From an uncultured Oscillospiraceae bacterium (lineage in GTDB: Bacteria > Bacillota > Clostridia > Oscillospirales > Oscillospiraceae), in the NCBI GenBank assembly GCA_949935795.1, contig CATLFX010000005.1:1-64000 (forward strand): DNA of 64,000 nucleotides, read 5' to 3'. The translations under genes and the position numbers were made by a program. The first letter of the stretch is position 1, and every line of letters begins with the position of its first letter. Below, one piece after another: positions 1 to 64,000 of the stretch. The notes under the pieces are model-generated. The model ran no database searches, was not told the origin of the DNA, and saw nothing but the letters and a program-made list of their open reading frames with translations.

Positions 1-109
1 CTTGTCTCTGCTTGTGCTTGGGGTTTTCGCAAATGACCATGACTTTGCCCTTGCGCTTGATGATCTTGCACTTCTCGCACATGGGCTTGACAGACGGTCT
101 GACTTTCAT
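1..109 (-). CDS. rpmJ: 50S ribosomal protein L36 (partial at window edge)
   Basis: Ribosomal protein L36 of the large subunit. Thirty-six residues are visible and only the last codon or so and the stop fall outside the window; the family is 37-38 aa. The sequence begins [15 protein letters not shown] and carries the zinc-binding set Cys-x2-Cys, then Cys and His (C11, C14, C27, H32), so this is the zinc-containing form. An AGGAGG site lies 8 bases before the ATG. It is the last gene seen of the minus-strand ribosomal operon, separated from infA by about 210 bp that hold a dispersed repeat; these two genes usually lie close together. Confidence 0.95.
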
Positions 110-185
110 GTTAATAACCTCCTGTACATGCCTGAATGGCCCCCACGAAGCCGAAGGCAAGGCCCCGGTTTCGCAGGTCGTTGAT

Positions 186-316
186 GTTGTCATGCTTCGC
201 CTGTTCACGACGCGCGGCTTCCCTCCGTCTCGGGCAAAACCCGCCCCGCCCTGCGCGGCTGGGCTTTTGCCCTCGCTCCGGTCCATCCGCGCTGCTCACG
301 ACGGCTCCGCACTTCT
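186..316. repeat. Dispersed intergenic repeat A, copy 1
   Basis: About 130 bp in the infA-rpmJ gap that match 6157-6291 over most of their length, with a third copy starting at 63978. The core is a hairpin: GGGCAAAACCC near 232-242 pairs with GGGCTTTTGCCC near 264-275. In copy 2 the outer G-C pair is A-T, so pairing is kept despite the change. No coding sense on either strand; the ORFs that cross it are not protein-like. The rest of the 110-319 gap shows nothing else. Confidence 0.85.
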
Positions 317-319
317 ATA

Positions 320-538
320 TTACTTAGAGCGCCAGGTAATTCTTCCACGGGTCAGGTCGTAGGGCGACATCTGAACCGTGACCTTGTCGCCGGGCAGGAT
401 GCGGATGAAGTTCATCCGCAGCTTCCCGGAGATGTGTGCTAAAATGATGTGTCCATTTCCAATGTCCACATTAAAAGTAGTGTTAGGCAGGGCCTCGGTG
501 ACGACGCCCTCCAACTCGATCATGTCGTCTTTTGCCAA
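320..538 (-). CDS. infA: Translation initiation factor IF-1
   Basis: IF-1, an S1/OB-fold protein of 72 aa, the normal length, which occupies the A site of the 30S subunit during initiation. The sequence is collinear with the family (…[18 protein letters not shown]…, ending [12 protein letters not shown]). The start is most likely TTG at 538: an ATG at 546 overlaps the stop of the upstream KOW gene but is in another frame, and GGAGG sits about 9 bases before the TTG. It therefore lies directly behind the KOW-domain gene and is probably translationally coupled to it. Confidence 0.95.
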
Positions 539-542
539 AGCG

Positions 543-818
543 TCATACCTCCAGTTGATCTCGGAACGCGGCCAGCGCCCGTCTCAGTGCCTTGTCTGAC
601 AGGGCTTCTCCCTGCTTCAGCTTTTGAATGGCGGGGTGGTCGGACCCCTCCAGGAGCTCTACATGGCGGGGTTTTTTGGCCTTGGGCCGGGCGATTCCGC
701 GCCGCTTGCCGTCACACAGCAGCAGCCGTCCCTCCTGGTCCCCGCCCACCACATAGAACAAGCCGCCCTTGTCCCGTCCGGCGGCGGCCCGGACGATCTG
801 ACCCATATAGTCAGTCAT
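543..818 (-). CDS. KOW-domain RNA-binding protein (L14E/L6E-like)
   Basis: Small 91-aa basic protein with an N-terminal KOW-type fold (about residues 5-50: [19 protein letters not shown]…[11 protein letters not shown]), the RNA-binding motif shared by L24, NusG and eukaryotic L14e/L6e. Firmicutes commonly carry such a gene between map and infA, as here. It overlaps the end of map by 8 bp and lies 4 bp from the infA TTG, so the three are translated as a block. The precise role is not established; a ribosome-associated function is inferred from the position. Confidence 0.85.
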
Positions 819-1584
819 AGGCCCCGTCCTCGGTGACGGTGGTGATCTCGGGCCCCTCCTCAGTGATGAGGATGGTGTTCTCGTAGTGGGCCGCCAGGGA
901 GCCGTCCGCTGTCACGGTGGTCCAGCCGTCCCGGAGCACCTTCACATGCCAGTCGCCGGCGCACACCATGGGTTCCACCGCGATGGCCATACCCGGCTGA
1001 AGCCGGGCGCCGTGTCCGGCGGGGCCGAAGTTGGGCACCTCGGGGGCCTCATGCATTTTGGTCCCCACACCGTGGCCCACGAAATCCCGGACCACGGAAT
1101 AGCCGTTTTTCTCCACGTATTTCTGGACAGCGTGGGAGATATCGGACACCCGGTTTCCGGGCGCGGCCTTTTCATAGCCCTCCCAGAAGCTCTGGCGGGT
1201 CACGTCGATCAGCCGCTGTGCCTCGTCGGAGATTGTTCCGCAGGGGTAGGTGGCGGCGCAGTCTCCGTGGAAGCCGCCGATATAGGCCCCCACGTCGATG
1301 CTGACGATATCTCCCTCCTTCAGCACAACGCCGGGAGAAGGAATGCCGTGGATAACCACCTGATTCACCGAGATGCAGGCGGAGGCGGGAAACCCGCCGT
1401 AGCCCAAAAAGGAGGGCTGTGCGCCGTGGCTGCGGATAAACCTGCGCACCGCCGTGTCGATCTCCTTGGTGGTGACGCCGGGGCGGACCATACTGCCCGC
1501 CAGCGCCCGGGCCTGGGCGGTAATCCGCCCGGCGCGGCGCATGGCGTCCTGTTCCCGAGGGGATTTCAGGGTAATGAGCTCCAT
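811..1584 (-). CDS. map: Type I methionine aminopeptidase
   Basis: Removes the initiator methionine from new proteins. 257 aa, typical for type I. The metal ligands are visible: Asp in SIDVGAYIGGFHGDCA (both aspartates), His in GHGVGTKMHEAP, Glu in VEPMVC and the terminal Glu in HYENTILITEEGPEI. The start chosen is ATG 1584, 2 bp past the adk stop, because homology begins at MELITLKSPRE; the upstream extension in this frame is a shadow of adk. Neighbours adk-map-KOW-infA are the standard Firmicutes order. Confidence 0.97.
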   Translation of the reverse strand: MELITLKSPREQDAMRRAGRITAQARALAGSMVRPGVTTKEIDTAVRRFIRSHGAQPSFLGYGGFPASACISVNQVVIHGIPSPGVVLKEGDIVSIDVGAYIGGFHGDCAATYPCGTISDEAQRLIDVTRQSFWEGYEKAAPGNRVSDISHAVQKYVEKNGYSVVRDFVGHGVGTKMHEAPEVPNFGPAGHGARLQPGMAIAVEPMVCAGDWHVKVLRDGWTTVTADGSLAAHYENTILITEEGPEITTVTEDGAYD

Positions 1585-1586
1585 AA

Positions 1587-2219
1587 TCAGATCCCCAGTG
1601 CGTCTACGATAGCCTTGGTGGTGGCCTCGATGCCGGACTGGAACGCCACCGGCTTGAGTACGCCCCGCTTGGCGTAGAACTCCTTCAGCGGCTCGGTCTG
1701 GCTGTGGTACACGTCGAGGCGGCTCTGAACGGTCTCGGGCTTGTCGTCGTCCCGCTGGACCAGGGCCGCGCCGCAGGCGTCGCATACGCCCTCCGTCTTA
1801 GGAGGCGCGGCCACCACGTGATAGGTGGCTCCGCAGGCGGTGCAGGCCCGCCGTCCGGTCATGCGGTTCATGATCTCCGAATCGGGGACCTCGATGTCCA
1901 GCACGCAGTCGAATTTGACGTCTGCCTTTTCCAAGGCCTCGGCCTGGGGGATGGTGCGGGGCACGCCGTCCAGGATGAACCCGTTCCGGCAGTCGGCCTC
2001 GCCCAGCCGCTCCACGATGATGTCGATGATGACCTGGTCGGGCACCAGCTGCCCCGCGTCCATGTAACGCTTGGCCTCAAGCCCCACGGGCGTGCCGTTT
2101 TTCACGGCAGCCCGCAGGATATTGCCTGTGGAAATGGTGGGAATGCCCAGCCGCTGGCTGAGGATGGCGGCCTGCGTCCCTTTACCGGCGCCGGGGGCGC
2201 CAAACATGATCAGTCTCAT
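1587..2219 (-). CDS. adk: Adenylate kinase
   Basis: Interconverts ATP+AMP and 2 ADP. 210 aa. P-loop GAPGAGKGT at residues 7-15, AMP-binding STGN and the arginine-bearing segment [15 protein letters not shown], and a LID with four cysteines in two Cys-x2-Cys pairs (CTACG and CDACG), the zinc-binding long form found in Gram-positives. One oddity: the normally invariant Phe of DGFPRT is Val here. It follows secY by 16 bp and precedes map by 2 bp in the spc-alpha operon, as in Bacillus and clostridia. Confidence 0.97.
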
Positions 2220-2235
2220 AGTCCTGCCTCCACGT

Positions 2236-3585
2236 TTATTCGAGGAAGCCCTTGTAGTGGCGCATCATGAGCTGGGCCTCCAAAGCCTTGACAGTCTCCA
2301 GGGCCACGCCCACCACAATGATGACGGAGGTGCCGCCGATGGCCAGACTCTGGCCCGCGCTGCTCCCGGCCACCATCATGATGTTGCCCACGATGGTGGG
2401 CAGCAGGGCCACCACGGCCAGATAGAGCGCGCCGAACATGGTGACCCGGGACACCACCTTGCTGAGGAAGTCGCTGGTGGGCTTGCCCGGGCGGAAGCCG
2501 GGGATGAACCCGCCGTTCTTCTTCAGGTTGTTGGCGACCTCAACGGGGTTGAACTGGATGGTGTTGTAGAAATAGCTGAACATGACGATCAGCAGGAAAT
2601 AGACGATGCAGTACACCCAGCCCCGGGAGTCGAACACCTTGAGGAAGGTATTCCAGCCGCTGCCCTCGGTCTGGGCGGAGGGCACGAACATGCCGATGGT
2701 GGCGGGGATGGACGCGATGGACTGGGCGAAGATGATGGGCAGAACGCCGGACATATTCACCTTGATGGGCAGGTGGCTGGACTGGCCGCCGTACATCTTC
2801 CGGCCCACCACCCGCTTGGCGTACTGCACGGGGATGCGCCGCTCGGAGTTGTCCATGAAGACGATGAAGGCCACCAGCAGCAGCATACCGGCCGCGATGA
2901 GCAGGATAAAGGCGGGATGGAGCACCATGCTGGTCTCCGGGTCGGCGCCGCTCATCCAGGCGACCACGCCCATATAGATGGTGTACACCATGTGGGGCAC
3001 GCGGCCCACGATGCCGGCGAACAGGATGATGGAGATGCCGTTGCCCACGCCGAACTCGGTGATCTGCTCGCCCAGCCACATGAGGAAGGCGGAGCCGGCC
3101 ACGAAGGCGGCGATAATGACAAAGGCGGGCCACACGCCCTGAGCGGTGAGCAGGGGCTGACCGCCGAAGCTGTTGGCGCGGATGAAGGTGTAGTAGCCAA
3201 AGGCCTGGATCAGGGCGATGGCCACGGTGGCGTAGCGGGTGATGGCGGCGATCTTCTTTTTGCCCTCCTCGCCGCCCTCCTTCTGGAGCCGCTCCAGGGC
3301 GGGGATGGCGATGGTCAGCAGCTGGATGATGATGGAGCTGTTGATATAGGGCTGGATGGACAGGGCGAACACCGTGGCCTGGGAGAAGGCGTCGCCGCTC
3401 ATCACGTTGAGCAGGCCGAAGATGCTGGCGGACTGGCTCTGGATATAGTCGCTGAGGAACTCCGTGTTGATGAAAGGCACCGGGATGGCGGAGCCCACCC
3501 GGAAGATGAGCAGGGCGAACACGGTGAACATCAGCTTATTGCGCAGCTCGGGCACCTTCCAGGCGTTGCGGATGGTCTGAATCAT
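2236..3585 (-). CDS. secY: Preprotein translocase subunit SecY
   Basis: Central pore of the SecYEG translocon in the cytoplasmic membrane; partner of the SecA encoded at 47042. 449 aa with about ten hydrophobic segments. Recognisable features are the N-terminal [12 protein letters not shown], the plug/TM2 region, the cytoplasmic loop [23 protein letters not shown] that contacts ribosome/SecA, and the [17 protein letters not shown] loop. It sits 2 bp from rplO and is followed by adk, the conserved gram-positive order. Confidence 0.98.
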
Positions 3586-3587
3586 GC

Positions 3588-4028
3588 TCAGATCACCTCC
3601 GCAGTACCGCCCGCCTTTTCGATCTTCTCCTTGGCAGAGGCGGAGAACGCGGAAGCCCGAACAGTGAGCTTCTTGGTCAATTCCCCGTTGCCCAGGACCT
3701 TGACGCCGTACTCACACTTGGAAATGATACCCTTTTCCAGCAGGTCGCAAACATTGACCACGGCGCCGTCGTCGAACTTGTTCAGGGCGGAGACGTTGAT
3801 GGCCTCCAGGCGCTTGGCGAAGATGTTGTTGAAGCCCCGCTTGGGCAGGCGGCGGGCCAGAGGCATCTGGCCGCCCTCAAACCCGATGCGGACGCCGCCG
3901 CCGGAACGGGCCCACTGGCCCTTGTGGCCGCGGCCGGCGGTCTTGCCGTTGCCGGAGCCGGGGCCGCGCCCCTTGCGCTTGCCCACCTGGGTGGAGCCGG
4001 GGGCGGGAGACAGTTCATGCAGATTCAT
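3588..4028 (-). CDS. rplO: 50S ribosomal protein L15
   Basis: 146 aa, the usual length. The Gly-rich basic N-terminal part ([20 protein letters not shown] and onward) extends into the 23S core, and the C-terminal globular domain follows ([15 protein letters not shown]…). The start is ATG 4028, preceded by GGAGGTG at 6-7 bases; an ORF start 15 bases upstream has no such site. Lies between rpmD and secY. Confidence 0.97.
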
Positions 4029-4042
4029 GGTCAGCACCTCCA

Positions 4043-4228
4043 TTAGGCGTTCTCGGTCACCTGGAGCAGGTAACCGATATGGGCGATCTTGCCCCGGGTA
4101 GCCTCGTTGTCGGGCTGCACGGTGGTGTCGCCGATCTTGCGCAGGCCCAGGGCCTCGGCGGTGGCCTTATGCTTGGCCAGACGGCCGTTCAGGCTCTTGA
4201 CGAGCTTGATGTTGATGGTTTTAGCCAT
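4043..4228 (-). CDS. rpmD: 50S ribosomal protein L30
   Basis: 61-aa L30 ([33 protein letters not shown]…), a small single-domain ferredoxin-like-fold protein of the large subunit, normal length. The ATG at 4228 is chosen because family homology begins there; the upstream open frame is a shadow of rpsE. Intergenic distance to rplO is 14 bp. Confidence 0.97.
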
Positions 4229-4242
4229 TGTCTTGAGCCTCC

Positions 4243-4743
4243 TTAACCTAAGATCTCTTCCACGCTCTTGCCGCGGATGCGCGCGACTTCGGCGGGGCTG
4301 CGCAGGGACTTGAGCCCCTCCATGGTGGCGGCCACCACGTTCTGGGGGTTGTTGGTGCGCAGGCACTTGGCGCGGATGTCGGACACGCCCGCGGCCTCCA
4401 TGACGGCGCGCACGGGGCCGCCGGCGATGATGCCGGTACCCTTGCTGGCGGGCTTGAGGAGGACGCGGCCGGCGCCGAACTCGCCGATGACCTCGTGGGG
4501 GATGGTGGTGCCGGACAGGGTGATCTTCACCATGTTCTTCTTGGCGTCCTCAATGCCCTTGCGGATGGCCTCGGCCACTTCGGCGGCCTTGCCCAGGCCG
4601 TAGCCCACCTTGCCCTTCTCATCGCCGATGACGACCAGAGCGGAGAACTTGGCCACGCGGCCGCCCTTGACGGTCTTGGAAACGCGGTTCAGGTACACGA
4701 CCTTCTCCACGAACTCTTTGGGTTCTCTTTCAAAACGAGCCAT
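4243..4743 (-). CDS. rpsE: 30S ribosomal protein S5
   Basis: 166 aa. N-terminal double-stranded-RNA-binding-like domain ([22 protein letters not shown]) and C-terminal domain ([19 protein letters not shown]). S5 takes part in translational accuracy and mRNA unwinding at the entry tunnel. A strong AGGAGG precedes the ATG at 4743. Lies between rplR and rpmD in canonical spc order. Confidence 0.98.
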
Positions 4744-4760
4744 TCTTTTTTCCTCCTCCC

Positions 4761-5120
4761 TTAGAACTGCAGGCCGCCCTCGCGGGCGCCCTCGGCCAGA
4801 GCCTTCACGCGGCCGTGGTACAGGTAGCCGCCGCGGTCGAAGACCACGGCCTCGATGCCCTTGTCCTTGGCGCGCTGGGCGATGGCCTCGCCCACCTTCT
4901 TGGCGGCCTCACAATTGCTGCCGGGGCCCTCGAAGCCCTTCTCCTGGGAGGACGCGGAGACCAGGGTGACGCCCTTGGTATCGTCGATGATCTGGGCGTA
5001 GATGTTGGTCTCGCTGCGGAACACGTTCAGGCGGGGACGCTCGGGGGTGCCGGACACCTTGCCGCGAACGCGCTTATGACGGTGCAGGCGCTGAGCCTTG
5101 GTATTGGGACGGTTGATCAT
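4761..5120 (-). CDS. rplR: 50S ribosomal protein L18
   Basis: 119 aa; L18 binds 5S rRNA with L5 in the central protuberance. Starts at [24 protein letters not shown], the family N-terminus. A GTG three codons upstream (5129) is in frame but overlaps the AAGGAGG site, so ATG 5120 is preferred. C-terminus [17 protein letters not shown] is typical. Confidence 0.97.
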
Positions 5121-5138
5121 AATCGGCACACCTCCTTA

Positions 5139-5684
5139 TTATTTCTTGACGCCGGTCTTACCAACCTTGCGGCGGATGACCTCGTCGGAATATTTAATGC
5201 CTTTACCCTTATAGGGCTCGGGGGGACGCTTCTCCCGGACCTCGGCGGCGAACTGGCCCACCAGCTGCTTGTCGGAGCCGGAGATGACGATCTGGTTGGC
5301 GGTGGGGGTCTCCACGGTGATGCCCGCGGGGGCCTCCATGACGACCTGATGGGAGAAGCCCAGGTTCATGACCAGCTTGCCGCCCTCCATGGCCACGCGG
5401 TAGCCCACGCCGTTGACGTCCAGGGTCTTTTTGAACCCGTCGGTGACGCCCACCACCATGTTGTGGAGCAGGGAGCGGGTCAGCCCGTGGAGGGAGCGGT
5501 TCTCCTTCAAATCGTTGGGACGGGTGACATGCAGCTCGGCCCCCTCCTGCTTGATGGTCATGGCGGGGTGCAGCTGCTGGGTGAGGGCGCCCTTGGGGCC
5601 CTTCACGGTGACGAGGTTGTTATCCTCGATCTTGATCTCCACGCCGGCGGGAACGGCGATAGGAGCTCTGCCAATTCTAGACAT
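5139..5684 (-). CDS. rplF: 50S ribosomal protein L6
   Basis: 181 aa, two repeated domains. The C-terminal signature PPEPYKGKGIKYSDEVIRRK is present, followed by VGKTGVKK. L6 lies near the GTPase-associated centre. Start at MSRIGRAPIAVPAG with AAGGAGGGTT upstream. Preceded by rpsH (14 bp) and followed by rplR. Confidence 0.98.
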   Translation of the reverse strand: MSRIGRAPIAVPAGVEIKIEDNNLVTVKGPKGALTQQLHPAMTIKQEGAELHVTRPNDLKENRSLHGLTRSLLHNMVVGVTDGFKKTLDVNGVGYRVAMEGGKLVMNLGFSHQVVMEAPAGITVETPTANQIVISGSDKQLVGQFAAEVREKRPPEPYKGKGIKYSDEVIRRKVGKTGVKK

Positions 5685-5698
5685 TCCTATAACCCTCC

Positions 5699-6100
5699 TT
5701 ACCAGACGAACGCCAGGACTTCGCCGCCGACATGGGCCTCCCGGGCCTTTTTGTCGGTCATGACGCCCTTGGACGTGGACACGATGGCGATGCCCAGGCC
5801 GCGGAGCACCCGGGGCAGCTCCTCAGCGCCGGCGTAGACGCGCAGGCCGGGCTTGGACACCCGGCGCAGGTTGGTGATGACCTTCTCCTTGCCGGGCTGG
5901 ATATACTTCAAAGTGATGCGGATGACGCCCTGGGTCCCATCGTTGATGGTCTGGAAGTTCTTGATATAGCCCTCGTCCAGCAGGATCTGGGCGATGGCCT
6001 TCTTCATGTTGGAAGCGGGAACATCCACGGTGTCATGCTTGGCGTTGTTCGCGTTGCGGATGCGGGTGAGCATATCCGCAATGGGATCGGTGATTTGCAT
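5699..6100 (-). CDS. rpsH: 30S ribosomal protein S8
   Basis: 133 aa. Typical start [18 protein letters not shown] and C-terminal signature [18 protein letters not shown]…[10 protein letters not shown]8 organises the 16S central domain and in E. coli represses the spc operon. It is separated from rpsN by 364 bp instead of the usual few bases, so its transcription must either read through a structured insert or restart there. Confidence 0.98.
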
Positions 6101-6464
6101 GAGACTTTACCTCCTGTTAAGATTACCGAAAGTGTCGGAGCGGCTGGGCGTGCGTTGTTGTCACGCTCTGCCTGTTCGCGACGCGCGGCTTCCCTACGAC
6201 TCAGGCAAAACCCATCCGGGCCTGCGGCCCTCCTTGGGCTTTTGCCTTCGCTTCGGTCCATCCGCGCTGCTCACGACGGCTCCGCGCTTCTCGGTGCAGA
6301 CGGAAAGGTATCCGCGGGTAGGCATCATCCGCAGACCTGTTATCCGCCTTTTCCCTCGCTGGGGGTCTCTGAACGCGGCGCATTTTGCTGAATTTTGTAA
6401 GCGCCATATAACAGGCCCACAGGCGGGAGCCGAAACTCCCGCCTCTGGACGAGTTACCATGAAA
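6101..6464 (-). other. 364-bp insert between rpsN and rpsH
   Basis: No gene is supported here. It holds repeat A copy 2 (6157-6291) and, close to rpsN, a perfect hairpin GGCGGGAG/CTCCCGCC at about 6424-6446 without a clear T-run on the minus strand. No convincing minus-strand promoter was found by eye. The spc operon is normally uninterrupted at this point. Confidence 0.7.
6157..6291. repeat. Dispersed intergenic repeat A, copy 2
   Basis: Same orientation as copy 1 at 186-316. Shared blocks include GACGCGCGGCTTCCCT, a variable loop between AGGCAAAACCC and GGGCTTTTGCCT, and GGTCCATCCGCGCTGCTCA. The loop sequences differ between copies while stem pairing is preserved, suggesting a selected structure or recent copying of a hairpin element. 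Confidence 0.85.
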
Positions 6465-6650
6465 TTACCAAGAGGCCTTCTTGACCCCGGGAATCTCGCC
6501 CTTGTACGCCAGCTCGCGGAAGCAGATACGGCAGATGCCGTAATTGCGCAGGTAGGCGTGGGGGCGGCCGCAGATTTTGCAGCGGTTGTAGCGGCGGCTG
6601 GAGAACTTGGGCTCAGCCTGCTGCTTGTTGATCATGGACTTTTTGGCCAT
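6465..6650 (-). CDS. rpsN: 30S ribosomal protein S14, zinc-binding type Z
   Basis: 61 aa, the short zinc form of S14. Two Cys-x2-Cys pairs (CKICG and CRICF) coordinate zinc; ends [11 protein letters not shown] as is usual. Start [16 protein letters not shown] with a good AGGAGG. Follows rplE by 19 bp. Confidence 0.98.
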
Positions 6651-6669
6651 AGCAGTTATCCTCCCTCTC

Positions 6670-7281
6670 TCAGCCGTTTTCGGTGTGGAACGGAGCGCCC
6701 AGCAGCGTCAGCAGCTCCTTGGCCTCCTCGTCGGTCTTGGCGGTGGTGCAGATGACCACGTCCATGCCGCGGATCTTGTCGATCTTGTCGTACTCGATCT
6801 CGGGGAAGATCAGCTGCTCCTTCAGGCCCAGGGCGTAGTTGCCCCGGCCGTCGAAGGCGTTGGGGTTGATGCCCCGGAAGTCGCGGACGCGGGGCAGGGC
6901 CACGTTGAACAGGCGGTCCATGAACTCCCACATCTTGTCCTGGCGCAGGGTGACCTTAGCGCCGATGGGCATATCCTTGCGGATCTTGAAGTTGGCGATG
7001 GGCTTCTTGGTCTTGGTGATGATGGGCTTCTGGCCGGTGATGGCGGTGAGGTCGGCCACTACGCTGTCCAGCACCTTCACATTGTCCTTGGCCTCGCCGC
7101 AGCCGCAGTTGACCACAATCTTGGCGATGCGGGGGATCTCCATGACGGACTTGTAGCCGAACTTCTGCATGAGAGCCGGAGCGACATCCGCCTGGTACTT
7201 TGCCTTCAGGTTCGGCACCTTCTTCTCGACGGGGGCGGCAGGGGCCTGCTCCTCAGCGGGGGCTTTCTTTTCCTTAGCCAT
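6670..7281 (-). CDS. rplE: 50S ribosomal protein L5 with N-terminal extension
   Basis: L5 binds 5S rRNA and contacts the P-site tRNA. The core (from about residue 23, [31 protein letters not shown]) is standard and ends with [15 protein letters not shown]. The protein is 203 aa against about 179-180 for the family; the excess is a 22-residue Lys/Glu/Ala/Pro-rich N-terminal tail. The ATG at 7281 has a good Shine-Dalgarno (GAGGAGTG) and no internal Met with a ribosome site fits better, so the tail appears to be translated. Confidence 0.96.
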
Positions 7282-7303
7282 GTGAATTCACTCCTCCTCT
7301 CTC

Positions 7304-7615
7304 TCAGATCTCGGCGCCGCAGTGCTTGCACACGCGGACCTTCTTGCCGCCCTCCACCTTGTGGGCGGGGCGGGTGGGCTTATTGCACTTGGGGCACACG
7401 GTCATGACCTTGCAGGCGTAGATGGGGGTCTCCTTCTGGATGATGCCGCCCTCTTCGCCCTGCTGGCGGGGCTTCTGGTGCTTGGAGGCCAGGTTGACCT
7501 TCTCCACGATGACCTTGCCGCCCTTGGGGTCCACGGACAGAACCTTGCCCTGCTTGCCCTTGTCCTTGCCGGACAGGACCACCACGGTGTCGTTCTTCTT
7601 CACGTTCATACTCAT
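7304..7615 (-). CDS. rplX: 50S ribosomal protein L24
   Basis: 103 aa. N-terminal KOW motif ([21 protein letters not shown]) and a C-terminal zinc-ribbon-like part with [12 protein letters not shown] and CKHCG, four cysteines in two pairs. L24 nucleates 50S assembly. Either ATG 7615 or ATG 7609 could be used; GGGGGT favours the first and GAGG the second. Confidence 0.96.
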
Positions 7616-7629
7616 ACCTCGCTACCCCC

Positions 7630-7998
7630 TTACAGCACTTCGGGAGCCAGGGACAGGATCTTCATGTAATCCTTGTCGCGCAGCTCGCGGGCCACCGGGC
7701 CAAAGATACGGGTGCCCCGGGGGTTCTTGTCCTCCTTGATGAGGACGGCGGCGTTGTCGTCAAAGCGGACGTAGCTGCCGTCGGGGCGGCGCACGCCCCG
7801 GGCGGAGCGGACGATGACGGCCTTGACCACCTCGCCCTTTTTCACCTGGCCGCCGGGCGCGGCCTTCCGCACGGAGGCCACCACCACGTCGCCGATGTTG
7901 CCGAACCGGCGCCGGGACCCGCCCAGCACACGGATGGTCTTGATCTCTTTGGCGCCGGTATTATCGGCCACCTTCAGATAGCTTTCTTCTTGGATCAT
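7630..7998 (-). CDS. rplN: 50S ribosomal protein L14
   Basis: 122 aa, exact family length. [19 protein letters not shown] at the N-terminus and the signature [20 protein letters not shown] are clear. L14 forms an intersubunit bridge. Lies 14 bp after rpsQ. Confidence 0.98.
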
Positions 7999-8012
7999 AC
8001 TGGCACCTCCTT

Positions 8013-8276
8013 TTACTTCGCCTTCTCGAGGATTTCAACCACGCGCCAGCGCTTGTCCTTGGACAGGGGGCGGGTCTCCATCACGCGGACGCGGTCGCCC
8101 ACGCCGCACTCGTTGTTCTCATCGTGGGCCTTCAGCTTGTAGGTCCGCTTTACGATCTTCTTGTACAGAGGATGGGCCACGCGGTCGGCGATGGCGACCA
8201 CAACGGTCTTGTCCATCTTGTCCGAAACCACCAGGCCGACTCTGGTCTTACGAGAAGAGGTTCTCACTTCACTCAT
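8013..8276 (-). CDS. rpsQ: 30S ribosomal protein S17
   Basis: 87 aa OB-fold protein that binds 16S rRNA. Core motifs [20 protein letters not shown] and [25 protein letters not shown] are those of S17. Start ATG 8276 with AAGGAGGAG upstream; 13 bp from rpmC. Confidence 0.98.
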
Positions 8277-8289
8277 CGTTTACTCCTCC

Positions 8290-8487
8290 TTATCGGCCCT
8301 GCTGCTCACGCAGGATGGTCTTGACGCGGGCGATGTCCTTCTTGACCTCCGCGATGCGGATGGGGTTGTCGAGCTGATTGGTGGCGTGCTGAAGACGGAG
8401 GTTGAACAGGTCCTTCTTCAGCTCCACCAGCTTGGCGTCCAGCTCGGCGGCGCTCATCTTACGCACTTCGACTGCCTTCATCTTCAT
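8290..8487 (-). CDS. rpmC: 50S ribosomal protein L29
   Basis: 65 aa, an all-helical protein near the exit tunnel that contributes to the SRP/trigger-factor docking site. Motif [20 protein letters not shown] is diagnostic. Its ATG overlaps the rplP stop as ATGA (4 bp), giving translational coupling. Confidence 0.97.
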
Positions 8488-8912
8488 TCACCACCCTTCT
8501 CCTCAGTCTCTTTCTTGACGATTTTGCACTTGATGGGCAGCTTATGGCTGGCCAGGCGCAGGGCCTCGCGGGCGGTCTCCTCGGGGACGCCCGCGATCTC
8601 GAACATGACGCGGCCGGGCTTGACCACGGCCACCCACCCCTCGGGGGCGCCCTTACCGGAACCCATACGGGTACCCAGCGCCTTCTTGGTGATGGGCTTG
8701 TCGGGGAAGATCTTGATCCAGACCTTGCCGCCGCGCTTGGTGTAGCGGGTCATGGCCACACGGGCGGCCTCGATCTGGTTGCCGGTGATCCAGGCGGGCT
8801 CGGCGGCCTGGAGGCCCCACTCGCCGTAGGAGACCTTGCTGCCGCGGGTGGCGGTGCCGGTCATGCGGCCGCGGTGGACGCGGCGGTACTTTACTCTCTT
8901 AGGCAGCAGCAT
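8484..8912 (-). CDS. rplP: 50S ribosomal protein L16
   Basis: 142 aa. Starts [19 protein letters not shown] and carries the family signature [13 protein letters not shown]16 helps position the A-site tRNA. The ATG shares one base with the rpsC stop (TAATG) and its own stop overlaps the rpmC start, so rpsC-rplP-rpmC are coupled. Confidence 0.98.
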
Positions 8913-9775
8913 TACTGGGCGCCTCCTTCCTTAGGAGCGGAGGGACGCGGGCCGTTGTTGGGACGGGGGCCGTTCCCGGCGGGGCGGGGGCCGCCCTGGC
9001 GGTCGCGGTTGAAGCCGCCCTGGCGCCGGTCGCCGCCGCCCTGGCGGTTGAAGCCGCCCCTGCGGTCGCCGTCGCGGCGGCGGGGCCGCTGCTCGCGCTC
9101 CTTGTAGTTCTTGGTGTCGATGGTGCGGGGGGTGGTGCGCAGGGTCTGGGTGAGCACCTCGCCCTTGTAGATCCACACCTTCACGCCCAGCCGGCCGTAA
9201 GTGGTGGCCGCCTCGGCGAAGCCGTACTCAATGTCGGCGCGGATGGTCTGCAGGGGGATGGTGCCGTCGTGGTAGTGCTCGGTGCGGGCGATCTCGGCGC
9301 CGTTGAGGCGGCCGGACACCTGGACCTTGATGCCCAGGGCGCCCATGCGCATGGCGCGGCCCATGGCGTTCTTCATGGCCCGGCGGAAGGCGATGCGCTT
9401 CTCCAGCTGCTGGGCGATGTTCTCGGCCACCAGCTGGGCGTTCTTATCCACGTCCTTGACCTCGACGATGTTCAGGGCTACGCTCTTGCCCAGCTTCTTC
9501 TCCAGCTCCACGCGCAGCTTCTCGATGTCCTCGCCGCCCTTGCCGATGACCATGCCGGGACGGGCGCAGTGCACATAGATGCGCACCTTGGCGTTGTCGC
9601 GCTCGATCTCGATCTTGGGCACGCCGGCGGCGTACAGCTTTTTCTTCAGCTCCTTGCGGAGGTTGTAGTCCTCGACCAGGAGGTCGCCCACTTTTTCGTC
9701 ACGGGCGTACCAGCGGGAGTCCCAGTCTTTGATGACGCCCACGCGCAGGCCGTGGGGATTCACTTTCTGTCCCAT
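8912..9775 (-). CDS. rpsC: 30S ribosomal protein S3 with Arg/Gly-rich C-terminal tail
   Basis: S3 lines the mRNA entry tunnel and has helicase activity. Residues 1-220 are a normal S3 with the KH domain ([20 protein letters not shown]) and the C-terminal domain ([28 protein letters not shown]). The protein is 287 aa, against about 210-230 for most bacteria, because of a 60-residue low-complexity tail rich in Arg, Gly, Asn, Gln and Pro with repeated GGFNR and PRP units. The frame stays open and in register through the tail to the rplP overlap, so it is not an annotation error. Confidence 0.97.
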
Positions 9776-9793
9776 TTACTCTCGACCTCCTTT

Positions 9794-10126
9794 TCAGCGC
9801 TCTTTGACCACGACGGTCACATGGGAAGTTCTCTTTTTGATGCCGTAGGCGCGGCCCTTGGCCCGGGGCATGAAGCGCTTGATGATGGGGCCGGGGGTGG
9901 CGTAGGTCTCGGCCACGTAGAGCTTCTCGGGGTCCATGCCGTGGTTGTTCTCGGCGTTGGCGGCGGCGCTGTGCACCAGCTTGGACAGGGGGTCGGAGGC
10001 CGCCTTGGGGATCAGGGCCAGCACGGCCTCGGCGTCCTTGACGCTCTTGCCGCGGATCTGGTCGCAGAGGATGCCCACCTTGCGGGGAGAGATACGGATG
10101 TATCTCAGTGTCGCTTTCGCTTCCAT
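9794..10126 (-). CDS. rplV: 50S ribosomal protein L22
   Basis: 110 aa. Globular domain with the extended beta-hairpin that lines the exit tunnel (YATPGPIIKRFMPRAKGRAYGIKKRTSHVTV, family signature). Start MEAKATLRYIRISPRKV. 18 bp from rpsC. Confidence 0.98.
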   Translation of the reverse strand: MEAKATLRYIRISPRKVGILCDQIRGKSVKDAEAVLALIPKAASDPLSKLVHSAAANAENNHGMDPEKLYVAETYATPGPIIKRFMPRAKGRAYGIKKRTSHVTVVVKER

Positions 10127-10141
10127 TGTCTCTCTCCTCCC

Positions 10142-10414
10142 TTACTTACCGGTCTTGCTGCCCGCGTGGCCCTTGAAGGTGCGGGTGGGCGCGAACTCGC
10201 CCAGCTTGTGGCCCACCATGTCCTCGGTGACATAGACGGGCACGTGCTTGCGGCCGTCGTGGACGGCGATGGTGTGGCCCACGAAGGAGGGGAAGATGGT
10301 GGAGGCGCGGCTCCAGGTCTTGAGGACCTTCTTCTCATTCTTCTTGTTCAGCTCATCCACGCGCTTCAGCAGCTCGGGAGCGCAAAACGGGCCCTTCTTG
10401 ATGCTTCTGCTCAT
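10142..10414 (-). CDS. rpsS: 30S ribosomal protein S19
   Basis: 90 aa. [11 protein letters not shown] at the start and [18 protein letters not shown] near the end are diagnostic. S19 sits in the 30S head with S13. Lies between rplB and rplV in standard order. Confidence 0.98.
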
Positions 10415-10430
10415 CTGTTACACTCCCTCC

Positions 10431-11264
10431 TTACTTGCCGTTGCGGCGCCGGACAATGAACTTGTCGGTGCGGTTCTTCTTCTTGCGGGTCTTGTAACCC
10501 AGGGCGGGCTTGCCCCAGGGGGTCACGGGGCCGGGACGGCCCACGGGGCTCTTGCCCTCGCCGCCGCCGTGGGGGTGGTCGTTGGGGTTCATGACGGAGC
10601 CGCGGACGGTGGGACGCCAGCCCATGTGGCGCTTGCGCCCGGCCTTGCCGATGTGGATGTTGGCCCAGTCGGTGTTGCCCACCTGGCCGATGGTGGCCAG
10701 GCAGTTCTCCCGGACCAGCCGGACCTCGCCGGAGGGCAGGCGGACCTGGGCCATGCCGTTCTCCTTGGCCATCAGCTGGGCGGCGGTGCCGGCGGAGCGC
10801 ACCAGCTGGGCGCCCTTGCCGGGGTAGAGCTCGATGCAGTGGATGGTCTCGCCCACGGGGATCTCAGCGATGGGCAGGGCGTTGCCGGGCAGGATGTCCG
10901 CGCCGGAGCCGGTGGTGATGGTGTGGCCGGCCTTGAGGCCCACGGGGGCCAGGATATAGCGGCGCTCGCCGTCCTCATACTCGATGAGGGCGATGTTGGC
11001 GGAGCGGTTGGGGTCGTACTGGAGGTTAATCACAGTGGCCTTGCCCGCCTTGTCCCGCTTGAAGTCGATGATGCGGTACTTCTTCTTGTTGCCGCCGCCG
11101 CGGTGGCGGACGGTGATGCGGCCGTAGCTGTTGCGGCCGGCGTTCTTTTTCAGGCTCTCCAGCAGCGAGCGCTCCGGCTTGGCCTTCTTGTCGATGCCCT
11201 CGAAGGCGGACACGGTCATGTGGCGGCGGGAGGGCGTCGTGGGCTTATAAGTCTTGATAGCCAT
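10431..11264 (-). CDS. rplB: 50S ribosomal protein L2
   Basis: 277 aa, standard. L2 is needed for subunit association and peptidyl transferase structure; the conserved loop [19 protein letters not shown], including the functionally important histidine, is intact. N-terminus [18 protein letters not shown] and C-terminus [10 protein letters not shown] are typical. Confidence 0.98.
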
Positions 11265-11279
11265 TCTCTAATCTCCTCC

Positions 11280-11576
11280 TTACACCATGCCTTCGAAGAA
11301 CTCGATGGACTTGGAATCAGCGGTCAGGGTGACCATGGCCTTCTTCCAGTGGGGGCGGCGCCCCTCGGGGTAGCGGCCCATCCGCTTGACCTTGCCCTGC
11401 ATGTTCAGGGTGTTGACCTTGGCCACCTTCACGCCGAAGATCTCCTCGCAGGCCTTGGCGATTTCGATCTTGTTGGCGTCCTTGGCCACCTCGAAGGTGT
11501 ACTTCTTCTCGGTGGCGGCGGCCATGGACTGCTCGGTGATGATGGGGCGCTTGATGATGTCGTATGCGGTCTTCAT
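11280..11576 (-). CDS. rplW: 50S ribosomal protein L23
   Basis: 98 aa. L23 is the docking site for trigger factor and SRP at the tunnel exit. Core [14 protein letters not shown] and [15 protein letters not shown] are characteristic. Its ATG shares one base with the rplD stop (TGATG). Confidence 0.98.
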
Positions 11577-12190
11577 CAGGCGAACACCTCCTCGATGGCG
11601 GCCAGCGCGGCCTGGTCGATGATGACCTGGTTGGCGTTGACGATGTCGTAGACGTTGATGAGGCTGGCGGGGCTGGTCACGATGCCGGGGATGTTCCGGG
11701 CGGACAGCACCACGTTGGAGTCGCTGGTGACCACCACGGCCTTCTTGGACTCCACGGCGTTGAGGAAGCCCTGGAAGGTCTTGGTCTTGATCTCGCCCAT
11801 CTCCAGCTTGTCAACCACCAGGACGTTCCCCTCGGCAGCCTTGGAGGACAGGGCGGACTTGAGGGCCAGGCGGCGCACCTTCTTGTTGAGGGTGTAGCGG
11901 TAGGAGCGGGGCTTGGGGGCGAACACGATGCCGCCGTGGGTCCACTGGGGGGCCCGGGTGGAGCCCTGACGGGCGTGGCCGGTGCCCTTCTGGCGCCAGG
12001 GCTTCTTGCCGCCGCCGGAGACTTCGGCCCGGGTCAGGCTGCTCTGGGTGCCCTGGCGGCAGTTGGCCAGGTGGTTCTTGACCACGTCGTGGACCACGGA
12101 CTGGTTGGGCTCGATGCCGAAGATGGCCTCGGAGAGCTCGACCTCGCCGATCTGCTTACCGGCCATATCATAAAGGTTCGCTTTAGGCAT
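11576..12190 (-). CDS. rplD: 50S ribosomal protein L4
   Basis: 204 aa. The exit-tunnel loop ([21 protein letters not shown]) and the C-terminal globular domain are present. In several bacteria L4 also represses the S10 operon by acting on its leader; whether it does so here is unknown, though the rpsJ leader has a candidate attenuator hairpin at 13702-13724. Confidence 0.98.
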
Positions 12191-12208
12191 TTGTCATTCT
12201 CTCCTTTC

Positions 12209-12934
12209 TCACTTGTTACGCGCAGAGGCCTTCTGCGGGTTGACGCGGGCGGACTGCTTCTGGGGATTGACGCGCCCGGCGGTCTCGGCGGCATGCTTCT
12301 CGGCCAGCTTCTTGGCGCTGGTGCGCAGGGCGACCACGCCGCCCCGGGGACCGGGCACCGCGCCGCGCACGGCGATGACGCCCAGCTCCTCGTCCACCTG
12401 GACCACGTCCAGGTTCATGACGGTGACCTGCTCGTTGCCCATCTGGCCCGCGCCGTTGTGCCCCTTGAAGATGCGGGAGGGGTCGGTGCTGGAGCCCATG
12501 GAGCCCGCGTGGCGGTGGACGGGGCCGCCGCCGTGGGTGTTCTTCTGCACGTGGCCGCCGCAGCGCTTGACGGCGCCCTGGTAGCCGTGGCCCTTGCTGA
12601 TGCCGGTGATGTCCACACGGTCGCCGGGGGCGAACACGGTGGCGGTGAGCTCGTCGCCCACGTTCAGCTCATCGGCCTTGTCCAGCTTGAACTCCTTGAG
12701 CACCCGCAGGCACTTGCCGGCCTTCTTGCTGTGGCCCGCTTCGGGCTTGGAAAGCTTCTTCTCCGGGACTTCTTCAAATCCCAGCTGGACGGCGCTGTAG
12801 CCGTCCTTTTCCTCGGTCTTCTTCTGCACCACGGTGCAGGGGCCCGCCTGGATGACGGTGACCGGGATGACCTTACCGGCGTCGTCGAAGATCTGGGTCA
12901 TACCCACCTTCTTGCCGATGATGGCCTTTTCCAT
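12209..12934 (-). CDS. rplC: 50S ribosomal protein L3 with C-terminal repeat tail
   Basis: L3 initiates 50S assembly. Residues 1-208 are standard (IGKKVGMTQIFDDAGKVIPVTVI; KGHGYQGAVKRCG; HAGSMGSSTDPSRIFKGHNGAGQMG). The protein is 241 aa, about 30 longer than usual; the extra C-terminus contains the direct repeat RVNPQKQSA / RVNPQKASA. A strong AGGAGG precedes the ATG. It starts about 125 bp after the small ORF that separates it from rpsJ. Confidence 0.97.
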   Translation of the reverse strand: MEKAIIGKKVGMTQIFDDAGKVIPVTVIQAGPCTVVQKKTEEKDGYSAVQLGFEEVPEKKLSKPEAGHSKKAGKCLRVLKEFKLDKADELNVGDELTATVFAPGDRVDITGISKGHGYQGAVKRCGGHVQKNTHGGGPVHRHAGSMGSSTDPSRIFKGHNGAGQMGNEQVTVMNLDVVQVDEELGVIAVRGAVPGPRGGVVALRTSAKKLAEKHAAETAGRVNPQKQSARVNPQKASARNK

Positions 12935-13059
12935 GTGTATTCCTCCTTATAAGGTTATTGGTTGAAAAACGTGGGCATTGGGCTCCCATTGGTTTTCCAA
13001 CTTGACCCGCTTACCTCAATCACGCGGTAAGCTGCGGTACTGACAATGTTGCGCGGGGG

Positions 13060-13233
13060 TTACCGGTCCAAATCCTCGGTCACAATTCCAAGGGCCTCCA
13101 GTTTTGCCTTGGTGATCTTGATTTGGTAGGCGATTTCGCCGTCCTTATCCTCTGCCGCCTTGATCCTTTGGAGCTTGGAATATTCTTCGATCAACGCGGT
13201 GGCCTGTTCTTTTTCAGTCATGCGCTCGTCCAT
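13060..13233 (-). CDS. Unrecognised 57-aa protein inside the S10 operon
   Basis: A small ORF between rpsJ and rplC. Translation: begins MDERMTEKEQATALIEEYSK, ends VTEDLDR, with a central stretch KLQRIKAAEDKDGEIAYQIK. It is highly charged, without Cys or Trp, and looks entirely alpha-helical. AAGGAG sits 7 bases before the ATG, and the reading frame has normal codon composition but visibly lower GC than its ribosomal neighbours. I do not recognise a family. Its place between the first two genes of the S10 operon means it is co-transcribed with ribosomal proteins; a ribosome-associated or regulatory role is only a guess. Confidence 0.7.
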   Translation of the reverse strand: MDERMTEKEQATALIEEYSKLQRIKAAEDKDGEIAYQIKITKAKLEALGIVTEDLDR

Positions 13234-13277
13234 ATCCTTTCTCCTTTTTAAATCATCAAGTGCGCAGTTTTGGATGG

Positions 13278-13592
13278 TTACAGCTTGATCTCAATCTCCA
13301 CGCCGGCGGGAAGCTCCAGGCTCATCAGGGCCTCCACGGTCTTGGGGGAGGGCTTCACCACGTCGATGAGCCGCTTGTGGGTGCGGCGCTCGAACTGCTC
13401 CCGGGAGTCCTTGTTCACATGGGGGGAGCGCAGGATGGTGACGATCTCCCGCTTGGTGGGCAGGGGGATGGGGCCGGAGACCTCGGAGCCGCTGCGCTTG
13501 GCGGTGTCCACAATCTTCTCGGCGGCCTGGTCGATGAGCTGGTGGTCATAGGCCTTCAGCCGGATGCGGATCATTTCTTTCTGAGCTGCCAT
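13278..13592 (-). CDS. rpsJ: 30S ribosomal protein S10
   Basis: 104 aa; S10 of the 30S head, also the NusE transcription factor. [15 protein letters not shown] and the signature [30 protein letters not shown] are clear. Start ATG 13592 ([12 protein letters not shown]) with AAGGAGG; the open frame further upstream is non-coding leader. First gene of the long minus-strand operon. The gap to rplC holds the 57-aa ORF. Confidence 0.98.
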
Positions 13593-13701
13593 TGTTTTTC
13601 CTCCTTGACATACGAAGTGACGGTTTCGAGCTTCGTCCAAGCTTCGTACGGTGAGCGATTCAATCCACGTTTCCGTGCGTATCACTCCCCGGCATGAATA
13701 A

Positions 13702-13724
13702 AACCGGCGCAACACAGGCCGGTT
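13702..13724 (-). promoter_or_regulatory. Candidate attenuator hairpin in rpsJ leader
   Basis: Perfect 7-bp stem AACCGGC with a 9-base loop, followed on the minus strand by TTTTATT. It lies about 110 nt before rpsJ within the transcribed leader, where S10-operon attenuators (L4-responsive in E. coli) occur. The weak T-run makes a true terminator uncertain. Confidence 0.45.
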
Positions 13725-13862
13725 CTACCCACCCAGGGCGATATACGCCGTGGAATGAGCCTCTCAGCCGCCCGATCTTACGGACATACTCCGCGGAAGT
13801 TACCTCGCAGGGCGAGCAATCTCCCGCATCATCGCAGTGCGCCCTTTCGCAGGCGCTTGACT

Positions 13863-13892
13863 ATTGTACAACAGGAACACACCGGAAGTCAA
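13863..13892 (-). promoter_or_regulatory. Sigma-A promoter of the S10 operon
   Basis: TTGACT (13887-13892) and TACAAT (13863-13868) with an 18-bp spacer, both near consensus, reading toward rpsJ. It is the only good promoter upstream of rpsJ and likely drives the whole ribosomal block. Confidence 0.8.
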
Positions 13893-13976
13893 GGACTTTT
13901 TTGCGCAAAACGCAAAGTTTTTTCACGGTTTTGGAGCTTTCTGCGAAAAACTGTATGTGCAACTTCACCAACGGAG

Positions 13977-14014
13977 CAAAACAGCCTCTCCGCCAGTGGC
14001 GGAGAGGCTGTTTT
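13977..14014 (-). terminator. Intrinsic terminator of proS
   Basis: A long perfect stem (ACAGCCTCTCCGCC with loop AGT) flanked by AAAA and TTTT, just past the proS stop. The symmetrical flanks would let it work on both strands. Confidence 0.9.
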
Positions 14015-14026
14015 CACGCTGATTTT

Positions 14027-15469
14027 TTAGTACGCCACGCCCCAGTAAACCATCTTCTTGGCGGGCTTGCCGCAGCAGGCGCACACGTCGCCCAGCTTCT
14101 CCTGCTGGAAGGGGATGCACCGGGAGGACACCCCCGCCTCCTCCTTCATGCGCACCTCGCAGGCCTCGTCGCCGCACCACATGGTCTTGGCGAAGCCGCC
14201 CCGGGTCTCCATTTTCTCCTTGACCTCGGCCAGGGTGGCGCAGGGGTAGGTGTTGTCCTCCAGGTTCTTCTTGGCCCGCTGGTAGAGCCCGGTATGGATG
14301 TCCTCCAGCATCTTGGCCACGGTGTCCTCGATGCCGTCCAGGGAGACGAAGGACTTCTCGCCGCTGTCCCGGCGGACCAGCACGCACTGATTTTTCTCCA
14401 TGTCCTTGGGGCCCAGCTCCAGGCGCAGGGGCACGCCCTTCATCTCGTACTCGGCGAACTTCCAGCCGGGGGAGTTGTCGGAGGCGTCCATCTTCACCCG
14501 GAAGCCCACCTTCGTCAGGCGCTCCATGACGGCCTGGTTGGCCTCGATAACGCCCTCCTTGTGCTGGGCCACGGGGATGACGATGACCTGGATGGGGGCC
14601 ACCTTGGGGGGCAGCACCAGGCCCCGGTTGTCGCCGTGGGTCATGATGACGCCGCCGATGGTGCGGGTGGTGATGCCCCAGGAGGTCTCGAAGGGGGCGG
14701 TCTGACTGTTGTTCTTATCCGCGAAGGAGATGCCGAAGGCCCGGGCGAACCCGTCCCCGAAGTAGTGGCTGGTGCCGTTCTGGAGGGCCTTTTTGTCGTG
14801 CATCATGCACTCGATGGTATAGGTGCGCTCCGCCCCGGCGAACTTCTCCTTGTCGGTCTTCATGCCCATCACCACCGGCATGGCCAGCACGTCCTCGCAC
14901 AGCTCGGCATAGATGCGGTGCATCTGCTCCGTCTCCTCGATGGCCTCCTCGGCGGTGGCGTGGAGGGTGTGGCCCTCCTGCCAGAGGAACTCGCGGTGGC
15001 GCAGGAAGGGCCGGGTGGTCTTTTCCCAGCGCAGCACGGAGCACCACTGGTTGTAGAGCATGGGCAGGTCCCGCCAGGAGTGGACCACATCGGCCCAATG
15101 GTCGCAGAACAGGGTCTCGGAGGTGGGCCGGATGCACATGCGTTCGTCCAGCTTCTCGCTGCCGCCGTAGGTCACCCAGGCGCACTCGGGGGCGAAGCCC
15201 TCGATATGGTCCTTCTCCTTTTGGAGCAGGGACTCGGGGATCAGCATGGGCATGGAGACGTTCTGGTGGCCCGTCTCCTTAAAGCGCCGGTCCAGATACG
15301 CCTGGATATTCTCCCAGATGGCGTAGCCGTAGGGGCGGAGGATAAACATTCCCTTGGTTTTGGCGTATCCGATGAGCTCCGCCTTGGTGCACACGTCGGT
15401 GTACCACTGGGCGAAGTCCACGTCCATATCGGTGATCTGGCTCACCTGCTTGTTTTTGTCCTGTGCCAT
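14027..15469 (-). CDS. proS: Prolyl-tRNA synthetase, archaeal/eukaryotic-like class
   Basis: Charges tRNA-Pro. 480 aa, the length of the ProS type without an INS editing domain. Class II motifs are present: motif 2 region ([32 protein letters not shown]) and motif 3 near [22 protein letters not shown], which is the start of the anticodon-binding domain. The C-terminal zinc-type domain has [10 protein letters not shown] and ends MVYWGVAY, as in this class. It has its own promoter and terminator. This ProS type is common in clostridia and is often attributed to ancient transfer from archaea. Confidence 0.97.
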
Positions 15470-15532
15470 AACATTTCCATCCTTTTATATAAAAATGGGG
15501 TTTTCTCCATATCCTGTTGACAGGTTCTCCAT

Positions 15533-15561
15533 ATTGTATTGCCAAACGCGGAAAAAGTCAA
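15533..15561 (-). promoter_or_regulatory. Sigma-A promoter of proS
   Basis: TTGACT (15556-15561), 17-bp spacer, TACAAT (15533-15538). Reads toward proS, about 64 nt before its ATG. No T-box-like structure is apparent in the short leader. Confidence 0.85.
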
Positions 15562-15693
15562 GAGGAAAGGGCCCGTCCCCGTTCCCTTCCGCCGGGGCGC
15601 GTTTTATAATCAGGGAACCGCGGGATAACAGCGCGTTATTTCACGGCCTCCCCGCGGCCCCGCCGCGGAAAATAGAGAAAAGGAGCTGTCATC

Positions 15694-16749
15694 ATGTCAA
15701 ATTCCCGCCGAATCACCCTGCGCCCTATTGTCTCCGCCCCGTCGCTGGGCTTCCCTCTGCCCCGGTCCTGCCCGCCGGCCAGCGCCAGCGTCACGCTGGC
15801 CCAGTGGCTGGATATCTGGATGGAAAAGGACATCGAGCCCTGCCGGGCGGACACCACCATCAACGGCTATGACAATATCATCCACAACCACATCCGGCCC
15901 GCCCTGGGCCGGGTGCGGCTGTCCGGCCTGACCCCCCAGCTCATCGAGGGCTACTATCAATGGCTGTCCGACGAAAAGGGCCTGTCCGCCAACACCATCC
16001 GCAAGCACCACGTACTGCTCCATACCGCCTTAAAGTCTGCCTTCCGCCAGGGGGTCATTCCATCCAACCCCGTCCAGCGGGCCACGCCCCCCCGGGCCAC
16101 CGCGGTGGAGGTGGCCTACTACACCCCGGCCCGCCTGGGCCAGCTTCTCCGGGCGGTAAAGGGGGACCCTCTGGAGGTCCCGGTATGGCTGGCCTGCTTC
16201 CTGGGCCTGCGCCGCAGCGAGGTTTTGGGCCTGCGGTGGCGGGATGTGGACCTGTGCTCCGGCCAGATCTCGGTGCGCTGGGTGCGCACCACCGTGGGCT
16301 ACCGGGTGGTGGAGAAGGCCCCCAAGACCTCCGACAGCTGCCGCACGCTGTCCATCGCCGCCCTGGACGACCTGATGGACCTGCTTCAGAGCCTCCATGC
16401 CAAGCGGGCCCGGGAGGGGCTGCCCTGCGGGCCGGACGATTTCCTGGTGCTGGACGGGCTGGGGCAGCCCATGCACCCCAATCTGATGTCCACCGCCTTT
16501 GCCGCCTTCATCCGCAAGCGGAACCTGGCCCCCATCACCTTTCACGGCCTGCGCCACACCTTTGCCAGCATGGCCAACAGCGCCCGGGTGCCCATGTACC
16601 AGATCAGCCGGGCCATGGGCCACAGCAGCCCCAATATCACCCAGCGCATTTACACCCACCTGTTCGACCAGACCCACGGGGAGGTGCTGGCGGCGGTGGC
16701 AAATGTGGTCAAGGCGGGGTCCCCCCCGCTTCCGCCCGCCCAGCGCTGA
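15694..16749 (+). CDS. Tyrosine recombinase / phage-type integrase, orphan
   Basis: 351 aa site-specific recombinase. An N-terminal core-binding SAM-like domain (about 33-125) is followed by the catalytic domain. Catalytic residues are all visible: Arg173 in LGLRRSEVLGL, Lys211, His284 and Arg287 in HGLRHTF, His310 in GHSS and the nucleophile Tyr320 in ITQRIYTH. AAGGAG precedes the ATG. It stands alone between proS and a minus-strand ATPase gene: no excisionase, relaxase, phage gene, tRNA or flanking att repeat was found. It could be a relic of an element or a chromosomal recombinase acting elsewhere. Similar to integrases of Tn916-type and phage families. Confidence 0.9.
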   Translation: MSNSRRITLRPIVSAPSLGFPLPRSCPPASASVTLAQWLDIWMEKDIEPCRADTTINGYDNIIHNHIRPALGRVRLSGLTPQLIEGYYQWLSDEKGLSANTIRKHHVLLHTALKSAFRQGVIPSNPVQRATPPRATAVEVAYYTPARLGQLLRAVKGDPLEVPVWLACFLGLRRSEVLGLRWRDVDLCSGQISVRWVRTTVGYRVVEKAPKTSDSCRTLSIAALDDLMDLLQSLHAKRAREGLPCGPDDFLVLDGLGQPMHPNLMSTAFAAFIRKRNLAPITFHGLRHTFASMANSARVPMYQISRAMGHSSPNITQRIYTHLFDQTHGEVLAAVANVVKAGSPPLPPAQR

Positions 16750-16768
16750 ACATTCGCCTGTTCCGCAC

Positions 16769-16799
16769 AAAAAAGAGGCGCGTCTTACGACGCGTCTCC
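16769..16799 (-). terminator. Terminator of the ATPase gene at 16785-17600
   Basis: Stem GACGCGCCTC with GAGACGCGTC around the loop GTAA, then six T on the minus strand. It overlaps the stop codon of the minus-strand gene, which lies in the loop. It sits 20 bp past the integrase stop, so may also end that transcript. Confidence 0.8.
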
Positions 16800-17600
16800 G
16801 GAGCCGTTCTTTTCTCTCCAGCCGCCCTGCGGCCCAAAAACGTTCGGGGGCAGCAGGTCGCTGAGGGCGACGAGCTCCTCGTCAAACCCCCCCTGGTCCC
16901 AGGCCAGGGCGGGCGTCTCGCACACCGTCCCCCCCGGCACGCCCAGGGGAATGGACGCCACCACCCGCAGCCCCCGTCCGGGGGCGCAGTCGGCCACCAG
17001 CGCGCCGCCGTGGAGGTCGGCCACCCGGCGGGCGATGGCCACGCCCACCCCGCCCCGCCGCCAGTCGGGGACAGCCTCCCCTTCGCTGGAAAACAGGCGG
17101 TTCAGCTGCTCCATGTCCACCCCCGGCCCGTCGTCCTCCACGGTGAACACCGCCCGCTGCTCATACTGGGTCAGGGTCAGGGTGACCTGCTTGCCCGCCT
17201 TGGCGGCATTGGACACCAGCTCCATCAGCATTTGGCGGATCAAGCCCTCGTCCACCAGCGCGCCCATCCACTCGGGGGCCTTCACCGTCAGCTCCACGCC
17301 GATCTCGGCCAGCAGCCGCCCCAGCCGCTCCCCCAGGCCGCGGGCCAGCTGGGCCAGGTCGGTGAGGCTGTACTCCAGCTGGACCGGGGCGCCGTCTCCC
17401 AGCCGGGCCGACAGCTCCAGCCGTCCCACAATGCGCAGCATGCGGCAGATGCCCTGGTCCATGATGGCCAGATACCGCCGGGCCTTTTCGCTCGCGGCCG
17501 TCTGCTCCAGCACCTGAGCGGCCATCGACAGCTGGGCCAGCTGCTTGCGCAGCTCCATCGCGGTCCGGGCCGCGCCCTGGCCGATGTCTGTTTTGTCCAC
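16785..17600 (-). CDS. Histidine-kinase-like ATPase without a phospho-acceptor His
   Basis: 271 aa, soluble, no membrane segment or sensor domain. The C-terminal two-thirds form a GHKL ATPase: N box MELVSNAAKAG (Asn131), G1 box EDDGPGVD (156-162), G2 box GGVGVAIA (183-190) and a final HGGALVADCAPGRGLRV. The N-terminal helical region that should hold the phosphorylated histidine (about 16-65) contains no histidine at all. Likely start is GTG 17600 after AAAGGGGG. So it may be a non-catalytic partner, an anti-sigma-like kinase or a decayed kinase. Its promoter is followed at once by two Spo0A-type boxes, which ties its expression to sporulation control. No response regulator is adjacent. Confidence 0.8.
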   Translation of the reverse strand: MDKTDIGQGAARTAMELRKQLAQLSMAAQVLEQTAASEKARRYLAIMDQGICRMLRIVGRLELSARLGDGAPVQLEYSLTDLAQLARGLGERLGRLLAEIGVELTVKAPEWMGALVDEGLIRQMLMELVSNAAKAGKQVTLTLTQYEQRAVFTVEDDGPGVDMEQLNRLFSSEGEAVPDWRRGGVGVAIARRVADLHGGALVADCAPGRGLRVVASIPLGVPGGTVCETPALAWDQGGFDEELVALSDLLPPNVFGPQGGWREKNGSGDAS

Positions 17601-17680
17601 ACCGCCCGCCCCCTTTCATCCCTACGTCTATGTTATGCAGGACCGGGCGGACCTCTCCTGGAAATGGCTTCCGCCCAATT

Positions 17681-17697
17681 TGTCGAATTTTGTCGAA
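17681..17697 (-). promoter_or_regulatory. Tandem Spo0A-type boxes
   Basis: Two perfect TGTCGAA heptamers 10 bp apart (17681-17687 and 17691-17697), just downstream of the -10 of the ATPase gene. The 17-bp sequence is identical to that at 45449-45465. This placement would let Spo0A~P block transcription. Known: TGTCGAA is the 0A box core. Inferred: the regulator and the direction of control. Confidence 0.7.
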
Positions 17698-17705
17698 TTT
17701 TGTTC

Positions 17706-17734
17706 ATTGTACCAGACCCGGCCCCATTTGGCAA
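17706..17734 (-). promoter_or_regulatory. Sigma-A promoter of the ATPase gene
   Basis: TTGCCA (17729-17734), 17-bp spacer, TACAAT (17706-17711), reading toward 17600. The tandem 0A boxes begin 9 bp beyond the -10. Confidence 0.75.
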
Positions 17735-17834
17735 GCCGCAGCGGGGGGAATAACGGGTTATATAATCATAACTCGAACTATTTTGCGCACTTTTTTCCCG
17801 CAATCCCCATCCCTCCCAATCTTTTCCAACATGC

Positions 17835-17865
17835 AAAAACGCCCGGAGCTCATCCGCTCCGGGCG
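17835..17865 (-). terminator. Terminator of the Mrp gene
   Basis: CGCCCGGAGC / GCTCCGGGCG stem followed by TTTTT on the minus strand, 14 bp past the stop. Confidence 0.9.
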
Positions 17866-17878
17866 CTCTTGCGCGCTC

Positions 17879-18703
17879 TTATTCCTCCGCCAGCCGCCGG
17901 GCCACCTGGGCCATGGGGTTGGGCTCATAGCCCTCCACCCGGCCCTGGTCCACCGCCTGGGCCAGCGCGGGGTCGATGGGCAGCTTGGCCAGCACCGGCA
18001 GGGACAGCTCCTCTGCCAAGGCGTCGATAGTGCTGGGCCCGAAGACGGGGTGTTCCTTCCCGCAGTCGGGGCAGCGGTAGAAGGAGTAGTTCTCCACCAG
18101 CCCCAGCACGGGCACGTCCAGCATCTCCGCCATGCGCACCGCCTTGGTGACGATCATGCCCACCAGGGCCTGGGGAGCGGTGACCACGATGACGCCGTCC
18201 ACGGGAAGGGACTGGAACACCGTCAGGGGCACGTCCCCCGTCCCGGGAGGCATATCCACAAACAGGTAGTCCAGCTCTCCCCACACCACGTCGGTCCAGA
18301 ACTGCTCCACCGCCCCGGCGATGACGGGCCCCCGCCACACCACCGGGTCGGTCTCGTGCTCGATGAGCAGGTTCAGGCTCATCAGCTTGATTCCCTTCTC
18401 AGTGACGGCGGGGAGGATGCCGTCCTCATCCCCCAGGGCCCGCCTGTGGATGTTGAAGGCCTGGGGCACCGACGGCCCGGTGATGTCCGCGTCCAGCACG
18501 CCCACCTGTTTGCCCAGCCCGGCCATGGCGGCGGCCAGGGTGCAGGTGACGGCGGATTTGCCCACGCCCCCCTTGCCGCTGACCACGGCGATCACCTTTT
18601 TGATGTGGGAGCGGGCGTTGGCGGGCTTGCGCAGGTCCTGGGGGCTGGTGCGCTCCCCGCAGCTCTCGCCGCAGGAGGAGCAGTCATGGGTGCATTCGCT
18701 CAT
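17879..18703 (-). CDS. Mrp/NBP35-family P-loop ATPase (Fe-S carrier)
   Basis: 274 aa scaffold/carrier ATPase for iron-sulfur clusters. Deviant Walker A GKGGVGKS at 43-50, switch region DADITGPSVP and FVDMPPGTGD. A Cys-rich N-terminus (C4, C8, C11, C15) resembles the ferredoxin-like cluster site of Nbp35, and a CxxC (CPDC) lies near residue 207, the cluster-bridging pair of the family. The start is ATG 18703 (MSECTHDC), since AAGGAG precedes it; the upstream open frame is AT-rich promoter DNA. Stands alone, divergent from padR. Confidence 0.92.
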   Translation of the reverse strand: MSECTHDCSSCGESCGERTSPQDLRKPANARSHIKKVIAVVSGKGGVGKSAVTCTLAAAMAGLGKQVGVLDADITGPSVPQAFNIHRRALGDEDGILPAVTEKGIKLMSLNLLIEHETDPVVWRGPVIAGAVEQFWTDVVWGELDYLFVDMPPGTGDVPLTVFQSLPVDGVIVVTAPQALVGMIVTKAVRMAEMLDVPVLGLVENYSFYRCPDCGKEHPVFGPSTIDALAEELSLPVLAKLPIDPALAQAVDQGRVEGYEPNPMAQVARRLAEE

Positions 18704-18776
18704 TTTGATACATCTCCTTGCCTCGCCGGGGCATAAAATAAAAATATCCCTGGCAAAAAAATTTTTCAAAAATACC

Positions 18777-18805
18777 TTGACAGGCGAGGTATCTCGTGCT
18801 ATAGT
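18777..18805 (+). promoter_or_regulatory. Consensus promoter of padR with operator-like palindrome
   Basis: TTGACA (18777-18782), 17-bp spacer, TATAGT (18800-18805). The spacer holds the palindrome CGAGGTATCTCG, and related GAGGTAT / GGTATCT motifs recur three more times down to about 18872. These repeats are good candidates for PadR autoregulatory sites. Confidence 0.75.
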
Positions 18806-18901
18806 ATGCTCACAAAGTTACTTCGGCTTGCGAGGTATTTTGAGTGACCGGGTATCTCAGGTATCTGGAAATCAACAGACCCACGAAGAAGGGAGGACGC
18901 C

Positions 18902-19249
18902 ATGTCGATTTCCGCGGACACCCTGCGCGGCCATACAGACACCATTATACTAGCACAACTGACGCGCGGGGACAACTATGGTTATGAGATCAACAAAAAT
19001 ATCCTGGAGTGCACACAGGGGGAGTATGGCTTCAAGGAGGCCACCCTATACACCGCCTTCAAGCGGCTGGAGCAGGCGGGGTACATCTCCTCCTACTGGG
19101 GGGACGACGGGCCCGGGGCCCGTCGGCGGTACTACGCCATCACGGAGGCGGGCCGGAAGCGCTGGGCGGAGGCCCGCCAGGAGTGGGAAAACACCCGCGC
19201 CCTGCTGGACGCGCTGATTTCGATTGAGGAGGATCAAAGCAATGGATGA
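18902..19249 (+). CDS. PadR-family transcriptional regulator
   Basis: 115 aa winged-helix repressor. GHTDTIILAQLTRGDNYGYEINKNI and FKEATLYTAFKRLEQAGYISSYWG give the PadR DNA-binding core with the wing residues RRRYYAITEAGRKRW; the C-terminal helix is short (PadR-s1 type). It overlaps the next gene by 8 bp and probably controls it and itself through the GGTATCT repeats in its promoter. PadR / DUF1700-DUF4097 pairs are common in Firmicutes and usually respond to envelope or antimicrobial stress. Confidence 0.93.
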   Translation: MSISADTLRGHTDTIILAQLTRGDNYGYEINKNILECTQGEYGFKEATLYTAFKRLEQAGYISSYWGDDGPGARRRYYAITEAGRKRWAEARQEWENTRALLDALISIEEDQSNG

Positions 19250-21017
19250 CGTCAAACTGAGACTGGCCGGGACCGTGGCGGGCAAGCTGAGCGCCGCCCC
19301 CGCCTCCGCCGCCAAGGACGAGCTCATCGAGGAGCTGTCCGACAACCTGTACCGCCGTTTTCTGGACATGACCGGCGCGGGCGTGCCGGAGGACGAGGCC
19401 TTCCGGCGGGCCCTGGACGATCTGGGGGACGTGGACGAGCTGCTGGCCTACCTGGGGGTGGAGCCCGCCGGGGACGTGACCATCGACCAGCGGGAGGGCC
19501 AGATCCGCGTTACCAGCAGCAGCGGCAAAACCGTCGTCATCAACAACCCCGGGGACGGTGATCCCATCACCATCAACGGCAAGACTATTGAGACCGGCTC
19601 CGAACCGAAGGAAGAGGGCCCCCAGGGCCGGACGGACGATCAAGGCGGCATGCATTACGACTACAGCGGCCAGACCTCCTCCAGTGAGCTGGATGCCATC
19701 CTGGCCGGCGTTTCGGCGGCCTGCAACACGGCCATCGACCAGGCCAGAGACGCCCTCAAGCAGGCCAGGGATGCCATCAAGCGCCGCACCACCGTGGAGA
19801 AGGACAAGGGCCGGGTGAAGGTCCACTTCAACACCAATCCGGACGGAGCCGCCCCGCCGCCCCATGAGGGCCCTGCAGACCGCACACCCCCTCCGCCGCC
19901 CCAAGAGGACCCCGCGGGCCGCACGCCCCCTCCGCCTCCCCCCCAGGAGGACTCCGCTCCCCACGCGCCGCCCCCGCCCCACGGCGGTCCCGGCTGGGAG
20001 TTTGAGGCGGAGCTGGACTCCGACCAGGGACGGTTCTTCGCCGGGGCGGGGCCCAAGGAGCGCAAGGACGTGGTCTACGGCTTCGGCTACGACAAGGACA
20101 GAGGCGGCTTTTTCGCCCAGTGGGGCGAGTACCAGGCGGGAAGCCGGGAGGCCGGCGGCCCCCATTTCACCGGGGAGGACGCATCCATGACAAACAATGA
20201 CGACGGCTCCTATTCCGTCACCGCTCTGAAGGACCTGCGGGGCATCGAGGTGTTCACCGGGGCCGGAGATGTGACCATCCATATGTCGGAGGCCCCCGAC
20301 GCCGGGGTCATCATCGATGGCGACGTGGACGACCTGAACGTGACCTGCTCCGCCGACGGGGTGCTGACCATCCGGGAGGGCCGCACCGCCAGCTCCTCCT
20401 TCTTCTCCCTCCGGGGGCTCCGCTCCGCCGATGTGGAGCTCTACCTGCCCCGCCGCCACTGGGAGACCATCACGGTGACCACCGCCAGCGGCGATGTGGA
20501 CGTGGACCGGGGCGAGCTGGACATTGACTATTTCACCGTCACCACCGCCGACGGCGACCTGAGCGCCCAGCTCAGCGCCTGCCGCGCCCTGAGCTTCAAA
20601 TCCGCCAGCGGCGACCTGGACCTGTCGGGAAGCTGCGGCTGCCTCCTGGCCGAGACCATGAGCGGCGACCTCTCCCTGAAGGGGTGGTTTGAGGAGGCCA
20701 CACTGAAATCCGCCAGCGGCGACATCGAGCTTGAGGGCCGCACCGCCCGGTTCCAGGGCTCCGCCATGAGCGGCGATGTGGACGTGGACACCGACGTTCT
20801 GCCCGGTGCGCTGGAGCTCTCCTCCAAATCCGGGGACTGCACCGCCCGCATCCCCGACGGGGGGCCCTTCTCCCTGCGGATGAAGACGGTGAGCGGCGAG
20901 ACGCGCAGCGATTTCCCCTTAGACTACGTCAACGGCATACACGTCTACGGCGGCGGCTCGGGGCCGGTCTACTCCATGACCAGCATCAGCGGCGACGTGT
21001 CGCTGGAGCGCCGCTGA
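19242..21017 (+). CDS. DUF4097-type beta-helix protein with N-terminal helical and Pro-rich regions
   Basis: 591 aa. Residues 1-75 form a helical domain like the one that begins DUF1700/permease-prefix proteins (KDELIEELSDNLYRRFLDM…EDEAFRRALDDLGD). Around 200-250 lies a run of Pro-rich repeats. The C-terminal 280 residues are a DUF4097 right-handed beta-helix with about nine turns, each marked by SGD followed by V/L/I. No signal peptide or membrane segment is visible, so it may be cytoplasmic or anchored through a partner. ATG 19242 is chosen, 9 bases after GGAGG, overlapping padR by 8 bp. Function unknown; envelope-stress reader or scaffold is the usual guess. Confidence 0.88.
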   Translation: MDDVKLRLAGTVAGKLSAAPASAAKDELIEELSDNLYRRFLDMTGAGVPEDEAFRRALDDLGDVDELLAYLGVEPAGDVTIDQREGQIRVTSSSGKTVVINNPGDGDPITINGKTIETGSEPKEEGPQGRTDDQGGMHYDYSGQTSSSELDAILAGVSAACNTAIDQARDALKQARDAIKRRTTVEKDKGRVKVHFNTNPDGAAPPPHEGPADRTPPPPPQEDPAGRTPPPPPPQEDSAPHAPPPPHGGPGWEFEAELDSDQGRFFAGAGPKERKDVVYGFGYDKDRGGFFAQWGEYQAGSREAGGPHFTGEDASMTNNDDGSYSVTALKDLRGIEVFTGAGDVTIHMSEAPDAGVIIDGDVDDLNVTCSADGVLTIREGRTASSSFFSLRGLRSADVELYLPRRHWETITVTTASGDVDVDRGELDIDYFTVTTADGDLSAQLSACRALSFKSASGDLDLSGSCGCLLAETMSGDLSLKGWFEEATLKSASGDIELEGRTARFQGSAMSGDVDVDTDVLPGALELSSKSGDCTARIPDGGPFSLRMKTVSGETRSDFPLDYVNGIHVYGGGSGPVYSMTSISGDVSLERR

Positions 21018-21035
21018 TCCGAGGGAGGTTTTGTT

Positions 21036-21224
21036 ATGAGCCGGATTTTCATGCAGGACATACAGGGCCCCCTGGTCCTGGGCACGGGCACGGTTTTGGG
21101 GGCGGCCGGGCGGCGGAAGCGGCGCTTCCCCTGCCCCTCCGGCCCGGAGCTGTGCCAGCTCTCCCCCGACGCCCCGCCCTTTTCGGCGGACTGCCCCTGC
21201 GGCCGCGTCCCCCGTCCCCTGTGA
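21036..21224 (+). CDS. Possible 62-aa protein, unrecognised
   Basis: A short ORF 18 bp after the DUF4097 gene with a good GGGAGG at 7 bases. The translation (MSRIFMQDIQGPLVLGTGTV…, ending CPCGRVPRPL) has no hydrophobic segment and a Pro/Cys-rich end. Composition could equally be that of GC-rich non-coding DNA; only the ribosome site argues for it. Confidence 0.3.
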   Translation: MSRIFMQDIQGPLVLGTGTVLGAAGRRKRRFPCPSGPELCQLSPDAPPFSADCPCGRVPRPL

Positions 21225-21318
21225 CCCGGACGCTTCACAAAAATTTCACCCTTTCCAAGGGGTTTCCAAACCCTTTCCCGCTATTCTGGACGCATCAATC
21301 TGAAAGGAGCGTATTCTT

Positions 21319-21504
21319 ATGAAACGTCTTTACCGTACCACGGGCTCCGACGCCGTTATCTGCGGCGTGTGCGGAGGCATCGCCCGCTATTTCAATGTCG
21401 ATCCCACGGTCGTGCGCGTGGCCACCGTCCTCCTGGTGGCCTTCGCGGGGCTGTCCCTGTGGGTTTATATTATCGCCGCCCTGATAATGCCCAAAGAGTA
21501 CTGA
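21319..21504 (+). CDS. PspC-domain small membrane protein
   Basis: 61 aa, a single PspC domain: MKRLYRTTGSDAVICGVCGGIARYFNVDPTVVRV followed by one transmembrane helix (VLLVAFAGLSLWVYIIAALIM) and PKEY. PspC proteins act in phage-shock/envelope stress responses. AAAGGAG precedes the ATG. The location after a PadR/DUF4097 pair is typical: these three often form one envelope-stress locus. Confidence 0.93.
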   Translation: MKRLYRTTGSDAVICGVCGGIARYFNVDPTVVRVATVLLVAFAGLSLWVYIIAALIMPKEY

Positions 21505-21530
21505 ACCGCCGCGAGCAGCGCGGAACCCTT

Positions 21531-21657
21531 GCATGGGGTCCCCGCAAAGCCGGCCTTTGGCTTTGTGGGGAGAGGAGAAGCAAGGAAGCGGGCGCAGTTT
21601 TCGCTGAAAGCGGAAACGGAGCCGAGCGGACTTTGCTTCGACGAGGGACCGGCAGAA
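21531..21657. repeat. Dispersed repeat B, copy 1
   Basis: About 125 bp in the gap after the PspC gene. Its hairpin GGTCCCCGCAAAGCC / GGCTTTGTGGGG plus the following GAGAGGAG matches, in inverse orientation, the element at 52311-52575. The matching continues more loosely to the right end. No coding content. Confidence 0.7.
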
Positions 21658-21658
21658 A

Positions 21659-21696
21659 CAGCCGTCCGGCCAATGGCCGGACGGCTGTCTTTTTGC
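21659..21696. terminator. Terminator between convergent PspC and zinc-ribbon genes
   Basis: Stem AGCCGTCCGGCC / GGCCGGACGGCT, loop AAT, then GTCTTTTTG on the plus strand. It lies 10 bp beyond the minus-strand stop, so may serve both. Confidence 0.8.
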
Positions 21697-21705
21697 TTAA
21701 ATCGC

Positions 21706-21906
21706 TCAATTTTTCAGCCTGGACACGTCCTCCAGATAGATGGACACCTCGCCGCACTCCGGGCAGATGGCCACCCTGGGCCTGCCGATCCGCCCGCTGA
21801 AAATCTTGTTCTCTTCCGTGGACAGCACCACGCCGTAGCCCGCGCCCTCCACCTTCACCGTGCAGCCCTCCTGCATCTGCGCGCCGCACCTGAGACAGTT
21901 CCGCAT
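21706..21906 (-). CDS. Small zinc-ribbon protein
   Basis: 66 aa. Two cysteine pairs, CLRCG at the N-terminus and CPECG at about 49-53, frame a beta-rich middle (CTVKVEGAGYGVVLSTEENKIF), as in nucleic-acid-binding or enzyme-linked zinc ribbons. AAGGAGG precedes the ATG. No specific function is known to me. It is the last of a run of minus-strand genes below the DUF3169 gene. Confidence 0.8.
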   Translation of the reverse strand: MRNCLRCGAQMQEGCTVKVEGAGYGVVLSTEENKIFSGRIGRPRVAICPECGEVSIYLEDVSRLKN

Positions 21907-21958
21907 GATTTTGACCTCCTTGGTTGTGATTTCCCCCGGTCTCCCGTTTCACATTGGT

Positions 21959-22768
21959 TCACAGCGGACTGCCCGTTCCGCCGGGCTTGCCCAGTTTGAG
22001 GCACCAGTAGGAATACGCCGTCTGCCCCGCGCCCCACACGATACACACCGCCATAGAGGGCAGGAAGCCCCAGCTGAAGAACAGCCCGCCCAGGGCGAAC
22101 ACCATCCACAGCGCCATGCATACCCGGCACATGGCCTGATAGGCTTTGAAGGCGCACTGGCCGATAATGAGCCGCTCCGCCTCGTCGCAGCTCTCGTACC
22201 ACGTTTTCTGGAACTTGGTGTCGTACACCGAGCCCTTTTTCTCCGGGTTGAGCCGCTTGGTCAGGTCCACCAGCTTCTGCTGGAGCACCATGGGGGCGAA
22301 CAGGTCCGCCAGGAAAGCCGCCAGCCCGCCGAAAAACAGGGGGGCTGGCATCATCCGGGGCGTGCCCGCGTTACCCACGAACCCGGCGAACATGGCCGCC
22401 AGCAAAAAGAACGCCAGCACGGTGCACAGCCCGGTGATCCAGATGCACACCGACAGCTTGGCCTCCACCTGGCCGCTGGCCGTCTCGTCCTCCCCGTCCC
22501 AGGCGGAAAGCTGCCTTTTCGCGCTGAAATAAATGGGCAGGCACAGGGCCAGCTCCGCCACAGGCAGGGCGATGATCAGCCACGGCGCTATGTGATTGGT
22601 GAAGAACAGCCCCGCCGCGGCCAGCGCGGCATCGAACTCCTCCAGGCCCAGGGACACCAGGGCAAAGCCCAAAATGCCGCCGAACACCAGGCTCAGCGCC
22701 ACGATCAGGATGAACCTGGGCAGGGCCCTTTTGTTCTCCTGCTTGATGGGATCATTGTTGTTTTTCAT
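21959..22768 (-). CDS. DUF3169-family membrane protein
   Basis: 269 aa polytopic protein with about six hydrophobic helices in three pairs, and short charged loops (LTKRLNPEKKGSVYDTKFQKTWYESCDEAERLIIG between pairs two and three). This loop and the pairing with a small XRE regulator mark the DUF3169 family, whose function is unknown; such pairs are often compared with bacteriocin-immunity or stress membrane proteins. It overlaps the XRE gene by 17 bp and has its own GGAGGAG. Confidence 0.85.
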   Translation of the reverse strand: MKNNNDPIKQENKRALPRFILIVALSLVFGGILGFALVSLGLEEFDAALAAAGLFFTNHIAPWLIIALPVAELALCLPIYFSAKRQLSAWDGEDETASGQVEAKLSVCIWITGLCTVLAFFLLAAMFAGFVGNAGTPRMMPAPLFFGGLAAFLADLFAPMVLQQKLVDLTKRLNPEKKGSVYDTKFQKTWYESCDEAERLIIGQCAFKAYQAMCRVCMALWMVFALGGLFFSWGFLPSMAVCIVWGAGQTAYSYWCLKLGKPGGTGSPL

Positions 22769-22970
22769 CGTTCTCCTCCTCCAGGGTAAAAATGTCCTCC
22801 ACCGTCACCCCGCAGATCTTGGCCAGGGTGAGGGCCAGCGTCACCGACGGGGAGTAGTCTCCCCGCTCGATGAGGCTGATGGTCTGCCGGGACACCCCGG
22901 CCATGCGCCCCAGTTCCTGCTGGTTGACGCCCAGCGCCGCCCGGCGCTCCTTCAAGCGGTTTTTCAGCAC
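22752..22970 (-). CDS. XRE-family regulator (short Cro/CI type)
   Basis: 72 aa, one helix-turn-helix: RLKERRAALGVNQQELGRMAGVSRQTISLIERGDYSPSVTLALTLAKICGV, then a short acidic tail. It belongs to the class in which recognition helix SRQTIS-IE is conserved. Start is GTG 22970 after GGAGGGAGG. It is the middle gene of a three-gene operon and the likely ligand of the three phased operators at 23189-23246. Confidence 0.92.
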   Translation of the reverse strand: MLKNRLKERRAALGVNQQELGRMAGVSRQTISLIERGDYSPSVTLALTLAKICGVTVEDIFTLEEENDEKQQ

Positions 22971-22985
22971 AGCCGCGCCTCCCTC

Positions 22986-23174
22986 CTACTCCGGCCTGGT
23001 TTCCTCTGACAGCACGGCCTCCCAAACCGCCCGGAGCCCGCCCTTTTTCTCCCCGGCTATCCGCTCATGGGCTTCCATGACGCCGTTTCGCACCGCCCAT
23101 TTCACCACAAAATACAGCGCACACAGCACAATCAGCGCGGTCCCGCCGCTGATACCCAGTTCACTCCAAATCAT
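22986..23174 (-). CDS. Small membrane protein (DUF6019-like)
   Basis: 62 aa with one transmembrane helix (GTALIVLCALYFVVKWAV) followed by RNGVMEAHE, the pattern of short DUF6019-type proteins that accompany XRE genes. First gene of the operon, 15 bp ahead of the XRE gene. Function unknown. Confidence 0.75.
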   Translation of the reverse strand: MIWSELGISGGTALIVLCALYFVVKWAVRNGVMEAHERIAGEKKGGLRAVWEAVLSEETRPE

Positions 23175-23188
23175 AACCTACTCCCCCT

Positions 23189-23246
23189 GACATATTCTCT
23201 TGTCGTTCTGACAAGTATTCTTGTCTGTTTGACAACTTTATTTGTC
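23189..23246 (-). promoter_or_regulatory. Three phased 16-bp inverted-repeat operators
   Basis: Three copies of GAC-A-N8-TGTC type palindromes: GACATATTCTCTTGTC (23189-23204), GACAAGTATTCTTGTC (23210-23225) and GACAACTTTATTTGTC (23231-23246), each separated by 5 bp, so the period is exactly 21 bp, two helical turns. They lie directly downstream of the -10, within the transcribed leader. They are the likely sites of the XRE protein encoded by the operon. Confidence 0.85.
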
Positions 23247-23252
23247 ATTTAG

Positions 23253-23281
23253 AGGATACCACAACCCGCCGCCCTTGTCAA
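23253..23281 (-). promoter_or_regulatory. Promoter of the small-membrane/XRE/DUF3169 operon
   Basis: TTGACA (23276-23281), 17-bp spacer, TATCCT (23253-23258), reading toward 23174. The first operator begins 7 bp beyond the -10. Confidence 0.85.
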
Positions 23282-23319
23282 CGGGAAATTTTACAAACCT
23301 GTTAAATTTTTGTTTGGGG

Positions 23320-23348
23320 TTGTCAGACCGTGTCGAATTATGTAAAAT
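23320..23348 (+). promoter_or_regulatory. Promoter of the SLH-GH25 gene with a single Spo0A-type box
   Basis: TTGTCA (23320-23325), 17-bp spacer, TAAAAT (23343-23348), 45 nt before the ATG. A TGTCGAA heptamer (23331-23337) sits in the spacer. A lone 7-mer may be chance; its position inside the spacer is what makes it worth noting. Confidence 0.65.
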
Positions 23349-23393
23349 GAAGGACACGACACTACCCGCCTTCCCAGAGAAAAGGAGAAACCC

Positions 23394-24869
23394 ATGAAAA
23401 AACGCGTCGCAGTCCTAGCCCTGGCCGTCCTGCTGGCGGCCTCCTCCAGCACCACCGCCATGGCCACCCCCGGCCAGATGTCCCCCTTTGTGGATCTGGC
23501 GGTGGACCACTGGTCCTATCCATACGTCAGCGAGCTGTACGCCCAGGGCGTGGTGGGCGGGGACCCGGAGGGCACCTTCCGGGGCACGGACCCGGTGACC
23601 TGGGGGGAGACCTTTAAGCTAATCCTGCTGGCCATCGGCGAAGAGACCCCCGAGCGGGTGCCCGACACCCACTGGGCCTACTGCTACATCCAGCCCGCCC
23701 TGGACAACCGGCTGGTCTATTCCTTCGACGAAACCTACCTGGACGGCATCCCCACGCGGCTGGACGTGGCCCGGATGGCCGCCCGGGCCCTGGACCTCAC
23801 TGACATCTCCGGGGACAGCCCCTACGTGGACTGCAATGACGGCTATGTGGTGGAACTCTACGAAAAGGGCATTATGGAGGGCGTGCTGGAGGCCGACGGG
23901 AACCGCTATTTTTACCCTGACCAGCCCATCGTCCGGGAGGAAATCGCCACAGTGGTGTGGCGGCTGATGAACGCGGAGTATACCGGCGGTATGTTCCGTT
24001 TCAATAATTACTGGCTGGATTTGCTGGAGGGGGTGCCGCTCACCTCCTTCCGCGACGAGCAGTTTGCCAAGGACGAGCTGGGCCGGGTGGTCTACACCGG
24101 GGGCTACTACACCCGGGGCATCGACGTGTCCGGCCACAAGCAGGAGATCGACTGGAACGCGGTGGCGGCGGACAAGATCGACTTCGCCATCATCCGGGCG
24201 GGCAACCGGCTGTACGGCAAGGACAGCAGCGGCGCGGTGTGCGAGGACTCCTGGTTCGACCGCAACATGCAGGGGGCCATCGCCGCCGGAATGGACGTGG
24301 GGGCCTATTTCTTCTCCAACGCCATCACCGTGGAGGAGGCCATCGAGGAGGCGGACTTCTTCCTGGCCAAGCTGGAGCCCTACCGCCAGTACATCACCTA
24401 TCCCGTGGTCTGCGACTGGGAGTTCCTGGGGGGGAAGAACTCCCGGGCCTACGGGGTGGACGCCAAGATCATCACCCAGTGCGTGGCCGCCTTCTGCCAG
24501 CGGGTGGAGGACGCGGGCTACCAGCCCATGTTCTACTGCAACGACTACTGCGGCTACGTGAAATTCGACCTGAGCAAGCTCACCCGTTGGCCCTGCTGGT
24601 ACGCCGAGTACGCCGATACCCCCGATTTCCGCTACGATTTCCAGATGTGGCAGTTCTCCTCCAAGGGGAAAGTGGCGGGCATCAGCTCCGACGTGGACAT
24701 GAACCTGTGTTTCATCCCCTTTGAGGGGGCGAACCGCCGCCCGCCGGACGCTCCCCTGCCCCAAGGCCCCTGGACGCCTCCGGCCTCCCAGCCAACCACG
24801 GAGCCGGAGCCCGGAGCCTCCCAGACGGCGGAGCCGCAGAACACCCCTCCCGCATGGCTTCAGCCCTGA
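23394..24869 (+). CDS. Secreted SLH-domain GH25 lysozyme
   Basis: 491 aa. Signal peptide 1-24 (KKR then a hydrophobic core, cut near AMA). Residues 31-200 hold about three S-layer homology repeats (FVDLAVDHWSYPYVSELYAQGVV…; VPDTHWAYCYIQPALDNRLV; YVDCNDGYVVELYEKGIMEG) that bind secondary wall polymer. Residues 240-440 are a glycoside hydrolase family 25 domain with GIDVS (Asp244) and the catalytic DWE at 341-343. A Pro/Thr-rich tail ends the protein. It should cut the glycan strands at the cell surface. Monocistronic, followed by a bidirectional terminator. Confidence 0.93.
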   Translation: MKKRVAVLALAVLLAASSSTTAMATPGQMSPFVDLAVDHWSYPYVSELYAQGVVGGDPEGTFRGTDPVTWGETFKLILLAIGEETPERVPDTHWAYCYIQPALDNRLVYSFDETYLDGIPTRLDVARMAARALDLTDISGDSPYVDCNDGYVVELYEKGIMEGVLEADGNRYFYPDQPIVREEIATVVWRLMNAEYTGGMFRFNNYWLDLLEGVPLTSFRDEQFAKDELGRVVYTGGYYTRGIDVSGHKQEIDWNAVAADKIDFAIIRAGNRLYGKDSSGAVCEDSWFDRNMQGAIAAGMDVGAYFFSNAITVEEAIEEADFFLAKLEPYRQYITYPVVCDWEFLGGKNSRAYGVDAKIITQCVAAFCQRVEDAGYQPMFYCNDYCGYVKFDLSKLTRWPCWYAEYADTPDFRYDFQMWQFSSKGKVAGISSDVDMNLCFIPFEGANRRPPDAPLPQGPWTPPASQPTTEPEPGASQTAEPQNTPPAWLQP

Positions 24870-24887
24870 GAAGTCCATTGAGACAGC

Positions 24888-24925
24888 AAGAAGACCGCCG
24901 GTCCCTCGGGACCGGCGGTCTTCTT
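24888..24925. terminator. Bidirectional terminator between GH25 gene and dhaM
   Basis: Perfect stem AAGAAGACCGCCGGTCC / GGACCGGCGGTCTTCTT with a 4-base loop between convergent genes. Confidence 0.9.
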
Positions 24926-24934
24926 GCGTTCAAT

Positions 24935-25315
24935 TTACAGCTTTTTCTGGGCGCCTACCTGCTCCAGATCCTCTAGGATCTCCTCTAGGGACATGCCCGC
25001 CTCGGCGCCTACGGTGCCGGTGACAGCGCCCTCGGCGATGGGGCAGTCGGCCATGACCAGCTTCCGGCCCTCCATGGACTCGATGACCATTTCGGCGGTC
25101 ATGACGGCGCTGCCCATGTCCATGAGGAGGATGACTCCATCGTCGGAGTACACCTGGTCAATGGCGTTGGAGATTTTCTCAAAGCTGGTGCCGAAGGAGC
25201 CGTCCTCCAGCCCCCCCGCGGGGGCGATGGGGACGGTTTTGGCCATCATCCGGGCCAGATCGGCCACGCCCTCCGCCAGCTTGGCGCTGTGGGATACAAT
25301 GACAAAGCCGACCAT
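24935..25315 (-). CDS. dhaM: Dihydroxyacetone kinase phosphotransfer subunit DhaM
   Basis: 126 aa EIIA-Man-like domain only, as in Firmicutes; it hands phosphate from HPr to the ADP on DhaL. His9 in IVSHSAKLAEGV is the phosphorylation site, and DDGVILLMDMGSAVMTAEM is family-specific. The E. coli protein is longer because of fused HPr and EI-like domains. Starts 1 bp after the dhaL stop. Confidence 0.95.
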   Translation of the reverse strand: MVGFVIVSHSAKLAEGVADLARMMAKTVPIAPAGGLEDGSFGTSFEKISNAIDQVYSDDGVILLMDMGSAVMTAEMVIESMEGRKLVMADCPIAEGAVTGTVGAEAGMSLEEILEDLEQVGAQKKL

Positions 25316-25316
25316 A

Positions 25317-25937
25317 TCACACCTCGTTTGCCACGATCTCCAGCACCATGGTGAAGGAGGTGGCGCCGGGGTCCTGGTGGCCGATGGAGCGCTCGCCCAG
25401 ATAGCTGGCCCGGCCCTTGGTGGCGGCGATGGTCTTGGTGTACTCCACGCCCTCCCAGGCGGCGGCCACGCCGGCGGCGAATGCGGCCTTGGCGTCCTGG
25501 CTCTCGTTCCACTTGGCCTCCATGGCCTCCTTGGCGGGGATCATGGCGTCCAGCATGGTCTTCTCACCCTTGGTGGAGCGGCCCCGCTGCATGATGCCCT
25601 CGATGGCCAGCTGAAGTCCCGCCAAAAAGTCGGGAACGGTGACGTCCGCTTTGCCCTTCAGGGCCGCGCCCAGCTTCATAAAGCCGGTGCCGTACAGGGG
25701 ACCGGAGGCCCCGCCCACGGTGGACACCAGGGTCATGCCCACGGTCTTGAGCACGTCGCCGGGCTCTTTGTCCGCCATAGCGTCCAGCTTTTTCTCCACC
25801 TCGCCGAAGCCCCGGGCCAGGTTGATGCCGTGGTCGCCGTCGCCAATGACGTTGTCCAGCTCGGTGAGGAAAGCCTTTTCCTCCTCAATTTTGGCCGCGA
25901 TCTTGTGGATGACGGCGATGAGTTTTTCAGTGTTCAT
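25317..25937 (-). CDS. dhaL: Dihydroxyacetone kinase ADP-binding subunit DhaL
   Basis: 206 aa all-helical barrel carrying a tightly bound ADP that is rephosphorylated by DhaM. The Mg/ADP-binding motif VIGDGDHGINLARG with its aspartates is intact, as is GGASGPLYGTGF and GRASYLGERSIGHQDPGATS. Second gene of dhaK-dhaL-dhaM; the Shine-Dalgarno is weak (GAAGG), suggesting that it relies on position after dhaK. Confidence 0.96.
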   Translation of the reverse strand: MNTEKLIAVIHKIAAKIEEEKAFLTELDNVIGDGDHGINLARGFGEVEKKLDAMADKEPGDVLKTVGMTLVSTVGGASGPLYGTGFMKLGAALKGKADVTVPDFLAGLQLAIEGIMQRGRSTKGEKTMLDAMIPAKEAMEAKWNESQDAKAAFAAGVAAAWEGVEYTKTIAATKGRASYLGERSIGHQDPGATSFTMVLEIVANEV

Positions 25938-25992
25938 ATGGTCAGCCTGCCTTCTTTCAGAAATGTGTGCGTCAGGAGCCCTGCTCAGGCGC

Positions 25993-26982
25993 TCAGGCCT
26001 TGAAGCCCGGGGTGTCCGCCTTGGCGTCCAGCAGGCCCTTGAGCTGGTCGTCCAGCTTCAGCAGGGAGATGGAGAAGCCGGCCATCTCGATGGAGGTCAT
26101 GAACTCGCCCACAAAGGTCTTGTAGACCTTGACGCCCTTCTCGGCCAGCACGTCGGCCACCCGGTTGTTGATGATGAACAGCTCCATCAGCGGGGTGGCG
26201 CCGGAGGAGTTGATCATCACGGCCACCTCGCTGCCCACGTAGTCGATGTCGGCCAGGATCTGGTCCAGCAGCTTGTCGGTGATCTCGTCGGCGGTGAGGA
26301 TCTTCTCCCGGTGGGTGCCCGGCTCACCGTGGATGCCGATGCCCACTTCCATCTCGTCCTCGGCCAGCTCGAAGCCGGGCTTGCCCGCGGCGGGGACGGT
26401 GCAGGGCTCGATGGCCGCGCCCATGGTGCGCACGTTGTCGATGACCTTCTGGGCCACGGCCTGGACGGCGTCCAGGTCCGCGCCGGTCTCGGCCATGGCG
26501 CCGGCGATCTTGTGGACAAACACGGTGCCCGCCACGCCCCGGCGGCCCACAGTGTACAGGCTGTCCTTCACGGCCACGTCGTCGTTGACAACGACCTGAG
26601 CCACCTTGATGCCCTCGTCACGGGCCATGTCGGCGGCCATCTCGAAGTTCATCACGTCGCCGGTGTAGTTCTTGATAACCATCAGCACGCCCGCGTCGGT
26701 GGCGATGGCCTTGATGCCCTCATAGACCTGGTCGGGGGTGGGGGAGGTGAACACGGCCCCGGCCACCGCCGCGTCCAGCATACCCTCGCCGACGTAGCCG
26801 CCGTGGGCGGGCTCGTGGCCGCTGCCGCCGCCGCTGATGAGGGCCACCTTGCCCTCCTTCTTGTTAGCGCGGACGACGACGTTGCCGCAGTCCAGCTTGC
26901 GCACGTACTGGGGATAGGCCTTGACCATGCCCTGGATCATCTGATCCTCTACCTTGTCTACCGCGTTGATGAACTTCTTCAT
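25993..26982 (-). CDS. dhaK: Dihydroxyacetone kinase substrate-binding subunit DhaK
   Basis: 329 aa. Binds dihydroxyacetone covalently through His218 (GIGIHGEPG), the same number as in E. coli; GGGSGHEPAHGGYVGEGMLDAA is the family signature. Product is dihydroxyacetone phosphate. Start ATG 26982 after AAGGAG (9 bases). Leads the dhaKLM operon, which lies back to back with glpP. No glycerol dehydrogenase is seen in the window, so the source of dihydroxyacetone is encoded elsewhere. Confidence 0.96.
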   Translation of the reverse strand: MKKFINAVDKVEDQMIQGMVKAYPQYVRKLDCGNVVVRANKKEGKVALISGGGSGHEPAHGGYVGEGMLDAAVAGAVFTSPTPDQVYEGIKAIATDAGVLMVIKNYTGDVMNFEMAADMARDEGIKVAQVVVNDDVAVKDSLYTVGRRGVAGTVFVHKIAGAMAETGADLDAVQAVAQKVIDNVRTMGAAIEPCTVPAAGKPGFELAEDEMEVGIGIHGEPGTHREKILTADEITDKLLDQILADIDYVGSEVAVMINSSGATPLMELFIINNRVADVLAEKGVKVYKTFVGEFMTSIEMAGFSISLLKLDDQLKGLLDAKADTPGFKA

Positions 26983-27045
26983 GTTGACACACTCCTTAAA
27001 AATATAAAATGTCAAGATATTCGCCGCCTAAAGCGGGAAAAAACG

Positions 27046-27074
27046 TTGCGGGTCGGAACCGGGCGGGTTATAAT
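27046..27074 (+). promoter_or_regulatory. Promoter of glpP
   Basis: TTGCGG (27046-27051), 17-bp spacer, TATAAT (27069-27074), 60 bp before the TTG start. Confidence 0.75.
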
Positions 27075-27133
27075 ACAACGTTGGGATGGTATCCGGCCCA
27101 TGGCCGGGCCGCAAAACAAGGGAGGGAACTGCT

Positions 27134-27703
27134 TTGGATCAACGGTTTTATGACGCAGTGCTGGCCTCGCCGGTGATCGCGGCGGTGAAGGACCTGGGCC
27201 AGCTGGAGGAATGCCTGACCCTGGACAATATCCTGGTGGTGTTCCTGCTGTTCGGGGATGTATGCACCATCGGGGAACTGGCGGCCAGGGCCAAGGACGC
27301 GGGGAAGATTGTGCTGGTCCACGTGGACCTGATCGCCGGGCTGTCCTCCAGCCAGGAGATCGCCGTGGACTTCCTGCGCCAAAACACCCGTGTGGACGGC
27401 ATCATCACCACCAAGCCCAACTTCATCCGCCGGGCCAGGGAGCTGAAGCTGTTCACCGTCATGCGCCTGTTCGTCATCGACTCCATGGCCCTGGCGGGCA
27501 TCGACAAGCTGGAGGCAGTGAAGCCCGACTTCATCGAGGTGCTGCCCGGGGTCATGCCCAAAACCATCCGGCGCATCACTCAGACCACCCGGATTCCCCT
27601 GCTGGCGGGGGGGCTCATTGCGGACAAGGAGGATGTGATGGCCGCCCTGAGCGCCGGGGCTATGGCGGTGTCCGCCACCAGCCGGGAGGTCTGGCGGATG
27701 TAA
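27134..27703 (+). CDS. glpP: Glycerol-3-phosphate-responsive antiterminator GlpP
   Basis: 189 aa, normal for GlpP. TIM-barrel protein that binds mRNA leaders of glp genes when G3P is present and prevents termination. LTLDNILVVFLLFGDVCTIGEL, HVDLIAGLSSSQEIAVDFLRQNTRVDGIITTK and the end LLAGGLIADKEDVMAALSAGAMAVSAT are family traits. The start is TTG 27134 with GGAGGG 7 bases before; no ATG fits. Possible targets here are the leaders of glpK and of the G3P dehydrogenase cluster, but no clear conditional terminator is seen before glpK. Confidence 0.93.
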   Translation: MDQRFYDAVLASPVIAAVKDLGQLEECLTLDNILVVFLLFGDVCTIGELAARAKDAGKIVLVHVDLIAGLSSSQEIAVDFLRQNTRVDGIITTKPNFIRRARELKLFTVMRLFVIDSMALAGIDKLEAVKPDFIEVLPGVMPKTIRRITQTTRIPLLAGGLIADKEDVMAALSAGAMAVSATSREVWRM

Positions 27704-27717
27704 GGGCCTGGGAAAGG

Positions 27718-27795
27718 AAAAAGCCGTACAGGCGCGGGACGGACCCCCGCCCTCCTCTGTGCAGGGCGGGGTCTTTCCATGCCGGTACGGCTTTT
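27718..27795. terminator. Bidirectional terminator between glpP and the small-repeat-protein gene
   Basis: Outer stem AAAAGCCGTAC / GTACGGCTTTT and inner stem ACCCCCGCCCT / AGGGCGGGGT. A and T runs on both sides fit use by both convergent genes. Confidence 0.8.
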
Positions 27796-27834
27796 CAAAG
27801 ACGGGCGGGTTTGGACGCTGTGAGCCGGGACGGC

Positions 27835-28047
27835 TTACTTGCCCTCGCAGTTCATGTCGTCCAAGCTGCAGCTGGTGTCCTCGTCCTTGGCCACGGCGTT
27901 CATGTCGGTGATGGAATAGGTCTGCTCCTCCTGACCCTCCAGGCAGTTCATATCGTTCAGCGCGCAGCTGCGGTCGTCATCGCTGGTGATGCCGTTCATG
28001 TTGGTAATGCCCAGGCCGCTCTTGATTTTGGATTCCTTTTTTTCCAT
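27835..28047 (-). CDS. Unrecognised 70-aa acidic repeat protein with paired Cys and Met-Asn boxes
   Basis: Short acidic protein starting MEKKESKIKSGLG. The rest is two 25-residue repeats joined by GQEEQTYS. Each repeat follows I-T-x-M-N, then D-x-D, then S-C-x-L-x-D-M-N-C. Four boxes of the form (I/L)-(T/N/D)-x-M-N occur in all and four Cys (two per repeat). No signal peptide or membrane helix. Expression signals are sound: promoter at 28169-28197, AAGGAGG before ATG 28047, terminator after. No modifying enzyme or transporter is next door, so a RiPP precursor is possible but unproven; metal or cluster binding is another option. I know of no matching family. Confidence 0.8.
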   Translation of the reverse strand: MEKKESKIKSGLGITNMNGITSDDDRSCALNDMNCLEGQEEQTYSITDMNAVAKDEDTSCSLDDMNCEGK

Positions 28048-28168
28048 GGTGGTGGTTCCTCCTTCACATGGTTTCGTTGACGGGCACGGCAAAACTGCCG
28101 GCGCGAGGGCGGTCCCTCCCCGTCGGGTGGAGCGTTCAGCAATGCGAACGGATTGCTTTCACCGTATC

Positions 28169-28197
28169 AGTATAGCCTAATCTGCCCAAAAATACAA
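28169..28197 (-). promoter_or_regulatory. Promoter of the 70-aa repeat protein
   Basis: TTGTAT (28192-28197), 17-bp spacer, TATACT (28169-28174), giving a leader of about 115 nt. Confidence 0.75.
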
Positions 28198-28280
28198 GGG
28201 ATTTGCCCTTCCATTTTTGACAAAACTTCTATTTTGTTGGATGTGTCTGCGGGAAGCGGCGGAATTTTTGTGAAAATCGC

Positions 28281-28309
28281 TTGCAAAAACGGGACAAGTC
28301 TGATATCTT
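28281..28309 (+). promoter_or_regulatory. Promoter of ahpC
   Basis: TTGCAA (28281-28286), 17-bp spacer, TATCTT (28304-28309). No PerR-like palindrome is obvious. Confidence 0.7.
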
Positions 28310-28386
28310 TAGCCTGAATCAGTAGGCAAATGAACCGGGCCCCGCCCGGGAAAATCTGCACATTTTACTTTCAGGAGGAATGCCAT

Positions 28387-28953
28387 ATGGCACACATGAT
28401 CGGCCAAAAACTGGAGCCCTTCTCTGTTATGGGCTATCACGGGGGCGAGTTCAAGCCCTACACCGACAAGGACCTGCTGGGCCACTGGTCCGTGCTGTTC
28501 TTCTACCCCGCCGACTTCACCTTCGTCTGCCCCACTGAGCTGAAGGATCTGGCGGAGCAGTACGAGGGCTTCAAGGCGGAGGGCTGCGAGATCTACTCCG
28601 TCAGCGAGGACACCCATTTTGTGCACAAGGCCTGGGCGGACGCCTCCGACACCATCAAGGCCATCAACTACCCCATGCTGGGCGACCCGGCGGGGGTGCT
28701 GGCCCGCCAGTTCGGCGTACTGGTGGAGGAGGAGGGCCAGGCCCTGCGGGGCACCTTCCTGCTGAACCCCGACGGCAGGATCGTGCTGTACGAGATCCAC
28801 GACATGGGCATCGGCCGCAACGCCGAGGAGCTGCTGCGCAAGCTCCAGGCCGCCAAGTTCGTCCACGAGCACGGCGACCAGGTCTGCCCCGCCCACTGGC
28901 ATCCCGGCGAGGACACCCTGACCCCCAGCCTGGACCTGGTGGGGCTGCTATAA
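28387..28953 (+). CDS. ahpC: Peroxiredoxin AhpC (typical 2-Cys)
   Basis: 188 aa. Reduces hydrogen peroxide and alkyl hydroperoxides. Peroxidatic Cys48 in DFTFVCPTE, resolving Cys167 in DQVCPAHW, and the Arg of the GTFLLNPDGRI region; the C-terminus extends past Cys167 as in AhpC1 enzymes. Start ATG 28387 after AGGAGG. Followed 14 bp later by a thioredoxin-type partner. Located between dha/glpP and the glp genes. Confidence 0.96.
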   Translation: MAHMIGQKLEPFSVMGYHGGEFKPYTDKDLLGHWSVLFFYPADFTFVCPTELKDLAEQYEGFKAEGCEIYSVSEDTHFVHKAWADASDTIKAINYPMLGDPAGVLARQFGVLVEEEGQALRGTFLLNPDGRIVLYEIHDMGIGRNAEELLRKLQAAKFVHEHGDQVCPAHWHPGEDTLTPSLDLVGLL

Positions 28954-28967
28954 AAGGAGGAGTCATT

Positions 28968-29633
28968 ATGCCGCTCCAACCCGAGAATTATCCCGCGAAA
29001 AGCCCTCTGATTGCCGAGGAGCTGGAGGGCCAGCTGAGCCAGCTGTTATCCAAGCTGTCCGCCCCCGTCGCCCTGGTGTGCGTGCTGGACCAGGGGGAAA
29101 AGAGCGGCGAGATGGCCGCATTTGTGAACCACATCGCGGGGCTGTCCCCCCAGCTGTCCTGCAAGTTTCTCTCCCCCGGCGAGGACCCTGCCGTGGACCA
29201 GGCGGTGGACGCCTCCCTTCTGCCCGCCACCGGCATCTATACGGAGGCCGGGTTTGGCCGGATGGCGTTTCACGGCATCCCCGGCGGCAAGGAGATCACC
29301 GGCTTCGCCGGGGCCCTGCTCAACGCAGGGAACGCCGCCAAGCCGCTGGACAAGCCCACCTTAAAGGACATCGGCAAGATCAAGAAGCCGGTGAGCATCC
29401 AGGTGTGCGTGTCCCTGGCCTGCCACCACTGCGCCCAGCTGGTAATGAGCGCCCAGCGGGTGGCCTGGGAGAACCCCCTGGTCACCGCCCACATGATCGA
29501 CGCCAACCTCTATCCCGAGCTGGTGAAGCAGTACCAGATTCAGCGGGTGCCGCTGACGGTGCTCAACGGGGACCAGACCGTCCCCGGCGGCAAGACCATG
29601 GCAGAGCTGACCACCCTGCTGGCCAAGCTGTAA
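28968..29633 (+). CDS. AhpF N-terminal-like tandem thioredoxin-fold protein
   Basis: 221 aa equal in length and pattern to the N-terminal domain of AhpF: two thioredoxin folds, the second with the redox pair Cys152-His-His-Cys155 (SLACHHCAQLV) and cis-Pro RVPLTVLNG. The flavin and NADH domains of AhpF are absent and no thioredoxin-reductase gene follows; the frame ends cleanly at a terminator, so this looks like the native form. It should shuttle electrons from a separate reductase to AhpC. Comparable stand-alone proteins occur with AhpC in clostridia. Confidence 0.88.
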   Translation: MPLQPENYPAKSPLIAEELEGQLSQLLSKLSAPVALVCVLDQGEKSGEMAAFVNHIAGLSPQLSCKFLSPGEDPAVDQAVDASLLPATGIYTEAGFGRMAFHGIPGGKEITGFAGALLNAGNAAKPLDKPTLKDIGKIKKPVSIQVCVSLACHHCAQLVMSAQRVAWENPLVTAHMIDANLYPELVKQYQIQRVPLTVLNGDQTVPGGKTMAELTTLLAKL

Positions 29634-29654
29634 AAATTACTCTCTGGCATATCG

Positions 29655-29694
29655 CTCCGCCGGAAGGCTTTCGGGTTTTCCGGCGGAGTTTTTT
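29655..29694 (+). terminator. Terminator of the ahpC operon
   Basis: CTCCGCCGGAA / TTCCGGCGGAG stem then six T. Confidence 0.92.
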
Positions 29695-29777
29695 GGCAAT
29701 TGTTGCAAATCGGCTGGTTGTTTTTTGTAGGAACTGTCGAAATTTACATATGATTCCCAAAAAATGTTGATTTTCTT

Positions 29778-29807
29778 TTGCATATATGGTAAATTACAAA
29801 ATACAAT
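29778..29807 (+). promoter_or_regulatory. Promoter of the TetR-family gene
   Basis: TTGCAT (29778-29783), 18-bp spacer, TACAAT (29802-29807). Confidence 0.65.
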
Positions 29808-29885
29808 ATGGTATATCGTGTGGCTTTTCGGTGAGTTTGCCGACACAAGCTGCTTCAACAATGTGAATAGATGAGCCTTTGAGAC

Positions 29886-29944
29886 GAGCGCTGCAGGGTC
29901 TGGACAGCGGGAAACCGCTTCTAATAGTCCTGCGCTCTTTTTTT
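29886..29944 (+). terminator. Terminator-like structure in the leader (attenuator candidate)
   Basis: GAGCG…CAGG pairs with CCTGCGCTC, enclosing a hairpin AGCGG-GAAA-CCGCT with a GNRA loop, and is followed by seven T. It lies between a promoter and the TetR-family ATG, so it would stop transcription of that gene unless countered. Could be a riboswitch expression platform or a GlpP target. Confidence 0.6.
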
Positions 29945-30011
29945 AGTCTTATCGGGAGACGGAGCTCGGGTGCGCGGCAGCGCGCCGCGAATTTAGGAGG
30001 AATGTGCCACA

Positions 30012-30569
30012 ATGTGCAGCAACACGAAGCAGAAAATTGCCCTATCCCTGAAGCAGCTGATGAGCGAACGCCCCCTGAGCAAGATCACCGTCCAGGACCT
30101 GATGGAGAGCGCCCAGATGAAGCGGCAGAGCTTCTACTACCATTTTCAGGACATTTACGATGTATTGGCCTGGATCTGCGAACGCCAGCTGGGGGCCCCC
30201 CTCCGGGACGACCCCGAGCCGGACTTTGAGACCTGGTGCATCCGGCTCATCACCCTGATGGACGAGGACAGGGCCTTCTACCGGCGGGTGCTGCTGGCGG
30301 GCAGCCCGGAGATCGTGCGGGACTTCTGCGAGGGGCTCACCCGCCCCCGGGTGTCCCGCCTGCTGTTCCAGACCGACGACCCCCGGACCCTCTCCAAACA
30401 GCGGGCCTTCGCCGTGGACTTCTGCGCCAAGGCCCTCACCAGCTACTTCGTGGAGCTGTGCTCCTCCCGGAAGCCCCTGGACTGGGCGGAGGTGCGCTGC
30501 TGCCTGGGCGGGCTGCTGGAGGTGCTGCGCCCCGCGGAGGAACTGTGCGTACAGGTCCAGGCGGGCTGA
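30012..30569 (+). CDS. TetR/AcrR-family regulator, DhaS-like
   Basis: 185 aa. N-terminal HTH (KQKIALSLKQLMSERPLSKITVQDLMESAQMKRQSFYYHFQDIYDVLAWICE), with a C-terminal ligand domain of the TetR_C_7 / DhaS type. In Lactococcus DhaS is a quasi-TetR activator of dha genes; the position between dhaKLM and glpK supports a role in glycerol or dihydroxyacetone control, but the effector cannot be read from sequence. AGGAGG precedes the ATG. No palindromic operator was identified with confidence. Confidence 0.85.
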   Translation: MCSNTKQKIALSLKQLMSERPLSKITVQDLMESAQMKRQSFYYHFQDIYDVLAWICERQLGAPLRDDPEPDFETWCIRLITLMDEDRAFYRRVLLAGSPEIVRDFCEGLTRPRVSRLLFQTDDPRTLSKQRAFAVDFCAKALTSYFVELCSSRKPLDWAEVRCCLGGLLEVLRPAEELCVQVQAG

Positions 30570-30687
30570 GGATTTCCAGCCCTTGACACCCCTTGACGAT
30601 TTGTACAAATTCTCACTGGCTTCAAAATTAAAATTATAAAATTCATACAATCCCTTCAGGTTGTCGAATGCTTTTTCCCCAGCGGCC

Positions 30688-30696
30688 TGTTATAAT
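30688..30696 (+). promoter_or_regulatory. Extended -10 promoter element of glpK
   Basis: TGT directly before TATAAT makes an extended -10 (TGnTATAAT). The -35 is poor at normal spacing, which fits activator dependence or catabolite control. The leader runs about 105 nt to the ATG and can form a GCAGG / CCTGC hairpin, but no T-run is present. Confidence 0.6.
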
Positions 30697-30793
30697 GGTT
30701 GTCAGCATAAGAGCCCTCCGTCCGAGCGACGCCCGGTAAGGGGGCTGGCAGGAGCGAACGGCCTGCTTTCAACATAAGGATGTCAATTTATAA

Positions 30794-32302
<1,509 letters not shown>

Positions 32303-32363
32303 TTACCGGCCGCCTGCGGCCTGATGCCGCACATCCCTGATTGTTTCCCGTATCTGTCCCCTG

Positions 32364-32387
32364 GGGCGGGCCCCCTGCGGCCCGCCC
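32364..32387 (+). other. GC-rich hairpin in the glpK-glpF gap
   Basis: GGGCGGGCC / GGCCCGCCC with a 6-base loop, lacking a T-run. It may stabilise the upstream mRNA end or lower downstream expression. Confidence 0.5.
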
Positions 32388-32420
32388 TGGGATAGAGAAT
32401 AAAAGAGGAGGTTTCTGTTT

Positions 32421-33131
32421 ATGTTACCGTACATCGCTGAGTTCCTGGGCACCATGATGCTCATCCTTTTGGGTGACGGCGTGGTCGCCAACGTCACCCT
32501 GAACAAGTCCGGCATGAAGGGCGCCGGCTCCATCCAGATCACCCTGGCCTGGGGCCTTGCCGTCATGGTTCCCGCGTTCATCTTCGGCGCGGCTTCCGGC
32601 GCCAGCTTCAACCCCGCCCTGACCATCGCCCTGGCCGTTGACGGCTCTGTGGGCTGGAATACCGTCCCCGGCTACATCGTGGCCCAGTTCGCTGGCGCGT
32701 TTGTGGGCGCCTGCCTGGTCTACATTCTGTTCAAGGATCAGTTCGACGCCACTGAGGACCCCGGCGCCAAGCTGGGCGTGTTCTCCTGCGGCCCCTCCGT
32801 CCCCAATATGCCCCTGAACTTCCTGGCTGAGGTGGTTGCCACCTTCGTGCTGGTGTTCTCCATCAAGGGCATCGGCAACGTTCCCGGTCTGGTTTCCGGC
32901 GTTGACAAACTGTTCGTGTTTGCCATCATCGTGTCCTGCGGCATGTCCCTGGGCGGCCTGACTGGCTACGCCATGAACCCTGCCCGTGACATTGGCCCCC
33001 GTATCGCCCACCAGCTGCTCCCCATCAAGGGTAAGGGCGACTCCAATTGGCCCTATGCCGTCGTCACCCTGCTGGGCCCCATCGTGGGCGCCATCATCGC
33101 CGTGCTGCTGTACAAGGTCATTCCCTGGTAA
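32421..33131 (+). CDS. glpF: Glycerol uptake facilitator (aquaglyceroporin)
   Basis: 236 aa MIP channel with six membrane helices. Both half-helix motifs are present, SGASFNPALTIAL and GYAMNPARDIGPR. The longer loop after helix 4 and the Asp after the second NPAR (NPARD) are features of glycerol-conducting members. Stands between glpK and the G3P dehydrogenase cluster, so imported glycerol is phosphorylated next. Confidence 0.96.
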   Translation: MLPYIAEFLGTMMLILLGDGVVANVTLNKSGMKGAGSIQITLAWGLAVMVPAFIFGAASGASFNPALTIALAVDGSVGWNTVPGYIVAQFAGAFVGACLVYILFKDQFDATEDPGAKLGVFSCGPSVPNMPLNFLAEVVATFVLVFSIKGIGNVPGLVSGVDKLFVFAIIVSCGMSLGGLTGYAMNPARDIGPRIAHQLLPIKGKGDSNWPYAVVTLLGPIVGAIIAVLLYKVIPW

Positions 33132-33203
33132 TCAGTCATTTCTGTAAAGGCCCTGCGGGACCCAATAATCCTGGTCTCTCATGCTGAGTGATGAGAACGC
33201 TGT

Positions 33204-33265
33204 GAGCCGGGCAGCCCTGGTTCCTCCCCTGAGCAGGGGAGGAACCGGACCGGGCTGCCCGGCTC
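33204..33265 (+). terminator. Long hairpin ending the glpK-glpF transcript
   Basis: About 62 bp: GAGCCGGGCAGCCC and GGTTCCTCCCC on the left pair with their complements on the right around loop TGAGCA, with a small internal asymmetry. Only a short T tract follows (CTTATC), so termination may be partial; GlpP could act here. Confidence 0.7.
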
Positions 33266-33315
33266 TTATCATCTAAAATTTGGCAAAAATTAGGCACAAA
33301 AGGAGTGAAACCTGC

Positions 33316-34746
33316 ATGGTTGATATCGTCATTATCGGCGCGGGCGTGTCCGGCTGCGCCATCGCCCGGGAGCTGTCCCGGTACAAGGCGGACGTGCTGG
33401 TGCTGGAGCGGGAGGAGGACGTGTGCTGCGGCACCACCAAGGCCAACAGCGCCATCGTCCACGCGGGCTACGACGCCGCCAACGGGTCCCTGATGGCCAA
33501 GCTGAACGTGGCGGGCAGCCTGCTCATGCCCGAGCTGGCCCGGGAGCTGAATTTCGCCTACGAGCAGAACGGCTCTCTGGTGGTCATGATGAGCGAAGAG
33601 GACCGCCCCGCCCTGAACAAGCTGTACGCCAACGGCGTGGCCAACGGCGTGGAGGGCCTGCGCATTGTGGAGCGGGACGAGCTGGCGGAGATGGAGCCCA
33701 ACATCAGCGACGAGGCCGTGGCGGCGCTGTACGCCCCCACCGGCGGCATCGTGTGCCCCTTCGGGCTGACTTTCGCCCTGGCGGAGAACGCCGCCCACAA
33801 CGGGGTGAAGTTCCAGTTTGACAGCGAGGTCACCAACATCGAGAAGATCGACGGCGGCTGGAAGGTGTCTACCGTCAAGGGCGACGTGGAGGCCAAGGTG
33901 GTGGTCAACGCGGCGGGCCTGTACTCCGACAAGCTTCACAACATGGTGGCCGACGACAACATGACCATCATCCCCCGCCGGGGCGACTACTTCCTGCTGG
34001 ACCACACCACCCAGGGCTTTGTGCACAACACCATCTTCCAGCTCCCCGGCAAGTACGGCAAGGGCGTGCTGGTGGCCCCCACCGTCCACGGTAACACCAT
34101 CGTGGGCCCGACGGCCATCGACATCGAGGACAAGGAGGGCACCAACACCACCCAGGCCGGTCTGGACGACGTGCGGGCCAAGTGCGGCATGGCCGTGAAG
34201 AACGTGCCCCTGCGCCAGACCATCACCAGCTTTGCGGGCCTGCGCGCCCATGAGGCCCGCCATGAGTTCTTCATCGGCGAGATCAAGCCCGGCTTCGTGG
34301 ACTGCGCCGCCATTGAGTCCCCCGGCCTGTCCTCCTCCCCGGCCATCGGCCGCATGGTGGCGGGCATCGTGAAGGACATCCTGGGCCTGGAGGTGGACCT
34401 CTCCTTCGACCCGCGCCGCAAGGGCATCCTGGACCCCAAGGGGCTGGACGACGAGGCCCATGCCGCCCTCATCAAGGAGAATCCCGCCTACGGCACCGTC
34501 ATCTGCCGCTGCGAGACCGTCACCGAGGGCGAGATCATCGACGCCATCCACCGCGTGCCCGGGGCCCGCAGCGTGGACGGGGTGAAGCGCCGTGTCCGGG
34601 CCGGTATGGGCCGGTGCCAGGGCGGCTTCTGCTCCCCCAGGGTCATGGAGATCCTGGCCCGGGAGCTGGGCGTGGACCAGAGCGAGATCACTAAGTCCGG
34701 CGCTGGGTCCAAGCTGATCGTGGGCGTCAACAAGGACGCCATTTGA
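33316..34746 (+). CDS. FAD-dependent glycerol-3-phosphate dehydrogenase-type oxidoreductase with BFD-like domain
   Basis: 476 aa. N-terminal FAD-binding DIVIIGAGVSGCAIARELSRYKADVLVLE and DAO fold with the GlpA-like HAGYDA and RPTVHG-type segments; C-terminal [2Fe-2S] domain with CRCETVTEGEI and CQGGFC (Cys-x-Cys…Cys-x4-Cys). Oxidises G3P to dihydroxyacetone phosphate. Start ATG 33316 after AAAAGGAG. The first of three tightly packed genes (13 and 4 bp gaps) that together form the anaerobic-type enzyme known from clostridia and Thermotogae. Confidence 0.92.
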   Translation: MVDIVIIGAGVSGCAIARELSRYKADVLVLEREEDVCCGTTKANSAIVHAGYDAANGSLMAKLNVAGSLLMPELARELNFAYEQNGSLVVMMSEEDRPALNKLYANGVANGVEGLRIVERDELAEMEPNISDEAVAALYAPTGGIVCPFGLTFALAENAAHNGVKFQFDSEVTNIEKIDGGWKVSTVKGDVEAKVVVNAAGLYSDKLHNMVADDNMTIIPRRGDYFLLDHTTQGFVHNTIFQLPGKYGKGVLVAPTVHGNTIVGPTAIDIEDKEGTNTTQAGLDDVRAKCGMAVKNVPLRQTITSFAGLRAHEARHEFFIGEIKPGFVDCAAIESPGLSSSPAIGRMVAGIVKDILGLEVDLSFDPRRKGILDPKGLDDEAHAALIKENPAYGTVICRCETVTEGEIIDAIHRVPGARSVDGVKRRVRAGMGRCQGGFCSPRVMEILARELGVDQSEITKSGAGSKLIVGVNKDAI

Positions 34747-34759
34747 GGAGGGCTGAACC

Positions 34760-36025
34760 ATGAGAGAATATGATCTTGTTATCATCGGCGGCGGCCCTGC
34801 CGGGTTAGCTGCGGCTGTCGCCGCCCACGAGGCGGGGCTGAAGGATATCCTGATCCTGGAGCGTGACAACGAGCTGGGCGGCATCCTGAACCAGTGCATC
34901 CACAACGGCTTCGGCCTGCACACCTTCAAGGAGGAGCTCACCGGCCCCGAGTACGCCGGGCGCTTCATCGAGCAGGTGAAGAAGCTGGACATCCCCTATA
35001 AGCTGAACACCATGGTGCTGGACCTGGCGGCGGACAAGACCGTCACCGCCATGAACCGGCAGGACGGGCTGTTCCAGCTCCATCCCAAGGCGGTCATCCT
35101 GGCCATGGGCTGCCGGGAGCGTCCCCGGGGCGCGCTGAACATCCCCGGTTACCGTCCCGCCGGCATCTTCACCGCCGGCACCGCCCAGCGTCTGGTGAAC
35201 ATGGAGGGCTATATGCCCGGCCGCAAGGTGGTCATCCTGGGCTCCGGCGACATCGGCCTCATCATGGCCCGCCGCATGACCCTGGAGGGGGCCAAGGTCC
35301 AGGTGGTGGCTGAGCTCATGCCCTACTCCGGCGGCCTGAAGCGGAACATCGTCCAGTGCCTGGACGACTACGGCATCCCCCTGAAGCTGAGCCACACCGT
35401 GGTGGACATCGAGGGCAAGAAGCGCGTCGAGGCCGTCACCATCGCCCAGGTGGACGAGAAGAACCGGCCCATCCCCGGCACCGAGGAGCGCTATGAGTGC
35501 GACACCCTGCTGCTGTCCTGCGGCCTCATTCCCGAAAACGAGCTGAGCCGCTCCGCCGGGGTGGACATCAACCCCATCACCAACGGCCCCACCGTCAACG
35601 AGAGCCTGGAGACCAGCATCCCCGGCGTGTTTGCCGCGGGCAACGTGCTCCACGTCCACGACCTGGTGGATTACGTCTCCGAGGAGGCGGGAGCCGCCGG
35701 CCGCCACGCCGCCGACTACATCGCCGCCGGGTGCAAAACTGAGGACCACAAGGCCCTGCCCGTCAAGTGCGAGAACGGCGTGCGCTACACCGTGCCCGTG
35801 GCCATCCGGCCCGACGCCGCCGGGGACACCGTCACCCTGCGGTTCCGCGTGGGCAACGTGTACAAGGACAAGAAAGTGGCGGTGTACGCGGGGGATACCT
35901 GCATCTTCAGCCGCAAGCGCCCGGTGCTGGCCCCCGGCGAGATGGAGACGGTCATTCTCAAGACCAGCCTGCTGAAGGACCATCCCGAGGCCCAAGGCAT
36001 CACCGTGACTTTGGAGGAGGCGTAA
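34760..36025 (+). CDS. NAD(P)/FAD-dependent oxidoreductase, partner of G3P dehydrogenase
   Basis: 421 aa two-dinucleotide-domain flavoprotein: FAD motif DLVIIGGGPAGLAAAVAAHEAGL at the N-terminus, ILNQCIHNGFG, second dinucleotide motif VVILGSGDIGLIMARRM at about 155-171, and PGVFAAGNVLHVHDLVD before the C-terminus. Likely transfers electrons from the upstream dehydrogenase to an acceptor such as NAD or ferredoxin. Middle gene of the trio. Confidence 0.9.
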   Translation: MREYDLVIIGGGPAGLAAAVAAHEAGLKDILILERDNELGGILNQCIHNGFGLHTFKEELTGPEYAGRFIEQVKKLDIPYKLNTMVLDLAADKTVTAMNRQDGLFQLHPKAVILAMGCRERPRGALNIPGYRPAGIFTAGTAQRLVNMEGYMPGRKVVILGSGDIGLIMARRMTLEGAKVQVVAELMPYSGGLKRNIVQCLDDYGIPLKLSHTVVDIEGKKRVEAVTIAQVDEKNRPIPGTEERYECDTLLLSCGLIPENELSRSAGVDINPITNGPTVNESLETSIPGVFAAGNVLHVHDLVDYVSEEAGAAGRHAADYIAAGCKTEDHKALPVKCENGVRYTVPVAIRPDAAGDTVTLRFRVGNVYKDKKVAVYAGDTCIFSRKRPVLAPGEMETVILKTSLLKDHPEAQGITVTLEEA

Positions 36026-36029
36026 GAAG

Positions 36030-36398
36030 ATGGAAGAGAAGAACCTGATCTGCATCAACTGCCCGCTGGGCTGCCCGCTCACCGTGACCATGGAGGGCGG
36101 CGAGGTCAAGACCGTCACCGGCAACACCTGCCCCCGGGGCGAGGCCTACGCCAAGAAGGAGCTGACCAACCCCACCCGCATCGTCACCAGCACGGTGAAG
36201 GTGAAGGGCGGCAAGCTGGCCATGGCCTCCGTCAAGACCGCCAACGACATCCCCAAGGGCAAGATCTTCGACTGCGTGAAGGCCATCCAGGACATCGAGC
36301 TGGAGGCCCCCGTGGCCATCGGCCAGGTGGTGCTGGCCGACGTGTGCGGCACCGGGGTGGACATCGTGGCCACCAAGAACGTGCCCGCCAAGGGCTGA
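36030..36398 (+). CDS. DUF1667 iron-sulfur-type protein
   Basis: 122 aa. Cysteines at INCPLGCPL and NTCPRG (Cys-x2-Cys-x3-Cys … Cys) resemble a cluster-binding site; the rest is a small beta-rich domain ending DVCGTGVDIVATKNVP. DUF1667 members nearly always follow the two flavoproteins above. 4 bp after the second flavoprotein; terminator follows. Confidence 0.92.
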   Translation: MEEKNLICINCPLGCPLTVTMEGGEVKTVTGNTCPRGEAYAKKELTNPTRIVTSTVKVKGGKLAMASVKTANDIPKGKIFDCVKAIQDIELEAPVAIGQVVLADVCGTGVDIVATKNVPAKG

Positions 36399-36428
36399 CC
36401 CTTCCCCCTGGGACCTAAACCAAAACCT

Positions 36429-36473
36429 GAGAGAACCGGCGCGGTGTTAAATCGCGCCGGTTCTCTCATTTTT
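36429..36473 (+). terminator. Terminator of the G3P dehydrogenase operon
   Basis: Perfect GAGAGAACCGGCGCG / CGCGCCGGTTCTCTC stem, then ATTTTT. Confidence 0.92.
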
Positions 36474-36495
36474 GGCACGTTTCGCACGCCTTGGG

Positions 36496-36524
36496 TTGAT
36501 TTGACAGAAAAAACATGCTATAAT
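36496..36524 (+). promoter_or_regulatory. Promoter of the envelope operon
   Basis: TTGATT (36496-36501), 17-bp spacer, TATAAT (36519-36524), about 75 nt before the first ATG. Confidence 0.8.
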
Positions 36525-36597
36525 AAAAAATTAATTAGCGGCCCGATCCGCCCCGGCCCACGGGGTGCTCTCCTTCGGGCGAAAAGAGGGAAACCGT

Positions 36598-37995
36598 ATG
36601 AGGAAACTGCAAAATTGGCTCGCTGTTCTGCTGTCCGTCCTGCTGGCCGCGTCGCTGACCGCCCCGGCGGCGGCGGCCCCGGCCCGCGACGCCCCTGTCA
36701 TGCTCATCCCCCAGGACACGGGAACCCATGCCAAGTACATGGACGGCAGCAGCGGGTGGTTCCGCCCGGAGCAGGACGTGACCCGGGCGGAGCTGGCCCA
36801 GATGCTGTCCGCGGTGACGGCGGACGCGCCCTCCACCGCCCCCGCCTTCTATGACGTGCCCTGGGACGCCTGGTACGCCCCCGCGGTTCAAAAGGCGGCG
36901 GGGCTGGGGCTGATGTCCGGCGCGGACGGGGCCTTCCGGCCCAACGATTCCGCCACCCGGGCCGAGTGCGCCGCCGCCCTGGCCCTGCTGCTCCCCTACG
37001 ACGCCTGGAGCGGCGCGCAGACCTTCCCCGACGTACCCACCGGCCACTGGGCCTATCTGTCCATCGCCCGCACGGCGGCCTACGGGCTGTTCCGGGGGGA
37101 CGGCACAGGGCTGTTCCACCCCGACGACGGATTGAAGCGGTGCGAGGCGGCGGCGGTGTTTAACCGCCTGCTGGGCCGCACCCCTGACGCCTCTTATCTG
37201 TCCCACCACACCGGCCTGTCCTCCTTCCCCGACGTCCCCGCCGCCCACTGGGCCTACGCGGATATCATGGAGGCCGCCGTCACCCACCAGTGCTCCAACT
37301 GGCTGGGACGGGAAATCTGGATTTCGGCGGACGCTCCCGCCCCGGCACAGCCCGCTCTCCCCGAAGAGCCCGCCCTTCCCGCCGTGCCTGAGCCGGTGCA
37401 GGCCGCCGCTCCTGAGCAGCCCTCCGGCATCACCCTGCCTGACGGCCCCCAGCGCGTCAACGGGCGGCTGTACTGGTATGTCGGCGGGGAGCCCGTCCGC
37501 AGTCAGAGCGTCAGCGGCCTGTTCTTTGACGAAAACGGCTGCTACACCACCGGGAACGCCGAACTGGACGAGAAGCTCAACGCCATCGTGGAGGAGCTCA
37601 CCGACGACTCCATGACCCGGGACCAGAAGCTGCGGGTGCTGTTCAACTATGTCCGGGACAACTTCAAATACCTGAAACGCCCCCTGATCTCCAAGGGCCA
37701 GACGGGCTGGGAGCCGGAGTACGCTTTGTTCTTCCTGAACAACGGCAAGGGCAACTGCTACAGCTTTTCCGCAACCTACTGCCTGCTGTGCCGGGAGCTG
37801 GGCCTGCCCGCGTACACCGTGGTGGGCAGCGCCCTGAACAGCCCCCACGGCTGGGTGGAGATCGTGCTGGACGGGTCGGTGTACATGTTTGACACCCAGC
37901 TGGAGTGGCGCTATCTTCACGACTGGGGCAAGAGCGGCTACGACTTTTTCAAAATGTCCCCCGACCGCACCCCCGTCCAGTACACCTGGTCCTGA
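36598..37995 (+). CDS. Secreted SLH-domain transglutaminase-like protein
   Basis: 465 aa. Signal peptide 1-27 (RKLQNW then hydrophobic core, cut near AAA). Three SLH repeats fill about 30-220 (AFYDVPWDAWYAPAVQKAAGLGLMSG; TFPDVPTGHWAYLSIARTAAYGLF; SFPDVPAAHWAYADIMEAAV). After a Pro/Ala linker the C-terminal domain has the transglutaminase triad Cys387 (GNCYSFSATYC), His417 (SPHGWVEI) and Asp432 (MFDTQLEW). It probably works on wall-bound peptides or proteins as a cross-linker or protease. The start ATG 36598 is chosen for the signal peptide and GAGGG site. First of five genes. Confidence 0.9.
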   Translation: MRKLQNWLAVLLSVLLAASLTAPAAAAPARDAPVMLIPQDTGTHAKYMDGSSGWFRPEQDVTRAELAQMLSAVTADAPSTAPAFYDVPWDAWYAPAVQKAAGLGLMSGADGAFRPNDSATRAECAAALALLLPYDAWSGAQTFPDVPTGHWAYLSIARTAAYGLFRGDGTGLFHPDDGLKRCEAAAVFNRLLGRTPDASYLSHHTGLSSFPDVPAAHWAYADIMEAAVTHQCSNWLGREIWISADAPAPAQPALPEEPALPAVPEPVQAAAPEQPSGITLPDGPQRVNGRLYWYVGGEPVRSQSVSGLFFDENGCYTTGNAELDEKLNAIVEELTDDSMTRDQKLRVLFNYVRDNFKYLKRPLISKGQTGWEPEYALFFLNNGKGNCYSFSATYCLLCRELGLPAYTVVGSALNSPHGWVEIVLDGSVYMFDTQLEWRYLHDWGKSGYDFFKMSPDRTPVQYTWS

Positions 37996-38023
37996 CAAAG
38001 TCCATGGGGGATGAGAGAGAGAA

Positions 38024-39430
38024 ATGGTTTTTGGTTCACCCATCTTTTTGTTCTGGTTTCTGCCCGTCACTTACATCGTCTACCGCCTCCTGCCCGGCAT
38101 GCGGACCCGCAACGGCTGGCTGGCCCTGGCCAGCCTGGTGTTCTACTCCTTCGGCCAGCCGGTGTACCTGCCCCTGCTGCTGGCCAGCGCGGGAATGAAC
38201 TACCTCTTCGGCCTGCTGATGATGTCGGTTGGCCGGGGAAAGCGTTGGCCCGCGGTTTTGGCCGTACTGGGCAACCTGCTCCTGCTGGGCGCGTTTAAGT
38301 ACCTGGATTTTTTCACCGCCATTCTGAACGGCCTGTTCAGGCTGTCCCTGCCTCTGCCGGGGCTGACCCTGCCCATCGGCATCTCCTTTTTCACCTTCCA
38401 GGGGCTGAGCTACGCCCTGGACGTCCGCCGGGACCCGGACTCCGGGACCAAGAGCCTGGGCAAGCTGATGCTGTACATCTCCTTCTTTCCTCAGCTCATC
38501 GCGGGCCCCATCATCAAGTACCACGACGTGGCCCGGCAGATCGACAGCCGGACAATCACCCCAGAGCTCACCCTGACGGGGCTGCGGCGGTTCATCGAGG
38601 GCTTCGCCAAAAAGCTGCTGCTGGCCAACACCGCCGGGCGGGCGGCGGACGCCGTGTTTGCCCTCACCGCCGGGGAGCTGGACCTGCGGCTGGCCTGGCT
38701 GGGGGCGGTGTGCTACACCTTACAGATCTATTTTGACTTCAGCGGCTACAGCGATATGGCCATTGGCCTGGGGCGGATGTTCGGATTCTCCTTCCAGGAG
38801 AATTTCAACCTGCCCTATGTCTCCAAGTCCGTCAAGGAGTTCTGGCGGCGGTGGCACATCTCCCTGTCCTCCTGGTTCCGGGACTACCTGTACATCCCCC
38901 TGGGCGGGAACCGGAAGGGCAAGGCCCGGACCATGTGGAACAAATTTGTGGTGTTTTTCTCCACCGGCCTGTGGCACGGGGCCAACTGGACCTTCGTGCT
39001 GTGGGGGCTGTGGCACGGGCTGTTCGCCGCCCTGGAGGACGCCAATGTGATTCCAAAACGTCTACGGGAGTCCGTTTTCTCCCATCTGTATACCATGCTG
39101 GTGGTGATTCTGGGTTTTACCCTGTTCCGGGCGGACAGCCTGTCCGCCGCCGGGGTCATGTTCACCCAGATGTTCGCCGGGTTTGACTTCACCCCGGCCC
39201 ACACCCTCACCCTCATCTCCCTGCTGGACCGGCGGACGGTGTTTTTCCTTTTCGCGGCGGTGCTGCTGGCCCTGGGCCTGCCCCAGCGGCTGACGGCGCG
39301 TCTCTCCAGGCCGGTGCCGGAGACCGCCCGCCAGTGGGCGCGGGCCGCCGCCTGCGCCGCGCTGTTCGCGGCGTGCGTCCTCAACCTGTCCAGCGCCTCC
39401 TTCAACCCCTTCATCTATTTCCAATTCTGA
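38024..39430 (+). CDS. MBOAT-family O-acyltransferase (AlgI/DltB-like)
   Basis: 468 aa, about ten membrane helices. The family core YFDFSGYSDMAIGLGRMFGFSFQENFNLPYVSKSVKEFWRRWHISLSSWFRDYLYIPLGG and the active-site His318 in FSTGLWHGANWTFVLWG are present. Such proteins move acyl, usually acetyl, groups across the membrane to an extracellular partner. The partner is the DHHW protein encoded 11 bp downstream. Target polymer unknown; a wall polysaccharide or teichoic-like glycan is likely. Confidence 0.95.
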   Translation: MVFGSPIFLFWFLPVTYIVYRLLPGMRTRNGWLALASLVFYSFGQPVYLPLLLASAGMNYLFGLLMMSVGRGKRWPAVLAVLGNLLLLGAFKYLDFFTAILNGLFRLSLPLPGLTLPIGISFFTFQGLSYALDVRRDPDSGTKSLGKLMLYISFFPQLIAGPIIKYHDVARQIDSRTITPELTLTGLRRFIEGFAKKLLLANTAGRAADAVFALTAGELDLRLAWLGAVCYTLQIYFDFSGYSDMAIGLGRMFGFSFQENFNLPYVSKSVKEFWRRWHISLSSWFRDYLYIPLGGNRKGKARTMWNKFVVFFSTGLWHGANWTFVLWGLWHGLFAALEDANVIPKRLRESVFSHLYTMLVVILGFTLFRADSLSAAGVMFTQMFAGFDFTPAHTLTLISLLDRRTVFFLFAAVLLALGLPQRLTARLSRPVPETARQWARAAACAALFAACVLNLSSASFNPFIYFQF

Positions 39431-39441
39431 GAGGCGGCCCT

Positions 39442-40842
39442 ATGAAGCTGAGTACAAAAGCCAACCTGGCCATGGGGCTCTTCCTGTGCGTCTGCCTGAT
39501 CCCCTCCGTGGGAATGCTTCTCCTGCCGGAGGAGCCCGCCGCCGCCAACCAGACCCTGGCCCAGCCCCCCTCCCTGCGCACAGAGGAGGGAGGACTGAAC
39601 CCCCAGGTGCTGGACGAGGTCACCGACTATGTGGCGGACCACTTCGCCCTGCGCCAGCGGCTCATCACCGCCAACGCGGCCCTGGAGGGGCTGGTGTTCC
39701 GCACCTCCGCCCAGGACAGCGTCCTGATGGGCAAAGAGGGCTGGCTGTTCTACCGGGAGACGGTGGCCGATTACCTACATACCGACCCCCTGACGGACCG
39801 GGAGCTGTTCGGCGCGGCCCGGACCCTGGCCCTGCTGACGGAGTACGCCCAAAACCGGGGGGCCCGGCTGGTGTTCACCGCAGCCCCCAACAAGGCGTCG
39901 CTGTACCCCCAGTACCTGCCCTATGTGGGTGTGCCCCTGGAGGGACAGGACGACATTGACCGGCTGGTCCCTCTTCTGCGGGAGCAGGGCGTGGAATACG
40001 CCGACCTGTTTACCCCCTTCCGGGAGGCGGGCCAGGTGCTGTACCATTCCACGGACTCCCACTGGACGAACCGGGGGGCGGCGCTGGCCCACGACGCGCT
40101 GGCAGACGCCCTGGGGCTGGAGGGCCGCACAGAGTGGTTCACCCAGCCGGGACAGATCGTGAAGAACCACCGTGGGGACCTGTACGAGATGGTGTATCCC
40201 ACCGGCGGGGCGCTGGAGGAGGACACGGAATTTGACCGCCCCTTTGGCTTTACCCCGGCGCGGCCCATCCGGAGCCCCGAGGACCAGCACATCCAGACAG
40301 AAAATCTGGCCAAAACTGGGAATCTGCTCATGTTCCGGGACTCCTTCGGCAACACCCTGTATCCCTTCATGGCCGACTCCTTCGGCCGGGCCCTCTTCAG
40401 CCGGTCCATGCCCTATCAGATGAGCCTTTTGGAGGAGACCGGGGCGGACACGGTGGTCATCGAGCTGGTGGAGCGCAACCTGAACTATCTGGCGGAGCGG
40501 GCCCCCATCTTCCCCGCCCCCCTGCGGGAGCTGACCGGGGAGCCCCCCCAGGGCGGGGCCTCGGCCCAAATTACCTCCTCCGGCGGCGGATTGGAGGGTT
40601 ATATCCGGCTGGAGGGGGCGCTGTCCGGCCCGGTGGACGTGGATTCCCCCATCTACGTCCAATGGGGAGACAGCCTCTACGAGGCCAGCCCCGCCGGAGA
40701 GGCGGAGGAGGGGGCGTACCCGTTTACGCTCTATGTACCCAGCGGTTCGGCGCTGGACAGTGTCCGTGTGCTCTACCTGCTGGACGGCCAAGTGCTCCAG
40801 GCCGTCCGGACAGAGTTCAGCCATACAGGAAAAAACCCTTGA
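39442..40842 (+). CDS. DHHW/AlgX-type SGNH acyltransferase partner
   Basis: 466 aa. One N-terminal membrane anchor (residues 8-27). Extracellular domain with the signature DSHWTNRGA (Asp-x-His-Trp) and LMFRDSFGNTLYPFMADSF, as in AlgX/AlgJ/PatB1-like proteins that transfer acetyl groups to polymers. The C-terminal 100 residues form a beta-rich module. Start ATG 39442, after GAGGCGG. Operates with the MBOAT protein just upstream. Confidence 0.9.
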   Translation: MKLSTKANLAMGLFLCVCLIPSVGMLLLPEEPAAANQTLAQPPSLRTEEGGLNPQVLDEVTDYVADHFALRQRLITANAALEGLVFRTSAQDSVLMGKEGWLFYRETVADYLHTDPLTDRELFGAARTLALLTEYAQNRGARLVFTAAPNKASLYPQYLPYVGVPLEGQDDIDRLVPLLREQGVEYADLFTPFREAGQVLYHSTDSHWTNRGAALAHDALADALGLEGRTEWFTQPGQIVKNHRGDLYEMVYPTGGALEEDTEFDRPFGFTPARPIRSPEDQHIQTENLAKTGNLLMFRDSFGNTLYPFMADSFGRALFSRSMPYQMSLLEETGADTVVIELVERNLNYLAERAPIFPAPLRELTGEPPQGGASAQITSSGGGLEGYIRLEGALSGPVDVDSPIYVQWGDSLYEASPAGEAEEGAYPFTLYVPSGSALDSVRVLYLLDGQVLQAVRTEFSHTGKNP

Positions 40843-40862
40843 GAGAAAGAAGTAATGCCGCT

Positions 40863-41537
40863 ATGAGAAAGAAGCTTGCCCAGCTGCTGGCGGGAGCCCT
40901 GACGCTGTCCCTTCTGCTGTCCGCCTGCGGGGCCCAGGCCGGGGCCCCCTCCCCGGACCCCGCGGACACCCCCAGCCCCTCCGCCGCAGTGGAGCCCGCC
41001 TCCACGCCGGAGCCCAAGGAGACCGTCTCCGCCGAAGCCGCTGCCACCTCCCCTGAGCCCTCGGAGGAGCCCTCTCAGGCAGTGAAGAGCGCCGCTGCCG
41101 CCGTGACCTCTGCCGCGCCCCAGGCGAGCGCCGCCGCCCCAATCCCCACCGAGGCCCCCGCCGTGAGCACCCCTAAGCCGGCGGCAAGCACCCCCAAACC
41201 GGTGGTGAACACGCCCGCGCCGGTGGTGAGCACCCCCGCGCCCGCCACACCGACCCCCGCCGTATCCGTCCCCGCCGCGGCCGGCACGCCCCAGCCCACC
41301 CCGGAGCCCGCGCCGGAGCCCACGCCCACCCCGGCCCCCGCCGCCCCCAAGGACGTGGCCATGAGCTACATCGGCCGGAGCGCCTCCAGCCTGATCGCCG
41401 CCATCGGCCAGCCGCTGGCCCGGGACTACGCCCCCAGCTGTCTGGGCAGCGGGGAGGACGGCGAGCTGATCTACAACGGCTTCACCGTCTACACCTACCG
41501 GGAGGGGAACACCGAAACCGTCACCGACGTGCTTTGA
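40863..41537 (+). CDS. Pro/Thr/Ala-rich lipoprotein
   Basis: 224 aa. Lipoprotein signal with lipobox LLSACG (Cys22). Residues 25-165 are low-complexity, with repeated TPKP / TPAP units about every 9-10 residues. The C-terminal 60 residues (VAMSYIGRSASSLIAAIGQPLARDY…, ending ETVTDVL) form a compact domain, a two-helix and beta arrangement reminiscent of BamE/SmpA-type folds. Function unknown. Weak ribosome site (AGAAAGAAG), so it may be coupled to the gene before it, 20 bp away. Confidence 0.82.
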   Translation: MRKKLAQLLAGALTLSLLLSACGAQAGAPSPDPADTPSPSAAVEPASTPEPKETVSAEAAATSPEPSEEPSQAVKSAAAAVTSAAPQASAAAPIPTEAPAVSTPKPAASTPKPVVNTPAPVVSTPAPATPTPAVSVPAAAGTPQPTPEPAPEPTPTPAPAAPKDVAMSYIGRSASSLIAAIGQPLARDYAPSCLGSGEDGELIYNGFTVYTYREGNTETVTDVL

Positions 41538-41556
41538 GCCCGCAAAGGAGGCCGCC

Positions 41557-43215
41557 ATGAAACTGCGCGAAAAGCTGTGCGCCGCGCTGACAGCCGTGGT
41601 GCTGCTCCAGCTGCTGGCCGGGTGCCGGGCCGAGGTCCCCGCCGAAACCACCTCCAGTCCCGACCCCACCGCCCGCCCCTCTCAGGCACAGAGGGACAAG
41701 CCCAACCACCCCTCTGCGGAGTCCGTCCCGCCCTCCGGGGAGCCGGCCCCCACGCCCGAGCCCGGCCTGTGGGACCCAGACCACAGGCTGGATATCCCCT
41801 TCACCCCGGCCTCGGGCCTGGAGCTCCCCATACAGGGGGCCACGGGCTACGCCTCGGTGGAGCTCCCCCTGTGGCCGGAGCTGCCCCAGGGAGAGGCGGG
41901 CAAGCTGGTCACCATCTACACCCCCCCGGAGCCGGAGCCCACGCCCACCCCGGAACCGGCGGCGACGGAGGAGCCGGTCCCGGAACCCACTGCCGTTCCC
42001 CCCGTCCCCACGGCGGAGGTCCCGGCGGAGACGGCCCAGCCCGCCCCGTCGGAGAGCGCCGCTGAACCCGTTCCCCCGGCGGACGGCCCCGCCGCCCCGG
42101 AGGCCGGGGACCCGCCCCCACTGGACAGCGTTCAGGATGTTCTCCCGCCCGCGGAGAATACCGGGCCCGCCGACTCCTCCGCCGGGCAGCCTGCCCCCAC
42201 CCAGGCTGCCTCCGACACCCCTTTGGAGCCAGTCCCCACGCCCACGCCGGAGCCTGCCCCCGAGCTCACGCCCACCCCGGAGCCTACGCCGGAGCCCACC
42301 CCCACCCCCGACCCCATGGAGGGGGCCCTGCTGGTCCTGGAGCCGGGCGCACCCTTCCTCATCCTGGCGGAGTCCGGCGACTGGTGGCAGGTGACGGCCC
42401 AGGGCGTCACAGGCTGGGTGGAGCACCGCTACTGCCTCATCAACCTGCCCGACGTGGTGCCCTCCATGGTCTACAACGACACCAACGCCTATTCCTCCGT
42501 CTTTGTCAGCTCGGGCAAAGATATCCCCAACATCACCGGCAAGGCCCTCTATCAGGCCCAGGCCGACAACCCCCGGCTGGGCCGGAGGGAGTTTCTCATG
42601 CCGGTGCTGTACTCCATGGCAAAGAACGTGAGCCGGGCCCAGCAGAACGCCCTGTCGGAGGGCAATACCCTGGTGCTCTACGAGGGCTTCCGGCCCTACG
42701 ACGCCCAGATGGCGGTGGTGCGCAGCCTCACCGCCCTGTCCAAGCGGGACGAGACCGTGCGGGCCGGTATCTCCACCCGGCCCTGGAGCATCTCCTGGTT
42801 CATCGCCACCGGGGCCTCCAACCACCAGGAGGGCTACGCCATAGACGTGTCCCTGGCCAAGGTGACGAAGGCCCACGCCGCCCGGATCGGCGGGTACGGC
42901 TTTGTCCAGGTGAACGAGTACGAGGAGTACGCCATGCCCACCCCCATCCACGAGCTGAGCATGGCGGCGGCCACCTACACCAAGCCGGTGGCCATCTTCT
43001 CCAACACTGCCTGGCGGTCAGCCGCCCTGACCCCCGCCATGGCCGCCAGCCAGCCAGCCCTGGCCCTCCAGCGCTACTGCACCTCGGCCAAGCTCACCCC
43101 CCTGGCCTCCGAGTGGTGGCACTTCAACGACCTGGCCGCCCACGGACAGATCCGGGCCTACCCCAGCCGGGGCAATTACAAAATCACCCGGTGCCTCAGC
43201 ACGGAGCCCTGGTGA
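41557..43215 (+). CDS. Lipoprotein VanY-like D-Ala-D-Ala carboxypeptidase (M15B)
   Basis: 552 aa. Lipobox LLAGCR, then about 230 residues of Pro/Glu/Thr-rich spacer, an SH3-like module (VLEPGAPFLILAESGDWWQVTAQGVTGWVEHRYC), and the M15B peptidase. Zinc and catalytic residues are His423 and Asp430 (NHQEGYAIDV) and His522 in SEWWHFND. It should trim the terminal D-Ala of peptidoglycan stem peptides at the outer membrane-leaflet/wall side. Last gene of the five-gene operon. Confidence 0.92.
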   Translation: MKLREKLCAALTAVVLLQLLAGCRAEVPAETTSSPDPTARPSQAQRDKPNHPSAESVPPSGEPAPTPEPGLWDPDHRLDIPFTPASGLELPIQGATGYASVELPLWPELPQGEAGKLVTIYTPPEPEPTPTPEPAATEEPVPEPTAVPPVPTAEVPAETAQPAPSESAAEPVPPADGPAAPEAGDPPPLDSVQDVLPPAENTGPADSSAGQPAPTQAASDTPLEPVPTPTPEPAPELTPTPEPTPEPTPTPDPMEGALLVLEPGAPFLILAESGDWWQVTAQGVTGWVEHRYCLINLPDVVPSMVYNDTNAYSSVFVSSGKDIPNITGKALYQAQADNPRLGRREFLMPVLYSMAKNVSRAQQNALSEGNTLVLYEGFRPYDAQMAVVRSLTALSKRDETVRAGISTRPWSISWFIATGASNHQEGYAIDVSLAKVTKAHAARIGGYGFVQVNEYEEYAMPTPIHELSMAAATYTKPVAIFSNTAWRSAALTPAMAASQPALALQRYCTSAKLTPLASEWWHFNDLAAHGQIRAYPSRGNYKITRCLSTEPW

Positions 43216-43386
43216 GCTGTGCGCTCTTCTACCAGGTTCGGTAGAAGGGTGGCCGCAGCCCGCGTCCCGGACAGCCTGAAACCGCTCTGTTTCTGAGTGC
43301 GGGGCTGTGAGATAGGCAGGACACAAAATCCGTTTCGTCTATAAATCAAGTCATTTTATCTATATACAGCGGGCCCGGCGGGATAC

Positions 43387-43392
43387 TATAAT
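43387..43392 (+). promoter_or_regulatory. -10 element upstream of the SDR gene
   Basis: TATAAT with a partial -35 (TATACA, 18-bp spacing). About 75 nt before the ATG. Confidence 0.5.
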
Positions 43393-43468
43393 AATGTATA
43401 TCAGCGCCGGGGGTTTTGGACTGTGCCGCTGTCCCGGCAAAAGCCGAAAATGGAAGGAGAAATCAATT

Positions 43469-44263
43469 ATGAGCGACCTGTTCAGACTGGACGGCAAGGT
43501 GGCCCTGGTCACCGGAGCGTCCTACGGCATCGGCTTCGCCATCGCCAGCCCCATGGCGGCGGCGGGGGCCACCATCGTGTTCAACGACATCAAGCAGGAG
43601 CTGGTGGACAAGGGCATCGCCGCCTATGCCGAGAAGGGCATCAAGGCCCACGGCTATGTCTGCGACGTGACCAACGAGGACGCGGTGAACGAGCTGGTGT
43701 CCAAGGTGGAGGCCGAGGTGGGCGTCATCGACATCCTGGTCAACAACGCCGGCATCATCAAGCGCATCCCCATGCTGGAGATGTCCGCCAAGGACTTCCG
43801 CCAGGTCATCGACGTGGACCTGAACGCCCCCTTCATCGTGTCCAAGGCCGTCATCCCCTCCATGATTAAAAAGGGCGGCGGCAAGATCATCAACATCTGC
43901 TCCATGATGAGCGAGCTGGGCCGGGAGACCGTGTCCGCTTACGCCGCCGCCAAGGGCGGCCTGAAGATGCTGACGAAGAACATCGCCAGCGAGTACGGCC
44001 AGTACAACATCCAGTGCAACGGCATCGGCCCGGGCTATATCGCCACCCCCCAGACCGCGCCCCTCCGGGAGATCCAGCCCGACGGCTCCAAGCACCCCTT
44101 CGACCAGTTCATCCTGGCCAAGACCCCGGCCAACCGCTGGGGCGAGGCCTCCGACCTGGGCGGCCCGGCGGTGTTCCTGGCCTCCGCCGCCTCCGACTTC
44201 GTCAACGGCCACATCCTGTATGTGGACGGCGGCATTCTGGCCTATATCGGCAAGCAGCCCTGA
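43469..44263 (+). CDS. SDR oxidoreductase, gluconate 5-dehydrogenase-like
   Basis: 264 aa short-chain dehydrogenase. Cofactor motif TGASYGIGFAIA, NNAG at about 93, and the catalytic Ser/Tyr/Lys set in NICSMMSELGRETVSAYAAAKGG. The N-terminus LFRLDGKVALVTGASYGIGFAIA is that of gluconate 5-dehydrogenases, which interconvert gluconate and 5-ketogluconate, though 2-deoxy-gluconate or ketoacid relatives cannot be excluded. ATG 43469 follows AAGGAG. Monocistronic, no sugar-acid transporter nearby. Confidence 0.88.
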   Translation: MSDLFRLDGKVALVTGASYGIGFAIASPMAAAGATIVFNDIKQELVDKGIAAYAEKGIKAHGYVCDVTNEDAVNELVSKVEAEVGVIDILVNNAGIIKRIPMLEMSAKDFRQVIDVDLNAPFIVSKAVIPSMIKKGGGKIINICSMMSELGRETVSAYAAAKGGLKMLTKNIASEYGQYNIQCNGIGPGYIATPQTAPLREIQPDGSKHPFDQFILAKTPANRWGEASDLGGPAVFLASAASDFVNGHILYVDGGILAYIGKQP

Positions 44264-44264
44264 C

Positions 44265-44312
44265 AAAAAACGCGCCCCTCTCCAGCCAAGGGTCTGGAGA
44301 GGGGCGTTTTTT
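44265..44312. terminator. Bidirectional terminator between SDR and polysaccharide deacetylase genes
   Basis: Stem CGCCCCTCTCCAG / CTGGAGAGGGGCG with A and T runs at the two sides. Confidence 0.92.
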
Positions 44313-44337
44313 CGCGTACCGGGGCGGATGCACCCCG

Positions 44338-45405
44338 TCACTTTATCTTGGGGTAGCCGAAGGTGACCTGCTCCACGCCGGGGTGGAGGGCGGAGAAGGT
44401 GTACCCCGCGTTCTGGTAGCCCTGGATGACGGCGGGCAGGGCGTCCACAGTGGTGGACCGGGCGGCGCTGTCGTGGCACAGCACCACCACTAGCTCCCGG
44501 CCCACTCCTCTCAGGCAGTCGGCGGCGATCTCCCAGGCGGGGCGGGGGCGGACGGTGGCGTCCTGGGCGGAGGCGTTCCAATCGTAGTAGGCGAACCCCC
44601 GGCGGGTCATCTCGGCAATGATCTCCTGGTACACCCCCCGGTCGTAGCCGTTGAGGCTCCCGCCTGGGAAGCGGTACACCGACGGGTACACCCCGGTAAC
44701 CTGGTAAATCCACTGGTACAGGCTGTTGAACTCCTCCAGGAAGGCGTCCACCGATGCGTAGACCTTTTTGTAGTCGTGGCTCCAGCTGTGCATTCCGATG
44801 GCGTGGCCCGCCGCCACGATTTTTTTCATCCGCTCCTGGCTGGCGGCGGAGGTGGAGCTGCTGCCCACCACAAAAAAGGTGGCCTTGACGCCGTACCGGT
44901 CCAAAATCTCCAGCACCCGGTCGGTGTTGGCCGACGGCCCGTCATCAAAAGTGAGACAGCACACCTTCCCGCCGGTGACCGCCTCCCCCTCCCAGGCCGG
45001 GGCGCAGAAATCGGGGTAGAGCTGGGTGTACTCGGGGACGGCGCCGTCGGGGGCGGCGATGGAATACTCCTTCAGCACGTCGATGGTACCCTGGGCCTGG
45101 GCCAGCTCCGTTTCCCGCTGGGCCAGTTCGCCCTTGGTCCGGTTAAGCTCCCTCTCCAGGCGGTCTGACCGCTCCTGAGCCGCGCTCTGCGTGTCCAAGA
45201 CCATCCCCAGCTGGACGGCGTAGCCGTGCCTCTGGCAGGCGAAGGAAAACGCCAGCAGGCCGCACGCCAGCGCCAGCGCCACAGCCAGAGCGGTGACGGC
45301 GACGAACAGGGGCCTGGGTACGCCCCGGGGGGGAGCCGCATTCACCGCCTTTTCCAGCTCCGCCGGCCTGTCCAGCCCTGTGTTGTGTTCCGCCATGTGG
45401 TCCAT
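44338..45405 (-). CDS. Membrane-anchored polysaccharide deacetylase (NodB/CE4)
   Basis: 355 aa. One N-terminal transmembrane helix (about 33-56), a coiled coil (70-110, QSAAQERSDRLERELNRTKGELAQRETELAQAQ), then a NodB domain. CE4 motifs: LTFDDGPS (metal Asp pair), HSWSHDY (His ligands), YRFPGGS (Arg), and LVVVLCHDS. It should remove acetyl groups from peptidoglycan or a surface glycan outside the membrane. The promoter spacer consists of two Spo0A boxes, which suggests control during sporulation entry. Start could also be ATG 45396. Confidence 0.93.
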   Translation of the reverse strand: MDHMAEHNTGLDRPAELEKAVNAAPPRGVPRPLFVAVTALAVALALACGLLAFSFACQRHGYAVQLGMVLDTQSAAQERSDRLERELNRTKGELAQRETELAQAQGTIDVLKEYSIAAPDGAVPEYTQLYPDFCAPAWEGEAVTGGKVCCLTFDDGPSANTDRVLEILDRYGVKATFFVVGSSSTSAASQERMKKIVAAGHAIGMHSWSHDYKKVYASVDAFLEEFNSLYQWIYQVTGVYPSVYRFPGGSLNGYDRGVYQEIIAEMTRRGFAYYDWNASAQDATVRPRPAWEIAADCLRGVGRELVVVLCHDSAARSTTVDALPAVIQGYQNAGYTFSALHPGVEQVTFGYPKIK

Positions 45406-45442
45406 TTGAAATCGTCCCCCGGTCGTCCTTCAAGTAACTCCC

Positions 45443-45471
45443 AGTATATGTCGAATTTTGTCGAAAGTCAA
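45443..45471 (-). promoter_or_regulatory. Promoter of the deacetylase whose spacer is two Spo0A-type boxes
   Basis: TTGACT (45466-45471) and TATACT (45443-45448) with a 17-bp spacer. The spacer, 45449-45465, is exactly TGTCGAATTTTGTCGAA, two 0A boxes 10 bp apart, identical to 17681-17697. Bound Spo0A would cover the promoter face, which predicts repression. Confidence 0.8.
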
Positions 45472-45554
45472 TGGGGAGTACTACATTGTAAACCAACTGT
45501 AACCAGTGAAACCATTCCGTTTCCAATTTGTAATCCGCCCGCTGAAAACGGGCC

Positions 45555-45593
45555 AAAAAACAGCGCGCCGGAGGATTTTCCGGCACGCCGCTG
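45555..45593 (-). terminator. Terminator of the metallophosphoesterase gene
   Basis: Imperfect GC stem (CAGCG-GCGTGCCGGA with TCCGGCGCGCTG) then six T on the minus strand. Confidence 0.85.
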
Positions 45594-45600
45594 GGGAAAT

Positions 45601-46776
45601 CTATTCCTTATCGTATTTTATCCGCCCGTAATACCACCCTGTTATCCCGTTTTTCTTCACCAGGAGACCCCGCCGGGTCTGCCGCACCAGGGACAGCCTG
45701 TCCCCGGGGGACACGGGCAGGGCGTAGTCGGTGGCGTCCTCGGTATGGGTCCGGCCGTCCCGCCATGTGCTGACAAAGTCCTGGGGCAGCCACAGCGTCC
45801 GCCCCGAGGCGGGATGGCGGATCTGGACGCAGTCCCCCTCCTCGCCCAGCACCTCCACCACGCTGTCCGACCAGCGGATATTCAAGGGGTCTGCCGACGG
45901 CGCCTGGGGGTCCAGGGCGGCGGCCTCGGGCAGGCCGTCGTACCAAACGCAGTCCATCTCGTCCCCGCATATGTCCGGGATGAGCAGGGCGTTGAGCTGG
46001 CCGTCCACCTTGAGCACACAGCCCCCGTCGATGGAGGCAATGTGCCGCTTCTCGTCGATGAGAGGGGCCGAGCGCTGGATGGCGCGGTTGTAGAGGGTGA
46101 CGGGCCAGTGTCCCACCACCACCCACTTTTGGAAGCTGTGCCCCTGACCCATGAAATCGTCGTTTTTCATGCAGCCATAGGCGGTCAGCTCCTCCAGGCA
46201 GTCCTCCCGGGGGACTCCGCCGTGGACGAAAATGAAATTCCCCGCCTCCAAAATGTGGGGCATGCCCAGGAGAAACCCCGTCTCCTCCGGGAAGCGTTCC
46301 AACAGGGCGGACCGCAGGGCGGGGAGGTCTTCCATATGCCGGGGGACCGCCCCGATCTCCGCCGCCATCTGCATCAGCACCGAGCGCTCCCGCCAGAACT
46401 CCGACAGGATGGGCCACAGCTCCTCGTCCACGCTGGCATAGTCCGCCGGGGAGCCGTACCGCCTGTTCATCTGGATGGAAAAGGCGTCGTCCGGCTTTCC
46501 CCCCTCCAGGAACATCCGGTCAATGTAATCGCAGTTACCGCACAGGGTATAGACCGTGTGGGTTTTTTGCAGCTCCAGCACATAGCGCAGGGTAGCCAGG
46601 CTGTCCCGCCCCTTTTCCAGCAGGTCGCCCACGATGATAAGCACATCGTCCGGGGTAAACTGGATTTTTTCCAGAATTCCCTTCAAAAAGGGCAGGTTTC
46701 CGTGGATATCGCTGACGGCGGCCACGCGGCGGCCCGGCTCAATGGCCGGGCGGATGACTTGGGCGGGACGGGGCAT
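45601..46776 (-). CDS. Calcineurin-like metallophosphoesterase with C-terminal SH3-like module
   Basis: 391 aa. Phosphoesterase motifs: AVSDIHGN, VGDLLEKGRDS, GNCDYID, VHGG and VVGHWP, the diadenosine-tetraphosphatase/PrpE-like set of metal ligands. The C-terminal 110 residues (VVEVLGEEGDCVQIRHP…, ending GITGWYYGRIKYDKE) look like two small SH3-type modules. No signal peptide, so cytoplasmic. The start is ATG 46776 because AGGAGG precedes it; an in-frame Met 7 residues earlier lacks such a site. Substrate unknown. Confidence 0.85.
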   Translation of the reverse strand: MPRPAQVIRPAIEPGRRVAAVSDIHGNLPFLKGILEKIQFTPDDVLIIVGDLLEKGRDSLATLRYVLELQKTHTVYTLCGNCDYIDRMFLEGGKPDDAFSIQMNRRYGSPADYASVDEELWPILSEFWRERSVLMQMAAEIGAVPRHMEDLPALRSALLERFPEETGFLLGMPHILEAGNFIFVHGGVPREDCLEELTAYGCMKNDDFMGQGHSFQKWVVVGHWPVTLYNRAIQRSAPLIDEKRHIASIDGGCVLKVDGQLNALLIPDICGDEMDCVWYDGLPEAAALDPQAPSADPLNIRWSDSVVEVLGEEGDCVQIRHPASGRTLWLPQDFVSTWRDGRTHTEDATDYALPVSPGDRLSLVRQTRRGLLVKKNGITGWYYGRIKYDKE

Positions 46777-46887
46777 GGGCAAAGCCTCCTCTTGCATACA
46801 GCGTTTTCTAACATTCTACCACAAGAAAAGCAGGTTTTCCAGCCCGCATATTATTTACAATTTCCTCTTTTTTCTGCCTGGGGGTTG

Positions 46888-46896
46888 TGATATACT
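46888..46896 (+). promoter_or_regulatory. Extended -10 promoter of secA
   Basis: TGATATACT (extended -10) with a weak -35 tract of T. The roughly 140-nt leader to secA is GC-rich (GCGCGAGGACAGCCGCGC hairpin region) and does not code for a recognisable peptide such as SecM. Confidence 0.55.
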
Positions 46897-47041
46897 GTTG
46901 CGAGTTAAACTGGGTAATAAGCGCGAGGACAGCCGCGCAGGGGAACTTGGACCGGAGCGAAAGCGATCCAGCCCCGCGGCCAATCCGAGCGCGGCAGCGC
47001 TGCTTATATAAACGAACGGAAGAGAAAGGACGCAGGAAGCT

Positions 47042-49822
<2,781 letters not shown>

Positions 49823-49947
49823 AAAATTCTCGTCCCCTCGGAGAGCGGAGGGGGGTATCCGGGGGGAACTGGTTCCCCCCGGAAGGCGCGGCTGGGCGCG
49901 AAGCGCCGCATTTTCCGCAGAAAATGCCCGCGCCGGAGGAAGTGCCT
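49823..49947 (+). other. GC-rich gap between secA and pgeF
   Basis: Contains a hairpin CCGGGGGGAAC / GTTCCCCCCGG and a smaller one GGCGC-GAA-GCGCC. Neither has a T-run, so secA, pgeF and the lipoprotein gene could be one transcript. Confidence 0.55.
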
Positions 49948-50760
49948 ATGAATATCGTTGAGCAGACCAAAAACGGCGTCACCTTTTTCCAGGCCGACGG
50001 CATGGACGCCGCCGGGGGCGCGGCTCACGGCTTTTCCACCCGTAAGGGCGGCGTGTCGGAGGGGATGTGGGAATCCCTGAACCTGGGCCCCAGCCGGGGG
50101 GACGACCCCGACCACGTCCGGGAGAACTACCGCCGCTTTCTCTCCGCCATCGGGGCGGACGGGGGACGGCTGGCCATGACCAACCAGGTCCACGGCGGCG
50201 CGGTGCGGTGTATCACCACCGCCGACCTCCACGACGACCCCTGCGGCAAGGTGGGCTACGAGGCGGACGGCCTCATGACCGACTTGCCCGGTGTGGCGCT
50301 GGTGATCTATTCCGCCGACTGCATCCCCATCCTGTTCTACGACCCGGTGCGCCGGGTGATCGCCGCCGTCCACGCGGGCTGGCGGGGCACCGCCGCGGGC
50401 ATCGCCACCGCCGCCGTGGAGCGCATGGGGGATGTATACGGCTGCCGTCCGGCGGATATCCTGGCCGCCGTGGGCCCCGGCATCGGCCCCGACTGCTTCG
50501 AGACCCACGAGGACGTGCCCAACGCCATGACCGCCGCGCTGTCCACCGCCGTCCTCCAGCACATCAAGATCAAGGAAAATGGGAAATTTGCCGTGGATTT
50601 AAAGGGGATCAACGCCATGCGGCTGGAACAGGCCGGGCTGGCCCCGGACCACATCGCCGTCAGCGGCATCTGTACAGCCTGCCATCCCGAGCTGTTCTGG
50701 AGCCATCGGAAGCTGGGCACCAACCGGGGGTCCATGGCCGCCGCCATCCAACTGATATGA
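49948..50760 (+). CDS. pgeF: Peptidoglycan editing factor / purine nucleosidase (YfiH, DUF152)
   Basis: 270 aa. Metal/catalytic residues are His in MTNQVHGG, Cys in SADCIPILFY and His in AAVHAGWRGTAAGI, as in YfiH/LACC1 proteins, which cleave or deaminate purine nucleosides and which in E. coli prevent mis-incorporation into peptidoglycan precursors. Start ATG 49948 with GGAGGA. It shares ATGA with the next gene. Confidence 0.93.
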   Translation: MNIVEQTKNGVTFFQADGMDAAGGAAHGFSTRKGGVSEGMWESLNLGPSRGDDPDHVRENYRRFLSAIGADGGRLAMTNQVHGGAVRCITTADLHDDPCGKVGYEADGLMTDLPGVALVIYSADCIPILFYDPVRRVIAAVHAGWRGTAAGIATAAVERMGDVYGCRPADILAAVGPGIGPDCFETHEDVPNAMTAALSTAVLQHIKIKENGKFAVDLKGINAMRLEQAGLAPDHIAVSGICTACHPELFWSHRKLGTNRGSMAAAIQLI

Positions 50761-52310
50761 GGCGCTGGCTGTCCCTTTTCCTGGCGGTGTGCCTGGGGCT
50801 GTCTCTGACGGGCTGTCAGCCCGAGGTGGACGACCCGGAGCCGCCGCCGTCCGAAACGGTTTCCCCTTTCCCGACTAAAAGCCCGGAGACGGCGCAGTTC
50901 AGCCTGGCCTACGACCCCGGCGCCTCCCTCCACCCCCTCACCGGGGACAGCCAGACCAATCAGGACCTGACGGGGCTGGTGTACCAGGGGCTGTACGAGC
51001 TGGACAACGAATTCGTCCCCCACCCGGTGCTGGCCGCCTCCGGCGAACCCGGCGGGGACGGCTACAGCTGGACCTTTACCGTCAAGCAGGGGGTCATGTT
51101 CTCCGACGGCACCCCCCTCACCGCCCAGCACGCCGCCGCGTCGCTGAACACCGCCCGGACGTCGGGGCCCTACGCCGCCCGGCTGTCCGGGGTCACCGGC
51201 GTGACGGCGGCGGATGAGACCACGCTGACCGTCTACCTGTCCGCCCCCAACGGGAACCTGCCCGCCCTGCTGGACATACCCGTGGTGCTGGAGGGGGAGC
51301 CCGGCAGCGCCCCCCTGGGCACGGGCTGCTACCAGTACGAGGCCGCAGGGGAGCGGCTGTACCTGCAAACCAACCCCCACCATGCCGGGGGCGCGGCCCT
51401 GCCCTACGCCACCATCCCGCTGACGGCGGCGGCCACCGCCAACGAGCGCATCGCCGCCTTTGACAGCGGCGCGGTCACCGCCGTCACCACGGAGTTCTCC
51501 TCCCCCTACGCCCTGGGGTACGCCGGGAGCTACGAGACCTGCGACTACCCCACCACCAACCTGCTGTACATGGGCTTCAAGGCCACCGGAGGCCCCTGCC
51601 AGTCCGCCCTGGTCCGCCAGGCGTTCTCCCGGGCCTTTGACCGGGAGTCCCTGGTCCAGGTGGAGCTGTCCGGCCACGGGGACGCCGCCTGCCTGCCCGT
51701 CTCCCCCCTCTGCGGAGATTACGATCAGGCCTCCGCCGCCCTGCTGGAGTACGACCTGGAGCAGGCTGCGGGCCTGCTGGCCCAGGCCGGGTATGAGCGT
51801 AATGAAGAGGACAACCTGCTCTACCACCGCCGGACGCCGCTGGCGGTCACGGTGCTGGTGAACAGCGACAACGAGAGCCGCCAGGCGGCGGCGGACGCCC
51901 TGGCCGCCTCCCTCACTCAGCTGGGGGCGTCCGTCACGGTGGACACCCTGCCCTGGGACAACTATGTCCAGGCCCTGGCCGCGGGGCGGTTCGACATATA
52001 CATCGGCGAGGTGCGCCTCACCGGGGATTTTGACCCCTCCCCGCTGCTCACCGGGGCGCTGAACTACGGCGGGTACAGCGATTGGGAGCTGACCCAGGCC
52101 CTGACGGCCTGGAAGAGCGCCCAGGGGGAGGCTCGGACCCAGGCGGCTCAGGCGCTGTGGGCCAAATTCGTCCAGGACGCGCCCATCGCCCCCCTGTGCT
52201 TCAAGCGGGGGTCCCTGCTGGTGCGGTGGGGGATGGCCTCCAACCTCCAGCCCACCCGGGCCAACCCCTTCTACCGGATGGAGGAGTGGTCCACCACTTC
52301 TCACTCCTGA
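50757..52310 (+). CDS. OppA-like (SBP family 5) ABC-transporter substrate-binding lipoprotein
   Basis: 517 aa. Lipobox LSLTGCQ (Cys20), then an extracellular peptide/nickel-type binding protein: LTGLVYQGLYELDNEFVPHPVLAAS, WTFTVKQGVMFSDGTPLTAQ and the C-terminal DAPIAPLCFKRGSLLV. ATG 50757 overlaps the pgeF stop as ATGA, so it is translationally coupled. No permease or ATPase genes adjoin, so it is either an orphan feeding a distant transporter or a peptide sensor. Possible ligand: wall peptides, given pgeF, but this is inference. Confidence 0.9.
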   Translation: MRRWLSLFLAVCLGLSLTGCQPEVDDPEPPPSETVSPFPTKSPETAQFSLAYDPGASLHPLTGDSQTNQDLTGLVYQGLYELDNEFVPHPVLAASGEPGGDGYSWTFTVKQGVMFSDGTPLTAQHAAASLNTARTSGPYAARLSGVTGVTAADETTLTVYLSAPNGNLPALLDIPVVLEGEPGSAPLGTGCYQYEAAGERLYLQTNPHHAGGAALPYATIPLTAAATANERIAAFDSGAVTAVTTEFSSPYALGYAGSYETCDYPTTNLLYMGFKATGGPCQSALVRQAFSRAFDRESLVQVELSGHGDAACLPVSPLCGDYDQASAALLEYDLEQAAGLLAQAGYERNEEDNLLYHRRTPLAVTVLVNSDNESRQAAADALAASLTQLGASVTVDTLPWDNYVQALAAGRFDIYIGEVRLTGDFDPSPLLTGALNYGGYSDWELTQALTAWKSAQGEARTQAAQALWAKFVQDAPIAPLCFKRGSLLVRWGMASNLQPTRANPFYRMEEWSTTSHS

Positions 52311-52575
52311 GGGACCTCCGAACAAATGCGTCTGCGGCGCTTTGCGGATCTTTTCCGCCGCAACTTCGTTGTGATTTCTTGAAATAAACACAATTATTCC
52401 TGCGAAATCCCGCCTTCGTCGGCACAAGCTTCGCTCAGTCGCTTCCTCTTGCGGAGAAAGCTCCTCCGCTCCGCTGTGCCTCCTCTCCCCACAGAGCCTG
52501 AAGGTCGGCTTTGTGGGGACCCCGATGGCGAAAAATCTCTCGCAAATCGCTCTTGCCGATTTATTCAGAGGTCCC
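52311..52575. mobile_element. MITE-like element (repeat B, copy 2) with terminal inverted repeats
   Basis: 265 bp. Ends are inverted repeats: GGGACCTCCGAACAAAT at the left matches the complement of the right end (GGGACCTCTGAATAAAT) with 2 differences in 17. Internally it holds the CCCCACAGAGCC / GGCTTTGTGGGG hairpin also found at 21531-21657. Non-coding. It abuts the stop of the OppA-like gene and ends 46 bp before purL. Confidence 0.65.
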
Positions 52576-52620
52576 TTGATTTTTTCCGGCGCAGACCGCC
52601 GGGTGAAGGAGAAATAGACC

Positions 52621-55600
52621 ATGAAAAGCCAAGTATTTCGCTGCTTTGTCCGCAAGCGCCCCGGCTTCGACGTGGAGGCTCAGGGCCTGTGCCGGGACCT
52701 GCGGGAGCAGCTGGGGATCGAGGACCTGAACGGCCTGACCATCTTCCACCGCTACGACGTGGAGGGGGTGGACGCCGGGGTCTACGAGCGGGCCAAGGGG
52801 ACGGTGTTCTCCGAGCCCCAGGTGGACGCGGTATACGACGGGGACTTCCCCCGCCCGGAGGCCCCCCACGCCCTGCTGGCGGTGGAGGCCCTGCCGGGCC
52901 AGTTCGACCAGCGGGCGGACTCCGCCGCCCAGTGCGTCCAGCTGATGACCGGGGGAGCCCGCCCCCTCATCGCCTACGCCAAGGTATACGTGCTGGAGGG
53001 GGCCCTGTCCCAGGAGGCCCTGGACAGAATCAAGGGCTATCTCATCAACCCGGTGGAAAGCCGGGAGGCGTCCATGGACAAGCCGGACACCCTTGCCCGC
53101 GTCTATGACACCCCGGACCAGGTGGCGGTGCTGGACGGCTTCACCGGCCTGGACGAGGCGGGCTTACAGGCCGAGCTGGACCGGCTGGGGCTGGCCATGG
53201 ACCTGGACGATCTGAAATTCCTGCAAAACTACTTCCGGGACTGGGAGCGCCGGGACCCCACCATCACCGAGGTGCGGGTGGTGGACACCTACTGGTCCGA
53301 TCACTGCCGCCACACCACCTTCTCCACCCATTTGAAGGAGATTCAGATTGACGATCCCCGGGTCCAGGGGGCCTATGAGCGCTACCTGGCCGCCCGCGAG
53401 GAGGTATACGGCCAGGAGAAGGCCAAGAAGCGCCCCCAGACCCTGATGGACATCGCCACCATCGGAACCAAGGTACTGAAAAAACGGGGAGAGCTGCCTG
53501 GGCTGGACGAGAGCGAGGAGATCAACGCCTGCTCCATTCATGTCCCTGCGGTGGTGGACGGCGAGGAGCAGGACTGGCTGCTCATGTTCAAGAACGAGAC
53601 CCACAACCACCCCACCGAGATCGAGCCCTTCGGCGGCGCGGCCACCTGTATCGGCGGCTGCATCCGGGACCCGCTCTCCGGCCGGGCCTATGTCCACCAG
53701 GCCATGCGGGTCACTGGAGGCGGCGACCCCACCGTTCCCCTGAGCGAGACGCTGGAGGGCAAGCTGCCCCAGCGGAAGCTGGCCCAGACCGCGGCGGCGG
53801 GGTATTCCTCCTACGGCAACCAGATCGGCCTGGCCACCGGCCACGTGGCCGAGCTGTACCACCCCGGCTACATCGCCAAGCGGCTGGAGTGCGGGGCGGT
53901 GGTGGCCGCCGCCCCCGCCAGCCACGTCCGCCGGGAGCGCCCCGCCCCCGGCGACGTCATCATCCTATTAGGCGGGCGCACGGGCCGGGACGGCATCGGC
54001 GGGGCCACCGGGTCCTCCAAGAGCCACAACAAAAAGTCGCTGGCCACCATGGCCAGCGAGGTACAGAAGGGCAACGCCCCCGAGGAGCGCAAGCTCCAGC
54101 GGCTGTTCCGCAACGGGGACGTGACCCGGATGATCAAGCGGTGCAATGACTTCGGCGCGGGGGGCGTTTCTGTCGCCATCGGCGAGCTGGCCGACGGCCT
54201 GCAAATTGACCTGGACGCGGTGCGCAAAAAGTACGACGGCCTGGACGGCACGGAGCTCGCCATCTCCGAGAGCCAGGAGCGCATGGCCGTGGTGGTGGCC
54301 GCAGAGGACGAGGAGCAGTTCATCGCCATGGCGGAGGCGGAAAACCTGGAGGCCTACCGGGTGGCGGTGGTCACCGAGGCCGCCCGGATGGTGATGACCT
54401 GGAAGGGCCAGACCATCGCCGATTTGAGCCGGGATTTCCTCAATACCAACGGCGCGGTGAAGCACGCCAAGGCGTCCGTCCCGGAGTGGGACCACAACCC
54501 CCTGCCCGGCCACGATTTCACAAGCCTGCGGGAAATGGCGGCCAGTCTGAAGTGCGCCTCCCGCCGGGGGCTGGTGGAGCGGTTCGACGGCTCCATCGGC
54601 TCTGGGTCGGTGCTCATGCCCTTCGGCGGCAGGACCCAGACCACCCCCGCCCAGGCCATGGCGGCTCTATTGCCCACCATGCCCGGCGAGGAGACCGGCC
54701 AGGCCAGCGTGATGGCCTGGGGCTGCGACCCGGAGTGGCTGTCCGCCTCCCCCTTCGTGGGGGCCCGGGCCAGCGTCACGGTCTCCCTGGCCAAAATTGT
54801 GGCCGCAGGAGCGGACTACCACGACGCCTACCTGACCATGCAGGAGTTCTTTGAGAAGCTGCGGGACGCCCCCGCCCGCTGGGGCAAGCCCTTCTCCGCC
54901 CTGCTGGGGGCGCTGGATGCCCAGCTTCGCTACGGCTGCGCCGCCATCGGCGGCAAGGACTCCATGTCCGGCTCTTTCCTGGATCTGGACGTGCCCCCCA
55001 CCCTCATCTCTTTCGCCATCGCCCCCGTCAAGGCGTCGGACGTGCTCTCCCCCGAGTTCAAGGAGGCGGGGCATCCGGTGTACGCCTTCGCCGGCGGCAA
55101 GCCGGAGGTGTTAAAGGAGGCGTGGGACGCCTTCCACCAGCTGGCCCAGGAGGGGAAGGTCCGCGCCGCCTGGGCGGTGGAGCACAGCGTGGCCGAGGGC
55201 CTGATGAACATGTCCTTCGGCAACCGGATCGGCTTTAAGGCCGACCCGGATTTGGAGGTATCCTGGTACGCCCCGGAAAAGGGCGCTGTCGTCGCCGAGC
55301 TCACGGAGGAGGTGGACGTGCCCAACGCCATCCGCCTGGGCGTGACCACTGAAGAGCCCACAATCACCCTGTACCACAGCGGGGACTGGCCCAACTGCCC
55401 CGAGGGCGAGGACTCCGCCCCCATCGACGAGCTGTTAAAGCTGAACGAGGGCGTTTTGGAGGAGGTCTATCCCACCAGGGCGGGCACGTCCGAGCCCGTT
55501 GAACCCATCACTTGGGACCGCCGCTCCCCCGCCGTGTTCGACGGCGAAATCGCGAGGCCGAAGGTGGTCATCCCCGTGTTCCCCGGCACCAACTGCGAAT

Positions 55601-56352
55601 ACGACTCCGTGCGCGCCTGCCTGCGGGCAGGGATGGACGCGGAGACGGTAGTTATCCGCAACCTGACCCCCGACGCCCTGGCCCAGTCCGCTTTGGAGCT
55701 GGAACAGGCCATTAAAAAGGCCCAGATCGTGTTCCTCCCCGGCGGCTTTTCCGGCGGCGACGAGCCGGAGGGCTCCGCCAAGCTCATTGTGTCCTTCTTC
55801 CGCAACCCGCGCCTCACCGACGCGGTCCACGACCTCTTGAAGCACCGGGACGGCCTGATGCTGGGCATTTGCAACGGCTTCCAGGCGCTGTTGAAGCTGG
55901 GGCTGCTGCCCCGTGGCGAGATCACCCCGGTGGACGAGAACAGCCCCACCCTGACCTACAACCTCATCGGGCGGCACCAGAGCCGGTACGTCACCACAAG
56001 GGTGTGCTCCGTCAAGTCCCCCTGGATGCTGCTCAGCCACGTGGGTGACCTCCATGCCATCCCGGTTTCCCACGGCGAGGGCCGCTTCACGGCCCCCCAG
56101 GCGGTGCTGGACCAGCTCATCGCCAACGGCCAGGTGGCCACCCAGTACGTGGACGCCCAGGGCGTACCCTCCATGGACATCTCGGTAAACCCCAACGGTT
56201 CGGTGTGCGCTATCGAGGGAATCTTCTCCCCCGACGGCCGGGTGTTCGGCAAAATGGGCCACTCCGAGCGGCGGGGCGAGTTCGTGGCGAAAAATATCCC
56301 CGGCGACAAGCTCCAGCCCATCTTTGATTCCGGGGCGCTGTACTTCCGCTGA
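52621..56352 (+). CDS. purL: Phosphoribosylformylglycinamidine synthase, single-chain form
   Basis: 1243 aa. Fourth step of purine synthesis: FGAR + Gln + ATP gives FGAM. The synthase half has NHPTEIEPFGGAATCIGG, the ATP-binding GGDPTVP and GGKDSMSG; the C-terminal 250 residues are the class I glutaminase with nucleophile Cys1084 in LGICNGFQ and His in PVSHGEGRF. Clostridia often carry this fused PurL-PurQ. No purine riboswitch was recognised in the 310 bp before it, most of which is a MITE-like repeat. The rest of the pur operon is not adjacent. Confidence 0.97.
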   Translation: MKSQVFRCFVRKRPGFDVEAQGLCRDLREQLGIEDLNGLTIFHRYDVEGVDAGVYERAKGTVFSEPQVDAVYDGDFPRPEAPHALLAVEALPGQFDQRADSAAQCVQLMTGGARPLIAYAKVYVLEGALSQEALDRIKGYLINPVESREASMDKPDTLARVYDTPDQVAVLDGFTGLDEAGLQAELDRLGLAMDLDDLKFLQNYFRDWERRDPTITEVRVVDTYWSDHCRHTTFSTHLKEIQIDDPRVQGAYERYLAAREEVYGQEKAKKRPQTLMDIATIGTKVLKKRGELPGLDESEEINACSIHVPAVVDGEEQDWLLMFKNETHNHPTEIEPFGGAATCIGGCIRDPLSGRAYVHQAMRVTGGGDPTVPLSETLEGKLPQRKLAQTAAAGYSSYGNQIGLATGHVAELYHPGYIAKRLECGAVVAAAPASHVRRERPAPGDVIILLGGRTGRDGIGGATGSSKSHNKKSLATMASEVQKGNAPEERKLQRLFRNGDVTRMIKRCNDFGAGGVSVAIGELADGLQIDLDAVRKKYDGLDGTELAISESQERMAVVVAAEDEEQFIAMAEAENLEAYRVAVVTEAARMVMTWKGQTIADLSRDFLNTNGAVKHAKASVPEWDHNPLPGHDFTSLREMAASLKCASRRGLVERFDGSIGSGSVLMPFGGRTQTTPAQAMAALLPTMPGEETGQASVMAWGCDPEWLSASPFVGARASVTVSLAKIVAAGADYHDAYLTMQEFFEKLRDAPARWGKPFSALLGALDAQLRYGCAAIGGKDSMSGSFLDLDVPPTLISFAIAPVKASDVLSPEFKEAGHPVYAFAGGKPEVLKEAWDAFHQLAQEGKVRAAWAVEHSVAEGLMNMSFGNRIGFKADPDLEVSWYAPEKGAVVAELTEEVDVPNAIRLGVTTEEPTITLYHSGDWPNCPEGEDSAPIDELLKLNEGVLEEVYPTRAGTSEPVEPITWDRRSPAVFDGEIARPKVVIPVFPGTNCEYDSVRACLRAGMDAETVVIRNLTPDALAQSALELEQAIKKAQIVFLPGGFSGGDEPEGSAKLIVSFFRNPRLTDAVHDLLKHRDGLMLGICNGFQALLKLGLLPRGEITPVDENSPTLTYNLIGRHQSRYVTTRVCSVKSPWMLLSHVGDLHAIPVSHGEGRFTAPQAVLDQLIANGQVATQYVDAQGVPSMDISVNPNGSVCAIEGIFSPDGRVFGKMGHSERRGEFVAKNIPGDKLQPIFDSGALYFR

Positions 56353-56453
56353 AATAAAGGGCCAGGTCCTTCTTTTCCTTTCTGAAGAAAGAAAAAGAAG
56401 CAAAAAGAAAGACTTTTAAACTACTTCTATGGAACTGCTGACTGATTGCTTTC

Positions 56454-56487
56454 CCCCCGCCGGCAGGCGGGGGGATTGATTTTTTGC
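56454..56487 (+). terminator. Terminator-like hairpin after purL
   Basis: CCCCCCGCC-GGCA-GGCGGGGGG followed by ATTGATTTTTT; the only strong stop signal after purL. Confidence 0.65.
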
Positions 56488-56504
56488 CGGTTTTCCTGTA
56501 GAAT
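56476..56504 (+). promoter_or_regulatory. Promoter of dnaD-dnaC inside element C
   Basis: TTGATT (56476-56481), 17-bp spacer, TAGAAT (56499-56504). Confidence 0.65.
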
Positions 56505-56619
56505 AATAGTTCCATGTAACCGGGCGTTGCAAACGCCCGGTCCAAAAGTTTCTTTTTGCCTCCTTTTTCTTTACAAAGAAAAAGTAGGCCGCCGGAGGCA
56601 AACAAGAGGAGGTGCGCCC

Positions 56620-57585
56620 ATGTCCGCGCTGCTGCTGCCCAGCGAAATACTGTCCATGTCCGCCCAGGCGGCCCGCCTGCTGGTGGAGTCCGGCGACGGG
56701 GACGGGGCCCTGCTCTACCTGGCCCTGCTGGAGTGCGGCGGGGACGGGGCCAAGGCCGCCGCCCGCCTGCGCTGGGCGGACAGCCGCCTTCTCCCCGCCT
56801 GGGAGCGGCTGGCCTCTTTAAAGCTGGCCCCGCCTCCCGCCGCGGCCCCCGCTCCCCCTCCCCCGAAGGAGGACGACCGCCTGCCCGAGTACAGCCGGGA
56901 GGAGCTCACCGCCGCCCAGGAGCGGGAACCCCAGTTCCGGGGGCTGTGCCGGGAGCTGGAGGGCATGCTGGGCCGGGTGTTTACCGACAACGACCTGAAA
57001 TGCCTGTACACCATGTATGACCACCTGGGCCTGCCCCCGGAGGTGATTCTGCTGCTCACCGGCTGGGCCATCCGCCGGGAGCGGCGGCTGAAAAACAACC
57101 CCGTCGCCTGTCCCCGGATGCCCCAGGTCCAGCGTGAGGCCTTCACATGGAAACGGCTGGGGGTGGACCCCCTGGACCGGGCGGAGGAATACCTGCGCCG
57201 CCAGGAGGGGGTGGACCAGCGGGAGTGGGACATCCTCCAGGCGGTGGGGGTGACGGACCGCCGCCCCGCCGTGGAGCGGGAGCGGGAGTACATCGCCGCC
57301 TGGGTGGATATGGGGGTCAGCGACGAGCTGATCCGGCTGGCCTACGAGCGGACGGTGTACCAGAAAAAGGCCATGAACTGGCCTTACATGAACAAAATCC
57401 TGCAGTCCTGGCACCAGGCGGGCTATCGGACCTTGGCCCAGGTGGAGGCGGGGGACAGGCCCTCCCCGCGGCCCAAGCCCGCCCCGGCCCAGTCCCAGGA
57501 CTTCCAGCCCAGCCAGGAGCGCATCCAGAAAAACAACGACTGGCTGGACGAGTTCCTAGCCCAGCAGAAGAAGGAGGGGGTCTGA
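56620..57585 (+). CDS. DnaD-domain replication initiation protein
   Basis: 321 aa. Residues 1-75 form a helical winged-helix-like domain, followed by a Pro/Ala linker and two DnaD/DDBH2 helical repeats (FTDNDLKCLYTMYDHLGLPPEVILLLTGWAI; YIAAWVDMGVSDELIRLAYERTVYQKKAMNWPYMNKILQSWHQAGYRT). Such proteins remodel DNA and help load helicase at origins and restart sites. The C-terminus ends NDWLDEFLAQQKKEG. ATG 56620 after GAGGAGG. Followed 1 bp later by the helicase loader. Confidence 0.92.
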   Translation: MSALLLPSEILSMSAQAARLLVESGDGDGALLYLALLECGGDGAKAAARLRWADSRLLPAWERLASLKLAPPPAAAPAPPPPKEDDRLPEYSREELTAAQEREPQFRGLCRELEGMLGRVFTDNDLKCLYTMYDHLGLPPEVILLLTGWAIRRERRLKNNPVACPRMPQVQREAFTWKRLGVDPLDRAEEYLRRQEGVDQREWDILQAVGVTDRRPAVEREREYIAAWVDMGVSDELIRLAYERTVYQKKAMNWPYMNKILQSWHQAGYRTLAQVEAGDRPSPRPKPAPAQSQDFQPSQERIQKNNDWLDEFLAQQKKEGV

Positions 57586-57586
57586 C

Positions 57587-58585
57587 ATGGCTTACGAGGC
57601 AGACATTGTCCGGCGGGCCGTGGCCCGGCTGGAGCGCCGCCGGGACAACCGGGAGCGCCGCCGGTTCCAGCTGGAGCGGGAGCTGTACGCCCGCTGTCCC
57701 CGGCTAAGGGAGGTGGACGCCGCCCTGCGCGGCACCATGGCGGATCTGGCCCTGCTGGCGGCGGGGGGCAAGCCGGTGGCGGCGGACGGCCCGGAGATCG
57801 CCGCCATCCGCGCCCGGAACGAGGCGCTGCAGGGGGAGCGGGCCAGGCTCATGGGGTCGCTGGGCTGTGACCCCGCCGCCCTGGACGGCGCCCCCGCCTG
57901 TCCCAAATGCCGGGACACCGGGTGGGTGGAGAGCGGAATGTGTACCTGCCTCAAGGAGCTGTGCGCTCAGGAGCAGCTGAAGGCCCTCACCGCCGTCATG
58001 CACCTCGCCGAGGACCAGGACTTCGACCGCCTGCGGCTGGACGTGTACAGCGACCGGCCCTGGGGCGGCCAGGACCGCTCCCCCAGGGAAAAGATGGGCC
58101 AGGTGGTCCAGGTGTGCGAGGGCTACGCCCGGCAGTTCCCCCGCTACCCCCTGCAAAACCTGCTGCTGTCCGGAGGCACCGGGCTGGGCAAGACCTACCT
58201 GTCCGGCTGCGTCGCCAGGGAGGTAACCCGCCGGGGCTTCTCCGTGGCCTACGACTCCGCCGGAAACATCTTTGACGCCCTGTCCGCACGGCGGTTCAGC
58301 CGGTCCCCGGAGGAGGAGCGCCAGGCCCGGGAGGCCGCCCGGCGCTATCTAAACTGCGACCTGCTGATCCTGGACGACCTGGGCAGCGAGCAGGACCTGC
58401 CCTCCGCCCGGTCCAGCCTGTACGAGCTGGTAAACAGCCGTCTCCAGGCTGGACAGCACACCATCATCTCCTCCAACCTGTCCACCCAGGACATCGGAAA
58501 CCGGTACGGGGCCCAGATCGGCTCCCGGCTGGCCGGGCTGTACCGGGAGCTCACCTTCTACGGGGACGACCTGCGGCTGCGTTAA
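57587..58585 (+). CDS. DnaC/DnaI-type helicase loader ATPase
   Basis: 332 aa AAA+ protein that delivers DnaB-type helicase. N-terminal coiled region, zinc site CPKCRDTGWVESGMCTCLKE (four Cys), Walker A SGGTGLGKTYLSG, Walker B LLILDDLGSE, sensor I TIISSNLS and the terminal Arg finger region. The arrangement with the DnaD protein mirrors DnaD-DnaI in B. subtilis. Starts 1 bp after the dnaD stop. Confidence 0.93.
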   Translation: MAYEADIVRRAVARLERRRDNRERRRFQLERELYARCPRLREVDAALRGTMADLALLAAGGKPVAADGPEIAAIRARNEALQGERARLMGSLGCDPAALDGAPACPKCRDTGWVESGMCTCLKELCAQEQLKALTAVMHLAEDQDFDRLRLDVYSDRPWGGQDRSPREKMGQVVQVCEGYARQFPRYPLQNLLLSGGTGLGKTYLSGCVAREVTRRGFSVAYDSAGNIFDALSARRFSRSPEEERQAREAARRYLNCDLLILDDLGSEQDLPSARSSLYELVNSRLQAGQHTIISSNLSTQDIGNRYGAQIGSRLAGLYRELTFYGDDLRLR

Positions 58586-58625
58586 ACAAACATCCCTCTC
58601 CCGCTGTGTGGGAGAGGGATGTTTT
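58586..58625. terminator. Bidirectional terminator between dnaC and the ureohydrolase
   Basis: AACATCCCTCTCCC / GGGAGAGGGATGTT stem, TTTT on the plus strand, AACA run on the other. Confidence 0.88.
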
Positions 58626-58626
58626 G

Positions 58627-59499
58627 CTATCTCAATTTGTCTGCCACGCCCCGGAGCAGCTTCATCAGGGCCCCCAGGTCCCGGCCCCCGGGGTCCAGCA
58701 CCGGGTTGTACTCCACGCACTCGAAGGAGCAGGTCCGCCCCGTGTCCAGCACGGCGCGCAAGATCCGCTCCACCTGGGCCAGGGTCAGCCCCTCCGGGAT
58801 GTTGTAGCCGGTGGCGGAGAATTCCGCCGGGTCCAGCACGTCCACATCAAAGCTGATGTGGACCCGCTTCCCCTCCAGGGCGGGCAGGACCTGGCCCAGG
58901 ACGGCCTCCAGCCCCCGCTCCCGCACCGCTCCGGCGGTGTGCAGGTGGGCCCCCACCCGCTCCACAATGCCGTACTCCGGCGGGTCGATGCTCCGGGCCC
59001 CAATGAAATGGAGGTTTTCCCCCAGCAGGTTCACCCGGTTCCGCCCCACGGTGAGGGCGTCACAGCACAGCCCGCAGGCGGCGGCCAGATCCATGCCGTG
59101 GATGCAGCCGCTCTCCGAGGTTTTTTCCGTGTTGATGTCGGTATGGGCGTCCACATACACCACGGCCAGCTCCTCCGCCCCGTAGAACTCCCTCAGCGCC
59201 GCCAGGGTGCCCATGGCGCAGGAGTGGTCCCCGCCGATGACCACGGGGTACTCCCCCCGCCCCAGGGCGTCCAGCACGCCGGTGCGCAGGCGGCGGCACA
59301 CCTCCATCACCGTGTCCAGATGGCGCAGGCCCTCGGGCCAGCGGGGGCAGGGGGCCAGCTTCTCCATAGGCAGCAGCCGGGCGTCCCCAAAGGCGGCGGC
59401 CAGCCCCGCCCCCACCAGGGCGTCGAAAGCCCCCTCGGTCCCCCGGGTGGGGGAGCCGCAGGAGACCGCCGCCTCCACCAGGGCAAATGAACGCTCCAT
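58627..59499 (-). CDS. Arginase/agmatinase-family ureohydrolase
   Basis: 290 aa. Mn ligands are GGDHS (His), VDAHTDIN (Asp, His, Asp) and SFDVDVLDP (two Asp). VYVDAHTDINTEKTSESGCIHGMDLA and the ending ECVEYNPVLDP favour arginase (arginine to ornithine + urea) over agmatinase. AAGGAGG precedes ATG 59499. Stands alone; no arginine transporter or ornithine gene nearby. Confidence 0.9.
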   Translation of the reverse strand: MERSFALVEAAVSCGSPTRGTEGAFDALVGAGLAAAFGDARLLPMEKLAPCPRWPEGLRHLDTVMEVCRRLRTGVLDALGRGEYPVVIGGDHSCAMGTLAALREFYGAEELAVVYVDAHTDINTEKTSESGCIHGMDLAAACGLCCDALTVGRNRVNLLGENLHFIGARSIDPPEYGIVERVGAHLHTAGAVRERGLEAVLGQVLPALEGKRVHISFDVDVLDPAEFSATGYNIPEGLTLAQVERILRAVLDTGRTCSFECVEYNPVLDPGGRDLGALMKLLRGVADKLR

Positions 59500-59518
59500 C
59501 GCGTCCTCCTCCTTAAAC

Positions 59519-59550
59519 GAAAAAACCGCCTGCCAAAGCAGACGGTTTTT
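59519..59550 (-). terminator. Terminator of rpsT
   Basis: ACCGTCTGC / GCAGGCGGT stem (one G-U pair), loop TTTG, then six T on the minus strand. Confidence 0.9.
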
Positions 59551-59562
59551 GTCAGCACATCC

Positions 59563-59826
59563 TTACGCCAGCTTGTTCAGCTTCAAAGTCATGGCGCTCT
59601 TCTTGTTGGCAGCGTTGTTGCTGTGCAGCAGACCCTTGGCCGCGGCCTGGTCCACAGCTTTGACGGCCACCTTATATGCGGCATCGGCCTCGCTGCGGTT
59701 GCCGCCGGCCACCGCGGCCTCAAACTTCTTCAGGTTGGTCTTGAGGGCGGACTTCTGCGCCTTGTTCTGGGCGGCCTTCGTCGCATTGACCAGGACGCGC
59801 TTCTTGGCAGACTTGATATTGGGCAA
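59563..59826 (-). CDS. rpsT: 30S ribosomal protein S20
   Basis: 87 aa three-helix protein of the 30S body. PNIKSAKKRVLVNATKAAQNKAQKSALKTNLKKF and the ending GLLHSNNAANKKSAMTLKLNKLA are typical. The start is TTG at 59826 with AGGAGG 8 bases before; there is no ATG in a sensible place. E. coli rpsT also starts with UUG and this takes part in autoregulation. Own promoter and terminator. Confidence 0.96.
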   Translation of the reverse strand: MPNIKSAKKRVLVNATKAAQNKAQKSALKTNLKKFEAAVAGGNRSEADAAYKVAVKAVDQAAAKGLLHSNNAANKKSAMTLKLNKLA

Positions 59827-59885
59827 ACCAAACACCTCCTCCGATTTTTTTGATTTCTGGTTGCGGTTTCCCGTCGCAGATATGT

Positions 59886-59914
59886 ATTCTAACATGAAAA
59901 GGGTAAAAATGCAA
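59886..59914 (-). promoter_or_regulatory. Promoter of rpsT
   Basis: TTGCAT (59909-59914), 17-bp spacer, TAGAAT (59886-59891), about 60 nt before the TTG. Confidence 0.75.
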
Positions 59915-60012
59915 CACCTTTTTTATTTTTCGCATAGGAATTTTTCTTCCGGCGAAAAATAGGGGCGGACGGCTGAATCAGCCGCAACATCTGGTATGGA
60001 AGGAAGTTTTTT

Positions 60013-60909
60013 ATGGCCCAGCGCCGCACAGATTTGGCCGTGGAGGCCCACCAGCTCTGGCGGGAGGGAGCGGGGGACGCGGCCTCCCTCCCCGGCGTCC
60101 GCGCCCAGGAGGAGGACCGGGACGGCTTTCCCGTCACCACCGTGACCGTCTCCAGCAGGGAGGGGGCCCAGGCCCTGGGCAAGCCCCAGGGCACCTATAT
60201 CACCATCGAGCTGGACGGCCTGCTCCGCCGGGAGGAGAACGCCTTTCAGCGGGCGGCGGGGGTGGTAGCGGAGGCCCTGCGCCCCCTGCTGCCGGAGTCC
60301 GGCCCCGCCCTGGTGGTGGGGCTGGGCAACCGGGCGGTGACCCCCGACCTCATCGGCCCCCTGGCGGTGGACCATTTGCTGGTCACCCGCCACCTGGTGG
60401 AACAGGTCCCGGAGCACTTCGGGGACCTGCGCCCGGTGGCCGCCGCCGCGCCGGGGGTGCTGGCCTCCACCGGCATGGAGAGCAGCCTGGTAGCCCAGGC
60501 CCTGGCGGGGCGGCTGAAGCCCGCCTGCGTCATCGCCATAGACGCCCTGGCCTCCCGCTCGCTGGACCGGCTGTGCCGGACGGTGCAGCTGTCCGACGCG
60601 GGGGTGGTGCCCGGCTCAGGGGTGGGCAACCACCGGGAGGCCCTGGACCGGGACAGTCTGGGGGTGCCGGTGTTCACCGTGGGGGTGCCCACGGTGGTGG
60701 ACGGGACCACCCTGGCCCTGGACCTGCTGGAGCGGGCGGGCAGAAGGGAGCTGGACCGGGGAGACCTCCCCGACGGCGGCAGCTTTTTTGTCACCCCCCG
60801 GGAGGTGGACCAGCGGGTGGCCGACATGGGCAAGACGCTGGGCTACGCCGTCAGCATGGCGCTGAACCCGTCGCTGTCTGTGGAAGATTTAACTATGCTG
60901 CTTGAATGA
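60013..60909 (+). CDS. gpr: Spore germination protease GPR
   Basis: 298 aa. Degrades small acid-soluble proteins at germination. N-terminal [12 protein letters not shown] with the self-cleavage region, EVTVVTV-type strand ([26 protein letters not shown]), [29 protein letters not shown] and [35 protein letters not shown] are family traits. Made as a zymogen in the forespore, usually under sigma-G/F; a matching promoter could not be identified here with confidence. Its presence shows sporulation capacity. Confidence 0.95.
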   Translation: [298 protein letters not shown]

Positions 60910-61053
60910 CCCCCGGCCAGGGGGGCCTCCGGCGGGCCCGCACTGGCTGCGTACTGACCGCAGGCGCACCCCTGTCAACGCCTGACAGAGCGGCACATCC
61001 GCCCAAAGTGTACCGCTGGCCCGCCGTTCGCCGTCGTTCGGCATTATTTTCGG

Positions 61054-61082
61054 TTGTCATTTCCTCCCGTTTCTGGTATAAT
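61054..61082 (+). promoter_or_regulatory. Promoter of the YihY-like gene
   Basis: TTGTCA (61054-61059), 17-bp spacer, TATAAT (61077-61082), 30 bp before the GTG start. Confidence 0.8.
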
Positions 61083-61111
61083 TGGCAAACAATCGATGGG
61101 AGGGGAACACT

Positions 61112-61972
61112 GTGAAAAACAAGCTGGACAAGCTGCTCCGCGCCCACCCGCCCATCCGCTTTGTGGTGGACGTGGTGGACGTCTATTTCTCCAAGTGCGT
61201 CAGCCGGGCCGCCGCCGAGCTGGCTTATTTCCTCATCCTCACCTTTTTCCCCATTATGATCTGCATCTCCGCCTTCGTCAACGAGCTGCACCTGGACCTG
61301 TCCTCCCTCATGGACCACGCCGACCCCTTCCTGCCGGAGGGAGTGCTGGTCATTTTCCAGGACTATCTCACCTATATCGACACCAATCAGTCCTCCACCA
61401 TGCTGTTCACCGGGGCGTTCCTCACCATCCTGTTTGCCTCCGCCGCCGTGCGGGGGCTGATGAACATCATGCGGGAGCTGTACGGGCGGGCCACCTTCCG
61501 GGGCATCGGACAGCTCATCGCCAGCATTCTTTTCTCCGTCCTCCTGCTGGCCACCATCTACCTGTCCCTGGCGGTGGTGGTCACCGGGAACTGGTTTTTC
61601 CACCTGCTGGGCCAGGTGCTCCGGCTGGAGGACCTGGTGGACCGCTTCGGCACCTGGCAGTGGGTGAAATACCTTTTATTGTTCGGCATGGTGTTCCTGT
61701 TTATCCTCCTGCTCTACCGCTTCGCCGCGCCGCTGGACAAGCCCCGGCCCCCGGTGGTGCCCGGAGCCTTCGGCGCGTCGGTGGCGCTGGCCGTCGCCTC
61801 CATGATCTTCTCCTTCCTCATGGGCAACTCCACCCGGTACTCCCTGATCTACGGCTCGCTGGCCTCGGTCATCATCATGCTGGTGTGGCTGTACCTGTGC
61901 GGCAACATCCTCATCATGGGAAACGTGCTGAATTATGTGCTGTTTACCCACCGAAAAGAAGCGCGAGGATAG
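61112..61972 (+). CDS. YihY/BrkB-family membrane protein
   Basis: 286 aa, six transmembrane helices. SRAAAELAYFLILTFFPIMICISAFV is the first-helix signature of YihY (formerly RNase BN), and GNSTRYSLIYGSLASVIIMLVWLYLCGNILIMGNVLNYVL the last. Function not settled; some members are exporters. Start GTG 61112 follows GGGAGGGG; the promoter -10 overlaps an in-frame TTG at 61082, which excludes it. Confidence 0.93.
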   Translation: MKNKLDKLLRAHPPIRFVVDVVDVYFSKCVSRAAAELAYFLILTFFPIMICISAFVNELHLDLSSLMDHADPFLPEGVLVIFQDYLTYIDTNQSSTMLFTGAFLTILFASAAVRGLMNIMRELYGRATFRGIGQLIASILFSVLLLATIYLSLAVVVTGNWFFHLLGQVLRLEDLVDRFGTWQWVKYLLLFGMVFLFILLLYRFAAPLDKPRPPVVPGAFGASVALAVASMIFSFLMGNSTRYSLIYGSLASVIIMLVWLYLCGNILIMGNVLNYVLFTHRKEARG

Positions 61973-62065
61973 GCACACAGGCCCGCTTTGGGATAGCCGC
62001 GCATAAAATCCTCCGTTCCGCGCACACTATTCCCTGGCGTACATACAGAGAGGGAGGCGGACGCC

Positions 62066-62530
62066 ATGTGGCAGATCGGCGTGTGGGAGCGGGACGAGGG
62101 ACTGGCGGAGCGGGTGAGCGCCCTGGCCCAGGGGATACCCGCCCTGGTGCGGGCCTGCCGCCACCCGGCCCTGCTGGCGGGCACCCCCCTGGACCTGCTG
62201 GTGGTGTCCCCCGGGGCCACCGGCTGGGCGGGGGCGGGCACCCTCAACTGCCGCACCGCCCTGCTGCCCGGCGGGCGGTCCGCCCTCACCCGGCTGCTCC
62301 CCGCCGGGACGGTGCTCAGCTACGGTGCGTCCAGCCGGAACACCCTCACCCTGTCCAGCCTGGACGAGGGACGGGCCTCGGTGGCGGTCCAGCGGGAGTT
62401 CGTCTCCCTGGACGGCAGGGCGGTGGAGCGCCAGGAGCTGATCCTGCCCCGGGACGGCTCCTCCCCGGACCTGCTGCTGGCCCAGGCCGGGACGGCGCTG
62501 CTGCTGGGAAAGCTGCCCGAGGAACCGTGA
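62066..62530 (+). CDS. Unrecognised 154-aa protein
   Basis: Start MWQIGVWERDEGLAERVSAL, with AGGGAGG upstream and a terminator right after. Composition is Leu/Ala/Gly-rich with beta segments (AVERQELILPRD, RTALLPGGRSALTRLLPAGTVLSYGAS). No membrane helix, no Cys pair except one Cys at about 29 and one near 61. The first half has the alternation of a Rossmann-like domain. I do not recognise it. Confidence 0.65.
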   Translation: MWQIGVWERDEGLAERVSALAQGIPALVRACRHPALLAGTPLDLLVVSPGATGWAGAGTLNCRTALLPGGRSALTRLLPAGTVLSYGASSRNTLTLSSLDEGRASVAVQREFVSLDGRAVERQELILPRDGSSPDLLLAQAGTALLLGKLPEEP

Positions 62531-62557
62531 ACGGCCCCCAACGGGGCCGCTTTTTTT
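62531..62557 (+). terminator. Terminator after the 154-aa gene
   Basis: CGGCCCC-CAAC-GGGGCCG then seven T. Confidence 0.92.
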
Positions 62558-62577
62558 GCCCTCAGAAAAACTTTTGC

Positions 62578-62606
62578 TGTACACGGGTTTCAGACTGTGG
62601 TACAAT
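62578..62606 (+). promoter_or_regulatory. Promoter of queT
   Basis: TGTACA (62578-62583, partial), 17-bp spacer, TACAAT (62601-62606). Confidence 0.55.
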
Positions 62607-62611
62607 ACCTC

Positions 62612-62736
62612 CGACCGATCTCCACTTCGGTCCAACCGGCGGGCAGAGAGCCGCGGGCGGGAAAGCGCGTTCCCGCCCGGAAGGAACGCCCGCCGCTGTG
62701 CCAATGCGCTGGCACTCTAAATATAAACTGGAGGTA
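62612..62736 (+). promoter_or_regulatory. Structured leader of queT, candidate preQ1/queuosine riboswitch
   Basis: About 130 nt of leader with nested stems: inner GGGCGGGAA / TTCCCGCCC at about 62658-62682, outer GGCGGGC / GCCCGCC, then a separate GTGCC…GGCAC hairpin at about 62699-62716 and the ribosome site GGAGG close behind. No T-run, so control would be at translation. The structure fits a translational riboswitch; the preQ1 identity is inferred from the gene. Confidence 0.55.
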
Positions 62737-62741
62737 TTTTT

Positions 62742-63272
62742 ATGCGCAAATTTTCTGTCCGCGACCTGACCATTGCCGCCATGACGGCGGCGCTGTACAC
62801 CGTGATGGGCTATTTCGCCAACATCTTCGGCCTGAACTTCCTGGTGTTCCAGTGCCGGTTCGCCGAGGCCCTCACCGTCCTGCCCTTCCTGTTCCCCGCC
62901 GCCGCGCCGGGACTGGTGGCGGGGTGCTTCCTCACCAACCTGCTGTCCCCCTTCGGCCCCCTGGACTGGCTGTTCGGCACCCTGGCCACCGCCATCGCCG
63001 GCGTGCTCACCATGAAGATGCCCCGGTGGTATCTGGCCGCCCTGCCCCCCATCCTGGTCAACGCCCTGATCCTGTCCCCCATGTGGGCCTGGACGGAGGT
63101 GGGCGCGGTGAACTCGGCCTTTTGGACGGCCTGCGGCTGGAACGCCCTCACCTTCATCCCCGCCGAGGCCCTGGTGTGCTATGCGCTGGGCACGCCGCTG
63201 CTCAAGCTGCTGCCCAGGATCAGCGTGCTGAGGCCCGCCCTGCGCCGGACGGCTCAGACCCCCTCCATATGA
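62742..63272 (+). CDS. queT: QueT-family queuosine-precursor transporter
   Basis: 176 aa, about five to six membrane helices. MRKFSVRDLTIAAMTAALYTVMGYFANIFGLNFLVFQCRFAEALTVLPFL and LFGTLATAIAGVLTMKM identify the QueT family, an S component of energy-coupling-factor transporters for preQ1/preQ0-type bases. The shared ECF module would be encoded elsewhere. GGAGG precedes the ATG within the structured leader. Confidence 0.92.
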   Translation: MRKFSVRDLTIAAMTAALYTVMGYFANIFGLNFLVFQCRFAEALTVLPFLFPAAAPGLVAGCFLTNLLSPFGPLDWLFGTLATAIAGVLTMKMPRWYLAALPPILVNALILSPMWAWTEVGAVNSAFWTACGWNALTFIPAEALVCYALGTPLLKLLPRISVLRPALRRTAQTPSI

Positions 63273-63317
63273 AAAAACGGCGGCGTGACACCTGCGTGTC
63301 ACGCCGCCGCCGGATTT
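63272..63317. terminator. Bidirectional terminator between queT and XRE gene
   Basis: CGGCGGCGTGACAC / GTGTCACGCCGCCG stem with six A before and a T tract after. Confidence 0.9.
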
Positions 63318-63324
63318 TCTCAAC

Positions 63325-63801
63325 TCAGGGGCGCCGCCAGCGTTTGAAGCCCAGCCAAGCGGTGTACACGGGCAGCAGCAGCGTCAGGCCCAGAATGGCC
63401 AGCGCTCCGCCGATGAACAGCAGCGGGTCGGTCCCCGTGAAGGGACCGGCCAGTATCATGACCAGCCCGCCCGCGATCAGAATGATTCCCAGGAGCTGGA
63501 CCGGCGTGTACCGCGGGGGGCGCTCCACATAGACGATTTTCGTCTCCGGCTCCGCCGTCGGGGGCGCGTCCGCCTCGGGCGGCTCCGGGGCGGGCTGGGG
63601 CGCGTCCCCCTCCCGCACCAGCGCGTCCACGCTCACACCGAACAGGTCCGCCAGCCTGATGAGCTTATCCAGCTCGGGCACCGACTGGCCCGTCTCCCAT
63701 TTGCTTACCGACTGCCGGGACACCTCCAGCTTCTCCGCCAGGTCCCCCTGGGACAGCTTCCGCTCCCCCCGCAGAGCCGTAATTTTTTCCGCCAAGGTCA
63801 T
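63325..63801 (-). CDS. XRE-family regulator with two C-terminal membrane helices
   Basis: 158 aa. HTH at 1-56 (AEKITALRGERKLSQGDLAEKLEVSRQSVSKWETGQSVPELDKLIRLADLFGVSVD), a Pro/Glu-rich linker, then two hydrophobic helices (VQLLGIILIAGGLVMILAGPF; LLFIGGALAILGLTLLLPVY). Membrane-tethered XRE proteins of this sort are frequent in clostridia and probably sense envelope state. Start ATG 63801 after GAGGAGG; the longer frame upstream covers the promoter. Confidence 0.9.
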   Translation of the reverse strand: MTLAEKITALRGERKLSQGDLAEKLEVSRQSVSKWETGQSVPELDKLIRLADLFGVSVDALVREGDAPQPAPEPPEADAPPTAEPETKIVYVERPPRYTPVQLLGIILIAGGLVMILAGPFTGTDPLLFIGGALAILGLTLLLPVYTAWLGFKRWRRP

Positions 63802-63826
63802 TGGTCCGGCCTCCTCTCTGGGGCTC

Positions 63827-63855
63827 ATTTTAGCGGTTTCCCCGGGAAAAGGCAA
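63827..63855 (-). promoter_or_regulatory. Promoter of the XRE membrane regulator
   Basis: TTGCCT (63850-63855), 17-bp spacer, TAAAAT (63827-63832). Confidence 0.7.
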
Positions 63856-63877
63856 CCAACGCACCTTGGAAATTTTA

Positions 63878-63892
63878 GCAACTGTCAGTTGC
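63878..63892. promoter_or_regulatory. 15-bp palindrome, operator candidate
   Basis: GCAACTG-T-CAGTTGC, perfect inverted repeat 23 bp upstream of the -35 of the XRE gene. Possible binding site of that protein or of an activator. Confidence 0.55.
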
Positions 63893-63935
63893 GTCGTCGG
63901 GGCAAGCTCCATATTCCTCGCCTCCGGGACACAAA

Positions 63936-63966
63936 ACCACCCCCGGCGGGACCCGCCGGGGGTGGT
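63936..63966 (-). terminator. Terminator of a minus-strand gene beyond the right edge
   Basis: Perfect ACCACCCCCGGCGGG / CCCGCCGGGGGTGGT stem around one base, followed on the minus strand by TTTTG. Confidence 0.75.
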
Positions 63967-63977
63967 CGCGCTTCTCC

Positions 63978-64000
63978 GTTGTCACGCTGCGCCTGTTCGC
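63978..64000. repeat. Dispersed repeat A, copy 3 (cut by window edge)
   Basis: GTTGTCACGCTGCGCCTGTTCG matches the beginning of copy 2 at 6157 with two differences. Only the first 23 bp are visible, so identity is likely but not certain. Confidence 0.6.

Follow-up and report, generated by a model that had tools for sequence, protein, structure and literature searches.

Two tandem 0A boxes fill the promoter spacer of a predicted peptidoglycan deacetylase gene in Oscillospiraceae-type Clostridia: a putative Spo0A operator

The spacer between the -35 and -10 hexamers of a predicted deacetylase promoter was found to consist of two 0A boxes placed 10 bp apart (45449-45465 of the window, the 64,000-nucleotide stretch of DNA that was analysed). 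On the minus strand, which carries the gene, the promoter reads TTGACT-TTCGACAAAATTCGACA-TATACT over positions 45443-45471, with a spacer of 17 bp. The plus strand reads AGTATA TGTCGAATTTTGTCGAA AGTCAA and contains exact copies of the box TGTCGAA at 45449-45455 and 45459-45465. The first-pass annotation had described the spacer as exactly two 0A cores 10 bp apart between TTGACT and TATACT; its letters are right, and were given in the plus orientation. Boxes that overlap a vegetative-type promoter, or lie just downstream of it, are the layout of Spo0A-repressed promoters, and here the boxes fill the TTGACT-17-TATACT spacer. It is likely that this spacer is a Spo0A operator, on which Spo0A~P would bind and repress the deacetylase gene early in sporulation, which supports the reading given in the first-pass annotation. 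The elements are the following.

44338-45405, minus strand: PgdA-like polysaccharide (probably peptidoglycan) deacetylase gene, 355 residues, with PF01522 (Polysacc_deac_1) at residues 144-254
45443-45448, minus strand: -10 hexamer TATACT, invariant in 15 of 15 aligned promoters
45449-45455, plus strand: 0A box 2, TGTCGAA, adjoining the -10, with its core invariant in 15 of 15
45459-45465, plus strand: 0A box 1, adjoining the -35, TGTCGAA on the plus strand and TTCGACA on the gene strand, with the core TTCGAC invariant in 15 of 15 and the seventh base A in 14 of 15
45466-45471, minus strand: -35 hexamer TTGACT; all 15 aligned promoters share TTGA and the last T, with C or T as fifth base
45601-46797, minus strand: metallophosphatase gene upstream of the deacetylase gene

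Within the 64 kb there are exactly two occurrences of the tandem pattern TGTCGAANNNTGTCGAA, at 45449 and 17681. These positions are also the sole ones at which the 2.24-Mb assembly, with a completeness of about 70%, contains the exact 17-mer. Two matches to TTGACN-N17-TATANT were found in the window where 0.00 were expected from 100 shuffles. A tandem core lies in the spacer of only one of the 23 sigma-70-like sites of the window (17-bp spacer, at most three mismatches), and none of 2,000,000 letter shuffles of the deacetylase spacer regenerated TTCGAC-N4-TTCGAC. A chance origin of the boxes was rejected on the basis of the shuffle controls and of the count of two in 64 kb. A repeat or mobile element was likewise rejected as the source of the common 17-mer, since the two copies in the window lie in promoters with different flanks. 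A match with two mismatches at C2:98838 was discarded, as it begins at a likely start codon and lies within coding sequence.

Two other places in the window carry 0A-like sequence. A promoter-like TTGTCA-17-TAAAAT (23320-23348, plus strand) stands upstream of a gene with SLH and GH25 domains (23394-24869); its spacer holds a perfect 0A core TGTCGAA at 23331-23337, preceded by a weaker TGTCAGA 10 bp before. A single TTGTCGAA is found at 30661-30668 (plus strand), upstream of a gene whose start is near 30809.

The deacetylase begins with a membrane segment, recognized by eye, which is followed by a NodB/CE4 catalytic domain (PF01522, 98.6 bits against a cut-off of 23.1). The motifs TFDDGP and HSWSH, also found by eye, presumably form the metal site. 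The best relatives of solved structure are peptidoglycan GlcNAc deacetylases (5jmu, E-value 2.8e-35; 5nc9, E-value 1.1e-24), with which the protein has the deacetylase domain in common over residues 138-342 or so. It differs from these PgdA-type enzymes in falling below the NCBIfam equivalog cut-offs: its best model, NF045822, scored 115.7 bits where 400 are required, so that the protein is not filed as an equivalog. The first-pass annotation had called the product a surface-glycan deacetylase; judged by the nearest solved enzymes, the substrate is probably peptidoglycan. In other bacteria, deacetylation of peptidoglycan confers resistance to lysozyme.

Homologues were gathered by protein search, independently of the boxes, which gave 33 named loci. 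The pair of boxes is in place between TTGA[CT]T and TATACT in 14 of them (L008-L020 and L022), where TTCGACANNNTTCGAC is exact in 13 and has one mismatch in L011. The metallophosphatase gene adjoins the deacetylase gene in all 14 box-bearing loci and was not found in the remaining 19, three of which (L024, L028 and L034) hold less than 2 kb of upstream sequence. The promoters of the window and of these 14 loci were aligned (15 promoters, 105 pairs). The spacers have a mean pairwise identity of 94%, whereas the flanks reach 48% (30 bp downstream) and 50% (75 bp upstream). Each of the 12 letters of the two TTCGAC cores is invariant, as is TATACT; variation is confined to the linker, to the seventh position of box 1, to the fifth position of the -35 and to the base abutting the -10. 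The latter, on the gene strand, is A in the window, C in 13 promoters and T in one, so that on the equivalent of the plus strand box 2 of the 14 relatives reads GGTCGAA (13) or AGTCGAA (1). Both boxes are thus perfect solely in the window, and the earlier description of two perfect cores applies there, the relatives having an imperfect box 2 beside the -10. The base that drifts is position 1 of the box. In Clostridioides difficile, Spo0A contacts G2, C4 and G5 of TGTCGAA (PMC3485338), and these three are invariant in 15 of 15 promoters.

The other 19 named loci lack the pair in the spacer. L021 (64% identity) has one box in the same place (TTGATTTTCGACAAG...TACACT). L023 (60% identity) has none, and its gene starts close behind another frame, as judged by eye. 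In the other 17 named loci (36-53% identity), the best upstream match in the same orientation has 4-6 mismatches of 13. One of the distant loci, L039 (36% identity), carries at 2699-2715 a tandem 0A match with two mismatches in the opposite orientation, about 90 bp before the first possible start codon, where it overlaps a -35-like TTGATT.

A candidate binding site for another regulator adjoins the promoter.

45487-45503, plus strand: WalR-type direct repeat TGTAAA-N5-TGTAAC, 15 bp upstream of the -35

It is the only match to TGTWAH-N5-TGTWAH in the 64 kb, where 0.00 were expected. The repeat is exact at the identical offset in 9 of the 15 promoters, that of the window included. In the 106,293 bases of L008-L023 the pattern has 11 matches, 8 of which are the ones at the promoter offset. 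PhoP-type proteins read repeats similar to the WalR box. The site in the window matches exactly the WalR/VicR consensus (PMC4168254), and is proposed from its letters as a candidate site.

Conservation was followed at closer range by a protein search of the genus of genome G402, in which 41 genomes yielded 26 loci in 25 genomes. The 17 closest of these loci (L172-L188) have the pair of boxes in the spacer, 15 exact to TTCGACANNNTTCGAC and two with one mismatch; 14 of the 17 box-bearing genomes are common to the named set, the additions being L173, L177 and L184. In L177, box 2 is TCCGAC, with the contacted bases G2, C4 and G5 intact. A search of related genomes for the spacer had been suggested as a check, and its outcome is thus largely positive, but not throughout. 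L189 (60% identity, TTGACT-17-TATACT) and L190 (56% identity, TTGATT-17-TATACT) keep the gene and the promoter while the boxes are absent, which is the very pattern that the first-pass annotation had set against its own proposal. In the protein tree the two stand outside the box-bearing group. As the support of this group is weak (64/97), a late gain of the boxes and their loss may equally account for the difference.

L189 and L190 also bear on the idea that the spacer letters are kept for the promoter itself, for instance for a spacer shape suited to the sigma factor, the likeness to 0A boxes being coincidental. Conservation of the two hexamers equals that of the boxes, which shows that the promoter is under selection as a whole. 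However, the two loci keep their hexamers with unrelated spacers, so the promoter does not need the box letters, and the tandem core recurs outside spacers at other promoters, far above its control (see below). Coincidence is therefore considered very improbable, the least probable of the readings discussed here, and a spacer kept as an operator is preferred.

In five more distant loci of the genus (L191-L195, 42-48% identity), the promoter is TTGACA-17-TAAACT and is followed, 6 to 11 bp after, by degenerate tandem cores, which are within two mismatches of 13 in four loci and have three in L191. When one strand of the nine loci L189-L197 was scanned (32,917 positions), no other site within two mismatches appeared. 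No boxes were found near the gene in L196, of which just 38 residues are readable, or in L197. Of 400 sampled genomes of the family of the window, only that of the window itself has the exact composite; the 399 without it include 8 of its own genus. Of 300 sampled genomes of the family of G402, only G402 has it. The composite thus marks a small sub-clade. That 8 same-genus genomes lack it most probably reflects a patchy distribution of the gene: 16 of the 41 genomes of the genus of G402, presumably the genus of the window too, have no deacetylase homologue at 1e-60. Among 29 further loci (L042-L070, homologues at 1e-30 from 150 genomes of the family of the window), three have a match with two mismatches somewhere and none a closer one.

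The genome of the window encodes two proteins with a Spo0A_C domain. One is Spo0A itself (L006), which aligns closely to the solved structures 1lq1 and 1fc3 with SRVERAIRHAIEVAW identical; by this alignment its DNA-reading helix matches the solved ones. Of 16 relatives, 14 gave a Spo0A_C match. No Spo0A was detected in G406 or G408, two genomes with the composite. As SpoIVA and SpoIIGA are present in both, the absence is tentatively read as assembly gaps, and was counted neither for nor against the proposal. SpoIVA was found in 18 of the 19 genomes searched, including that of the window, G406 and G408. SpoIIP was found in 15 of 17 genomes and SpoIIGA in 15 of 17, the latter not being found in the incomplete assembly of the window or in G413. 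G413, with its single box in L021 and with neither SpoIVA nor SpoIIGA found, had been considered as a natural experiment; it was dropped, since the genome does have SpoIIP and its assembly is possibly incomplete.

Sites resembling 0A boxes were also found at genes of sporulation. In the spo0A promoter, the inverted pair TTCGACA-N5-TGTCGAA is exact in 7 of 19 loci (L006, L077, L080, L084, L085, L086 and L090), has one mismatch in L088 and two in L083, and shows 4-6 mismatches in the remaining 10. The spoIIG operon is activated by Spo0A in Bacillus subtilis. Upstream of spoIIGA (n = 15), most regions contain degenerate repeats and a long spacer, as judged by eye. In several relatives, a degenerate TTTGAC-N4-TTTGAT is seen by eye upstream of TATAAT, with the same 10-bp repeat geometry as at the deacetylase gene. 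The boxes of spoIIG are weak and its spacer long, whereas the deacetylase promoter has strong boxes inside a 17-bp spacer.

The second Spo0A_C protein in the genome of the window (L007, 1450-1815, minus strand) has 121 residues and consists of the DNA-binding domain alone; extra Spo0A_C matches occur in several relatives. Such small proteins without receiver domain could be the main users of the sites, in which case control would be uncoupled from the phosphorylation of Spo0A. Tandem 0A-like boxes do lie upstream of 3 of the 14 loci scanned for these proteins (exact in L121, one mismatch in L105 and L106). On the other hand, six genomes that carry the composite (G402, G407, G410, G411, G412 and G414) each gave just one Spo0A_C match, whose reading frame could accommodate a full Spo0A, and the reading helix of the orphan proteins differs from that of Spo0A. 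Their being the main users is thus judged quite unlikely, and Spo0A is retained as the predicted binder.

The deacetylase promoter is one member of a wider set. The 16 genomes behind L008-L023 contain 48 sites matching TTCGACANNNTTCGAC, against 2 for the backward pattern, and at least one tandem site is present in 15 of the 16. Adding three sites of the genome of the window and merging three contexts whose flanks were identical left 48 distinct contexts for inspection. Thirty-eight fall into five classes, preceding genes for the deacetylase (12), a kinase-like protein (10), a DUF6514 protein (10), an ECF transporter (4) and a 284-residue protein (2). The other 10 were left unclassified; one of them, L121, precedes a gene for a Spo0A_C-only protein. 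The kinase-like class is represented in the window by the second copy of the 17-mer.

16785-17600, minus strand: soluble histidine-kinase-like gene behind the second operator (HATPase_c 67.1 bits; HisKA 24.6 bits, below the cut-off of 26.9)
17681-17697, plus strand: second copy of the 17-bp tandem operator, identical in sequence and following closely on a -10
17706-17711, minus strand: -10 hexamer TACAAT of the kinase-like gene, at a constant distance from the boxes in all 9 loci
17729-17734, minus strand: -35 hexamer TTGCCA of the kinase-like gene, likewise at a constant distance from the boxes in all 9 loci

Hexamers around the tandem sites were scanned with up to four mismatches for the two together. 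In the kinase-like class, all nine loci scanned, 17681 in the window among them, have a -10 that starts 14 bp ahead of the boxes and a -35 that starts 37 bp ahead. In the DUF6514 (8 of 8 loci), ECF (4 of 4) and 284-residue (2 of 2) classes, altogether 14 of 14, the pair starts 25-36 bp before a -35-like hexamer. The tandem pair therefore recurs in three repeated geometries: within the spacer at the deacetylase gene, right after the -10 at the kinase-like gene, and upstream of the -35 in the three other classes. Since the mode of action of Spo0A depends on the position of its site (PMC4168254), the deacetylase and kinase-like classes look repressed and the DUF6514, ECF and 284-residue classes look activated.

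The following course of events is proposed. In growing cells, the vegetative sigma factor would read the near-consensus TTGACT-17-TATACT. A promoter with such hexamers and a 17-bp spacer is expected to work without help, and its activity would perhaps be modulated by a WalR-type regulator sitting 15 bp upstream. The membrane-anchored PgdA-like deacetylase would then strip acetyl groups from the cell's own peptidoglycan. When phosphorylation of Spo0A rises, two Spo0A~P monomers would occupy the head-to-tail boxes between the -35 and the -10; as the sites are 10 bp apart, the two would lie on one face of the DNA. The bound Spo0A~P would block productive binding or opening by the polymerase, and the gene would be switched off early in sporulation. 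The boxes being kept almost letter for letter in close relatives, the gene is probably shut off upon commitment to the spore.

Exclusion of the polymerase is the simplest outcome, not the sole one. Activators of the MerR type bind spacers together with the polymerase. Spo0A could likewise bind and coexist with the polymerase, trapping the complex or even activating it. Such coexistence has parallels in B. subtilis, where abrB is inhibited by Spo0A without polymerase binding being prevented (title cited in PMC12090719), and where a 0A box overlapping the -10 of the Ps promoter has minimal effect (PMC12090719). In view of these precedents, the earlier statement that Spo0A~P could hardly bind without excluding RNA polymerase is plausible but not certain. 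Against coexistence, the spacer already has the optimal 17 bp between near-consensus hexamers, which leaves nothing to correct, and the tandem sites of the clade that look activating by their position sit upstream of the -35. Coexistence is thus held to be unlikely, though it is the best placed of the alternatives to repression by exclusion, which remains preferred.

That Spo0A represses genes from 0A boxes is already known; the present case adds a target, a layout in which the boxes fill the spacer, and a lineage. In B. subtilis, abrB is likewise a vegetative promoter turned down by Spo0A~P through TGTCGAA boxes (PMC12090719, PMC3485338). Its boxes are downstream of the promoter, where a roadblock has been proposed (PMC12090719), so that it is closer to the kinase-like gene at 17681, whereas the boxes of the deacetylase fill the spacer. 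Direct repression by Spo0A through upstream DNA has been described in a clostridial species for the sin locus of C. difficile (PMC7643835), which is a different gene, and the available part of that report notes no spacer-filling tandem pair. Neither Spo0A boxes filling a spacer nor control of a peptidoglycan deacetylase by Spo0A was met among the titles and abstract openings searched, a scope outside which most of the subscription literature lies.

A fuller version of the proposal is advanced tentatively, with the balance somewhat against it. Spo0A~P may directly shut off vegetative peptidoglycan deacetylation through the operator in the spacer, adjoined by a WalR-type growth signal, so that the glycan stays digestible for the enzymes of engulfment and germination; related deacetylase genes would be under the same control with the operator after the -10. 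The biological reason, namely that glycan strands should be digestible for sporulation enzymes, is a conjecture. If correct, cell-wall deacetylation would be tied to the decision to sporulate. The sites constitute, at the level of sequence, a directly testable set of Spo0A targets in uncultured Oscillospiraceae-type Clostridia. For each target, repression or activation is predicted from which of the three recurring positions the boxes take (the spacer, behind the -10, or ahead of the -35).

Two minor observations concern the wider set. The kinase-like protein keeps its ATPase domain, but all nine aligned homologues lack a histidine immediately ahead of the (E/Q)LR motif, the expected place of the phosphoacceptor. 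The product of 16785-17600 is possibly a pseudokinase under predicted control by Spo0A. In G410, three near-identical sites with tandem boxes (L136, L143 and L144) lie in a repeated stretch, which is possibly a repeated element.
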